Made by a program: the position numbers and the translations under genes
In this document: piece after piece, positions 1-48,974 of the stretch
Layout of the letters: each line of letters opens with the position of its first letter
Numbering within the stretch: position 1 is the stretch's first letter
Notes under the pieces: generated by a model
Database searches by the model: none
What the model saw: the letters and a program-made list of their open reading frames with translations, nothing else
What the model was told of the DNA's origin: nothing
Source: Pyrinomonadaceae bacterium
Lineage (GTDB): Bacteria > Acidobacteriota > Blastocatellia > Pyrinomonadales > Pyrinomonadaceae
Assembly: GCA_025923035.1 (NCBI GenBank)
Contig: JAICGQ010000002.1
Location: 1 to 48,974, forward strand
Direction of reading: 5' to 3'
Length of the DNA stretch: 48,974 nucleotides

Positions 1-56
1 TCGGTGACGTGCGGTAACGATAGACAGTATTTGCGTACTTGTTCGAGGTCCATAGG

Positions 57-155
57 TTTTGTGCTTGGTACTTAGTGCTTTGTACTTTGTTTTGGAGTTC
101 CAAGGTTTCCAACCAGGAACAAAGCTCAAAGTTCAAAGCACAAAGCTCAAAGTTC
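57..155. repeat. Heptamer-based inverted repeat, copy A, next to the M20 gene stop codon
   Basis: Left arm TTTTGTGCTTGGTACTTAGTGCTTTGTACTTTGT (57-90). Right arm GAACAAAGCTCAAAGTTCAAAGCACAAAGCTCAAAGTTC (117-155). The reverse complement of the right arm shows the same xxCTTTG 7-nt phasing. Confidence 0.8.
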
Positions 156-1483
156 TACTTCTTCATCAACTCCAGCACGGTCGCGGTGGTTGCTTTCACG
201 CCCGTGCGTAGTGTTGGCTCCGGGACGGGGGCGAAGAGTGCGGAGTGCAGACCGGGAAGCGGAGCGCCCGTTTCGCGATAGGCCTTCACCTTCTCCGGAG
301 CGGAGGCGCCGAGCCAGATGATCGTCGCCGGAATCTTCTGGTCCAAACTCAAGTAGCCAAAGTCTTCACTCGCCATCATCGGCGGCATCTGCACCACATT
401 CTCTGCGCCAAGCGCACGTTGCAGCGCAGGCATGAGCCGTTCAAGCAACTTCGGTTCGTTGTAAGTCGACTTCGTTCCCTCGCTCACCTTAATGATCGGC
501 CCGCGATCTTCAGGAATGCCTGCCGACAAAACCGCGGCCTTCACGATGCGTTCGATCGACGCGAGGATCTTCTGTCGCACATCTTCTTTGTAAGTGCGCA
601 CCGTCAGCTGGAGATTCACTTCGTCCGGAATGATGTTGTAACGCGTGCCGCCGTGAATCGAGCCGACAGTCACAACAGCCGGTTCGAGCGGCGAATTTTC
701 ACGACTAACGATCGTCTGCAACGCCAACACGACTTGCGCCGCCACAACCACCGGATCCTTCGTCGTCTCCGGCGCGGAACCATGACCGCCGATGCCGCGG
801 ATCTTGATGTCGATCGACGTCGCACTCGCCATCGCATAACCCGGCGTGTAACCGATCTTTCCGGTTTCGATGTCAGGTTTGTCGTGCAGGGCGATCGCAA
901 AGTCAGGTTGCGGGAAACGCGTGTAGAGGTTGTCTTTCAACAGCGCGCGAGCGCCGTCTCCGGTTTCTTCACCGGGCTGACCGAGCAGGACCAGCGTCCC
1001 TTGCCACTGCGATTTCAGTTCGCTGAGTATCTTCGCGGTCGCGAGCAGGCTCGTCATGTGAATGTCGTGTCCGCAGGCGTGCATCACGCCGACTTCCACG
1101 CCTGCATCGTTCTTCACGCGCACCGTGCTCGCGTACGGCACGCCGGTTTTTTCCTCGACCGGGAGCGCGTCGAGTTCCGTGCGGAGGAGGACGGTTGGAC
1201 CAGCGCCGTTTTTCATCACGGCGACAACGCCGTAGCCGGTCCAGTCGGCGTTGTCAAACTTGCCGAGACGTTCGGTGACGGTGTAGCCCAGCTTGCGCAG
1301 CTCGCCGGCGAAGAACAGCGACGTCTTCTCTTCGCGGTGCGACAGCTCGGGTGCGGCGTGAAGCATCTTGTACGTCGACAACATCGACGCCATGTCGCGT
1401 TGGATCATGGCGTCGATTGAGAGCTGTTGGGCGTTGATCGTTAGGGGCAGCAGCAGGTAAAACAGCAGGGAAGCTTTTCGCAT
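155..1483 (-). CDS. M20 family amidohydrolase/metallopeptidase, secreted
   Basis: 442 aa with signal peptide; M20 motifs MHACGHDIHMTSLLATA, GQPGEETGDGA, GSAPETTKDPVV and MASEDFGYL. Confidence 0.92.
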   Translation of the reverse strand: MRKASLLFYLLLPLTINAQQLSIDAMIQRDMASMLSTYKMLHAAPELSHREEKTSLFFAGELRKLGYTVTERLGKFDNADWTGYGVVAVMKNGAGPTVLLRTELDALPVEEKTGVPYASTVRVKNDAGVEVGVMHACGHDIHMTSLLATAKILSELKSQWQGTLVLLGQPGEETGDGARALLKDNLYTRFPQPDFAIALHDKPDIETGKIGYTPGYAMASATSIDIKIRGIGGHGSAPETTKDPVVVAAQVVLALQTIVSRENSPLEPAVVTVGSIHGGTRYNIIPDEVNLQLTVRTYKEDVRQKILASIERIVKAAVLSAGIPEDRGPIIKVSEGTKSTYNEPKLLERLMPALQRALGAENVVQMPPMMASEDFGYLSLDQKIPATIIWLGASAPEKVKAYRETGAPLPGLHSALFAPVPEPTLRTGVKATTATVLELMKK

Positions 1484-1527
1484 TGGCGGAGTATAGTGGA
1501 ACCCTGCTGCTAACGTGAAGATCCTGT

Positions 1528-1591
1528 CTAACTGACCTTACGCAAAAGGGAAATTAAGGAATCCTTTTAACTGACCTTCCGCAAGCGCGAG
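1528..1591. repeat. Dispersed element, copy 1 (ACTGACC family)
   Basis: CTAACTGACCTTACGCAAAAGGGAAATTAAGGAATCCTTTTAACTGACCTTCCGCAAGCGCGAG. Matches the copy at 23339-23401 in reverse orientation. Confidence 0.7.
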
Positions 1592-1615
1592 AAACGCGTA
1601 AAGAACACGAATGTT

Positions 1616-2035
1616 TTAGCTCGCGCCGGTAGGTTGAGTGAGACTGAACCAGTTGCCCGAGTTGTCGCGGAATACGGCTTCGATCCCGTACGGGCGTTCG
1701 GCCGGTTCGGAGATAAACTGCACGCCTTTCGCTTTCATCTCTTCGTAAGTGGCGCGGCAATCGCTTGTATTGAACACGCCCGCGCCGAGCACGCCTTTCG
1801 CGAGCAGCGAGCGCACTGTGTTTGAAGTTTCCTCGTCCATCAGCATGCCGGGTTTCGGTTCCATGAGGATGATTTCGAAATGCGGATCGTCGTTAGTGCA
1901 CATCGTGAGCCAGCGGAAATCCGGCCCAACCATCGCGTCGGTGTGAACGCGAAACCCCAACTTATCCCGGTAAAATTCCAAAGCTTGATTCTGATCGGTC
2001 ACAAAAATAGTGGCGTGAGACATTCTTTGGATCAT
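1616..2035 (-). CDS. VOC superfamily (glyoxalase/bleomycin resistance-like) protein
   Basis: 139 aa; MSHATIFVTDQNQALEFYRDKLGFRV and FRDNSGNWFSLTQP are typical VOC sequences. Confidence 0.9.
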   Translation of the reverse strand: MIQRMSHATIFVTDQNQALEFYRDKLGFRVHTDAMVGPDFRWLTMCTNDDPHFEIILMEPKPGMLMDEETSNTVRSLLAKGVLGAGVFNTSDCRATYEEMKAKGVQFISEPAERPYGIEAVFRDNSGNWFSLTQPTGAS

Positions 2036-2108
2036 CAGCGTTCTCCTCCTGAACCCACAATAATCAGATCAGCGTTCAAACGCTTCTCGAAAATTGCGGT
2101 AGTAGAGG

Positions 2109-2516
2109 TTAGACGGACTCGAGTTTGTACATCACGATGAAACAGCCGGGGACCTGGCGCTTCGCTGCTTCCGTTTCGCGGGCCTTTTCGCGGTAGGTGA
2201 TCGGGGCGTGGCCGACGCACTTGTGAAAGAGACTGCTGAACGAACCAAGACTCTGAAACCCGACTTCGAAGCAGACATCCGTGACCGTCACGTCGCGATC
2301 GGTGCGCAACAACTCCTTCGCCTTCTCGATGCGACGCTCAATCAGATACTGATGCGGGGTTATGTTAAAGGCCTGCCGGAAAAGTCGCAGGAAATGATAC
2401 CGCGAGAAGCAGGCCTTTTCGGAAATCTGGTCCAGACTGAGCGGATGATCATAGCAGTGATCGATGAAGTCACGTGCCCTTGCAAGCCGCTCGAGTGTCT
2501 CGACGTCCTCCAACAT
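2109..2516 (-). CDS. AraC family transcriptional regulator
   Basis: Likely start is the internal Met of the 194-aa ORF (MLEDVETLERLARARDFIDHCYDHPLSLDQISEKACFSRYHFLRLFRQAFNITPHQYLIERRIEKAKELL), an AraC double HTH. The upstream part of the ORF lies inside the neighbouring gene. Confidence 0.9.
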   Translation of the reverse strand: MLEDVETLERLARARDFIDHCYDHPLSLDQISEKACFSRYHFLRLFRQAFNITPHQYLIERRIEKAKELLRTDRDVTVTDVCFEVGFQSLGSFSSLFHKCVGHAPITYREKARETEAAKRQVPGCFIVMYKLESV

Positions 2517-2535
2517 AGCGCCGAGATATACCCGA

Positions 2536-3492
2536 TTACGGCTTTGGCGGCAACGGTTTTTGCAACGCCGCAGCGATAAACTCCGGCATCCCCGCTTCAC
2601 TGTTGTTGTTACGGAACTTGTAATAGGTCGACAATTGCGTCGTCCACTCCTTGCGGCTCTGCTCCGTCTTCGGATCCGTGCCTGCGGCGGCAATCGCGCG
2701 CGCGTAGGAGTCGATGATGCGATCCATCAGCACGTTCAACTTGTCGAGCGCCGCCTTGCTGGCCGGAGTCTCAGGCTTGTCCGCAAAATCTTTCTTATAC
2801 GCCGCCGACAGCGTGTTGTACGGACCCGATTCGTAAGCGACCGCGAGGAAGTAATAAGTCGATGGCGTTTTCTTGATCTCGCTTTCGTACTGCGCGGCCT
2901 TCAACAAATAGTCGATTGCTTTGTTCGGATCGGTTTTAAGATTCAGATACCCGACTGCGTAGTTTAGATAAGCAAGCGTGTCGTCTTTGCCTTTGAACGG
3001 CGCCCATTCAGACGGCACCTTTCCAGCCTCGATCAACTGAATCGCCTTGGTCGCATAGCCAAGCGCCGCGGCGTTGTGCGTTTCGTTCTTCGCGGACGCG
3101 GCGATGTAACCGGCGTAACCCAGGTCGATCTGTGCGCGCAGGTAATCGGGTTCGTCGGCGAGGATCCTCGCCCCGGTTTTATAGGCTTCGTCAAACTTCT
3201 TCTCGTTTATCAGTACCGGCAGGTTCGCCTTGCGCTCATCGCTTTCGTATGCCGCCACCCACTTCGTGAGGTAATCCGTGTACTGGTCCTTGTCCTTTGT
3301 ATACTTCTGCAGATAGTCGCGCGCAGCTTGATACGCGGCCCGCTGGTTATTAACGCGATTCTCGACGAACCGCTTGTAAATATCGATCTTGGCCTGGTCG
3401 TCGGTCTCCTGGGCGACCGCCACGGCTCCAGCCGTCGTCAATGCCACGGCCAGCACCACCGCGGTAAGTAAACTTTTTGCCAGTAACTTCAT
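2536..3492 (-). CDS. Secreted TPR-like hypothetical protein
   Basis: 318 aa, signal peptide, Ala/Lys/Tyr-rich helical repeats (FDEAYKTGARILADEPDYLRAQIDLGYAGY). Confidence 0.8.
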   Translation of the reverse strand: MKLLAKSLLTAVVLAVALTTAGAVAVAQETDDQAKIDIYKRFVENRVNNQRAAYQAARDYLQKYTKDKDQYTDYLTKWVAAYESDERKANLPVLINEKKFDEAYKTGARILADEPDYLRAQIDLGYAGYIAASAKNETHNAAALGYATKAIQLIEAGKVPSEWAPFKGKDDTLAYLNYAVGYLNLKTDPNKAIDYLLKAAQYESEIKKTPSTYYFLAVAYESGPYNTLSAAYKKDFADKPETPASKAALDKLNVLMDRIIDSYARAIAAAGTDPKTEQSRKEWTTQLSTYYKFRNNNSEAGMPEFIAAALQKPLPPKP

Positions 3493-3579
3493 CGAACTAT
3501 CCTCCGCTCCTGCATTCGACCTTTATCGGCCGGCTCTTAGACGCCGGAGTGCCCGCTAAAGGTTTTATCCGGGTGAGGT

Positions 3580-3585
3580 TATAAT
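3580..3585 (+). promoter_or_regulatory. Candidate -10 box TATAAT upstream of the aconitase-family gene
   Basis: Perfect TATAAT 40 nt before the GTG start at 3626; no clear -35 box. Confidence 0.35.
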
Positions 3586-3625
3586 CGGGTCGCCCCATAA
3601 TAATAATTGATCGCGACAAACTAAA

Positions 3626-5635
3626 GTGACTGAAAACATCAAATTCTCGGGACGCATTTTATTCCTTACGGAAGATACATCGCTAATTCGACAGCAACTC
3701 GCGGCAACGGGCGAGGCAGCGGCTGTCCTTGAATCTGAGCTGGCCGAACGTCTGAAAAACGACGACCTGCCCTTGATGAGCAACATCTCGACCGACGAGA
3801 TCACGCCGGGCTGGGTCTGTTTCTATTACGACGAAACCCTCGGCCAGTACGTTTACGTCGGAATGCGCGAAGGCGCCGTGCAAAAAGATGAAGTGAAGAA
3901 TGGCGGCTTTGCGGTCGTGGTTTCCGGACTTTCGAAGGGCTGCGGATCGTCGCGCGAGACCGCGCCGTATGCCGAGAAAGCTGCCGGCATTCAGCTTGTG
4001 ATCGCGAAGAGTATCGAGAAGATCTACGGGCAAAACTCGCAGAACATCGGCCTGCTCACGTCCACTGATTTCGGCCTGATTGATCGGATTCGCAGTGGTG
4101 AAGAGATCGCACTATCGGAATTTACAAAGGGACTCGATCCGATCTCGCAGGACATCGTCACCCACGGCGGACTGTTCAATTACAACAAGGCTCGATTGGC
4201 CGGACGCGTTTCTCCCCCTCCGATTGAAACGCAACCACGTCCGATGACGATCGTGGAAAAGATCATCGCGCGCCACGCGTTTGTGACGGCGGGAAAGATT
4301 GGCGTTCCGGCAGTGAAACCCGGCGATGCGTTGTTCGCAGTTGCCGACGTGCGTTTCTCGCATGAGTACGTGACGCCGATGGCGGAGTCGTTGTTCAAGC
4401 AGGCGCTGGGATCGGACGCGCGTGTTTCGGAACCGGAGTCGGTATTTGCGTTTCGGGATCACCTCACGTTTCTGGGCCGCGTCATGTCGCCGAAGCATCG
4501 CGAGATGGGACTGCTCGAAAAGGCCGAAGGACTGGCGACGACGCAGGAGAGTTTTACCAGCCAGCAGAAGATCAAGCTTTACGGCGAGAACCCGGAAGGC
4601 GGTTCGGAAGCGATCTGTCACAACGCCGTCGTCGAAGATCTTGCGCTGCCGGGGCAGATCGTCATCGGCACTGACTCGCATACGTGCATGGCGGGCGTGC
4701 TTGGTTGTTTCGCCTTTGGCGTCGGCTCGACTGACATGGCAAACGCCTGGTACACGAAGGACATTCGCATCCGTGTTCCGGAAACGGTGCGTTACGTCTT
4801 GAAGGGTCGCAAACGCGCCGACGTCGCGGCGAAGGACGTGATGCTCGTGATCCTTGCGACGGAGTACATGAAGACGAGTAAAGGTATCGGCAAGGTGTTG
4901 GAATTCGCCGGCGATGATTTGCAGAACTGGTCGATGGATGAGCGCGCGACCTTGACGAACATGGCTGTCGAGGCTGGTGGTACGACGGGAATTATCGAGC
5001 CTGACGAACAGACGCTCGAATACATCGTTCGCACGCGCGATCTCGATCCGGAGGAGGTGCGGCGCGGGTTCACTTATAGCGATCCGGATGCGGAGTATGC
5101 CGCGGTGTTCGAGATCGATCTGGATAAGATCCGTCCGATGGTGGCGACGCCTGGTGATCCGCGCAACGGCATTACGATTGACTCGTTGGCGGAAGAGGTC
5201 CGCATCGATGCTGCTTACGGCGGTTCGTGCACCGGGGGCAAGATGGCCGACATGGACATGTACGCCGAAGTCCTCGAAAACGCGCTTGCGGCGGGGAAGC
5301 GAGTCGCTGAAGGCGTGCACCTGTACATTCAGTTTGGATCGCAGAAGATCAAGCAGTACGCGCGGCGCAAGGGTTACATCGAGATCTTCGAAAGCGCCGG
5401 AGCAGAGCTTATCGATCCGTCGTGCGGCGCGTGTATCAACGCCGGACCGGGCGCTTCGCCGTCAGCGGAGACGGTCACGGTCAGTGCTCAAAACCGAAAC
5501 TTTCCCGGCCGCAGCGGCCCCGGAAAACTCTACCTCGCCTCACCGTATGTTGTTGCCGCTTCGGCAATTGCGGGCAAGATCGTCGAACCCGCCGAGTTCC
5601 TGAAACCGAGAGAACCCGCCGTCCTAAAAACCTGA
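3626..5635 (+). CDS. Aconitase/isopropylmalate-dehydratase family protein, small (swivel) domain fused N-terminal to the catalytic domain
   Basis: 669 aa. N-terminal LeuD-like GCGSSRETAPYAEKAAGIQLVIAKSIEKIYGQNSQNIGLL. C-terminal LeuC-like GTDSHTCMAGVLGCFAFGVGSTD, YGGSCTGGKMADM and PSCGACINAGPG. Confidence 0.9.
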   Translation: MTENIKFSGRILFLTEDTSLIRQQLAATGEAAAVLESELAERLKNDDLPLMSNISTDEITPGWVCFYYDETLGQYVYVGMREGAVQKDEVKNGGFAVVVSGLSKGCGSSRETAPYAEKAAGIQLVIAKSIEKIYGQNSQNIGLLTSTDFGLIDRIRSGEEIALSEFTKGLDPISQDIVTHGGLFNYNKARLAGRVSPPPIETQPRPMTIVEKIIARHAFVTAGKIGVPAVKPGDALFAVADVRFSHEYVTPMAESLFKQALGSDARVSEPESVFAFRDHLTFLGRVMSPKHREMGLLEKAEGLATTQESFTSQQKIKLYGENPEGGSEAICHNAVVEDLALPGQIVIGTDSHTCMAGVLGCFAFGVGSTDMANAWYTKDIRIRVPETVRYVLKGRKRADVAAKDVMLVILATEYMKTSKGIGKVLEFAGDDLQNWSMDERATLTNMAVEAGGTTGIIEPDEQTLEYIVRTRDLDPEEVRRGFTYSDPDAEYAAVFEIDLDKIRPMVATPGDPRNGITIDSLAEEVRIDAAYGGSCTGGKMADMDMYAEVLENALAAGKRVAEGVHLYIQFGSQKIKQYARRKGYIEIFESAGAELIDPSCGACINAGPGASPSAETVTVSAQNRNFPGRSGPGKLYLASPYVVAASAIAGKIVEPAEFLKPREPAVLKT

Positions 5636-5672
5636 AACCTTTCCGCGGCGCGGCTCACTAACCTAGCGAGAA

Positions 5673-6308
5673 ATGATGAAAAGGCTGACGGTCGACGAAC
5701 TAAATCTTGAAGGTCAGCCTGGCGCGTTCGCGGGAACTCTGATGAATAGTTCAGCCGACCTGGTCACTCGCGTGTGCCAGGGCGACTCCGACGCCTTTCG
5801 TCTGATTTTTGAAAGGTATTCGCGACCCGTTATCAGCTTCATCTTCGACATGGTCAACGATCGCGGTCTCGCGGAAGAGTTGACGCAGGAGACTTTTGTC
5901 CGCGCCTATCGCGCCATCCGCACGATGCGCAAAGACACGAAGCTCTCCACCTGGCTATTCGGCATCGCTCGCAACGTGGCGCGCGAATCGATCCGCGCAC
6001 GCATTCGCGCAAACAGTCATGTGGATCTGGCCGATAAGTCGGTCGTGGACTTGAGCGATAACAAACCGGTTCCGGTGGATGGGCTGCTCAGTAAAGAGTT
6101 GAACGACCTGATCCGCCGTTCGCTCGCCGCGCTCGATGAAGACAAGCGACTGGTGTTTACGTTGAAGGTGCTGCACCAGTGCAGTTACGAAGAGATCGCG
6201 GAGATCACGGGTTTCTCGATCGCAAAGTTGAAAACGGACTTGCACCGCGCGCGAGCGGAGATGCGACGACGGATCAGTCCGTATGCGGGAGTTGGTTATG
6301 AAGTCTGA
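5673..6308 (+). CDS. ECF-type RNA polymerase sigma factor
   Basis: 211 aa; region 2 (FRLIFERYSRPVISFIFDMVNDRGLAEELTQETFVRAYRAI) and region 4 (LVFTLKVLHQCSYEEIAEITGFSIAKLKTDLHRARAEMRRR). Confidence 0.93.
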   Translation: MMKRLTVDELNLEGQPGAFAGTLMNSSADLVTRVCQGDSDAFRLIFERYSRPVISFIFDMVNDRGLAEELTQETFVRAYRAIRTMRKDTKLSTWLFGIARNVARESIRARIRANSHVDLADKSVVDLSDNKPVPVDGLLSKELNDLIRRSLAALDEDKRLVFTLKVLHQCSYEEIAEITGFSIAKLKTDLHRARAEMRRRISPYAGVGYEV

Positions 6309-7044
6309 AGAAAACCTGGAACTGATCGAAGAATATCTGGACGGTGACCTGAGCGCCGAAGAGGATCTCTTTGCGCGCTACGATCGCGAGATTGAAGTGT
6401 CGCCTGCCGTTTGGGCCGGGATTGAAGAACGGATCGTTCCAGTTGCTGAGACGTCATACGGCTGGTGGATGAAGATCGCCGCGGTTGTGATTCTGACAAT
6501 TGGTCTTGGCTCAGTGTTCCTGCTTAGGAAAGAAGAAGTAGTTGTTTCGATACCAAAAGAACCCGAACAGACTTTCGCCCGGTTTACAGTAACGAAACAC
6601 CCGGAAGAACCACGGATTAAACGAATCAAGAAGTCAATCACTCCAAAACGCGATAACCCCGGCGTCGTCTCGTCAGATCTCGCGTATCTCGACGTCGACG
6701 ATCAGGACACCACGAATCACTTCGAACAAACCCAGAACCTGCTGCGCTCTATCCGTAACGTCACCGTCACCGACGGCGAAGATGAAATTGACGTCACTTA
6801 CGACAAGGCCCTGTCTCAGCGACTGCTCAACGAAAACGTCGTGCTGCGCCGGGAAGCCGAGATGAGAGCGAAGTTTCCAACCAAGACACTGCTCGCCGAT
6901 CTCGAACCCTTGTTGATCGATATAGCAAATCTTCCGGATCACGCCCGACCGGAAGAAGTGCGCGCAATTAAAGAGCGGGTGGATAAGACCGAGATCGTCG
7001 CGGCGCTGATCGAATATCGCGACCGCGGCACGAACAACCGTTAA
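6298..7044 (+). CDS. Anti-sigma-like single-TM protein
   Basis: Overlaps the sigma factor stop by 11 nt (ATGAAGTCTGA) with GGAG upstream. N-terminal EEYLDGDLSAEEDLFARYDREIEVSP, then TM helix WWMKIAAVVILTIGLGSVFLL. No zinc-finger His/Cys motif. Confidence 0.75.
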   Translation: MKSEENLELIEEYLDGDLSAEEDLFARYDREIEVSPAVWAGIEERIVPVAETSYGWWMKIAAVVILTIGLGSVFLLRKEEVVVSIPKEPEQTFARFTVTKHPEEPRIKRIKKSITPKRDNPGVVSSDLAYLDVDDQDTTNHFEQTQNLLRSIRNVTVTDGEDEIDVTYDKALSQRLLNENVVLRREAEMRAKFPTKTLLADLEPLLIDIANLPDHARPEEVRAIKERVDKTEIVAALIEYRDRGTNNR

Positions 7045-7087
7045 CGATCATTCAATCCGGATCGTTACCAGAAACAGAGGCTACGAA

Positions 7088-8692
7088 ATGTCGATTCAGC
7101 TTTCACGCAGTACCGCGCAACCGCGCCTCATCCTCGCAATTGTGATCCTCCTGACGGCCGTTTGCGCTCCGGCAATCGCGCAGCAGCGACGGCCGGCGAC
7201 GAACCGGTTTGCACAGTCGTCGACCGAGTCCGCAACCGCCGTGTTTCGCTCGGCGCGCGACCTGATCACTGACGGCGAGTGGGCCAAAGCGCAGGCCAGG
7301 TTCAGCGAGTACGTCAATAAGTATCAGAACGAAAAGAACCTCGACGCCGCCCTCTACTGGCTTGCCTATGCGCAATACAAGATGGAGAACTTCGGCCCGT
7401 GCCGCGAGACGATCAACAGGCTGTTCGAGAAATACAAAGAGTCAGAATGGCTCGACGATGCGCGCGTACTGATGGCCCAGATCCCGGGCGCTATCGCGAT
7501 CGCCACCTCTCCGGTCGCTTTGGCGCAGGTTGACGAAGCGGTTGCGGCGCAGAGAGCACTCGCTCCAACTCCCATCCCGCCCGGCGTAACCAATGTCTAT
7601 GTTCCAGGTGGTGCAATTAGCACAGTCGGCAGCATGACGCCGTTGCCTGCGCAAATGGCGGGAAACCTCGCTTATGTTGCGGATCTGGATAGTATTGTCA
7701 GTGGTGTCGGTGAAAACGACGACGATCCGTGTGAGTTCAAGATCGTAGTGCTGCAGGCATTGTTTCAAACAGACGTGCAACGCGGAATCGTGGCTGCCAC
7801 CGATTGGCTGAAACCCGGTTCGACACAAACGACGCGTTGCAAGAGTGCGGCGTTGACGTTGTTGGGCCGTCATGGCGGCAAGGCCGTGACGCCGGTGATT
7901 CTCGGGCTCGCACGAAGCGAGACTGACGTGAAATTGCGTGCCCGCGCAATCTCGACACTCGGTGCGACAAACGACGACAGCGTGATCGATCCGTTGCGTG
8001 AGTTTGCCTTGAACTCGACGGACAACACGATCGTCGAAGCGTCGTTGTACGCCTTGAGCCGTCACACCAACGAACGCGTCGTTAGCGTGCTCACTGACAT
8101 CGCTACGAGCGGGAAGACGGCAGCGCAGAAAAAAGCGGCGATCGGAAGTATTGCAAGCCGGCCCGGCGATGCGGCAGTTGATGCGCTGTTCAAGATTTAC
8201 GACGCCGACCAATCGGTCGACATTCGCAAGTCGGTTATTTCGGGTTTTGCGAATCGCCAGAGTGAGCGCGCCGGCGAGAAGCTGTTTGAGATCGCGCGCA
8301 ATTCAGACAACATCGAGTTGCGCAAAGCCGCCATCAGCAACATTCCTCGACGTGGCGGCGACAAGTCAATCGACTTTCTGATCGCGCTCTACGACACCGA
8401 GAAGAATGAAGAACTGAAAGATCAGATCCTGAATTCGTTTGGTTCAGGGACCACGCTGTTTCGGGGTGCGCCGAGAGCGATGAGCGGGCAGGGTGAGCCG
8501 GCCTGGGTCGTCGGACAAAATGTTCGCAGCGTGCGGAGCCCGGCAACCGAGAAGAAAGTTATCCGGAAACTGATCGATATTGCAAAGAACCCGCAGGAAT
8601 CGATGGCCCGTCGTAAACGAGCGATCGGCTGGTTAAGCCGCAGTAACGATGCTGAAGTGCAGGCATTTCTCGAGACGTTGCTAAGACAATGA
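7088..8692 (+). CDS. Secreted TPR/HEAT-repeat protein
   Basis: 534 aa with signal peptide; repeated units such as RARAISTLGATNDDSVIDPLREFALNSTDNTIVEASLYAL. Confidence 0.85.
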   Translation: MSIQLSRSTAQPRLILAIVILLTAVCAPAIAQQRRPATNRFAQSSTESATAVFRSARDLITDGEWAKAQARFSEYVNKYQNEKNLDAALYWLAYAQYKMENFGPCRETINRLFEKYKESEWLDDARVLMAQIPGAIAIATSPVALAQVDEAVAAQRALAPTPIPPGVTNVYVPGGAISTVGSMTPLPAQMAGNLAYVADLDSIVSGVGENDDDPCEFKIVVLQALFQTDVQRGIVAATDWLKPGSTQTTRCKSAALTLLGRHGGKAVTPVILGLARSETDVKLRARAISTLGATNDDSVIDPLREFALNSTDNTIVEASLYALSRHTNERVVSVLTDIATSGKTAAQKKAAIGSIASRPGDAAVDALFKIYDADQSVDIRKSVISGFANRQSERAGEKLFEIARNSDNIELRKAAISNIPRRGGDKSIDFLIALYDTEKNEELKDQILNSFGSGTTLFRGAPRAMSGQGEPAWVVGQNVRSVRSPATEKKVIRKLIDIAKNPQESMARRKRAIGWLSRSNDAEVQAFLETLLRQ

Positions 8693-9837
8693 GTACCCAA
8701 AGATTTACACAACTAGCGCTGTTGTTGGTCTGCTGCTGCGGCGTCGTGTTGGGCCAGGGCCGGAACTTTACTCCCGTCGAAGGCGCGAACCTGAAGGCGA
8801 AGGTTGACGCCGCCATCGCTGCGGGAAAAGCGAGTGCACCGGGCGGACGCTTCTGGGTGGCGTACCAGTTTGAAGTTAAACCAGGAGTGGCGGTCGACTT
8901 CGAGATCGTCGATAGCGCCGGCGGTGTTTACATGTCGATGGATGGAACGTCGATGATGTTCGACCCGAGACATGAGACACGCGAGTTGGGCCTGTTTCAG
9001 CTCTTCGACGCGGCGGCCGAGGCCTTCACGCGCGTCGAAGTTTACAACCTGCAACGAAAGCACGAGTTCGGTGGCTACCCGGTTTACTGGGCCGGTCGCG
9101 TTTCGAATGAAGAAAGCCTGAATTATCTGAAGTCGATCACCGACTCGCCGGAACCGCAGAAGAAGCGGCTCGCCGAACGCGCAACGTTCGCAATCGCGTT
9201 GCATGACGATGCGCGCGTCGACGCGATACTGACCGAGATGATTCGCAAGCCCGTGTCGGAGAACATGCGCTCCCGTGCAATCTACTGGCTCGGCAACACC
9301 GGCGAAACGCAGGCGAAGAACACGCTGTTCACGGAGATCATTCGCAACACGCAGGAAAGCATCGAGACGCGTGCGAGTGCGATGTCGGCGTTGGGAATGA
9401 GCCGTTCGGCGGCGACGTTGCCGCTGCTGCAGAACCTGTTTGAAACGATGACGCCGCACGAACTCAAACGTCGCGCACTCGGCGGCATCGCGCGTAACGA
9501 CAACAGCGACGGCGCCGCGACGTACCTGATTCGCGTTGCGGAAACTGAGAAAGACATGGAGTTGCGCAAGAGCGCGATTACGAATCTTGGAAGGATTGCC
9601 GGTCAGAAGAGTCTTGGCGCGTTGACGAACGCGGTCGACGGCGATGCTGAAACCGAGATTCAGAAGCAGGCGGTCGTTGCGATTGGCCGCCGTGCGAAGG
9701 ACGAAGCAATTCCGATTTTGATTCGCACCGCGCGCAATCATCCGAAGATGCCCGTGCGCAAGACGGCGATTCAGGTGCTCGGACAAACGGGCGACGAACG
9801 TGCAGTCGCGTTTTTTAGAGAACTTCTCAGTAAATAA
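8689..9837 (+). CDS. Secreted HEAT-repeat protein, translationally coupled
   Basis: 382 aa; ATGA overlap with the preceding gene; HEAT units (RSRAIYWLGNTGETQAKNTLFTEIIRNTQE, RKTAIQVLGQTGDERAVAFFRELL). Confidence 0.85.
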   Translation: MSTQRFTQLALLLVCCCGVVLGQGRNFTPVEGANLKAKVDAAIAAGKASAPGGRFWVAYQFEVKPGVAVDFEIVDSAGGVYMSMDGTSMMFDPRHETRELGLFQLFDAAAEAFTRVEVYNLQRKHEFGGYPVYWAGRVSNEESLNYLKSITDSPEPQKKRLAERATFAIALHDDARVDAILTEMIRKPVSENMRSRAIYWLGNTGETQAKNTLFTEIIRNTQESIETRASAMSALGMSRSAATLPLLQNLFETMTPHELKRRALGGIARNDNSDGAATYLIRVAETEKDMELRKSAITNLGRIAGQKSLGALTNAVDGDAETEIQKQAVVAIGRRAKDEAIPILIRTARNHPKMPVRKTAIQVLGQTGDERAVAFFRELLSK

Positions 9838-9921
9838 TTCGTGTAACTAGTCATTATTTCTGCGTGCTCGGTTGGTTTGCGTTGCTCCCGCTGCCAAACA
9901 AAATCAAGGGAGGGTTTAGCG

Positions 9922-10278
9922 ATGAGTAGCTCGTTGACTTGGGAGAGGGAAACGAAACCCGTGTCACCTTCGACTTCGCCCAGTACGTCGCCAGTGACAC
10001 CGCACACCTTGAACAGCCTCAGAGAAGCCGCGCTAACGGTTCTGCGCGAAGTGGATTCGCTGAGCAGCAGGCTGCCGAATCCATCGCAGCAGTTTGGGTT
10101 ACAGGAGGAAGTTCAGCGCTACGAGATCGAGCTGATCAAAAGCGCGCTGCAACGGACTCGCGGCAATCAACGCCGGGCGGCGAAACTGCTGGGCGTGAAA
10201 GTCACCACGCTCAACTGCAAGATCAAGCGCTTCGGCATCTGCACCCACGACGACTCCGACGTAAGCGTCGTCGGGTAG
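9922..10278 (+). CDS. Fis-type helix-turn-helix protein
   Basis: C-terminal EEVQRYEIELIKSALQRTRGNQRRAAKLLGVKVTTLNCKIKRFGI is a Fis HTH. Start ATG 9922 has AGGGAGGG upstream. Confidence 0.85.
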   Translation: MSSSLTWERETKPVSPSTSPSTSPVTPHTLNSLREAALTVLREVDSLSSRLPNPSQQFGLQEEVQRYEIELIKSALQRTRGNQRRAAKLLGVKVTTLNCKIKRFGICTHDDSDVSVVG

Positions 10279-10285
10279 CTCCAGT

Positions 10286-11761
10286 TTATTTCATTCGCAC
10301 GCGCGCCAGGTTGCTGGTTTGGCCGCGTAGTGTGACGCTCACAAAAAGGGATTGACTCGCGGGTGTGTTCGCCGGCAATTTGGCGATCACCTGTGATACT
10401 CCGTCAGCGCCCGGCAAGGGTCCAACGAACTCCACTTCCAGCGGAAAGACGTTCATGCTCGCGTCCTGAAGCCTCGCCGTAACCGCGGAACTGTTTTCAC
10501 CCGCCCCCAATTGAAGATTGCTGACAAACAAACTCAACCGCGTTTGTCGATCGGTCGTGAGACTGAAGTTGATGAGGTTCGTGAGCCCAAACGGATCGCG
10601 CGACATCGATGGCGAATCGAGCGCGATTGCCAGATCGCTGTTTTCTTCCGTCGCGATCACGGGCGCCGGACCAAGCGGCGGATTGAATTGAACTCGAAAC
10701 ACCGCTCCCGATCCGATCGACAAATAGTACAGACTACCGTCAGCCCCGACCTTCAGATCCACAGGTTGCGAAATGCCGGTCGCAAATGCCGACGCCGTTC
10801 CTGTTGCGGGATCGAAAACCCGTATCCAACCACTTCCCAGATCGGCGAAGAAATATTTACCGACGAAGCTCGACGGAAACTGGACCGTTGCCGGATTGTA
10901 AAAAGTACCGCCGGTGATGGCGAATCCTGTCGTTGGACTCAATCCGTGTCCGTAAGCAAAGAGCGGCGAACGGAAGTTAATGTCCGTCGTCGGGCCTTCC
11001 GTAGTGGGCCAACCGTAATTCGATCCGGCGATGCCGTCGTTGATCTCTTCCCAGGTGTTTTGCCCGACGTCGTTGATAAACATCCGACCCGTGCCCGGTT
11101 GAAACGCGAACGTAAAAGGATTGCGCAAGCCGAGCGCCCAGATCGAGCGATTGTTTCCGGTCGCCTGGTTGAAAAACGGATTGTCGGTCGGGATCGATCC
11201 GTCTGAATTGATGCGCAGGATCTTGCCGAGCATGTTGTTGAGCGTTTGCGAGTTTGACTGCGTAGCGTTCTCACCGGTGGCGATGTAGAGCTTGCCGTCT
11301 GGTCCGAAATGGATTGCGCCGCCGTTGTGGTTCGTCGCCGACGTGAGCGGATTCAGTTCGAGAATGATCGCTTCGCTTCCGGGTACAACGACGTCGCCGT
11401 TCGCGGTAAAGCGGCTCACGCGATTGTGACGCGGATTGCTCGGAACCGTGTAATAGACGTAAAGAAAGTTATTGGTCGCGAAACCAGGGTCGAAAGCGAT
11501 GCCAAGCAGACCACGCTCGCCGGCGGGATCGACTGACAAAGTCATGAAAGGCGCCGGCAAAAGCGCGCCGTTCTTGATGACGCGCAACGCGCCGCCCTGC
11601 TGACACACGAAGATTCGGCCATCAGGCGCGATCGCCATTGCCGTGGGACTCGAAAGCCCTGTGATTGAAGTTTCCGCGAAGTTTGCGGGGAGCGTTGCCG
11701 CTTTTAGTGGGCCCAGGGACGCCAGGAACAGAACTATTAGTAATAAAAAACACCGGTACAT
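10286..11761 (-). CDS. PQQ-dependent (soluble glucose/sorbosone type) sugar dehydrogenase with distinct C-terminal domain
   Basis: 491 aa; APDGRIFVCQQGGALRVIKNGALL, NHNGGAIHFGPDGKLYIATGEN and DVGQNTWEEINDGIAGSNYGWP. Confidence 0.9.
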   Translation of the reverse strand: MYRCFLLLIVLFLASLGPLKAATLPANFAETSITGLSSPTAMAIAPDGRIFVCQQGGALRVIKNGALLPAPFMTLSVDPAGERGLLGIAFDPGFATNNFLYVYYTVPSNPRHNRVSRFTANGDVVVPGSEAIILELNPLTSATNHNGGAIHFGPDGKLYIATGENATQSNSQTLNNMLGKILRINSDGSIPTDNPFFNQATGNNRSIWALGLRNPFTFAFQPGTGRMFINDVGQNTWEEINDGIAGSNYGWPTTEGPTTDINFRSPLFAYGHGLSPTTGFAITGGTFYNPATVQFPSSFVGKYFFADLGSGWIRVFDPATGTASAFATGISQPVDLKVGADGSLYYLSIGSGAVFRVQFNPPLGPAPVIATEENSDLAIALDSPSMSRDPFGLTNLINFSLTTDRQTRLSLFVSNLQLGAGENSSAVTARLQDASMNVFPLEVEFVGPLPGADGVSQVIAKLPANTPASQSLFVSVTLRGQTSNLARVRMK

Positions 11762-11885
11762 CGAATTTATTCCATTTTGTGTTTGCGAAGCGAAATGGGG
11801 GATTACTTTCGCGAGCGGGAGTGGTTAAACTTTATGCCGTCGAGAAACGTAACGTCAACATATTTATAATTCTGCGTAAACTCCC

Positions 11886-13112
11886 ATGCCGTTCCTCGAA
11901 GCTCTCAAACTCGCAATCTCCGCAATTCTCAGTCATAAACTGCGGTCGTTTCTGACGCTGCTGGGCGTGATTTTCGGTGTTGCTACCGTGATTGTGGTCG
12001 TGTCGCTGATCGAAGGCTTCAACGTTTACGTGGACGAAAAGATCGCGGACATCGGGACCAACGCCTTCGCCGTGCGCAAGTATTCCATTGACGATTTCGC
12101 CAGCATTGAAGCGCTGAGTGCCGCGCGACGACGCAACAAGGACATCACGCTGGAAGACGCCGAAGCGTTACGCGCGCGCGGCGGCGCGATTCACGAAGTC
12201 GGCACGAAAGCGCAGGGGATCGGCGACGTGAAGTTTGGCTCGAAGACGTTGTCGCGCATGTTCATCAACGCGACGACACCAAACATCGCGGACATCGAAC
12301 GCATTGAGGCGCAGGCGGGCCGCTATTTCAATAAGGCTGAAGACGATTCGCGCCGCAACGTCTGTTTCATCGGCGCTGATGTGGCCGATAAACTGTTTCC
12401 GACCGCAGATCCGGTGGGACAAACGATCAGGATCGACGGGCGTACTTACGAAGTCGTCGGCGTCGGTAAAGCGCTCGGATCGGTGTTTGGCCAACCGCGA
12501 GACATGTACGTCTCCATGCCGCTGCAGACGTTTCTGGCGGCCTACGGTTCGCGCCGGAGTTTAGGCATCAGCGTTACGTCGTCGGGTCCGGAGACTTATC
12601 AGGACGCGATCGACGAAGCGACCGCAGTGATGCGCACGCGGCGCAAACTCCCGCCGAGCGAGAAAGACAACTTCGGCATCATCACGCCCAAGGCGATCAA
12701 CGAGCTGCGCGACAAGATTTTCGGCACGATCCAAATCGCTGCCGTCGGCGTCACGTCGATTTCGCTCGTCGTCGGCGGCATCGTGATCATGAACATCATG
12801 CTGGTGAGCGTGACGGAACGGACGAAGGAGATCGGCATTCGCAAGAGCATTGGCGCGCGGCGCAGCGACATTGTGAAACAGTTTCTCGCCGAGTCGACGA
12901 TGCTCTCGCTTTGCGGCGGCGCGATTGGGGTCACGATTGCGTATCTGCTGGCCAAGCTTGTCGCGGTGCTTACGCCGGTGCCGACGTCGTTGCCGTTGGT
13001 GGCGGTGACGTTTGCGCTGGTCGTGTCGGCGAGTGTGGGTTTGATTTCGGGAGTTTATCCGGCGTGGCGTGCTGCGCGACTCGATCCGATCGAAGCGTTG
13101 CGTGTTGAATAG
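11886..13112 (+). CDS. ABC transporter permease (MacB/FtsX type)
   Basis: 408 aa; AISAILSHKLRSFLTLLGVIFGVATVIVVVSL and NIMLVSVTERTKEIGIRKSIGARRSDIVKQFLAESTMLSL. Confidence 0.92.
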   Translation: MPFLEALKLAISAILSHKLRSFLTLLGVIFGVATVIVVVSLIEGFNVYVDEKIADIGTNAFAVRKYSIDDFASIEALSAARRRNKDITLEDAEALRARGGAIHEVGTKAQGIGDVKFGSKTLSRMFINATTPNIADIERIEAQAGRYFNKAEDDSRRNVCFIGADVADKLFPTADPVGQTIRIDGRTYEVVGVGKALGSVFGQPRDMYVSMPLQTFLAAYGSRRSLGISVTSSGPETYQDAIDEATAVMRTRRKLPPSEKDNFGIITPKAINELRDKIFGTIQIAAVGVTSISLVVGGIVIMNIMLVSVTERTKEIGIRKSIGARRSDIVKQFLAESTMLSLCGGAIGVTIAYLLAKLVAVLTPVPTSLPLVAVTFALVVSASVGLISGVYPAWRAARLDPIEALRVE

Positions 13113-13226
13113 TTGTACTTAGTTTTTGGTGCTTTGTGCTTTGTTCGCAGGTTGACAGGTGAATTCGAATCGAGCAGTACACCAGAGAACGAAGAACCAA
13201 GAACAAAGCACCAAGCACAAAACACA
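13113..13226. repeat. Heptamer-based inverted repeat, copy B
   Basis: Left arm TTGTACTTAGTTTTTGGTGCTTTGTGCTTTGTTC (13113-13146). Right arm GAAGAACCAAGAACAAAGCACCAAGCACAAAACACA (13191-13226). It fills the whole gap between two permease genes. Confidence 0.8.
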
Positions 13227-14495
13227 ATGAAATTTTCCGGCGGCCATTTTTTCGAAAACGTGCGCATGGGTCTCGACACCTTGTGGCAGCACAAACTCCG
13301 TTCGTTCCTGACGGTGCTCGGCGTCGTGATCGGCACGATGACGGTGATCGTTATCGCCGCGTTTGTTTCCGGCATCGACCAGCGTGTGGCGAAGGAGATC
13401 GAGTCGTTCGGCACCAACTCGATCTACATCTATCGCTTCGATCCGGGGTTCAACTTCAATCCGTCAGCCGAAGAACGAATGCGGAAGCCGCTCAGTTACG
13501 ACGACATGGTCGCGATTCGGACGGAGTGTCCTTCGGTTGCTTACGCGACGGCTTTCATGTCGCCCGTTGACTTCTTCGGTGGTCCATTCACGGAGCGAGT
13601 CTTCGTGCGGCATCGTGACATCGAAATGAAGAACGCGGCGGTCCAGGGTACCTCTTCCTCGTACTTCAAGATGGGCGTGACGAACATCGCGGAAGGTCGT
13701 TATTTCACCGACGAAGAAGACGCGCTGCATGCGAATGTCGTCGTGATTGGTAACGACGTCGCAAACACGTTGTTCCCGTACACGAAAGCCGTGGACCAAA
13801 CCGTTTCGATCAACGGACGGATTTATCGCGTTGTCGGTGTGCTGGCTGAACGCGACATCTTTCTCGTTGGCGCGGAGGATCCCAACAACGAGAACAAAGC
13901 CGTCTACATGCCTTACCTGACGCTGCGCAAACTTTATCCGGACGTAGACGACAACTTCGTGATGGCCCAGGCGCATGCGGGGAAGATGGACGCGGCGGTT
14001 GAAGAGATTCGCGAGTTGCTGCGACGCCGGCGCAAGGTGGCGTATGACAAACCGGACAATTTCGGAATTTCAACGTCGGATCAGATCCTGACGCAGTTTG
14101 GCGCGATCACCGGCGGGATATTCGCGTTGATGGTGGCGATCTCGAGTGTCGGGTTGCTGATCGGTGGGATCGGTGTGATGAATATCATGCTGGTGTCGGT
14201 CACGGAGCGGACGCGCGAGATTGGCGTGCGCAAAGCGATTGGTGCGCGAAAGCGCGACATCGTGGCGCAGTTTCTGATCGAAGCCGGAACGCTGACAGGA
14301 GTTGGAGGTTTGCTTGGGATCGCCGTCGGCAGTGGTCTCGCGTTGCTGATTCAGATGTTGATGCCGACGTACATTCCACTGTGGGCGCCGATCGTCGGGT
14401 TTGTTGTATCGGTCGGACTTGGTGTGGTGTTTGGATTGTGGCCCGCCTGGAAAGCCGCGCGGTTGAATCCGATCGAAGCGCTTCGCTACGAGTAG
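13227..14495 (+). CDS. ABC transporter permease (MacB/FtsX type), paralog of the preceding gene
   Basis: Start reassigned to ATG 13227 (MKFSGGHFFENVRMGLDTLWQHKLRSFLTVLGVVIGTMTVIVIAAF). The 38 aa upstream in the ORF track are translated repeat. Confidence 0.9.
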   Translation: MKFSGGHFFENVRMGLDTLWQHKLRSFLTVLGVVIGTMTVIVIAAFVSGIDQRVAKEIESFGTNSIYIYRFDPGFNFNPSAEERMRKPLSYDDMVAIRTECPSVAYATAFMSPVDFFGGPFTERVFVRHRDIEMKNAAVQGTSSSYFKMGVTNIAEGRYFTDEEDALHANVVVIGNDVANTLFPYTKAVDQTVSINGRIYRVVGVLAERDIFLVGAEDPNNENKAVYMPYLTLRKLYPDVDDNFVMAQAHAGKMDAAVEEIRELLRRRRKVAYDKPDNFGISTSDQILTQFGAITGGIFALMVAISSVGLLIGGIGVMNIMLVSVTERTREIGVRKAIGARKRDIVAQFLIEAGTLTGVGGLLGIAVGSGLALLIQMLMPTYIPLWAPIVGFVVSVGLGVVFGLWPAWKAARLNPIEALRYE

Positions 14496-14499
14496 ATTT

Positions 14500-15819
14500 T
14501 TAGTTGGAGCCGGGGGCGAAGTAAGAGCGGCGACCGAGGATTGTGTATTCCGGGTGGCCTTTGACCTGAAAGTTCATCAGGCGTCGTTTGCCGTCGCGTT
14601 CTTTATTGGTCGGATAGTAACCGACGATGTAGCGCTGGCTGATATCTGACATGATGCGCGAGTATATTCCCTGCGCCTGCGACGGCTGCTCGAGATATTC
14701 CGTCCAGCCACCGGAGAGCGGTGCGACCGCCGCCAGCGCTTCCTGCAATTTCGCATTGTCTTGAGCGCGCATGCGCAGCACCTGGAGCGGCACGACTTTC
14801 TTGCGTGCCTCCTGTCGCGCCATGAAAGCCTCTCTCGCCTTCTTGCTCAACGTCGGCAGCATCTCGTTGATGGCCCGCTCGTCTTCGGCTTTCACAATCG
14901 CCAACTGCTGCTCCGGATCCAGTCCGACAAGCTTCGCTCCGGGCACAACCGTATAGATCGTCGCGCGCGACTTCTCGACGGTTTTGTAAACGTCGTCGAG
15001 ACTAAACTCAGTCATACCACTTCGCTGGAGCTGCCGTCTTTGCTCGACCTGTCCTTGCACGATCGCGACTAGCTCAGGCGGAAGATCAGGCGGCGTTTGC
15101 GGCACGATGATCGAGTTGCGCAAGTATTCCGCTTCATCGCCGTCCGTTTGAAAAATCACGATCGGCCGCTGGTCTTCGTCGTCAAACGCTTCCTTCAACG
15201 TGGCCATCAACGCGCTGTACTGAGCACTCTTGCCAAACTGCCTGCGCGTGCCGCCAATTCCAAGGAAGCCTTCGTTTCCACGACTCTTCTCCAGCAGCGT
15301 ATTCAGCTTCTTCTTGAGTTCGCGCTTATCGTTCGTGAACTCGGAGAGCAGTTCGACGTCGTCGGTAACGATCGCCATGCGATCCAGTGGTCCAAGCTTA
15401 TCGACCAGCACGCCGGCGGCCTCGACGCTGTTCTTGATGTAAGGAAACTGGCTGCCGCTGTAGTCGATGATCAGAACGATCGAGCGCGGCAGGCTGCGAT
15501 TGTCGCCGAGTACGAAATGACCGATCTGTTGTGGCGTGTCGTCTTCGGTGATTACGAAGTCTGACTCTTTGAGTCCCTGAACCGGTTTACCCTGCTTATC
15601 CAGGACGAGCAGTTCGGAAACGACGAGCGCCGTCTCAATCTTGATTACGTCGTCGTCATCAGAGGGGGTGCTGCGGGTGTCGGTAGTCGAATTCGTTTGC
15701 GGATCCCACTTCAGTTTTTTGAGGCTTGATCCGAAATCTTTGAGCTTAGGCTTCTCCCCGGACTGGGCAAGGGCCAGACCAGGGAGAAGCAATAAAACAA
15801 TGAGTACAACCCGAATCAT
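14500..15819 (-). CDS. Secreted VWFA-domain protein
   Basis: 439 aa; SIVLIIDYSGSQFPYIKNSVEAA is MIDAS-like; VFQTDGDEAEYLRNS; signal peptide. Confidence 0.85.
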   Translation of the reverse strand: MIRVVLIVLLLLPGLALAQSGEKPKLKDFGSSLKKLKWDPQTNSTTDTRSTPSDDDDVIKIETALVVSELLVLDKQGKPVQGLKESDFVITEDDTPQQIGHFVLGDNRSLPRSIVLIIDYSGSQFPYIKNSVEAAGVLVDKLGPLDRMAIVTDDVELLSEFTNDKRELKKKLNTLLEKSRGNEGFLGIGGTRRQFGKSAQYSALMATLKEAFDDEDQRPIVIFQTDGDEAEYLRNSIIVPQTPPDLPPELVAIVQGQVEQRRQLQRSGMTEFSLDDVYKTVEKSRATIYTVVPGAKLVGLDPEQQLAIVKAEDERAINEMLPTLSKKAREAFMARQEARKKVVPLQVLRMRAQDNAKLQEALAAVAPLSGGWTEYLEQPSQAQGIYSRIMSDISQRYIVGYYPTNKERDGKRRLMNFQVKGHPEYTILGRRSYFAPGSN

Positions 15820-15822
15820 GTA

Positions 15823-18800
15823 CTAGTTTGAAGCCGGCCGCTTGCCCCAGGTTGGCGGCGGCGGCTCGGTTGCGGAACGATTCACCGGTTTTTCTTTCAA
15901 CATCCGCATCGCTTCCTGCACAGCCCGTTCGAGTTGCGGATCGCGTCCGGCGATGACGTCTTTCGGCCAATTCTCGACGTCGATGTCCGGGCCGACACCT
16001 TCGTTCTCGACCGCCCACTTGCCGTCGCGCGTAAAGAAACCACCGCGCGGGGCGATCATCGAACCACCGTCGACAAACGGCGGCGTGTCAGCGGTGTGGA
16101 CCAATCCGCCCCACGTCCGTTTGCCGATTAGCGGACCGATCTTTCGTCGCCTGAACATGTACGGCATCAGGTCTCCACCCGATCCGGCCATCTCGTTAAT
16201 GATCATCACCTTCGGTCCCCAAATCCCGGCGGCCGGACTGGTGAACGGGAAACGATCGCCGGCGACGTTGTTGAAATAGCCGTCGAAATCGCGCTGGAGG
16301 ACGTCGATGATGTAGTCGGCCGCGGAGCCGCCGCCGTTGAAACGTTCATCGACGACGACGCCTTTCTTGTCCTGTTGCGAGAAGTAGTAGCGGTTGAAGC
16401 TGGTGTATCCCGGCTGGCCGGTGTTCGGCAGGTAGACGTACGCGAGTTGTCCATCCGACAACTTCTCGACCAGACGTCGATTCGATTCGACCCACGCGCG
16501 TCCGCGCAGTGCTGCTTCGCTCGCGACTGGAATCACAGTCACCGTGCGCGAGCCTTCCATCACCGGTTGGCTGTTGACCGTGAGCGTCGTTTGACGGTTT
16601 GCGGTGCCGTCAAGCAGTCGATGAATGTTGTCAGGCGCGCGAAGTTCGATGCCGTTGATCGCGAGAATGTAATCGCCGGTGTTTACGTTCGCTCCCGGTG
16701 TTGCGAGCGGCGAACGCAGATCGGGGTTCCAGCTTTCGTTGTCGAAGATGCGTGTCACTTTGTAACGACCGTTTTCGATAACGAAGTCTGCGCCAAGTAG
16801 ACCACCGACTTGCTGCGGCACGGTCGGCATGTCGCCGCCGCGAACATACGAGTGTCCGACGGCGATCTCCGCGCCCATCATGTCCATCAGGTAATTCAAA
16901 TCGGCGCGATGCAGCACGTACGGCAGAAACTGGCCGTACATCTGTTTCATCCCGGGCCAGTCAGCGCCGTGCATGTTCGGAACGTAGAGGTAGTCGCGTT
17001 GGAGACGCCAGCCTTCGTTGAAGATCTGTTTGAACTCTTCCTTCGGTTCGAGATACATGCGAAGCGAGTAGTTGATACGTCCGGCGCCGGCCTGTGGCGG
17101 ATTGCGATCGGCATCCACGAGGAACAACTGCGGCGCCGGCGCCGGTCCATCGCCGCCACCTGGTCCACCAAACTGTCCGCCACCGCCGCCGCCCGCGCGA
17201 TAAACGATCTTGCGACGATCGGCGCTGATCTCGTAAGCAAGGACACCGCTCGCGAAGGTGTTCACACGACGATCGCACAGGCGATAGCGCTGTAGTTCAT
17301 TTGGCGCGCCTGGTCCTCGACCCGTCTCCAGGTAAAACACGGTTCCATCAATCCCGGCTTGTAAATCGGTGTATTGACGTTGGGCGACGCCAGCGATAGC
17401 AATGATTCGTTGTGATAGTCCATCAAAATCGATCTGAACTGTCACCGGACCACGTGGGCCACGCTGGGCAGGTGTTTCACCACCTTCACCGCCGCCGCCA
17501 CCTCCAGCGGGTGCTCCCGCGGGCGGTTCACATGCGCCGGGCGCAGGTCGAGCGCGTCCCGTTCCAACGCCGCGATCTTCATCACTCTCCGGCAGCAACG
17601 GACTCGCATCTGTCTTCTTCAACACCGCCAGATACAGTCCAAAGGTCGTCTCGCGATCGTAGGAAGTCATATCCAGCCACTGCGAGCGCAAGCCGAAATC
17701 GGTCGACGCGAGGAACCACAAATACTTCCCACTCGCGTCCCACGTCGGCCAAACAGCGTCAGCCAATCCGTCCGTGATCTGCTTTGACTCACCAGTCTCG
17801 ACGTTGCTGATAAAGATCGCGTGATAAAGCGAACGCAGGCGTCCCGAATAAGCGACCCACTTCGAATCCGGACTCCACGTCGGATTCAACGTGCGCTGCG
17901 GCACCATCCACGGATCGTTGCCGACGACCTTTGCCTGCTCAGTTGCGATATCGAGCACCCAGACTTTCAGGTTCGTGTCCGTGAACAGAAGCTTCTTCGA
18001 ATCGGGAGACCACGACGGTGTGTAGTAGCGCGTGGGTTTCGCGATCGTGATCTCACGCGGCGGTGTCAAGCCATCCTGCGCTTCGATCACGAGCTTGTAC
18101 TCGCCTGACTTGTCGCTGAAGTACGAAACAAATTTCCCGTCCGGTGACCATGCCGGATCGCGTTCGGCGGAACCGCTCGAGTTCGTGAGATTGCGCACGT
18201 CACCTTTGTCGGCTGGGATCGTAAAAATCTCGCCACGCGCTTCGACGACCACGCGTTTGCCCGTTGGCGACACGGCCATGTTCGTGATGCGGTTCGAAAC
18301 GTCTTCCCAGTTGGGCATCATCCACGGAAAGTCGCCCGTCGCCACGATGTTGACGACTTTCGCCTTGCCGCTCTTCGGATCCAGTTCGTGAACGTATCCG
18401 GCCTGTTCAAACACGATCGTGCCTGAGCCCGAGTCCATCGACTTCACGTCGAAGTCGGTAAACTTCGTAACCTGCGTCAACTTTTGAGTCCTGGTTTGAA
18501 ACTCCCAAACGTTCGCGACTCCGTCGCGATCGGAGATGAAGTAAACCGAGTCGCCGACCCACACGGGCATCGTGTCTTTCGAATCTGTCCATGGCGGTGA
18601 AATGAGATCGTAAGTTTTCAGATCGACGATCCAGATCGGACGGTTTTGTCCGCCGCGATAGTTGCGACGCTCTTCGTCCCACGAGTTGTTCATGCGATAC
18701 GCGATGCGAGTGCCGTCGGGAGAAATCTTGCCCTGGTAAGCGCGTGGTATCGGCATTGGTTCCTCGACGCCGCCTTCGGACGAGACGGTCCAGAAGCGCG

Positions 18801-19260
18801 GCGCGCCGCTTGGCGCCCACGTTGCGCGTGTCGATGAAAAGAGGATCGATCGGCCGTCGGGTGTCCAGCCTTCGACCATGTCGGCGCCGGGATGCCACGT
18901 CAGACGCTTCGGCTCGCCGCCTTCGCTCGGCACGAGGTACACGTCAAAGTTACCGGCGTACTCGCCGCTGAATGCGATCCATCGTCCGTCAGGTGAAAAA
19001 TGCGGGTTCGTGGTTTGTCCCTGGAAGCTGGTGAGACGGCGTGCACTGCCGCCGGCGCGCGGGACGACCCAGATGTTGTTTGCGTAGGCGAACCCGATTT
19101 GAGTTGAGCTGACGGTGGGAGATCGCAGCAGTCGTGTTTGTCCTCCGTGACCGTTTTGTGCATCGACAAGATTCGTCGCAACGAAACAGGAAACAGCAAA
19201 ACAGATTACGAGCAGAGCAAGGCAGCGAATTACGACGACGGGAGAGATGTACTTAGACAT
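15823..19260 (-). CDS. Tricorn protease homolog (PD40 propeller + PDZ + S41 peptidase)
   Basis: 1145 aa; repeated WSPDG/FSPDG blades, PDZ-like region ([28 protein letters not shown]), S41 [33 protein letters not shown]. Confidence 0.93.
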   Translation of the reverse strand: [1145 protein letters not shown]

Positions 19261-19318
19261 CTGACGTGTCCTCCAAAAGTGGCAAGTTTGCTAGAGCTAC
19301 AGCGCAAGCGCGGACGGA

Positions 19319-19347
19319 TTGAATTGTCTGTAGGCGGATTGTATCAT
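19319..19347 (+). promoter_or_regulatory. Candidate sigma70-type promoter for the DUF2911 gene
   Basis: TTGAAT-17 nt-TATCAT, 34 nt before the ATG at 19381. Confidence 0.4.
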
Positions 19348-19380
19348 GCGGCAAACCCATCTTGAGGAGAAAGCCAGACA

Positions 19381-20334
19381 ATGAGTTCCCTGAAACGTAG
19401 CAGCATAACCATCTTCGCAGCTTTGTTTGTTCTCTGCTTCGCCGTTTCTGCATCAGCCCAAGTGGTTGTACCGCAGCCGAGTCAAAAGGCGAGTGTGATG
19501 CAAAGGATCGGGGTAACCGACATCACGATCACCTACTTCCGTCCGGGCGTGAAAGGCCGCAAAATCTGGGGCGATCCGCTGCCGGAACAGGCGGCTGCAG
19601 CGAAAGGTGAGGCGACGCTCGACAACCAAAACCAGCGTCCCAAAGACGCGGCGATCGTTCCTTACGGACACGTCTGGCGCACCGGCGCTAATGACGCAAC
19701 GACGTTCGTGGTCACCGACGACGTGCTTATCAACGGTCAAAAACTTGCCGCGGGCACTTACAGCCTGCACACCATACCGACGAAAGACGAGTGGACGATC
19801 GTCTTCAACGGCACCGCGAATCAGTGGGGAAGTTTCAACTACGATGCGTCGAAGGACACGTTGCGCGTGAAAGCGAAACCGTCGACGGTGAGCGAAAACC
19901 AGGAATGGCTCGCGTTTTCGTTCGACCCGGTCAGCGAAGACTCCGCGCAGGTGAACATTCGCTGGGAAAAGATCAGCGTGCCTTTCACGGTTAAAGTACC
20001 GGACGTGCCCGCCGCCACGATGGCGCGTTTGAAGACCACTGTCGGCGCCGCGAAACCCGACGATTGGCGCACGCCTTTGCAGGCCGGGAATTACTTGATC
20101 AACAACTCGAATGCCGCCGACGATGCTCAAGGCATGGCGTGGATCGAACAGTCGATCAAAGTGAAAGAGACGTTCCAGAATCTCGCGGGCAAGGCGAACG
20201 CGTTGTACAAGGCGGGCAAGAAAGACGAGGCCTTCGCAGTCGGAGATCAGGCGATTCAACGCGGCAAGGCCGATAAGGTCGACACGACGAATTTCGAGAA
20301 ACGCCTCGCCGACATGAAGGCCGGCAAGATTTAA
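19381..20334 (+). CDS. DUF2911 domain-containing secreted protein
   Basis: 317 aa; IVPYGHVWRTGANDATTFVVTDDVLINGQKLAAGTYSLHTIPTKDEWTIVFN matches my memory of the DUF2911 pattern. Confidence 0.85.
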   Translation: MSSLKRSSITIFAALFVLCFAVSASAQVVVPQPSQKASVMQRIGVTDITITYFRPGVKGRKIWGDPLPEQAAAAKGEATLDNQNQRPKDAAIVPYGHVWRTGANDATTFVVTDDVLINGQKLAAGTYSLHTIPTKDEWTIVFNGTANQWGSFNYDASKDTLRVKAKPSTVSENQEWLAFSFDPVSEDSAQVNIRWEKISVPFTVKVPDVPAATMARLKTTVGAAKPDDWRTPLQAGNYLINNSNAADDAQGMAWIEQSIKVKETFQNLAGKANALYKAGKKDEAFAVGDQAIQRGKADKVDTTNFEKRLADMKAGKI

Positions 20335-20346
20335 TCAACCCCCGCA

Positions 20347-20925
20347 ATGGGCGTAGCAAAGTTAACGGAACAGAATACGGTTGTTCCCGAGAGTAAGTAC
20401 GCGCGCGTCGAGCGTGAACGCAGGTTTCTGCTTAGAGATCTGCCGGAAGGGCTGACGCGCGCGGATCCGCATCTGCAAATCACCGACAATTACATCACCG
20501 GCACGCGTCTGCGTCTGCGCAAAGTCCGCGACCCGCGAACAAACAAGTGGATCGTGAAGTTCACGCAAAAGTTCGCGCCGAACCCTGACGACCTCTCACG
20601 CACGATCATCACCAACACGTATCTCAACCCGCTCGAAGCCGACACTCTCTCCGTCTTCAGCACCAACGAGATCCGCAAAAACCGCTATTACTTCGACTTC
20701 GAGGGACGCCGATTTTCGATCGATATGTTCCTTGGCGATCTCTTCGGCCTGGTGCTCGCCGAAGTCGGTTTCGAAACTGACGAAGAGCTCGACAATTTTC
20801 GCAAGCCACCATTCGCACTTGCCGAGGTCACCAACGAACCATTGTTCAGCGGCGGCAGGCTGTGCGAACTTACGTTCCCGGAAGTGCGGGAAGCGATTCT
20901 CAAATCGCGCTTGATCACCACGTAG
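20347..20925 (+). CDS. CYTH-domain protein (triphosphate tunnel metalloenzyme superfamily)
   Basis: 192 aa; N-terminal VERERRFLL (ExExR/K signature), GTRLRLRKVRD, KWIVKFTQKF. Confidence 0.75.
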   Translation: MGVAKLTEQNTVVPESKYARVERERRFLLRDLPEGLTRADPHLQITDNYITGTRLRLRKVRDPRTNKWIVKFTQKFAPNPDDLSRTIITNTYLNPLEADTLSVFSTNEIRKNRYYFDFEGRRFSIDMFLGDLFGLVLAEVGFETDEELDNFRKPPFALAEVTNEPLFSGGRLCELTFPEVREAILKSRLITT

Positions 20926-20933
20926 AACAAAAC

Positions 20934-22112
20934 ATGCGATCACGTTCAATCGCTCTTCTGTTGCTGATCGCCGCGGTCGCGGCCGTCATTTCCGCCGGGG
21001 CCGCCGGCTGTCGCAAGTCGTCCACACCGCCTCCGGCTGCGTCGGCGCCGCCACCGCCGCCAGTCGAGCAACCGTTGAATCATGCCGCAGGCGGCGCAAC
21101 ACCACCGCCGCAAACGAAACACTTCAAAGGCTCGATCGGTTCAACCCTTGACTTGCAGATGAAGCTCGTCCGAAACGGCGAACAGCTTACCGGCAGTTAT
21201 TTTTATCAAAAGGTCGGAACGCGCATTACTTTGAAGGGCACCATCGACAAGGACGGCAACTTCACGCTCGACGAGTTTGATCCGAGCGGCAAGCAGACCG
21301 GCATATTCAAAGGTCTCTGGCAAATCAAAGCCGAGGACGGACTGATCACGCTCGCCGGAAACTGGTCCAAGCCTCCCGGCGAAAAGGGCGACGACAAGAA
21401 GACGGCGTTCTCAGTTCACGAAGAGCCGATCAACTTCAGTGCTGACGTCGACGTGGTGGCGAAATCCGTCAAGGAAAACAATAAGAAGTTGAACTACGAG
21501 ATCGACGCGCAGTATCCGCAACTCACAGGCGGAAACAATCCGCACCTCGAGAAGTTTAATCAGCTCGCGCGGATGGTGGTGATGAAGAGCGTCGCCGGTT
21601 TCAAGAAAGACATGCAACCGGAAGAAGGCGAGGAACCGCCGCCGGAAGGATCGATGGGCAGCGACCTCGGCATCGGTTACACCATTCTGTTGGCCCAGGA
21701 CGATCTCGTCAGCGTGCAGTTTGACATTGGCAGTTACTACCAGGGCGCCGCGCATCCTAATTCACACACGGAAACGCTCAACTACGACCTGAAAAACGGG
21801 AAGCAGTTGAAGCTGGCGGATCTATTCAAACCCGGTTCGAAGTATCTGCAGACGCTGGCGACCTACTGCATCGCGGATCTGAAGAAACAGTGGAAAGAAA
21901 AGAACGCGGAGGTGTTGGAGGACCAGTTGAAAGAGGGCACGGCGCCGACGGCGAAAAACTACGAAAGCTGGACCATCACGAAGCGCGGGCTTGGAATCAA
22001 TTTCGATTCGTACCAGGTTGCGCCGTACGCGGCGGGTCCGCAGTCTGTGACGGTGCCGTATTCGTCGCTTAAGGAAATTATTAAACCTGATGGGCCGGTT
22101 GGTCTGTTTTGA
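20934..22112 (+). CDS. Lipoprotein with DUF3298/DUF4163 (RsiV-like) C-terminal region
   Basis: Start reassigned to ATG 20934 (MRSRSIALLLLIAAVAAVISAGAAGCRKSS, lipobox AAGC). YQGAAHPNSHTETLNYDLKNGKQLKLADLFKPGSKYL is RsiV/DUF3298-like. Confidence 0.85.
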   Translation: MRSRSIALLLLIAAVAAVISAGAAGCRKSSTPPPAASAPPPPPVEQPLNHAAGGATPPPQTKHFKGSIGSTLDLQMKLVRNGEQLTGSYFYQKVGTRITLKGTIDKDGNFTLDEFDPSGKQTGIFKGLWQIKAEDGLITLAGNWSKPPGEKGDDKKTAFSVHEEPINFSADVDVVAKSVKENNKKLNYEIDAQYPQLTGGNNPHLEKFNQLARMVVMKSVAGFKKDMQPEEGEEPPPEGSMGSDLGIGYTILLAQDDLVSVQFDIGSYYQGAAHPNSHTETLNYDLKNGKQLKLADLFKPGSKYLQTLATYCIADLKKQWKEKNAEVLEDQLKEGTAPTAKNYESWTITKRGLGINFDSYQVAPYAAGPQSVTVPYSSLKEIIKPDGPVGLF

Positions 22113-23334
22113 TTCGTGAAAAGTAAAACGCGAGCAGGAAGGCGACGAGCATGATCGCGGCGCCGGTCCAGAAAGTGACAAACAGCGAGTGGTCGCTCAT
22201 GTAATGCGCGACGCCATCCGCGCCCATGTGCGCGATCGGGCTCGCGATTAACAACGCCGCCACAGATGGTCCGATAGCACGCGCCATGCTCGCGACCGAC
22301 TGAGTTACGCCGAGGACGGTTCCTTGTTCTTCCGCTCCGGCACTCTTCGAAGCGAGACTCGTCAGCGCCGGCGTCGCTAGCGAGTTGCCCATCGAGAACA
22401 CGCCTCCGCCAAGCAACAGCGCACCGAGTCCTCCCGCCGCCGGTCCGACAAACGGAACCGCAAACAAGCTGATCGCGAAACACAGCGCGCCGACGATGAT
22501 CAGCGGCAACTCGCCGAAACGCTTTACGAGGCGTCCGATCAGTCCACCCTGAATGATCACAGCGATGATGCCGACGTAGGCGAACAAGTATCCGGTGTGT
22601 TGCGCGTCGTAACCGAAGCGAAACATCGTGTACAGCGAAAACGACGTCGTCATGATCGAGAACGCCACGACGAACAGGAAGTAGATCGTCAAGATAAACG
22701 CGAGCCGCGGTTGTTTTAGTGATTCAAATAGCTGACCGAAGCCACGGCCGCGCGCGGCACGGTTCGTCGCTGGTCGTTGGGCTGTCACTGTTTCCGGCAA
22801 TCTGAAGTACAGCAGAATCGCGTTTGCGAAACATAAGCCGGCTGCGAAGAGGAACGGCACCTGAATTCCCCAGCGACTCAAGATGCCGCCGATCGCTGGT
22901 CCAAAAACGAAACCGACGCCGAATGCTGCGCCGATCAAACCCATTCCGGTTGCGCGGTTTTCTTTGGTAGTGATGTCGGCGATGTATGCCTGCGCGGTTG
23001 AGATGTTTCCGCCGGTGATGCCGTCGAGAATGCGTCCGACGAACAGCATCGTGAGCGATCGCGCAAAGCCGAGCACGAGAAAACCGATGCCTGTGCCGAT
23101 GATCGAAACGAGCAGCACTGGGCGGCGTCCGTATTTATCTGACAGGCCACCGAGAATCGGTGAGAAGATCAGTTGCATGACCGAGTAGGACGCGAACAGC
23201 AGTCCGATTGTGCGAGGTGTGGCGTTGAATATCGTCCCCTCCGCATAGAACGGCAAGACCGGAATAACAATCCCAAACCCCACGAGATCGATGAAAACAG
23301 TGGTAAGGATGACGATGAGAGGCGAACGGTTCAT
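22081..23334 (-). CDS. MFS transporter (TetA/drug-efflux-like)
   Basis: 417 aa; 12 TM segments; IDLVGFGIVIPVLPFYA and GGLSDKYGRRPVLLVSIIGTGIGFLVLG. Confidence 0.93.
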   Translation of the reverse strand: MNRSPLIVILTTVFIDLVGFGIVIPVLPFYAEGTIFNATPRTIGLLFASYSVMQLIFSPILGGLSDKYGRRPVLLVSIIGTGIGFLVLGFARSLTMLFVGRILDGITGGNISTAQAYIADITTKENRATGMGLIGAAFGVGFVFGPAIGGILSRWGIQVPFLFAAGLCFANAILLYFRLPETVTAQRPATNRAARGRGFGQLFESLKQPRLAFILTIYFLFVVAFSIMTTSFSLYTMFRFGYDAQHTGYLFAYVGIIAVIIQGGLIGRLVKRFGELPLIIVGALCFAISLFAVPFVGPAAGGLGALLLGGGVFSMGNSLATPALTSLASKSAGAEEQGTVLGVTQSVASMARAIGPSVAALLIASPIAHMGADGVAHYMSDHSLFVTFWTGAAIMLVAFLLAFYFSRIKTDQPAHQV

Positions 23335-23338
23335 GTCC

Positions 23339-23401
23339 GGTCAGTTAAAAGGACTTTTAGAATTCCCTTTGACATGTGTCTCCCGCTAGCGGGAGGTCAG
23401 T
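23339..23401. repeat. Dispersed element, copy 2 (ACTGACC family), containing a 16-bp perfect palindrome
   Basis: Minus strand reads ACTGACCTCCCGCTAGCGGGAGACACATGTCAAAGGGAATTCTAAAAGTCCTTTTAACTGACC. Palindrome CTCCCGCTAGCGGGAG lies at 23380-23395. Confidence 0.75.
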
Positions 23402-23402
23402 C

Positions 23403-23864
23403 TCAGCGGCGTCGGCCGCGGGCGCCCGGTCCTCCGCTTCCACTCAACGCTTTATCAACGGACGCCTGACCGCCGCCTGCGATGAGCAACGCGAGCGACA
23501 TCGCCAGCAATGACAACGGATACTCGTAACCGCGATTACTCGCGAAGAACCCGCCCGACCAATGCACACCGATAATCGCCGTCAACATCGTGCACGCGAT
23601 CAGAAAAGCACCAACCCGCGTCAGAAATCCGAGCACGATGCATATTCCGCCGACAAATTCCGAGAACGCCGCGGCTGCCATCCACAGCCACGCGGGCCGC
23701 ATGAACCCAAACGGTGTGTTATTCGCGATGAAGGCGTTGAAACCGGGCCCACCAAAACTGCCGAGCACCTTTTGCGCGCCGTGCGCGATCATGACCGCGC
23801 CGAGGCCGAGACGAATAGGCAGTGTGAACCATGTCGAGGACGTGGCAATCAGTCTACGAAACAT
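23403..23864 (-). CDS. DoxX family membrane protein
   Basis: Start at internal Met (MFRRLIATSSTWFTLPIRLGLGAVMIAHGAQKVLGSFGGPGFNAF); GGICIVLGFLTRVGAFLIACTML. Confidence 0.9.
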   Translation of the reverse strand: MFRRLIATSSTWFTLPIRLGLGAVMIAHGAQKVLGSFGGPGFNAFIANNTPFGFMRPAWLWMAAAAFSEFVGGICIVLGFLTRVGAFLIACTMLTAIIGVHWSGGFFASNRGYEYPLSLLAMSLALLIAGGGQASVDKALSGSGGPGARGRRR

Positions 23865-23953
23865 GTGATTCTCCGATTGGTTGTTACAAACGCTGACGAT
23901 ATTAACCCATTCTCTTAGATCCGTGGTTATATTCCGTAGTAACATTCGCCTGC

Positions 23954-25843
23954 ATGCCGATACTCAAAACCCGAGCGGTCACTGCCCCGACACTGTTTGC
24001 GATTCTGCTTCTTTTCGGCGTTTCGGTTTACGGACAAACGTCACCGGAAATCGCGTTTACCGTTTCGATGCCGCGTCCGCATACGCACCTGTTCGACATC
24101 GACGTCTCAATCAAACGTGGTCCAGCGGCAACAGCGCCGAACGAAGAGCTGCTGGTGATGCCGGTCTGGACGCCAGGTTCTTATCTGGTGCGCGAGTTTG
24201 AACGCAACGTGCAGGACTTCACCACGACCGACGCCGCGGGCAAGCCACTCAACTGGGAGAAGATCAACAAGAACACGTGGCGTGTCGTGACCAACGGTTC
24301 TCGCGATTGGCGTGCGACCTACAAAGTTTACGCAAACGAACTTTCCGTTCGCACCAGCGAGCTGAATTCGAGTCACGCTTACTGGAACAACGCGAACCTG
24401 CTGATGTATCTCGAAGGCTTTCTGACGAGTCCTTCGACGGTGCGTGTGGTCGCGCCGGACGTGTGGAAAGTCGCCACCGGACTACCCGGCGTGCCCGGTC
24501 AGCGCAACACATTCCGCGCCGAAAACTTCGACGTGCTTTACGACTCGCCGTTCGAAGTCAGTAACTTCAAGAGCATTCTTTTTAACGTGAAAGGCGTTCC
24601 GCATCGCATCGTGATCGACGGAGCAGGGAACTACGAGCCGGAGCGCCTGCGACGCGACGTGCAGAAGATCGTCGAGACGCAGGTGGAATTGATGGGCGGC
24701 GAGATTCCGTATCGCGACTACACGTTCATCCTGCATCTGCGCTCGAACACGGGCGGCGGACTCGAACATGCAAACTCCACGTCACTCGGTTATTCGCCCT
24801 TCGGTTTCGCGATTACACGCGGCGATCGCCTAACTTCGGCGTCGCCCAATGCAGCCGAAGCGCAACGCGATTATCGCGGCTTTCTTTCGCTCGTGTCGCA
24901 CGAGTTCTTTCACCTGTGGAACGTGAAGCGCATTCGCCCGGACGCGCTTGGTCCATTCGATTACACGAAGGAAAACTACACGAAGCTGCTGTGGGTGGCG
25001 GAGGGAATTACCGACTACTATTCCGATCTCACGTTGCGTCGCGCGGGGTTGATCACGGACGGCGATTTCATCGGCGCGACAGCGCGCGCGATACAGGCGT
25101 TGCAGAACACGCCGGGACGGCTGGTCCAAAGCGTTGAAGAGTCGAGCTTCGATGCGTGGGTGAAGTTTTACCGGCCCGATGAGAACACGATCAACTCGCA
25201 GGTTTCTTACTACGACAAAGGCGCGATCCTTGGCCTGTTACTCGACCTCGAGATTCGCAAACGAAGCAACGGAGCGAAGTCGCTCGACGACGTGATGCGC
25301 ACGCTTTACACCGAATTCTTCAAGAAGAACCGCAACTACACGCCCGCCGATTTTCAGAAAGCAGCGGAAGCAGCCGCGGGCGGGAGTCTGGAAGATTTTT
25401 TCGCGAACTACGTGCGCGGCAGGGAAGAGCTGAATTACAACGCCGCGTTCGAGGCGGTTGGCCTGCGTTTGGAGACGACGTTGCTTGGTGCGAATAACCA
25501 GCCTCTCGAGCGCATCAATTTCGGCGCCGACCTTCGGCAGGACCAAGATCGTGTGATGGTGACTCGCGTTTACGCAGGTTCTCCGGCTTACGATCAGGGG
25601 CTGAACACTGGCGATCAGATCGTAGCGCTCGACAACGTGCGGGTGACGCGCGACTTCTTCAACGCTCGCATCGCGGAAAAGAAGCCCGGCGATATTATCA
25701 ACCTGACGATCTTTCGTTTTGACGAGTTGAGTACGTTATTAATCAAACTTGGTGGACGAACCGACGGCACGTTCCGGATCGTTCCCCTGCCGTCACAAAC
25801 AGAAGCGCAGAAGAGAATGTTGCGCGGTTGGTTAGGTGGTTAG
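23954..25843 (+). CDS. M61 family (glycyl aminopeptidase-like) peptidase with PDZ domain
   Basis: 629 aa; zinc motif SHEFFHLWNVKRIRP, WVAEGITDYYSDL, PDZ-like VYAGSPAYDQGLNTGDQIVALDN. Confidence 0.93.
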   Translation: MPILKTRAVTAPTLFAILLLFGVSVYGQTSPEIAFTVSMPRPHTHLFDIDVSIKRGPAATAPNEELLVMPVWTPGSYLVREFERNVQDFTTTDAAGKPLNWEKINKNTWRVVTNGSRDWRATYKVYANELSVRTSELNSSHAYWNNANLLMYLEGFLTSPSTVRVVAPDVWKVATGLPGVPGQRNTFRAENFDVLYDSPFEVSNFKSILFNVKGVPHRIVIDGAGNYEPERLRRDVQKIVETQVELMGGEIPYRDYTFILHLRSNTGGGLEHANSTSLGYSPFGFAITRGDRLTSASPNAAEAQRDYRGFLSLVSHEFFHLWNVKRIRPDALGPFDYTKENYTKLLWVAEGITDYYSDLTLRRAGLITDGDFIGATARAIQALQNTPGRLVQSVEESSFDAWVKFYRPDENTINSQVSYYDKGAILGLLLDLEIRKRSNGAKSLDDVMRTLYTEFFKKNRNYTPADFQKAAEAAAGGSLEDFFANYVRGREELNYNAAFEAVGLRLETTLLGANNQPLERINFGADLRQDQDRVMVTRVYAGSPAYDQGLNTGDQIVALDNVRVTRDFFNARIAEKKPGDIINLTIFRFDELSTLLIKLGGRTDGTFRIVPLPSQTEAQKRMLRGWLGG

Positions 25844-25947
25844 TGCTTAGTACTTTGTGCTTTGTACTTTGTTCGCTAGTGTGGCGTTCTACTCAGTTCG
25901 GATCGTTGAGCATGCGAACAAAGTACTAAGCACAAAGTACTAAGTTC
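25843..25947. repeat. Heptamer-based inverted repeat, copy C (near-perfect hairpin)
   Basis: Left arm 25843-25875 GTGCTTAGTACTTTGTGCTTTGTACTTTGTTCG. Right arm 25915-25947 reverse complement GAACTTAGTACTTTGTGCTTAGTACTTTGTTCG. 30/33 identical, 39-nt loop. Confidence 0.9.
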
Positions 25948-25956
25948 GAGAAAAAA

Positions 25957-26733
25957 ATGTCTTCTGAGTACCAGCACATCCGTTTACAAATTGACGATCG
26001 CGTCGGGCGCATCACCTTTGCGCGACCGCCTTTGAATGTTTTCAACATCGCGATGATGCGTGAGATTACGTCGGCGCTCAGCGAGTGTGCGCGTCGCGAC
26101 GTCGTGGCGATCGTGTTTGCTTCAGACAAAGACTGTCGCGCGTTTAGCGCCGGCGTTGCGATCGAAGAGCACGTGCAGGAAACGATCTACCAGATGCTCG
26201 ACTCCTTTCACGCCATCTTTCGCCAGCTCGAACAGATCGCGAAGCCCGTAATCGCGTTGGTCGACGGAGCGGCACTCGGAGGCGGCTGTGAACTGGTTGC
26301 AGCGTGCGACGTCGTGATTGCTTCGGATCGATCGCGGTTTGGCGTGCCCGAGATCAAACTCGGCGTGTTTCCGCCGGTTGCCACTGTTTTACTGCCGTTA
26401 GTGATTGGCGAAAAAAGGGCGCGCGAGTTGATTCTGACCGGCGAGATCATCGACGCCGTGGAGGCAGGACGGCTGGGGCTGTGCAACCATGTGGTTCCCG
26501 GGCCTCATCTCGAACCCAAGCTGCTCGAAGTTACTGCTAAACTGAGGGAGCTTTCGGGGACGTCGCTCGAATTCGCGCGACGCGCGATGGATCTTGGGCG
26601 CGGGCGCACGCTCGACGAGGCTTTGACGGAACAGGAAAACATCTACCTGCACGAGCTGATGAAGACGGCCGACGCAAACGAAGGCATCAAGGCGTTCATG
26701 GAAAAACGCAAACCTGTTTGGCGACATCGTTAG
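25957..26733 (+). CDS. Enoyl-CoA hydratase/isomerase family protein
   Basis: 258 aa; crotonase fold motifs RPPLNVFNIAMMREITSAL, FSAGVAIEEH, VDGAALGGGCELVAACDVVIASDRSRFGVPEIKLGVFPP. Confidence 0.92.
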   Translation: MSSEYQHIRLQIDDRVGRITFARPPLNVFNIAMMREITSALSECARRDVVAIVFASDKDCRAFSAGVAIEEHVQETIYQMLDSFHAIFRQLEQIAKPVIALVDGAALGGGCELVAACDVVIASDRSRFGVPEIKLGVFPPVATVLLPLVIGEKRARELILTGEIIDAVEAGRLGLCNHVVPGPHLEPKLLEVTAKLRELSGTSLEFARRAMDLGRGRTLDEALTEQENIYLHELMKTADANEGIKAFMEKRKPVWRHR

Positions 26734-26736
26734 ACC

Positions 26737-27639
26737 ATGCGTAACACTTCTTTCAAACACGCATTCTTATCAATTCTGGTTCTGATTTGTGTTTGTGCCG
26801 CTGTCTTTCCACAGCGGACGAATTCGAGTCATGGGCGACCGACGATGTCGCCCGAAGCGCGCGCATTGCTCGAAGAAGCGAGTGCTGTCGTTTGTACACA
26901 GGCGAAGTTGGATCCGAAGAGCAGCGTAGCGATCGACGAGATGCAGGCGCGGCCGTCGTTGCCGGTCCAACATCCCGATGCGCAGGCCGGTGCGCAACGC
27001 GCGCAAAAATTGTTACCGGTCGCCAAGGCGTTGGTGATTTCCTCGTTGCGACAGCTTGTCGTTGAGTACAACCTGCAAAAATCGCCGCGGTTCGAGCGAC
27101 GCGTTCAGCAGGCGATTGCTCGCGTCAACGCGGTCAGGCGCGTCAGACCTGACATGGAGTCGCGCGACAACGCGTCGGTGTTTCTAAGCCGGCCGCAAGT
27201 GATAACGTTCGGCACGATTTTTCTCGCCGGACTTCGTTCTGACGAGGGAATGATCAGCGTGCTCGCGCACGAGTTGATGCACATCGCCGACGGCGAGAAC
27301 GACAGTTTGCGATTGCTGGTTAGCGCTGTCGGAAGCAAAGCCGGGGATTTGACCGGGCTCGACGTTCAGGGACAACGCGGGGAAGAGATCACGTGCGATC
27401 TGATCGGTGCGATGGCCGTGCGCGCTTACGTTGCGGACACGCCGGGCTACGAGTCGATCGCCAGGCGATTGGCCCGTTCGATCCAGCACAACTGCGTCGA
27501 GATCGACGAAGGCGACGAAGATCATCTTTCACCGCGCAGTACGATTCGTGCGCTGCTGTCGCTGCATCCCGTGCTCGTTCGTGAGCTGGTCAACGATCGC
27601 GAGGAACGCGCGCAACCGGTGCCGCCGGTCAAACAATAA
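26737..27639 (+). CDS. Secreted metallopeptidase-like protein with HELMH motif
   Basis: 300 aa; LAHELMHIADGEND fits the HExxH zinc-peptidase pattern; signal peptide. Confidence 0.75.
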   Translation: MRNTSFKHAFLSILVLICVCAAVFPQRTNSSHGRPTMSPEARALLEEASAVVCTQAKLDPKSSVAIDEMQARPSLPVQHPDAQAGAQRAQKLLPVAKALVISSLRQLVVEYNLQKSPRFERRVQQAIARVNAVRRVRPDMESRDNASVFLSRPQVITFGTIFLAGLRSDEGMISVLAHELMHIADGENDSLRLLVSAVGSKAGDLTGLDVQGQRGEEITCDLIGAMAVRAYVADTPGYESIARRLARSIQHNCVEIDEGDEDHLSPRSTIRALLSLHPVLVRELVNDREERAQPVPPVKQ

Positions 27640-27647
27640 CGATACGG

Positions 27648-28904
27648 ATGTCACGACGAACACCAACCTCCCACGTCTGCACAATACTCCTTACGCTAAT
27701 CGTTTTTGCGGGATGTAAATCTGTCGTTACCCGGCAGGACGTACGGCCGCGCGTGCTGCGCGACGTGCCTTCGCAGAATCTCGCGTACCGTCTGAATCCT
27801 GACGCGTCGTTACCGGTTGATCTCAACGCCGAAGATCCGCTCGATAAACTCGAAGCCATCGCAAGCGACTTTACCACCCGACGCACGGACGACGCTCTGC
27901 TGCGCACCGTTAAATCGCCCGATGGATCGCGCGTGCTCGCGGTGTATGCCGCGGGTGATGAAACAGGCGCTTCGTTTCGCATCGATCTGTATAACGTGGA
28001 CGGCCTGTTTATTCGCAACATAGTGCCGCCGGACCTCGCGTGTTACTTCCCGGAAACGGTGACGTGGTCGCCGGACGGTAACTTCATCAACTTCATCGCT
28101 CGTAAACGCGAGGCGCCGAGTCCGACGCCAACTCCGCCCCCAGCAAACATCTTGCCCGATCCCGATCCACAAGCGTCAGTATCGCCGCTGCCGTCGCCTT
28201 CCGTTGCTCCGGTGTTTGCGCCGGTGGAGAGTTACACGACGGAGCAGCTCTACATCTGCGATCGCGACGGGTATGGACTCAAGCCGCTCACTGCGCGCGA
28301 GGGATTGATCTACTTCTATTTTGCGTGGGCGCCCGACGGACACGCGCTCGTTGCGCTGGCGTGCAAGGAAGATGAGTGGATGCAGCGTGAACGCCAGTCG
28401 ATGACGCCGGCGGGCCGTCCTCGTTTGATCGCGCTGGATGGTTCCGAGCGTTTGCTTGATGATGGTTTGACTGAGGCGGAGCCGGTTTGGTCGCCTGACG
28501 CGTCGAAAGTCGCGACGGCGTTCGGAACGGACGTTGCGATCTACGATGCAGGGTCGAGCACGCCGACGCAGGCGCGTATCAACTTGCGCGATCAGCTTCT
28601 CGCGGCGTCAGCCGCTTTCGACGAAGCCGCGAAGAACCGCGCGCCGTCGTCTGCTTCTCCGTCTGCTTCGCCGTCGTCGTCACCTTCGGGAACCGCGCCG
28701 CCTTCGGCCACGCCCGCTTCGTCCGCGTCTCCGGCAGTTTCGCGAGAACCGGCATCGTTCAATCCAATTGTTCGCCTGGAATGGGCCTCACCGGAACGTC
28801 TCTACTTCCAAACCGCGTACGTGCGGCTCAGGCCCATCGAAGCCTTCACCTTCCCGCGCTGGCACCTCTTGAACCTGAGCGCACAAGCCGCGATTCTGAA
28901 GTAG
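27648..28904 (+). CDS. WD40/PD40-like beta-propeller lipoprotein
   Basis: 418 aa; lipobox LIVFAGC; VTWSPDGNFINFIARK, FAWAPDGHALVAL, PVWSPDASKVATAF; Ser/Pro/Ala-rich linkers. Confidence 0.8.
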   Translation: MSRRTPTSHVCTILLTLIVFAGCKSVVTRQDVRPRVLRDVPSQNLAYRLNPDASLPVDLNAEDPLDKLEAIASDFTTRRTDDALLRTVKSPDGSRVLAVYAAGDETGASFRIDLYNVDGLFIRNIVPPDLACYFPETVTWSPDGNFINFIARKREAPSPTPTPPPANILPDPDPQASVSPLPSPSVAPVFAPVESYTTEQLYICDRDGYGLKPLTAREGLIYFYFAWAPDGHALVALACKEDEWMQRERQSMTPAGRPRLIALDGSERLLDDGLTEAEPVWSPDASKVATAFGTDVAIYDAGSSTPTQARINLRDQLLAASAAFDEAAKNRAPSSASPSASPSSSPSGTAPPSATPASSASPAVSREPASFNPIVRLEWASPERLYFQTAYVRLRPIEAFTFPRWHLLNLSAQAAILK

Positions 28905-28911
28905 ACACTTA

Positions 28912-30294
28912 TTAGTTCGAGCGCACCTGGATCGTTGCCGTTGCGTTGTTTCCGGCGGCATCGAACGCACGCGCCTGGATGGTGTGAGTCCGGTTCATCG
29001 GATTCGGCACTCGCCAGACACAACTGTACGGCGCTGTCGTGTCAGTGCACTGCAATCCACCATTAACTAAAAACTCCACGCGTGCAACACCGACGTTGTC
29101 ACTCGCCGTCGCCGTGATCGTCACGTTCGACTTGCGTGCGACGATGGCGTTGTTCGCCGGATTCGTGATCGCAACTGTCGGCGCGATGTTGTCTGCGCCG
29201 GCTGAGAATCCGATTCTGTTGACTGAGCCTGCACCACGCGCCAGGTAGTAAAGAAACCCGTCCGGCGAGACTTTCAGATCGACGGGAAGACTGATCCCGG
29301 TTGCGAAATCCGAAACGGCATTACCGGCGGAAGGATCGAGCCGGCGGATCCACCCACCACAGAAATCAGCGAAGAAATAGTTGCCGATGAAGTTGGACGG
29401 AAACTGCGGCGCCTGCGGGTTGTAAAACGCGCCGCCCGTGATCGCGCACGTTTGCGCGTCGTTCATGTAAGCGAATATCGGATCGCGAAAGCTTGGGTTC
29501 GGCGGATTACAAAAACCTTCGCACGTGGGCCAACCGTAATTCGATCCGGCAATACCGTCGTTGATCTCTTCCCACGTGTTCTGTCCGACGTCGTTGATGA
29601 ACATGCGGCTCGTGTTGCCCTGGAAGGAGAACGTGAACGGGTTGCGTAGACCAAGGGCCCAGATAGTTTGGTTTGCGCCAGTGGTTTGGTTGATGAATGG
29701 ATTGTCGGGCGGAACACCTCCGGTAGACGTCATGCGCAACATCTTGCCGAGCCGAGTCGACAACGACTGCGCGTTCGCGGCGTTGGCGTTCTCGCCGACC
29801 GCCACGTAGAGATTGCCATCGGGTCCGAAGTGCATCGCACCACCGTTGTGGTTCGTCGCAGAGCTGAGGTTCGGCAGTTCCATGATGATCGTTTCGCTGC
29901 CGGCTAACGCAACGTCGCCGGACGCGGTGAAACGACTGATGCGATTGTGAATCGTCGGTGTTGTGGCGGTGTAATAGATATAGACCAGTTGATTGGAAAC
30001 GAAGTTTGGATCAAAGGCGATGCCGAGCAGTCCGCGCTCGCCTGATGAATCTACCGTCACGGTAAGAAACGGGGTGGCTAGCAGCGCCCCATTTTTGATC
30101 ACGCGCAACGCGCCGCCCTGTTGGCAAACGAATATGCGCCCGTCGGGAGCGAGTGCCATCGCAGTTGGATTGTTGAGTCCACTAGCGACGACGGCATCGG
30201 TGAATCCGGTGGGAACGGTGGCGGCGGATGCGGTTGTAGCGGCGCTCAGCACGAGTAATGAAACAAATACGAATCGCACGAGTCGAAAAGTCAT
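28912..30294 (-). CDS. PQQ-dependent (soluble glucose/sorbosone type) sugar dehydrogenase with C-terminal Ig-like domain
   Basis: Start chosen at MTFRLV (GGAGG upstream). Same core motifs as 10286-11761; C-terminal VAITNPANNAIVARKSNVTITATASDNVGVARVEFLVNG is Ig-like. Confidence 0.9.
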   Translation of the reverse strand: MTFRLVRFVFVSLLVLSAATTASAATVPTGFTDAVVASGLNNPTAMALAPDGRIFVCQQGGALRVIKNGALLATPFLTVTVDSSGERGLLGIAFDPNFVSNQLVYIYYTATTPTIHNRISRFTASGDVALAGSETIIMELPNLSSATNHNGGAMHFGPDGNLYVAVGENANAANAQSLSTRLGKMLRMTSTGGVPPDNPFINQTTGANQTIWALGLRNPFTFSFQGNTSRMFINDVGQNTWEEINDGIAGSNYGWPTCEGFCNPPNPSFRDPIFAYMNDAQTCAITGGAFYNPQAPQFPSNFIGNYFFADFCGGWIRRLDPSAGNAVSDFATGISLPVDLKVSPDGFLYYLARGAGSVNRIGFSAGADNIAPTVAITNPANNAIVARKSNVTITATASDNVGVARVEFLVNGGLQCTDTTAPYSCVWRVPNPMNRTHTIQARAFDAAGNNATATIQVRSN

Positions 30295-30442
30295 AGAAAC
30301 CTCCACAGCGAAAACGATTGAGCCGGGGCGAGGGCGCGTTTAGTCGGGCATTTGTTAATGTGTCGGATATAGCACTGGGCCGGGAGGAGAAGACCTTGCC
30401 ACGTGTGTGTTTCGAAAGTTTTTCGAGATCGTGTGAGGGATC

Positions 30443-30616
30443 TTATCGTTCGCCGTAAGCCGACGTGTCGACGTTCCAGAAGATGATTGCGAGTAGACCG
30501 ATGAAGATCAGGACCATGAGGACACAGCCGATCGTGAACCGACGCGCCTCGGGCCGCTTATCGGCCATGTAAATGGCGACGAAGTGTTGGAAGATGTGGT
30601 CGATTAGATCGAACAC
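30443..30616 (-). CDS. Small single-TM protein (about 57 aa), missed by the ORF track
   Basis: Manual translation from GTG 30616: (M)FDLIDHIFQHFVAIYMADKRPEARRFTIGCVLMVLIFIGLLAIIFWNVDTSAYGER*. Alternative ATG start at 30568. Confidence 0.55.
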   Translation of the reverse strand: MFDLIDHIFQHFVAIYMADKRPEARRFTIGCVLMVLIFIGLLAIIFWNVDTSAYGER

Positions 30617-30624
30617 GGGGAATC

Positions 30625-31236
30625 TTATTCGTGTTGCCTTACGAACTCCTGAGCGGCTTCTTTGGTTGCGAACAAATAGAGGCCAAGATGATCGAACCGT
30701 GCGGCTGAACCGTTATGAGGAACTCCTGCTCGTGAGGCCTGGTGCAAAAAGAACCGGACCTTCGTTGTTCCTTCCGGTACTTGAAAAATGCCCGACATCT
30801 TGACCCACTGATCTGCGGCGTTCGTGTGCGCGCGCATCCTTTGACCTTGCAGATACTCGAGTATCTCTTTTCCATCTGCACCACGTGGCTGCATCATGTA
30901 GCCATGCAAGTAGGGTAAACCAGTGATTGCGCCGTCCACATTGATCCGCTCGCTGGCGCCCTGTCCTATAAACACAACGTATTGTCCGGCAGCGTCTTTC
31001 GGCAGCTCGACGTCTTGATAGAAGCTTCCGCCATTGCGAACGACAAAATGCGGATCGTTAGCGCCGGCTGATTCGATCGCAGCCTCCCCCGAGGCTCGCC
31101 ACGACTGTTCACCAAGATCGGCATTGGGATTTTGCAACAGATTTTGCGACTGCGCGTTGACAGGAGCGTTAACGATCAGCATGAGCAGAGGCAGCCAGAG
31201 TGTTTTGCGAATCATGATGGAGAGATCTACCACCAT
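30625..31236 (-). CDS. Secreted hypothetical protein, carbohydrate-binding-like fold possible
   Basis: 203 aa; signal peptide; NLLQNPNADLGEQSWRASGEAAIESAGANDPHFVVRNGGSFYQDVELP resembles the start of a CBM-like jelly roll. Confidence 0.7.
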   Translation of the reverse strand: MVVDLSIMIRKTLWLPLLMLIVNAPVNAQSQNLLQNPNADLGEQSWRASGEAAIESAGANDPHFVVRNGGSFYQDVELPKDAAGQYVVFIGQGASERINVDGAITGLPYLHGYMMQPRGADGKEILEYLQGQRMRAHTNAADQWVKMSGIFQVPEGTTKVRFFLHQASRAGVPHNGSAARFDHLGLYLFATKEAAQEFVRQHE

Positions 31237-31288
31237 TCCTATTGTCGTTTCAATGGAACAAAGTGCTGTTAGAAGAGGTCTAAATCAC

Positions 31289-32980
31289 ATGCCCTTCCTT
31301 AAATTGTTTCCACTAGCGATTGTGCTCCTGATTGCAAACGCTGCATTGGCCCAGCAGTCGACCACGCCAGGCGATGCGCTGGTGGCGAAGTTGAAGACGC
31401 CCGATCGCCGTGTCCGCGACGTAGCGTTTTCGCCCGATGGCAAACTGCTCGCGGCTGGTTACGGTTTCACTGACGAGGGCGGGATAACGATTTGGAATGT
31501 GGCCGACCAGTCAGTAGTAGTTAACTTGTTGATTGGCACGAAACAAACAGCAGGCATCTCGTGCATCGCGTTTTCAAACGACGGCAAACTGTTTGCGGCC
31601 GGCAGCGACGACGGTGATGTGATGGTGTGGACAGTCGGCGCCTGGCGGACTCCCAAAACTATTTTGCGCAAACGAGGATCAGCGGAAGATCTGAGGTTCG
31701 GTGGGCCAATGCTGGGATTCGCGTCGGAAGACCAAGCGCTTCTTTACAACCTTAAAACCAGGGAAGTGATCGTATTAGCGTCCAGAACCGAACCTGCGGG
31801 CTCGTTCTCGGAAATCTCATTTACCCGTGACAGCAAGACAGTTGCTGTTTCCGGCGCCCGTAAAGCTTTGCTCTGGAACGTCGAAACGAGGCAGCAAATC
31901 GATACTCACGACATGAAAGCCTTTGGCTTCTTCGGCAGTCTGTCGCCAACCGGAAGATACTTCATCGTGGGCGGTGGTGCGATTTTCGGCAAGAAGGCAG
32001 TTCACATCTGGAACGTAAATGAAAAGAAGCTCGTTAGTGAGCTCACGGATTTCAGGGCCGGACTCTTCTCGGTGGCGATCTCGCATTCGGAAAGTCTTTT
32101 TGCCCTGGCCGGCGGAGATTACGGCGCCGGCGGCGGCCATTTGAGTTTGTGGAGCGTCGACGACGCGCGGGAAATTGCGTACACGCAATTTGGTACGACT
32201 CCGATCAGGGGTATTGAGTTCAGTCCTGATGACGCAATGCTGGCTGCCGGTGGCGAGGGATTCGTACTGCTCTATGCAGTGGATCGCCTGAAAGGACCAG
32301 CAGTTAAAAAACAAGAATCATCGCTGTGCGGCGAGATCGTAGTCGAAGGCGACCGCGCGTTCGTGCGTTCGCTGGCGCAGGTGCCGTTGCCGATGAGGGA
32401 CTTCGGTTATCCGTGGCGTCAGGAGATCGTCAACGCGAATACGATTGCGGGGAACGTCGGCTCAGCCGTAGTGCTAAACGATTGGTCCATCGAGAGCACC
32501 GCGGCGGGCGATCGCGCTCGTATTGCGGGTTTTCGCTCATTGATCGACGATCGCGCGCGAGTAAATCCCGATCACATCGTTCTTGGTTATGTGCAAAACC
32601 CGGGGTGGAGTGACGGCTTTATCGCGAAGATATACAGCGACGGGCGGTTTGTCGCGACGAATACCCAGGGGAAGTGCCTTTCATATGGTTCACTGGTCGA
32701 CTTGAAAACAGACTTCGTGACCGTGAGAGACCGTTTGATTAGCCGGGGTATCATCGACGTGGGAAAAGATCCGCTTACGCTGGGGACCGACCATTACGGT
32801 ACAGCATTCATTGAGATCACAATTAACGGCGTTACGGAGCTGCGTAGTGATGCTGATGATTTGAGAGTGCTGCTCAATGGTGGTCCGGCTAAGAAGCGCG
32901 AGGCATTTAGCCGCATCTTCAAACCGGAAAAAGAGTTTATTGACTCGATGTTGAAGGCGGGGATGAAGCTGCCGCAGTAA
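31289..32980 (+). CDS. WD40-repeat protein, secreted
   Basis: Start reassigned to ATG 31289 (MPFLKLFPLAIVLLIANAALAQQ; AGAAGAGG upstream). Blades DVAFSPDGKLLAAGYGF, CIAFSNDGKLFAAGSDDGDVMVW, GIEFSPDDAMLAAGGEGFV. Confidence 0.85.
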   Translation: MPFLKLFPLAIVLLIANAALAQQSTTPGDALVAKLKTPDRRVRDVAFSPDGKLLAAGYGFTDEGGITIWNVADQSVVVNLLIGTKQTAGISCIAFSNDGKLFAAGSDDGDVMVWTVGAWRTPKTILRKRGSAEDLRFGGPMLGFASEDQALLYNLKTREVIVLASRTEPAGSFSEISFTRDSKTVAVSGARKALLWNVETRQQIDTHDMKAFGFFGSLSPTGRYFIVGGGAIFGKKAVHIWNVNEKKLVSELTDFRAGLFSVAISHSESLFALAGGDYGAGGGHLSLWSVDDAREIAYTQFGTTPIRGIEFSPDDAMLAAGGEGFVLLYAVDRLKGPAVKKQESSLCGEIVVEGDRAFVRSLAQVPLPMRDFGYPWRQEIVNANTIAGNVGSAVVLNDWSIESTAAGDRARIAGFRSLIDDRARVNPDHIVLGYVQNPGWSDGFIAKIYSDGRFVATNTQGKCLSYGSLVDLKTDFVTVRDRLISRGIIDVGKDPLTLGTDHYGTAFIEITINGVTELRSDADDLRVLLNGGPAKKREAFSRIFKPEKEFIDSMLKAGMKLPQ

Positions 32981-33007
32981 TGCGAATCAGGTGTTTGGGG
33001 CGGGCGT

Positions 33008-33036
33008 TTGTCGCCATCGGAGCCGCAAGCTACAAT
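33008..33036 (+). promoter_or_regulatory. Candidate sigma70-type promoter for the tRNA gene
   Basis: TTGTCG-17 nt-TACAAT, 31 nt before the mature tRNA 5' end. Confidence 0.5.
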
Positions 33037-33067
33037 TCCCGCGACCTACAGTCATCCTCACCTTTGT

Positions 33068-33143
33068 GCCCCTGTAGCTCAACGGTTAGAGCAGCAGACT
33101 CATAATCTGTTGGTTCGGGGTTCGAATCCCTGCGGGGGCACCA
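33068..33143 (+). tRNA. tRNA with CAU anticodon (Met or Ile2), CCA encoded
   Basis: GCCCCTGTAGCTCAACGGTTAGAGCAGCAGACTCATAATCTGTTGGTTCGGGGTTCGAATCCCTGCGGGGGCACCA folds as a cloverleaf. Acceptor GCCCCTG/CGGGGGC, anticodon loop CTCATAA, T-loop TTCGAAT. Confidence 0.95.
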
Positions 33144-33361
33144 GTGAAATCATAAAGACGGGCAGCAATAAGGCTGCGCATTTCTTTCTCCATACTCGCA
33201 ATTCTGACAGGATGCAACCGGGAGACCGCAGGATCTCACACCGTTGCGTGAAATTCCCCGCCTGTAAGCCTTAATTCCCAAGAAAACTTCGGAATGACGG
33301 ACGGCATTAAGGTTGCTCTAACAAAACAAACACGAGAACGGAGGAACAAGGAAGACCAAAA

Positions 33362-33724
33362 ATGATCAGCGACGAACGTTACATTCTTGAACAACTTCTA
33401 CTGGAAATCGATTTTTTCCGAAAGGGCGGAGTTGTTCGACTGCTGGATACACCATGGTTATTGAAGTCTCTCTTTCAGGATTCCTTAATCCATTTAGATC
33501 ATGGTTTCCAGCCTCAGATGCGTCCGTGCGGTGAATGTCAACCGTTCAATTTTGTGTCGCCCTCTCATCACTTCGACGATGTGCCTTGTCATCACACTTT
33601 TGAAAATGAAGTTGCTGTGAACATCGGGCAGTCGGACGATTACGACGTGCCACGCGGTTTTGAACACGCAGTGACGAATTGGCTTCGAGCGAGAATGACA
33701 GGGCTTAAGAATACTTCCCACTGA
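33362..33724 (+). CDS. Hypothetical Cys/His-rich small protein
   Basis: 120 aa; contains RPCGECQ and DVPCHH; purine-rich AGGAAGACC upstream of the ATG. No recognised family. Confidence 0.45.
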   Translation: MISDERYILEQLLLEIDFFRKGGVVRLLDTPWLLKSLFQDSLIHLDHGFQPQMRPCGECQPFNFVSPSHHFDDVPCHHTFENEVAVNIGQSDDYDVPRGFEHAVTNWLRARMTGLKNTSH

Positions 33725-33791
33725 ATCAAAATAGAGCAGACGTCTTCTGTAGCCTACCGCCGGAGCGAGTGATTATTCCTCATCGACCCCT

Positions 33792-36569
33792 CTATTCAGT
33801 TGTAGACGTTGCCGGATTCGAATCAGCCCACGAGCCGACTTGGTAGGTTGGAGCCGGTGACGGGCCGGATGGTCCATCGCTCAGATCTGTTTGACGGGCG
33901 ATGTATGGGCGCTTGAAGAACTTTGCAAGTTCATCAATCAATATGCATAAAGTCACCACCACCGCCACGTAACCGATACTCCAGAAGCTCAGTTGAACCG
34001 CAAAGCCAAGCGCTGCGGCGAAACCGGCTAACCTCATGCTCGCTTTAGCGAACGCCTCCGCTTGAAAAGAAGTTACCGTGGGCGAACTCGTGATTTCAGG
34101 AAAAACAGGTTCATCGATCCGTGAGAGGCTCGGCGGAGACGGCGGAAACTCTTCCCGTCCACTAAGCCACACCTCCAATTGTTTGTGCAGTGAACCGATC
34201 GCACGTCGCCCCTGGAACATCGAGCTTTGACCGACAGCTACAAAATGAATGACGTTGTTTGCGACATGCGAATTCTGCCGCCACGTGACGTACAGATTCT
34301 TCTCCGCCAGCCATTCAGGATCGGCGTCAGCAGCGCACACTTCGGTAACCTGGCTGCGCTCGAGAGCGAACTCAATCCGCTCTCCAAAGTAGTAGAGCTT
34401 CTCACGCGTCACCCACACCAGACCGATATCCCAGAACTTATATCCTTCGAACGTTCGCGACTCGCCTGCAGGCGCCAGACCCACGAGCGTCCCATATTTC
34501 GCGATCTCGGTCAGTCCGCGCGCTTCGAAACGTGCTCGTAGTTGACTAGCAAGACCGCGCTGGCCCCAGTAGATCCATTTGTTGCGGACAAGTTGACCGA
34601 CTGCGAGCGAAAGAACCAGCCCGGCGACGGCTGTGACTGAGATCCAAAACGGTGACTCAACGCGGTCTAACATCCAGGCAAACGGAATTGGTGTAACGAC
34701 TAAAGTCGCACAGACCGTCAGCCCAAAGCGCCCACGATACTTTGCCTTCAAATCACTCGGGAAAATCGGCCTTTCAGTTTCGAGTGTTTCAACTGAGGGG
34801 TAACTGCTTTCGGCTACTGTCGCCGTGTCTGAGACGAGCGATTGAAATCGCTCAGACGAGATGCGATGTGTGTTGGCGATGTCTGCAAGGCGGCGCATCG
34901 AATTCGGGTGCGTTTCAATCGACTTACCCCAGCCGCCGGAATGTAGTGGCATCAGATTTAGCCGCGAGAGTTTTGCAAACCCGGAAATGAACGCCTCCGG
35001 ATCGCCTGTCAAACTGATCCCTATTGCATCTGCTTTCCGCTCGTTTTTACGTGAGATGAAGAATATGACGAGTGATCCGATCGCCAGCGTCGCGGAGAAC
35101 ATCACGGGGATCGAGTGTTGAGCGTCGATCACTTTCTGCAGGGTCATAACCACGACATTCGTAACGATCATCACCACGAGCATCACAGTGTTGGATGTGT
35201 GCGGGTGTTTCTCCTTAAGGTGTCCTATCTCATGAGCGATGATCGCATCCACTTCGCGTCTGCTAAGGTTCTTGATCAGCGAGTTGGAGATCATTACCGT
35301 GTCGTCGCTTCTGGCGAATGCGTTTGAAAGCTGGGCCCGATCCTCAGGCAGAACATAGATCTGCTTCAGCAGGACGCCGGCCTGTCGCGCTAGTTCGAAA
35401 ATGCGGTCTCGCAGTTCCCCGGAAGTCAGTGCATGAACCTTTGACCCCCACACCTTCGTTAAGCTGTTGTTCAGTAGAAGCCAGACGACAAAGCCAATCA
35501 CGCCGAACAGTGCCGCCTGCCGCAGGCTGCGACTGAGTGAGTTGATAATGAGGACCAGGAGAATGAGAGGCATCAGCGAGAACACATTCAACCAGATGAT
35601 TCGCTGAACAACCTTTCGCGGAGACCATTCCACCGCCTGCACGAATCGATAGATTCTCGCGGAAGCAAAGTGACAGAGAAACATAACCGCAATTAGCGGC
35701 GCAAAGTAGCTAACGATGATGACAGACTGACTGACGCGCACACCATAGGGTCGGAATGCGTACGAGATCACTTCGTACAAGCCTGAAAAAGCACCGACGG
35801 GTAACCAGATCAGCCAGAGCGCGAAGAGCAGCCTGTGCAGGAAAAGCAGATGAGTGCCCCATAGTTGTTCTGGACGCTCCGCGAACTTCGGCGCCGATAG
35901 ACTCCGGCCGATGATCCACAGAGGCGGCAGCAAGAGAAACAGAAACAGCGGTGTTGCTCTAATTAGAATGTCTAAGGCGCTGTAGCCTTTCGCAAGGTCA
36001 AAGCCAACTACGTGGGGCTGACGAACGTCGATTTCGAGCTTGTGAAAGTTCAGAAAAATGCGTCCGTCAATCGATCGTTCTTCTGTGCCGGCTATCTTAA
36101 CTTTGTAATTGTTTTCAAACATCACCCAGATCTTTAACCGTTCGATCTCTTGCGCCCTTAACGTTTCGAGTAAGGGTTCGAGGTCGACCTGGCACCATGA
36201 TTTCAATCCCTTGCCAGTGAAGGCGTTTGGCCCCTCACCGGAGATCGTGGTCCAGTAATCTTGAGTACCAAATTCGTCGAGTTCTTCCTTTTCGGCGCGC
36301 GACTGCGTTGGCGCCTCGAAGTAGACCGGGAAGCGAAAAGCTTGCTTCAGACTGCGCTCGAGCTGCGTTCTGTCTTTGACACGGAGTGGCACTCCGAGAG
36401 TGAAGCGAGCGCGCTCCAGCGGATCGAAGTCAATACTCAGCCACGCGTCATTAAGTGATGCTTGCGGATCCGGAAGTCCGTCGTCCTGAGCCCGCAACGG
36501 CAACGGTGTAGCGAGAAGTATCGTTAGAAATGCAAGGCAAATCAGGGGGAAAGGGCGGTGAGTTTTCAT
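33792..36569 (-). CDS. M48 family membrane metallopeptidase, large
   Basis: 925 aa; AIIAHEIGHLKEKHPHTSNTVMLV with several TM helices; RKNERKADAIGISLTGDPEAF. Confidence 0.9.
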   Translation of the reverse strand: MKTHRPFPLICLAFLTILLATPLPLRAQDDGLPDPQASLNDAWLSIDFDPLERARFTLGVPLRVKDRTQLERSLKQAFRFPVYFEAPTQSRAEKEELDEFGTQDYWTTISGEGPNAFTGKGLKSWCQVDLEPLLETLRAQEIERLKIWVMFENNYKVKIAGTEERSIDGRIFLNFHKLEIDVRQPHVVGFDLAKGYSALDILIRATPLFLFLLLPPLWIIGRSLSAPKFAERPEQLWGTHLLFLHRLLFALWLIWLPVGAFSGLYEVISYAFRPYGVRVSQSVIIVSYFAPLIAVMFLCHFASARIYRFVQAVEWSPRKVVQRIIWLNVFSLMPLILLVLIINSLSRSLRQAALFGVIGFVVWLLLNNSLTKVWGSKVHALTSGELRDRIFELARQAGVLLKQIYVLPEDRAQLSNAFARSDDTVMISNSLIKNLSRREVDAIIAHEIGHLKEKHPHTSNTVMLVVMIVTNVVVMTLQKVIDAQHSIPVMFSATLAIGSLVIFFISRKNERKADAIGISLTGDPEAFISGFAKLSRLNLMPLHSGGWGKSIETHPNSMRRLADIANTHRISSERFQSLVSDTATVAESSYPSVETLETERPIFPSDLKAKYRGRFGLTVCATLVVTPIPFAWMLDRVESPFWISVTAVAGLVLSLAVGQLVRNKWIYWGQRGLASQLRARFEARGLTEIAKYGTLVGLAPAGESRTFEGYKFWDIGLVWVTREKLYYFGERIEFALERSQVTEVCAADADPEWLAEKNLYVTWRQNSHVANNVIHFVAVGQSSMFQGRRAIGSLHKQLEVWLSGREEFPPSPPSLSRIDEPVFPEITSSPTVTSFQAEAFAKASMRLAGFAAALGFAVQLSFWSIGYVAVVVTLCILIDELAKFFKRPYIARQTDLSDGPSGPSPAPTYQVGSWADSNPATSTTE

Positions 36570-36842
36570 AGGCTCATTGGTTCATGGCACGATGGTGGGT
36601 GATTCATAAGCGGCGAATGCGCATTGCGGTATGGACAAAATGCTCGCCAGTTTTGTGGTGGATTTCGTGAGGTAACGGGACGTGGCTCAAACCCTCACCG
36701 GGCTAAGAGCCTAACTGACTTATAGACGGTGCTTCCCGAAATATCAAGGTTTTTGGTGAAAATAATCGGTTGCTTCAGGGCCGAACCCCCTGCGGCAAAT
36801 GTGTACACTCCAGATCTTTTAAGCTACTTTTTTGTGTTCACC

Positions 36843-36871
36843 TTGATTCGCTCAATGTATGAGTGTATAGG
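36843..36871 (+). promoter_or_regulatory. Candidate sigma70-type promoter for the PEP-CTERM gene
   Basis: TTGATT-17 nt-TATAGG, implying a leader of about 110 nt before ATG 36988. Confidence 0.35.
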
Positions 36872-36987
36872 ACGACTTACCCCCCGAACCAAACAAACTA
36901 ACTGGGCGGGCCGGTTCTCTTCCCTTAGCCTCTACGCCAAGTGTAGTCAGCTAACGTCTTGTTCCAACGAGGGAAAGGAATTGGTCC

Positions 36988-37764
36988 ATGAGAGTTAAAG
37001 CGCTCAGACTTTTTGTTCAACTGCTGCTGTTCGGATTGCTGCTCGGCGCCTCATCAACTGCTTATGCAGACACCGTGGTGATCACCTCGTTCAGTTTCGG
37101 ACTTCAGGTCACACCCACCGCGGGGACTGTGGCATTCACGCCGACCGCAGCAAGCACGCGTGCCGTCGCGACGAACAGTATCGGTGGAAACCAGGACATA
37201 ACCTCGAACACGTTGCCCGTCGCTCAAGCAGCGGCAATGGTGACCTTTGCCAACTCGTCTGGAATGGCAAATGCCGCCAACCAAACCGCCACGGCCAACA
37301 GCTTCGTCAGCGTTGGAGGTTGCACTTGTACCGCGTCCGCGTTCGTACTAGCTTCCTTCAACTCCACGTTTGTGATCCAGGGCGGCGACGGCAACGTTGA
37401 CGTCACCATTTCGCCTATGCCCTTTGCAATGGGGCAGGTAACCACGGACCAGTTTGGCCAATTCGCACACGCGTCGATCTCCTGGAGCGTCAGGCTAAAC
37501 GGCGTAGTGATATTTTCTACCGACGAAATGTTGAGAGAAGTCAGCGGCCCTAACCAAACGGGAGGGTTTTCACTAACGCCAGGTTTACTGTCGAGGGTAG
37601 TTACGCTGCAATACGGCGTCCCGAACACGATCAGTGTCAACATCAGCGCCGTTGCAGCGGGAGCGAGTGCTGTTCCAGAACCGGCAACCGTCGTATTACT
37701 GATCTCGGGCCTCGGGTTCATGACCGGTGTCTTAAAGAAAAGACGAAACACGACTGACACTTAG
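36988..37764 (+). CDS. PEP-CTERM sorting domain-containing secreted protein
   Basis: 258 aa; signal peptide; C-terminal VPEPATVVLLISGLGFMTGVLKKRRNTTDT (PEP motif + TM + basic tail). Confidence 0.88.
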   Translation: MRVKALRLFVQLLLFGLLLGASSTAYADTVVITSFSFGLQVTPTAGTVAFTPTAASTRAVATNSIGGNQDITSNTLPVAQAAAMVTFANSSGMANAANQTATANSFVSVGGCTCTASAFVLASFNSTFVIQGGDGNVDVTISPMPFAMGQVTTDQFGQFAHASISWSVRLNGVVIFSTDEMLREVSGPNQTGGFSLTPGLLSRVVTLQYGVPNTISVNISAVAAGASAVPEPATVVLLISGLGFMTGVLKKRRNTTDT

Positions 37765-37781
37765 CCGTGTCGCCCGGCGTG

Positions 37782-38663
37782 CTATCGACGCGCAAAAACG
37801 TTAGGTCCAATCTGGCCCAGCAACTCGTCTTTCCCGGAAGCGCGGATCACGCGCACGCGCTGACCGGTGTTAGTCGTGTCGTTACTTTCGAGCAGAAATA
37901 AAGAATCGCCGAACGTCGCCACTGCCGTTGCACGCCAACCACCAACGCTTCGGTTGACGATGTGCTGCGACCCATCTCGATCGATGCGAACCACCTGACC
38001 GAGATCGGGAAGCGCCGTAAAGATGCGTTTACGATCGTCGATCGCAATACTCCAAATCCGCGGCGCTCCAGTCGGGTTCCAGATCTTCGGCTCGATCAGC
38101 TTGCCATCGACTACGGCTACTAATCGCACAATCCCGTCCGTCCCGACGCGTCGCAGGCGGCCGCCGTCCGAGAGGTAAAGGGTTTCATCTGCCGACCAGT
38201 GATAGGCGATCACCTGCTGCAATGGTGGTTCGCCTTTCGCGACCTCTCCGGAACCTCGGAACGGCCTCACCTTTCCGTCAGAGGTCCGGTCCAGTATCTG
38301 CGCTCCCTTTTGAAAGATGATCTCGCCGTGCTTGCCGATGGCAAAGACTGGAGCGTTTACCTGCGACTCTTCGGCCACCTTGACAGGCTTGGAGGCGTCG
38401 AGAAAGACACGAAACAAAGCGCCGCCGATCTCCTGAAAGGATTCTGAGTAGAGCTGGCCGTCCAGGCCGCGAATGGTCCAATGCACATGCAGGTTCCTCG
38501 CCAACGGCTGCGGCTGCTTGCCCTTTTCCAGGCGCCAGACGGCGTTGTTCATCGGGTCACCGAAGACGACTGTGTTGATATCAAGGGCGATGAGTCCTCC
38601 CCCTGGATGTGCCGACACCGCCACAGGAAGAAAAAGAAGAAACAGCGCGCGGATAATCTTCAT
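37782..38663 (-). CDS. Secreted beta-propeller (NHL/SMP-30-like) protein
   Basis: 293 aa; signal peptide; repeated YLSDGGRLRRVGTDGIVRLVAVVDG and VVRIDRDGSQHIVNR units. Confidence 0.75.
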   Translation of the reverse strand: MKIIRALFLLFLPVAVSAHPGGGLIALDINTVVFGDPMNNAVWRLEKGKQPQPLARNLHVHWTIRGLDGQLYSESFQEIGGALFRVFLDASKPVKVAEESQVNAPVFAIGKHGEIIFQKGAQILDRTSDGKVRPFRGSGEVAKGEPPLQQVIAYHWSADETLYLSDGGRLRRVGTDGIVRLVAVVDGKLIEPKIWNPTGAPRIWSIAIDDRKRIFTALPDLGQVVRIDRDGSQHIVNRSVGGWRATAVATFGDSLFLLESNDTTNTGQRVRVIRASGKDELLGQIGPNVFARR

Positions 38664-38686
38664 TTGTTTCAGTCAGCCTCCGAATC

Positions 38687-38947
38687 TCACTGGTTTCGGC
38701 AATGCGTAAGACGTTCATCGGCGTGAAAAAATTCCCGCTTGAAGGCCCCCGCTGAGTGCGAGGCCGTCAACATCTGTCCGCCACGCGGGTTCTTACTTGA
38801 ACTAAAGTTCGCGCGGTGGGTGCTGCCGTCGTTTAGCTGCACGACAAGTTGGCGGCAGGTACCCGCCCAACCGGCATCAGTCTTCCAAACGTAGACGTAC
38901 TGGTCGGTCGACGGGTCGTAAGTAAGCCTGCTACCGCCCGCAGTAAC
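38687..38947 (-). pseudogene. Remnant of a PxKF-type domain (C-terminal part only)
   Basis: Manual translation, bounded upstream by an in-frame TGA: VTAGGSRLTYDPSTDQYVYVWKTDAGWAGTCRQLVVQLNDGSTHRANFSSSKNPRGGQMLTASHSAGAFKREFFHADERLTHCRNQ*. No ATG start or N-terminal part. Confidence 0.65.
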
Positions 38948-39258
38948 TCACGCACGAGCAGGCGACAGCGATATTAACCGAGCAGCATAAGACCACCGCG
39001 CGAATAATGAATGAGGCGATTTGTTTTTATTGGTTTGGTGCAACACGATAGTCTGACGGAACCTTCATGGTATTCGACACTGCGCGCGGCACGAAATCGG
39101 CGGTCCCCCCAAGCACCCCAGGACGACCGCCGATCGGATTGTAGCGCGCCCCTTGAACTGGGCCCGAGTGTAAGCAATTTGCCGATGAGTGCTGGTGCTT
39201 TTGACAGGTGAAACCTACGAAGTGTCTTAGCCGTGTAACCAACCGGAGGTCGGGACTG

Positions 39259-40692
39259 ATGAAACTCTTCGTCAACGAAAAAGCGCTTTTAATGCTCGTA
39301 GTGGTTGTCGCTGCACTCCCAAACGTCTCCGCTCCGAATGCGGCCCCGGCGGCGAATGTGGTTGCGATTCGCAATGTCACCGTCCTTCCGGGTAACGGTG
39401 CGCCGCCCGTTACTGACGCCACAGTAATCGTTCGAGACGACCGGATCGCCGCTATTGGACCAGCGGCGGAGACTGCGATTCCCGCCGGTGCTCGTGTAAT
39501 CGATGGTCGAGATAAGTTCCTCGTGCCAGGCTTTATCGAGATGCATGCACATTTATCAAAAGCGCGCGCCTCTGCTCTCGGGTTGTTTATAGCGAATGGC
39601 GTGACGACTGTTCGAGATATGGGAGGGGATCATGAGGAGTTGTTGCGTTGGCGCCAGGAGATACGAGCAGGAAATCGAGTCGGACCACGAATGCTGATTG
39701 CTGGTCCGTACCTGGAGGCGGCTCGCAACATCGAACGCATGCGACGAGATCCACCGGAAAAGCGGATCGAGCCGTTCGAACGAACGCGGATTGCCGTCGG
39801 GTCTCCGGCAGAAGCTCGAAGAATCGTCGCGGAACTCGCATCGCGAGAGCTCGACTTCCTCAAGATTCGAACCGTGCAAGACCGCCCAACCTACCTCGCG
39901 TTAAATGAAGCCGCTAACGCGCACGGGATACCGCTCGTGGGCCATGTCAGCGGAATTCCGCCTGAAGTTGTGCTCGAAGCTGGTCAGGATGGGATCGAAC
40001 ATTCTTTCTATCCATCGCTCGATGGTAAGACGCGCGAAGAGCGACTGGCTGTGTGGCGCAAGTTTGCGGATCGACGTGTCGCGATTGTACCGACGCTCGT
40101 CGCGCTCTTTGAAGCTACGTTTCCGGCTACGGATCGCTTGCGCGCGATTGCCGGCGATGATGAAGGGAAGATCGAGCCGCGTCGAGCGTATGTGTCGAAA
40201 TACCTTGTGCTTGACTGGCGTGAACAAGTCGAGGAGGCGACGGATCAGCGGCGACAGACCTTGCGGAAAATATGGGATGATGTGATTCGTCGCGATCTTC
40301 GCGAAATGCACGAAGCGGGAATTGATGTGCTCGCAGGATCAGACGTCAGCGTGCTAAACATTTACCCAGGTTTTTCGATCCACGACGAGTTGGCGTTGTT
40401 TGTCAGTGAACTGGGAATGACACCTGCCGAAGCGCTCGAGCGGGCGACGCTCCGCTCGGCCAGGTTTTTGCGAATTGCAGATTCGGTCGGAAGTATCGAA
40501 CGCGGAAAGATCGCCGATCTGGTCCTGCTCGATGCTGACCCTCTTCAAGACATTCGAAATACCAAACGCATTGCCGCAGTCGTGCTCCGCGGCACAGTCT
40601 ACGACGCTCAAGCCATCACCAAACTCCTGGACTCCGTCCGCACCGCACCCGATCGTCGAGCGGACGACTGGGGGAGAAAAGCATCAAAATAG
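39259..40692 (+). CDS. Amidohydrolase family protein (imidazolonepropionase-like), secreted
   Basis: Start reassigned to MKLFVNEKALLMLVVVVAALPNVSA; VPGFIEMHAHLSKARASALGLFIANGVTTVRDMGG, LVGHVSG, DVLAGSDVS, GKIADLVLLDADPLQDI. Confidence 0.9.
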   Translation: MKLFVNEKALLMLVVVVAALPNVSAPNAAPAANVVAIRNVTVLPGNGAPPVTDATVIVRDDRIAAIGPAAETAIPAGARVIDGRDKFLVPGFIEMHAHLSKARASALGLFIANGVTTVRDMGGDHEELLRWRQEIRAGNRVGPRMLIAGPYLEAARNIERMRRDPPEKRIEPFERTRIAVGSPAEARRIVAELASRELDFLKIRTVQDRPTYLALNEAANAHGIPLVGHVSGIPPEVVLEAGQDGIEHSFYPSLDGKTREERLAVWRKFADRRVAIVPTLVALFEATFPATDRLRAIAGDDEGKIEPRRAYVSKYLVLDWREQVEEATDQRRQTLRKIWDDVIRRDLREMHEAGIDVLAGSDVSVLNIYPGFSIHDELALFVSELGMTPAEALERATLRSARFLRIADSVGSIERGKIADLVLLDADPLQDIRNTKRIAAVVLRGTVYDAQAITKLLDSVRTAPDRRADDWGRKASK

Positions 40693-40709
40693 GAACTAAC
40701 CGCGGGTCG

Positions 40710-43700
40710 ATGCGTCTAATCAGATGGCCGAGCATAAAACACACCTGGTCTCGAGGAGAGCAAATGGCGCCGCTCAGAACGCTGATCTCGTCAGTCTTGA
40801 TATTTTCGTTCCTCCCCACCGTATTTCATGGACCACTGCGACAGGTTGTTAGAGCGGAGCAGGACACTGCCGGTCAGGAGCGCGGTTTGGAGTTTCGGCT
40901 CAGCGGGGGTGTCGGTCAGCCGGAGGTCGCCAAACCTCCGACGCAGTTGGCTCCTGCGAGTGAGCTGTCGGAGAGCGAGACTGAGAACATACTGAGCCGT
41001 CTCCCGGCGATGACGGTCGATGCGAACGCTAATCAGGAGTTTGCCCTTCGTCAGGGTTCGCTGCCACCGCCGCGCACCGGCAACACCGTCGAGGTTTCGT
41101 TTCCCGCTTCGAGCACTGCTGCGAGTGAGACAGTAACTGCTGGTCCACTCGAAGTGGTCCGTTATTCACCGGAAGGCAGTGTTCCACTTGCGCCAGAGCT
41201 GAGCATCACGTTCTCCCAACCGATGGTCGCGGTAACTTCACAGGACGAAGCCGCGACCAGCGTGCCTGTAAAACTCAATCCTCAACCGGCCGGCAGATGG
41301 CGTTGGTTAGGAACGAAGACGCTCATCTTTCAACCTGATGACCGCTTTCCAATGGCCACCACCTACGCGGTGACTGTTCCCGCCGGAACTCGCGCCGCAA
41401 ACGGCAGCGCGCTCGCAACCGAAAAAGCCTGGAGCTTCACCACGCCGCCGCTGAACGTCAAGGCTTCATATCCAAACTCCGGCACACATGCGCGCGACGC
41501 TCTGATGTTTCTCGAATTCGATCAGCAGATAGATCCGGCGGCTATCCTGGGTGCGATCAGGGTCAGCAGCGGCAACCGCGTGCTCAAAACGCGTCTCGCA
41601 ACCAGCGATGAAGTAAAGCAAACGATCTCGCGCGACCCAAACAACACGTCGGTGTTGAGTCAGGCGATGAAAGACAGGTGGTTAGCGTTCCGCGCGATCG
41701 ATCCAAAGAGTGGTCGAACGGATCTCGCTTTACCGCCCGCTTCTCAAATTAAGGTTTCGTTACCAGCGGGCGCGCCATCAGCCGAAGGACGGAACCTTTC
41801 GCAAAAGCCGCATGAGTTCTCGTTTCGTACTTATGGTCCATTGAGAGTGACCGAGCACGGTTGTGACGGCGGCAGTGGCTGCAATGTCTACGACTCGTTC
41901 GACGTCGAGTTTAGCAATGCGCTGGCTGACGACTTCGACGCGTCGAAGATCAAAGTGGAACCAGCCATACCGGATCTCGAAACGTCTTTCTACGATTCGT
42001 ACCTGAACATCAGTGGTTACAAACAGGGAAATACAACTTACCGCGTCACGCTCGACAAATCGATCAAAGACCGTTTCGATCAACCGTTGGGCCGCGACGT
42101 CACGCTGACGTTCAAAGTTGGTCCAAGTCCGAAGAGATTCATCGGGCCTGACGACGATTTCGTTGTAATGGATCCAGCCGCGCCGACGCGTTGTTCCGTC
42201 TTCTCAGTCAACTACACAAAGCTTAACGCTCGCATTTACTCCGTCACGCCAGAAGACTGGCCCAAGTGGATGGCTTACCAGAAAGCCCGACAAGACGCGA
42301 AAAAGCCAACGCCACCCGGTCGCCAGGTCGTTTCTAAAACTATTACCGTCGCGAATTCTCCAAACGAAATTGTAGAGACAGTTATCGATCTAACTCCCGC
42401 TCTTACTAACGGGCGCGGTCATGTGATCCTGATCGTCGAGCCTACCGGCGGACCATCCGGTGAAGACGATGGGACCGCTAGTACTCACTCCTGGATTCAG
42501 GTCACCAACATCGGACTCAACGCATTCATCGACAACACCGACCTTGTCGGCTGGGCGACGTCGCTCAAGGACGGAACGCCATTGAGCAATGTCGATCTGA
42601 CTGTTTTGCCGGCAGACGTCTCCGCGAGGAGTGGACCAGATGGGCTGGCCCGGCTGCCTTTGCAGTCAACGAGCTCGACTGAGCAGGGCTTGCTGATCGC
42701 GCGACGAGATGGAGACGTAGCCATCCTGCCTGGGCAGATGGGCTACTCAAGAGTGGCAACCGGAGACTGGGTAAAAAAGACCGAGAAGGATTCGTTGCGT
42801 TGGTTTGTCTTCGACGATCGCAAGATGTATCAGCCGGGTGAAGAAGTACACGTCAAAGGCTGGATTCGGCAAATCAGTGGCGGCAAGACTGGCGACACCA
42901 GTTTATTCCCAAACGCCGGAATGCATGTGTCGTATGTCTTAACGGATTCGCGCAACAACCGCATCAGGGATGGCAACGTTCAACTCAACGCTCTTGGCGG
43001 GTTCGATTTCGCACTGAAGTTGCCGGACAAGATGAACCTTGGTCACACGAGGCTGCAATTAGTAACGTCGAGTGCGCTTCCCGGCGCTACTCACGCTCAT
43101 CACCTGGAAGTGCAGGAGTTTCGCCGGCCGGAGTTTGAAGTCAAGACGCAGACTGAAACTGAAGGACCGTTCATCGTTGGCGGCGGAGCTGACCTTTCAG
43201 TGAGCGCCACCTATTACGCGGGTGGTGGTTTAGCAAATGCTCCCGTCAAGTGGAGTGTGATGGCGATGCCTACTCAATTCACGCCGCCCAACCGCAACGA
43301 TTACGTCTTTGGCGAATGGGTGCCGTGGTGGCGTCATGGCACTTCGGGTAGACCAACTTGGCAAGATCGACTTAGTGTTACTGACGCAAGCGGAAAGGAC
43401 CACGTGCATCTGGATTTCGATCGCGTTAGCCCGGCGCGCGCATCCACTGTCACAGCGTCCGCTACGGTAACAGATGTAAACAGGCAATTGTGGAAGTCTG
43501 AGACAACGCTGCTGGTCCATCCCGCGAATCTCTACGTCGGATTGAAGAGCGACAACACGTTTGTCGAGCGCGGCCAGCCATTAAAAGTGCAGACGATCGT
43601 TGCCGACCTCGACGGTAATCTCGTTGAACGGCGAGACATAACGATGGTTGCCAGTCGGCTGACCTGGAAACAGGAAAAAGACGATTGGACCGAAGTTGAA

Positions 43701-46700
43701 GTAGATCCGCAGGAATGTTCGATCCGCTCCGCCGCGGGCCCCGTCACGTGCACCTTTCAACCACAAATCGGCGGCGAGTATCTCGTTAGAGCGACCATTC
43801 GCGACGATCGCGAACGTGCGAATGAGACTGAGTTCAGAGTCTGGGTTTCCGGCGCTGACTCGGCGCACCGCGACGTCGACGAGGAAAGCGTCGAGCTGAT
43901 TCCTGACAAGAAGGATTACAAAGCAGGTGACACTGCAGAGATCCTCGTCCAGGCCCCGTTTCATCCCGCCGAAGGTGTCTTGACTGTGCGACGTTCGGGC
44001 CTGGTGAAGGTCGAACGATTCCGCATGGACCAACCGACGACCACTTTGCGTTTGCCGATCGAGCAAGGCTGGACGCCGAACGTGCACGTGCAGATCGATC
44101 TGCTGGGCCAGGACGAACGCGAGGAGACGAGCAGCAACGCCCACGCCGGCGCAAAACCTCTTCCGAAGAAGCCGGCCTACGCGAGTGGAAATCTGAAACT
44201 GTCGATACCACCACTCGATCGACGTCTCTCAATACTGGCAACGCCTCGTGACAAAGCGCTCGAGCCCGGCGGTGAAACGAGTGTGAACGTGGAGGTCAAA
44301 GATGCTTCCGGCGCTCCGGTCGCAGGTGGCGAAGTGGCCGTCGTAGTAGTCGACGAAGCGATCCTGGCGCTCACTGATTACAAACTCGATGACCCCGTTT
44401 CAGCTTTTTATCCTGAACGCAGTGCCGGCGTCGAAGACCTTCACCTGCGGGGAAGCTTGTGGCTTGCGACACCTGCCGGGATCGAGGAGGAAGGCGACGG
44501 CGACGCGGGAGGGGGAGGAGTTCGCAGACGTGGCCGCGGTGGGGTAGCGCCACCGCCATCGTTCGCACGCGGACAATTGGCAATGGCGGATATGGCGTAC
44601 GCGCCGAACGCGCCGCCGATGGCGATGATCTCGGGATTATCAATCGCGCAGCCTGAGCGGATTCGTATGCGACAGGACTTCAATGCGCTTGCAGTATTTG
44701 CGCCCGCCGTTCCCACCGATGCAAATGGACGCGCGGAAGTGAAGGTGAAGCTGCCGGACAATCTCACGCGCTATCGCGTCATGGCAGTCGCCGTTGCCGG
44801 CGGCAAACAGTTCGGTTCGGGCGAGTCGTCGATCACGGCGAGGAAACCTTTGATGGTGCGTGCTTCTGCACCTCGGTTCCTGAACTTCGGCGATATGTTC
44901 GAGTTTCCGGTCGTGGTCCAGAACCAAACTGACGCGGCGATGTCGGTTGACGTAGCACTGCGTGCGAGTAACGCACGAGTTGGCGCAGCGAACTCGGCTG
45001 CGTTCTCAGGCCGGCGTGTCACGGTGCCGGCGAACGATCGAGTAGAGGTCCGCATTCCAGTCGCGACCGCAACTGCCGGCACAGCGCGGTTCCAGGTCGC
45101 GGCGGTGTCCGGCGCGTGGACCGACGCGACCGAAGTCTCTTTACCGGTCTGGAGTCCGGCAACGACGGAAGCATTTGCGACCTACGGAGAGATCGATGAA
45201 GGCGCAATCAGTCAACCGGTGAAAGCTCCCGCCGGCATTTTCAAACAATTCGGCGGACTCGAGATCGAGGCGTCGTCAACTCAGTTACAACAGCTTACCG
45301 ACGCGTTTGTATATCTACAGAACTATCCGTACCAATGTTCCGAGCAGCTCGCGTCGCGCATCATTTCGATAGCCGCATTGAAGGATGTTCTGCATGCCTT
45401 CAACACGACGGGACTGCCGTCGCAGGCGGAGATGCATGCGAGTGTGACGCGCGACATAAAGCACCTTGAAGGACTGCAAAACCCGGATGGCGGATTTGGT
45501 TTCTGGAAACGTGGCGAGGAGTCGTGGCCATTCTTGAGTATTCACGTTGCCCATGCGCTCGCGCGCGCGCGACAAAAGAACTTTCCCGTCCCGGTGACGA
45601 TCTACGATCAGGCGAGACAATACCTTCGCGGAATCGAACGTCATATTCCTCGTCGTTACGGCATCGACGCGAGACGCGCGCTGATCGCTTATGCACTCTA
45701 CGTGCGCGCACAGATGGACGATCGCGACACGAGCAAGGCGCGCAAATTCGTGTCGGAGCTGCCCATCGAAAACCTCTCGCTGGAGACTGTCGGCTGGTTG
45801 CTTGCGGTGATGTCGGGCGACGAGGCGTCGCGAAACGAAGTCGAGGCGCTTCGCAGTAGTTTGAAGAACCGCGTCACGGAAACGTCCGGCGCCGCACATT
45901 TTGTTACTTCGTACGACGACGACAATCACCTGGTGCTGAATTCGGATCGTCGTGCGGATGCGGTGGTCCTCGAAGCTTTAATCGGCGATCAACCGCAAAA
46001 CGATCTGATTCCGAAGATCGTGCGCGGCCTTCTCAATCATCGCACTCAGGGGCGGTGGTCCAGCACGCAGGAGAATGTGTTCGTTTTGATCGCGCTCGAT
46101 CGTTATTTCAGGACTTATGAAAAGGTGACGCCGGATTTCATCGCTCGCGTGTGGCTTGGCAACGCTTATGCCGGCGAACACACGTTCAGAGGAAGATCGG
46201 TTGGACGGCAGCGAGTCAACGTTCCGATGCGGTATCTGGCTGACAGTGGTTCCGCGCAAAACCTGGTAATCAGCAAAGGCGGAGAAGGCCGGCTCTATTA
46301 TCGGTTGGCGATGAGTTATGCGCCTGCGCGTTACGGGCTCGACAGTGCTGATTATGGCTTTGCTGTCGAGCGTACGTACGAAGCGATCGACGATCCGAGA
46401 GACGTGCAACGTGATGCTGACGGTGGTTGGCGGATCAAAGCCGGCGCGCGCGTGCGTGTGCGTGTGACGATGGCCGCGCCTGCGCGACGTTATCATGTCG
46501 CGTTGGTGGATTACTTGCCGGCGGGGTTTGAGTCGTTGAATCCGGAGCTGGCGGTGACGGAGAGCATTCCGGAAGACAAGAAACAACAACCAACGGCGAC
46601 GCACGTTGGCAGTTTTCATGGGTTGAGTTGGTGGCTGTGGCGGCGAGTTTGGTTCGATCATCAGAACCTGCGCAGCGAACGTTCGGAGGCGTTTACGTCG

Positions 46701-46847
46701 CTGTTGTGGGGCGGTGTTTACAACTACAGCTACGTCGCTCGCGCCACGACGCCCGGGACGTTTGTCGTGCCGCCGGCGAAAGCTGAAGAGATGTACCACC
46801 CGGAGACTTTTGGGCGAAGCAAGAGCGATCGCGTGCGCGTCGAATAG
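40710..46847 (+). CDS. Alpha-2-macroglobulin family protein with CxEQ thioester motif
   Basis: 2045 aa (possible start at 40764). MG2-like KMYQPGEEVHVKGWIRQ; IRMRQDFNALAVFAPAVPTDANGRAEVKVKLPDNLTRYRVMAVAV; thioester YPYQCSEQLASR. Confidence 0.92.
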   Translation: MRLIRWPSIKHTWSRGEQMAPLRTLISSVLIFSFLPTVFHGPLRQVVRAEQDTAGQERGLEFRLSGGVGQPEVAKPPTQLAPASELSESETENILSRLPAMTVDANANQEFALRQGSLPPPRTGNTVEVSFPASSTAASETVTAGPLEVVRYSPEGSVPLAPELSITFSQPMVAVTSQDEAATSVPVKLNPQPAGRWRWLGTKTLIFQPDDRFPMATTYAVTVPAGTRAANGSALATEKAWSFTTPPLNVKASYPNSGTHARDALMFLEFDQQIDPAAILGAIRVSSGNRVLKTRLATSDEVKQTISRDPNNTSVLSQAMKDRWLAFRAIDPKSGRTDLALPPASQIKVSLPAGAPSAEGRNLSQKPHEFSFRTYGPLRVTEHGCDGGSGCNVYDSFDVEFSNALADDFDASKIKVEPAIPDLETSFYDSYLNISGYKQGNTTYRVTLDKSIKDRFDQPLGRDVTLTFKVGPSPKRFIGPDDDFVVMDPAAPTRCSVFSVNYTKLNARIYSVTPEDWPKWMAYQKARQDAKKPTPPGRQVVSKTITVANSPNEIVETVIDLTPALTNGRGHVILIVEPTGGPSGEDDGTASTHSWIQVTNIGLNAFIDNTDLVGWATSLKDGTPLSNVDLTVLPADVSARSGPDGLARLPLQSTSSTEQGLLIARRDGDVAILPGQMGYSRVATGDWVKKTEKDSLRWFVFDDRKMYQPGEEVHVKGWIRQISGGKTGDTSLFPNAGMHVSYVLTDSRNNRIRDGNVQLNALGGFDFALKLPDKMNLGHTRLQLVTSSALPGATHAHHLEVQEFRRPEFEVKTQTETEGPFIVGGGADLSVSATYYAGGGLANAPVKWSVMAMPTQFTPPNRNDYVFGEWVPWWRHGTSGRPTWQDRLSVTDASGKDHVHLDFDRVSPARASTVTASATVTDVNRQLWKSETTLLVHPANLYVGLKSDNTFVERGQPLKVQTIVADLDGNLVERRDITMVASRLTWKQEKDDWTEVEVDPQECSIRSAAGPVTCTFQPQIGGEYLVRATIRDDRERANETEFRVWVSGADSAHRDVDEESVELIPDKKDYKAGDTAEILVQAPFHPAEGVLTVRRSGLVKVERFRMDQPTTTLRLPIEQGWTPNVHVQIDLLGQDEREETSSNAHAGAKPLPKKPAYASGNLKLSIPPLDRRLSILATPRDKALEPGGETSVNVEVKDASGAPVAGGEVAVVVVDEAILALTDYKLDDPVSAFYPERSAGVEDLHLRGSLWLATPAGIEEEGDGDAGGGGVRRRGRGGVAPPPSFARGQLAMADMAYAPNAPPMAMISGLSIAQPERIRMRQDFNALAVFAPAVPTDANGRAEVKVKLPDNLTRYRVMAVAVAGGKQFGSGESSITARKPLMVRASAPRFLNFGDMFEFPVVVQNQTDAAMSVDVALRASNARVGAANSAAFSGRRVTVPANDRVEVRIPVATATAGTARFQVAAVSGAWTDATEVSLPVWSPATTEAFATYGEIDEGAISQPVKAPAGIFKQFGGLEIEASSTQLQQLTDAFVYLQNYPYQCSEQLASRIISIAALKDVLHAFNTTGLPSQAEMHASVTRDIKHLEGLQNPDGGFGFWKRGEESWPFLSIHVAHALARARQKNFPVPVTIYDQARQYLRGIERHIPRRYGIDARRALIAYALYVRAQMDDRDTSKARKFVSELPIENLSLETVGWLLAVMSGDEASRNEVEALRSSLKNRVTETSGAAHFVTSYDDDNHLVLNSDRRADAVVLEALIGDQPQNDLIPKIVRGLLNHRTQGRWSSTQENVFVLIALDRYFRTYEKVTPDFIARVWLGNAYAGEHTFRGRSVGRQRVNVPMRYLADSGSAQNLVISKGGEGRLYYRLAMSYAPARYGLDSADYGFAVERTYEAIDDPRDVQRDADGGWRIKAGARVRVRVTMAAPARRYHVALVDYLPAGFESLNPELAVTESIPEDKKQQPTATHVGSFHGLSWWLWRRVWFDHQNLRSERSEAFTSLLWGGVYNYSYVARATTPGTFVVPPAKAEEMYHPETFGRSKSDRVRVE

Positions 46848-46894
46848 TTGAACCCCGCCCGTTCCACGCGGATAAGCCAAAAAATAAAAAGTAC

Positions 46895-46923
46895 TTGGCA
46901 TAACAAAGTACTTGTGGTATTTA
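46895..46923 (+). promoter_or_regulatory. Strong sigma70-type promoter, probably leaderless
   Basis: TTGGCA-17 nt-TATTTA, with the GTG start codon 7 nt after the -10 box. Confidence 0.55.
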
Positions 46924-46930
46924 TCGTGTC

Positions 46931-47641
46931 GTGAATCTGCCGAACACGGCCACGGTAATCCTGGGAGCGCTCGTCGCCCTCGTCTGGTCCTATTCCTGCC
47001 TGAGTTTCGCCGCCCACCTCAAAACCAATCTGAGGCTTCGCACCGGCTACACACGCAAGGTCTTCCACGTACTGATCTTCACTTCAGCGGTGATCGTCCA
47101 CGCTCTGGGCGGGTTCTGGGCGGTGTGCGTGTTTGGTTTGATGGTGTCGCTGGTGGTCGGCTTTGCCGTCTTCCGCGGTCGAGGCAACCGCCTGTACGAG
47201 GCGCTCGCCCGCAAGCAGGATGGACCAGATCGCACGTACTACATCGTCATCCCGTACTTCGCCACGCTGATCGGAGGAATGGTCAGCAACATATTGTTTG
47301 GCCCGTTGGCGGTGATGGGCTATCTCGTCGGCGGCCTGGGCGACGCAGCTGGCGAACCTGCCGGGCTGAAGTGGGGGAAGCACCGTTACAAAACTCCGAG
47401 CAGCCCGCGCTTCAACAAAACACTCGAAGGCTCCGTTGCAGTGCTCGCTGCATCAGCAGTAGCTCTCGCGATCGGCGTGGCGATCAGTCCGCAACTGAGT
47501 TTCGGAGTGCGATCGCTCGTCGCACTTCCCGTAATCGCCCTTGTTTGCACTTTAGTCGAAGCGTTTTCACCGCGCGGTTGGGACAACGTACCGATGCAGA
47601 TTGTTCCCACCGTGCTGGCAGCGATTCTGTTGTCGAAATGA
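46931..47641 (+). CDS. Dolichol/phytol kinase-like integral membrane protein
   Basis: 236 aa; GYTRKVFHVLIF, GGLGDAAGEPAGLKWGKHRYKTPSSPRFNKTLEGSVAVL resembles the SEC59/VTE5 CTP-dependent kinase family. Confidence 0.75.
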   Translation: MNLPNTATVILGALVALVWSYSCLSFAAHLKTNLRLRTGYTRKVFHVLIFTSAVIVHALGGFWAVCVFGLMVSLVVGFAVFRGRGNRLYEALARKQDGPDRTYYIVIPYFATLIGGMVSNILFGPLAVMGYLVGGLGDAAGEPAGLKWGKHRYKTPSSPRFNKTLEGSVAVLAASAVALAIGVAISPQLSFGVRSLVALPVIALVCTLVEAFSPRGWDNVPMQIVPTVLAAILLSK

Positions 47642-47672
47642 TCAGTTTCAGTTCCACAGTCAGGTGATAACC

Positions 47673-48338
47673 ATGCATGACATTCTGAAATCCGCCGACG
47701 TCAAAAGATTCGTCGTCGTGTCGACGCTGCTGTGCTGGTGCTTTTGTATGATCGTTGTGCGCATCGATCGAACGGGCTCCGGTTACTATCGATTCCTGAT
47801 CACCAATCTTTTTCTCGCCTGCGTGCCGCTATTTTTGAGCACCGCGCTGCGAATCGCGAATCGTTGGAAATTTCCGCGCTTGATTCAGTTGGCCACGTTT
47901 GGGCTGTGGCTACTGTTTCTTCCGAACGCACCTTACATTCTCACCGACATCCTGCACTTGACGCGCGCGAACCACGCGCCCGTCTGGTACGACCTCGCGC
48001 TGCTACTCTCGTGTTCCGGAACAGGCCTGCTCGTCGGCTACCTGTCACTCATCGACGTGCAGGGCATCGTGGCGCGGCGCTTTGGCACTGCCTACGGTTG
48101 GATCTTTGCGGTGGTGTCGCTGGTGTTGAGTGGCTTTGCGATGTATCTGGGCAGGTTCCTGCGCTGGAACAGTTGGGACGTTCTGGTCGCGCCGACGAAA
48201 GTCATTGAAATACTGGGCGCGATGACGCAGCCCTGGGCACACACTCGGCCGCTGGCGGTCACGATAGTGTTCGGCGTTATCTTCGCGCTCGGGTACGTCA
48301 GCGTGAGAATACTGCTGGTCCAACCGGAGCGTTCGTGA
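47673..48338 (+). CDS. DUF1361 family membrane protein
   Basis: Start reassigned to MHDILKSADVKRF; FLPNAPYILTDILHL and GRFLRWNSWDVL are characteristic. Confidence 0.8.
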   Translation: MHDILKSADVKRFVVVSTLLCWCFCMIVVRIDRTGSGYYRFLITNLFLACVPLFLSTALRIANRWKFPRLIQLATFGLWLLFLPNAPYILTDILHLTRANHAPVWYDLALLLSCSGTGLLVGYLSLIDVQGIVARRFGTAYGWIFAVVSLVLSGFAMYLGRFLRWNSWDVLVAPTKVIEILGAMTQPWAHTRPLAVTIVFGVIFALGYVSVRILLVQPERS

Positions 48339-48341
48339 GGT

Positions 48342-48635
48342 TCAGCGGCGCGCTTTTGCCGGCGCACCCCGGGCTGCCTTTCGCTTCGCACTCTGACTTT
48401 GTGTCGCATGAGCAGCGCCCGGCGTTGAGGGCGGGACGCCGAATCTTAAAGCCCGCCGTTGGCGCTCGACGTCGATGGTCCAATCCGGCGACGAAAGCAT
48501 GTTACCCAACTCGACGCCCTTTGTTTCGGCGAGTGACTGGATATGGCCGACGAGCCACGGCACAAACTGTCCCTGAATGACCTCGGCAAGCTTGGCATTT
48601 GGAGGATAGATCACGCTCAACCTGGCTTTCATCAC
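48342..48635 (-). CDS. Hypothetical protein
   Basis: 97 aa; starts 7 nt after the stop of an upstream minus-strand ORF (TGAGTTCAGGTGATGAAA); basic C-terminal tail. Confidence 0.5.
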   Translation of the reverse strand: MMKARLSVIYPPNAKLAEVIQGQFVPWLVGHIQSLAETKGVELGNMLSSPDWTIDVERQRRALRFGVPPSTPGAAHATQSQSAKRKAARGAPAKARR

Positions 48636-48641
48636 CTGAAC

Positions 48642-48928
48642 TCACCGAGCATGAAAAAATAGAAGTCTACACTTCGCCTTCTGCCAAATCAGCAACGCCT
48701 TTTCAGGCAAGAGCGTGTCAAGAGCTTTCAAGTCAACTTCAACCCGGGGAAGCGGCATCACGACCAGACAAAAATTGTAATCAGTGTCGCGCGGCCGAAT
48801 GTTTGCATTTACCTTCAACCCGGTCTTTTGTTCGATCTCAACTTTCAGACGTCATTGAAGATTTCAGCAAGCCAGCAGAGGTAGGTCTTAACTCCCCTTT
48901 GGTGATTGACATCTCCTGGGGAACTCAT
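48642..48928 (-). pseudogene. Frameshifted hypothetical ORF (about 95 codons in two frames)
   Basis: Frame 1 from ATG 48928: MSSPGDVNHQRGVKTYLCWLAEIFNDV*. Frame 2: (TGA)RLKVEIEQKTGLKVNANIRPRDTDYNFCLVVMPLPRVEVDLKALDTLLPEKALLIWQKAKCRLLFFHAR*. A single-nt loss near 48855 would join them. Confidence 0.5.
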
Positions 48929-48974
48929 TACTCTGCGGCTGCTTCGCTGAAACTTCGCCCTTCGGACACCAACA

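Follow-up and report, generated by a model that had tools for sequence, protein, structure and literature searches.

Hairpin between the M61 peptidase and enoyl-CoA hydratase genes

The stretch of DNA analysed here (the window; 48,974 nt from contig JAICGQ010000002.1 of a Pyrinomonadaceae bacterium) contains a long inverted repeat, designated copy C, between two genes on the same strand. The features at this locus are as follows.

23954-25843, + strand: gene for an M61 family peptidase with a PDZ domain (Pfam PF17899/PF05299; orthologous ends)
25843-25875, + strand: left arm of copy C, rich in T and built of phased TRCTTWG heptads with a final TTCG; the M61 stop codon ends on its first base
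25876-25914, no strand: loop of 39 nt separating the 33-nt arms, with conserved inner edges TTCGC...GCGAA
25915-25947, + strand: right, A-rich arm of copy C, matching the left arm in inverted orientation at 30/33 positions and ending 9 nt before an ATG
25957-26733, + strand: gene for an enoyl-CoA hydratase/isomerase (PF00378)

The TAG stop codon of the M61 gene (25841-25843) is part of the outermost heptad; the ATG that follows begins at 25957. The preliminary description of this DNA had placed the arms in the same way relative to the two genes, and its coordinates agree with ours. One extra degenerate heptad, TGGTTAG (25837-25843), is located inside the end of the M61 gene. Comparison of the orthologous ends showed that the C-terminus of this M61 protein departs from those of its congeners beyond WLG. 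The synteny of the two genes is retained in four congeners, where the heptad hairpin is absent.

The near-perfect 33-bp repeat with its 39-nt loop, as described earlier, was borne out: the best 33-nt inverted repeats in six random windows (Markov-1, with the dinucleotide content of the window) matched at only 21-24 of 33 positions. A repeat search returned a 31-nt core with 97% identity and a 37-nt loop, and the predicted RNA fold has an energy of -56.2 kcal/mol (z -9.7). A search for terminators and promoters at copy C found neither, and no T-tail follows the stem. An intrinsic terminator (a GC-rich stem and then a T run) is unsupported for copy C, which has no terminator-like site, and so is the attenuator suggested earlier, as the T-tail is missing. 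The sole Rfam match in the window was a tRNA gene (33068-33140; RF00005, 72.4 bits), with no rRNA or other known RNA family.

Two related hairpins in the window were also analysed.

55-154, no strand: copy A, T-arm at about 55-89 and A-arm at 120-154, at the contig end
13113-13227, no strand: copy B, T-arm at 13113-13146 and A-arm at about 13183-13227, between two genes

Copy A abuts the TAG stop codon of a minus-strand gene (155-1483), and the gene downstream of copy B encodes a MacB/FtsX permease. Both are genuine, but weaker than copy C (arms 79% identical, z -3.7 and -4.1).

Genome-wide distribution

The genome of origin (G000) is a metagenome-assembled genome (MAG) of 4.80 Mb in 507 contigs, 88% complete; the close study used contigs C1-C77 and further pieces of it. 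The pattern (TRCTTWG)3 with up to three mismatches gave 320 + 290 (610) matches in the 4.80 Mb, as compared with 4 + 2 (6) for the reversed pattern. Thus, the dispersed family proposed from copies A, B and C extends over the whole genome. About 60 TRCTTWG hairpins were found, in which the T-arm always precedes the A-arm. In 1.55 Mb there were 33 T-arrays and 33 A-arrays (1 and 1 for the reversed-pattern control); these pair 30 times in the order T then A and never in the reverse order.

Period-7 arrays, scanned for with no preset sequence, numbered 26 in the non-coding DNA (163 kb), and none fell in the 1.38 Mb of coding DNA. Of the other periods between 5 and 15, period 8 alone was in excess, to a smaller extent (5 against 1). 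The intergenic bias for which a test was proposed earlier was therefore found, and the copies are neither lacking elsewhere in the genome nor scattered at random inside genes. The neighbouring genes were co-directional for 24 of the 29 hairpins with both flanking genes known. The hairpins adjoin the stop codon, at distances of -14 to +19 that carry some error in the gene ends, because the genes in the 1.55 Mb were called by a purpose-built simple hexamer model; the distances to the next start spread more widely. The hairpin often provides the stop codon itself, which was TAG in 16 of 28 cases as compared with 25% of all genes. The hairpins are a genome-wide family confined to the gaps at stop codons, and copy C by itself is an ordinary member of it.

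The same hairpins were detected by pattern scan in 11 stretches of named genomes, mostly MAGs of Pyrinomonadaceae/Acidobacteria. In one hairpin of G000, on contig C185 (L137 265-433), the left arm runs to 15 heptads of almost pure TGCTTRG, a recent expansion. Two genomes of the class Blastocatellia (G062 and G067; L209-L232) are rich in arrays of another heptad, GATTCGT, several of them as direct clusters.

The same junctions in congeners

For 19 hairpin junctions of G000, 55 orthologous gaps were read from three to four congeners. Nineteen of these gaps were 25 nt or shorter, 2 had TRCTTWG arrays and 17 had another inverted repeat. The hairpins are present or absent at orthologous junctions of related species, as the comparison proposed in the preliminary description was meant to reveal, and the contents of the gaps indicate a turnover, by gain and loss, of hairpins from several families at these junctions. 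Neither a target-site duplication nor a recent jump was detected in the gaps, which in the congeners are too diverged to fix the empty site base by base.

Other hairpin families at stop/start junctions of the congeners were GCGGAT/ATCCGC, TAGGACCTATAGGACC, CACAAAAAGGCACAAAAG, GATTTACAAGATT and GGGGCGGCC, observed in gaps of G003, G005 and G015 (L112, L113, L163, L166, L175, L179, L188 and others). Apart from these, an intergenic stretch of about 200 nt ahead of the MKVLMFGDVVAKPGR gene is strongly conserved in the congeners (L188, L195, L201; L052 in G000) and looks like a candidate structured RNA.

Composition of the arms and loops

The arms are made of phased heptads, as first described, but the unit is nearer to WDCTTDG than to the TRCTTWG given at that time, since positions 2 and 6 are free. 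Four heptads per arm is the mode (36 and 32 of 61 arms), and five heptads were counted in 13 and 12 of 61. At positions 2 and 6, the two arms of one copy agree no better than arms of different copies, and no covariation of the arms was detected at the variable positions (z -2.5 in register and -0.5 with the best register). Selection on exact pairing of the arms, which predicts such covariation, was rejected; its absence fits recognition of the heptad instead.

The loops are commonly about 45-48 nt long with the edges TTCGC...GCGAA, and their interiors are unrelated among copies. Several loops contain a second, nested heptad hairpin (GTCAGTN). When the loops of the orphan (ORF-less) hairpins were compared with each other and with the interior of the IVP element described below, no likeness was found apart from the nested GTCAGT repeats and a single pair, formed by copy A and the hairpin on contig C444. 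The comparison does not support loops that are copies of one another or of the IVP-element interior, and the orphan hairpins are therefore not simple recent copies or deletion derivatives. Together, the unrelated loops and the arms without covariation suggest that what is retained is the heptad itself. The complete difference among the loops is explained by none of the models considered here, simple copy-and-paste included. In the one exceptional pair, the copy A loop (window 62-154) is 93% identical to the C444 loop (L149 307-393); these are probably the same or duplicated sequence, divided by the assembly at contig ends.

S23/IVP genes flanked by the same arms

On contig C16 of G000, an intact S23/IVP gene (PF05635, 95 bits) lies between TRCTTWG arms 400 nt apart. 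The positions of the arms, assigned from the TRCTTWG arrays, are as follows.

L049 12198-12233: T-arm of the C16 IVP element
L049 12632-12660: A-arm of the C16 IVP element

G018, from another genus, has an ortholog at this locus, again between TRCTTWG arms. An IVP also stands at the equivalent locus of the congener G005, but its arms are TGGTCTT, and TGGTCTT arrays number 107 in G005 and 0 in G000, G003 and G015. The G018 and G005 proteins are each 60% identical to the C16 IVP. A second IVP of G000 (C38) has octad arms, GGAGACGC, and all the period-8 arrays found in G000 are GGAGACGC. The arms of the third (C293) are ATTGCGA, a unit close to that of the ATTGCCR hairpins in G000. Orphan hairpins have arms identical to those of the resident IVP, and the arms and the IVP gene form a unit inherited together. 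The C16 IVP matches PDB entries 2gsc and 2rld, with five chains each.

No cognate IVP was found for the GTCMGTN hairpins of G000 in this 88%-complete MAG, and for some congeners rich in TRCTTWG, among which are G008 and G012, an IVP with TRCTTWG arms was not shown. No IVP reading frame was found inside a long-loop hairpin of G006 (L237).

Association of IVP genes with heptamer and octamer arms

Of 62 IVP loci, from Acidobacteriota and four cyanobacterial plasmids, 52 lie between inverted arms; among control genes, 1 of 150 in G000 and 0 of 48 in relatives attained the same score. The sample consists of high-scoring IVPs, which may flatter this rate. About 10 of the 62 have no clear arms. The unit is 7 nt at 43 of the 52 loci, 8 nt at eight and 9 nt at one, with agreement between left and right. 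In 44 of 52, the 5' arm contains more G than C when read on the coding strand of the IVP. Among plasmid IVPs from Cyanobacteriota, Gemmatimonadota, Pseudomonadota and Bacteroidota, 17 of 20 have arms (4 of these 20 loci are already counted in the 62). The control with mismatched left and right sides gave 11 of 200, a value raised because plasmids share units. As judged from sequence, the association is a general one and holds in five bacterial phyla, Acidobacteriota and the four represented on plasmids.

Arm similarity tracks IVP distance, with a Spearman coefficient of -0.22, and 500 permutations (sd 0.054) went no lower than -0.152. In each of the 8 closest IVP pairs the arms are shared, and the sharing spans families of the phylum. 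The octad arms cluster on the IVP tree (as low in 2 of 500 shuffles).

Comparison with known repeat systems

STRR heptamer repeats have been noted since 1990 in cyanobacteria and elsewhere, and S23/IVP has been known for decades from rRNA intervening sequences. The TRCTTWG family consists of tandem, degenerate, dispersed, intergenic heptanucleotides, as STRRs do. It resembles both the cyanobacterial STRRs and the TAACTGA repeats of Beggiatoaceae in that the heptamers stand intergenically in several units and overlap gene ends; the GTCAGTN heptads of G000 are even close to the reverse complement of TAACTGA. Those, however, are direct repeats with no partner gene described, whereas the arrays here are inverted and linked with S23 genes, on cyanobacterial plasmids as well. 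PMC4679880 makes no mention of S23.

The 23S rRNA intervening sequences (IVS) of Coxiella and Leptospira share with the elements here the S23/IVP protein, a length of about 430-460 nt and a stem of about 28-31 bp formed by inverted repeats. In Coxiella, the stem of the IVS is 28 bp long, tandem heptamers precede the S23 ORF as they stand beside it here, and the IVS is excised by RNase III; the S23 protein of Xanthomonas is a toroidal homopentamer (PMC4990558). Copy C has the long stem from terminal inverted repeats and, with its 39-nt loop, no S23 ORF, which the C16 element with the same arms does contain (PF05635). Unlike the IVS, the elements here stand in operon gaps (for copy C, between the M61 and enoyl-CoA hydratase genes), their arms are entirely inverted heptamer arrays, and the same genome has many ORF-less hairpins. 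In the Nostoc trnL intron, the P6b stem-loop is likewise built on heptanucleotide motifs, of two alternative classes (PMC4476775), but it lies within a group I intron and has no known S23 link. MITEs, too, are short extragenic hairpins dispersed at the ends of genes and share terminal repeats with a protein-bearing element, as the orphan hairpins do with the C16 element and its G018 ortholog (TRCTTWG arms), but the S23/IVP partner is not a known transposase and the loops here are unrelated between copies.

Descriptions thus already exist for heptamer repeats, for S23 intervening sequences and for heptad stem-loops, each by itself, and the earlier supposition that the heptamer-hairpin form is undescribed is incomplete in view of the Nostoc and Coxiella cases. 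In the open-access literature, which our search covered and to which the claim of novelty is therefore limited, no paper relates S23 genes to heptamer arrays in general.

Proposed origin of the hairpins and alternative explanations

Copy C is best interpreted as a relative of the S23-bearing 23S rRNA intervening sequences that lacks the IVP and is located in an operon gap. We consider it probable that it is a protein-less member of a hairpin family whose protein-bearing form is an S23/IVP gene within inverted heptamer arrays, and the interest of copy C lies in this partner of the family. The S23 protein (PF05635), a pentameric four-helix bundle by homology, would recognise its own heptamer arms with approximately one unit per subunit; the modal arm of four heptads, not five, speaks against this. 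The resident S23 protein, together with further enzymes, may act in trans to maintain or move the gene-less arms. To our knowledge, S23 has no known catalytic activity, including transposase activity, and no partner enzyme for S23/IVP was found. By analogy with the rRNA intervening sequences, a stem of about 30 bp in a polycistronic mRNA would be a likely RNase III substrate, and its cleavage might separate the cistrons and make an insertion between stop and start tolerable. The preliminary interpretation is partly supported as a whole: among the roles it listed, the evidence favours a non-autonomous mobile hairpin and a putative protein-binding site over the attenuator, while the link to S23/IVP genes was invisible to its reader.

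The strong stems placed directly at stop codons, between co-directional genes in 24 of 29 cases and with the arm consensus retained although the loops diverged, could also be expected of hairpins that benefit the host as REP-like mRNA 3'-end stabilisers or processing sites, where IVPs merely land. We regard this as unlikely, because most orthologous junctions of the congeners function with a gap of at most 25 nt or an unrelated hairpin, the arms do not covary, and the heptad sequence is specific to the IVP clade across genera and phyla, which landing in host hairpins would not predict. The niche of REP sequences, with hundreds of extragenic, palindromic arms per genome at gene ends, is indeed similar, but mobilisation by a Y1 (TnpA-REP) transposase of the RAYT type is hardly credible. 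PF01797 is absent from G000, the 88%-complete MAG with the most hairpins, and from G015, and is abundant in G004 (15) and G014 (7), where the heptad matches number 6 and 0. It does not track the heptad hairpins across the genus, and REP/REPIN arms are not heptamer arrays as these are.

Growth of heptamer arrays by polymerase slippage in non-coding DNA, with inverted pairing by chance or template switching, would suit the variable array length (15 units in one arm) and the statement of Mrazek, as cited in PMC4679880, that heptamers are the commonest prokaryotic repeats of 5-11 nt. It is nevertheless very improbable, because slippage predicts neither the orientation of the pairs (30 to 0 in 1.55 Mb) nor the link to IVPs, 52 of 62 of which are flanked by arms; the unit is, moreover, common to the whole genome and identical in the arms of the IVP.

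The origin preferred above, from S23/IVP elements, can be extended to a wider proposal, which we offer tentatively. S23/IVP proteins may be the specificity factors of widespread tiny mobile hairpins, each clade reading its own 7- or 8-nt unit of a length set by the protein; STRRs would then be their arms and footprints, and the rRNA intervening sequences a special case that landed in rRNA. If so, the long-puzzling heptamer repeats gain a candidate partner protein, and two old puzzles, the scattered heptamer repeats and the function of S23/IVP, become one testable system, in which sequence data predict which protein should bind which heptamer, and whether a 7-mer or an 8-mer, by clade. It would also name a recurrent source of operon inserts, including those in cas and suf operons on plasmids.

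Plasmid IVPs with heptad or octad arms were observed within operons, several of them in tight co-directional gaps (L383, L388, L319, L394). The gene orders were cas6-IVP-cas4 on plasmids of Anabaena sp. 90 and Pseudanabaena galeata, cas10-IVP-cmr3 on a Picosynechococcus plasmid and sufA-IVP-sufB on a Riemerella plasmid.
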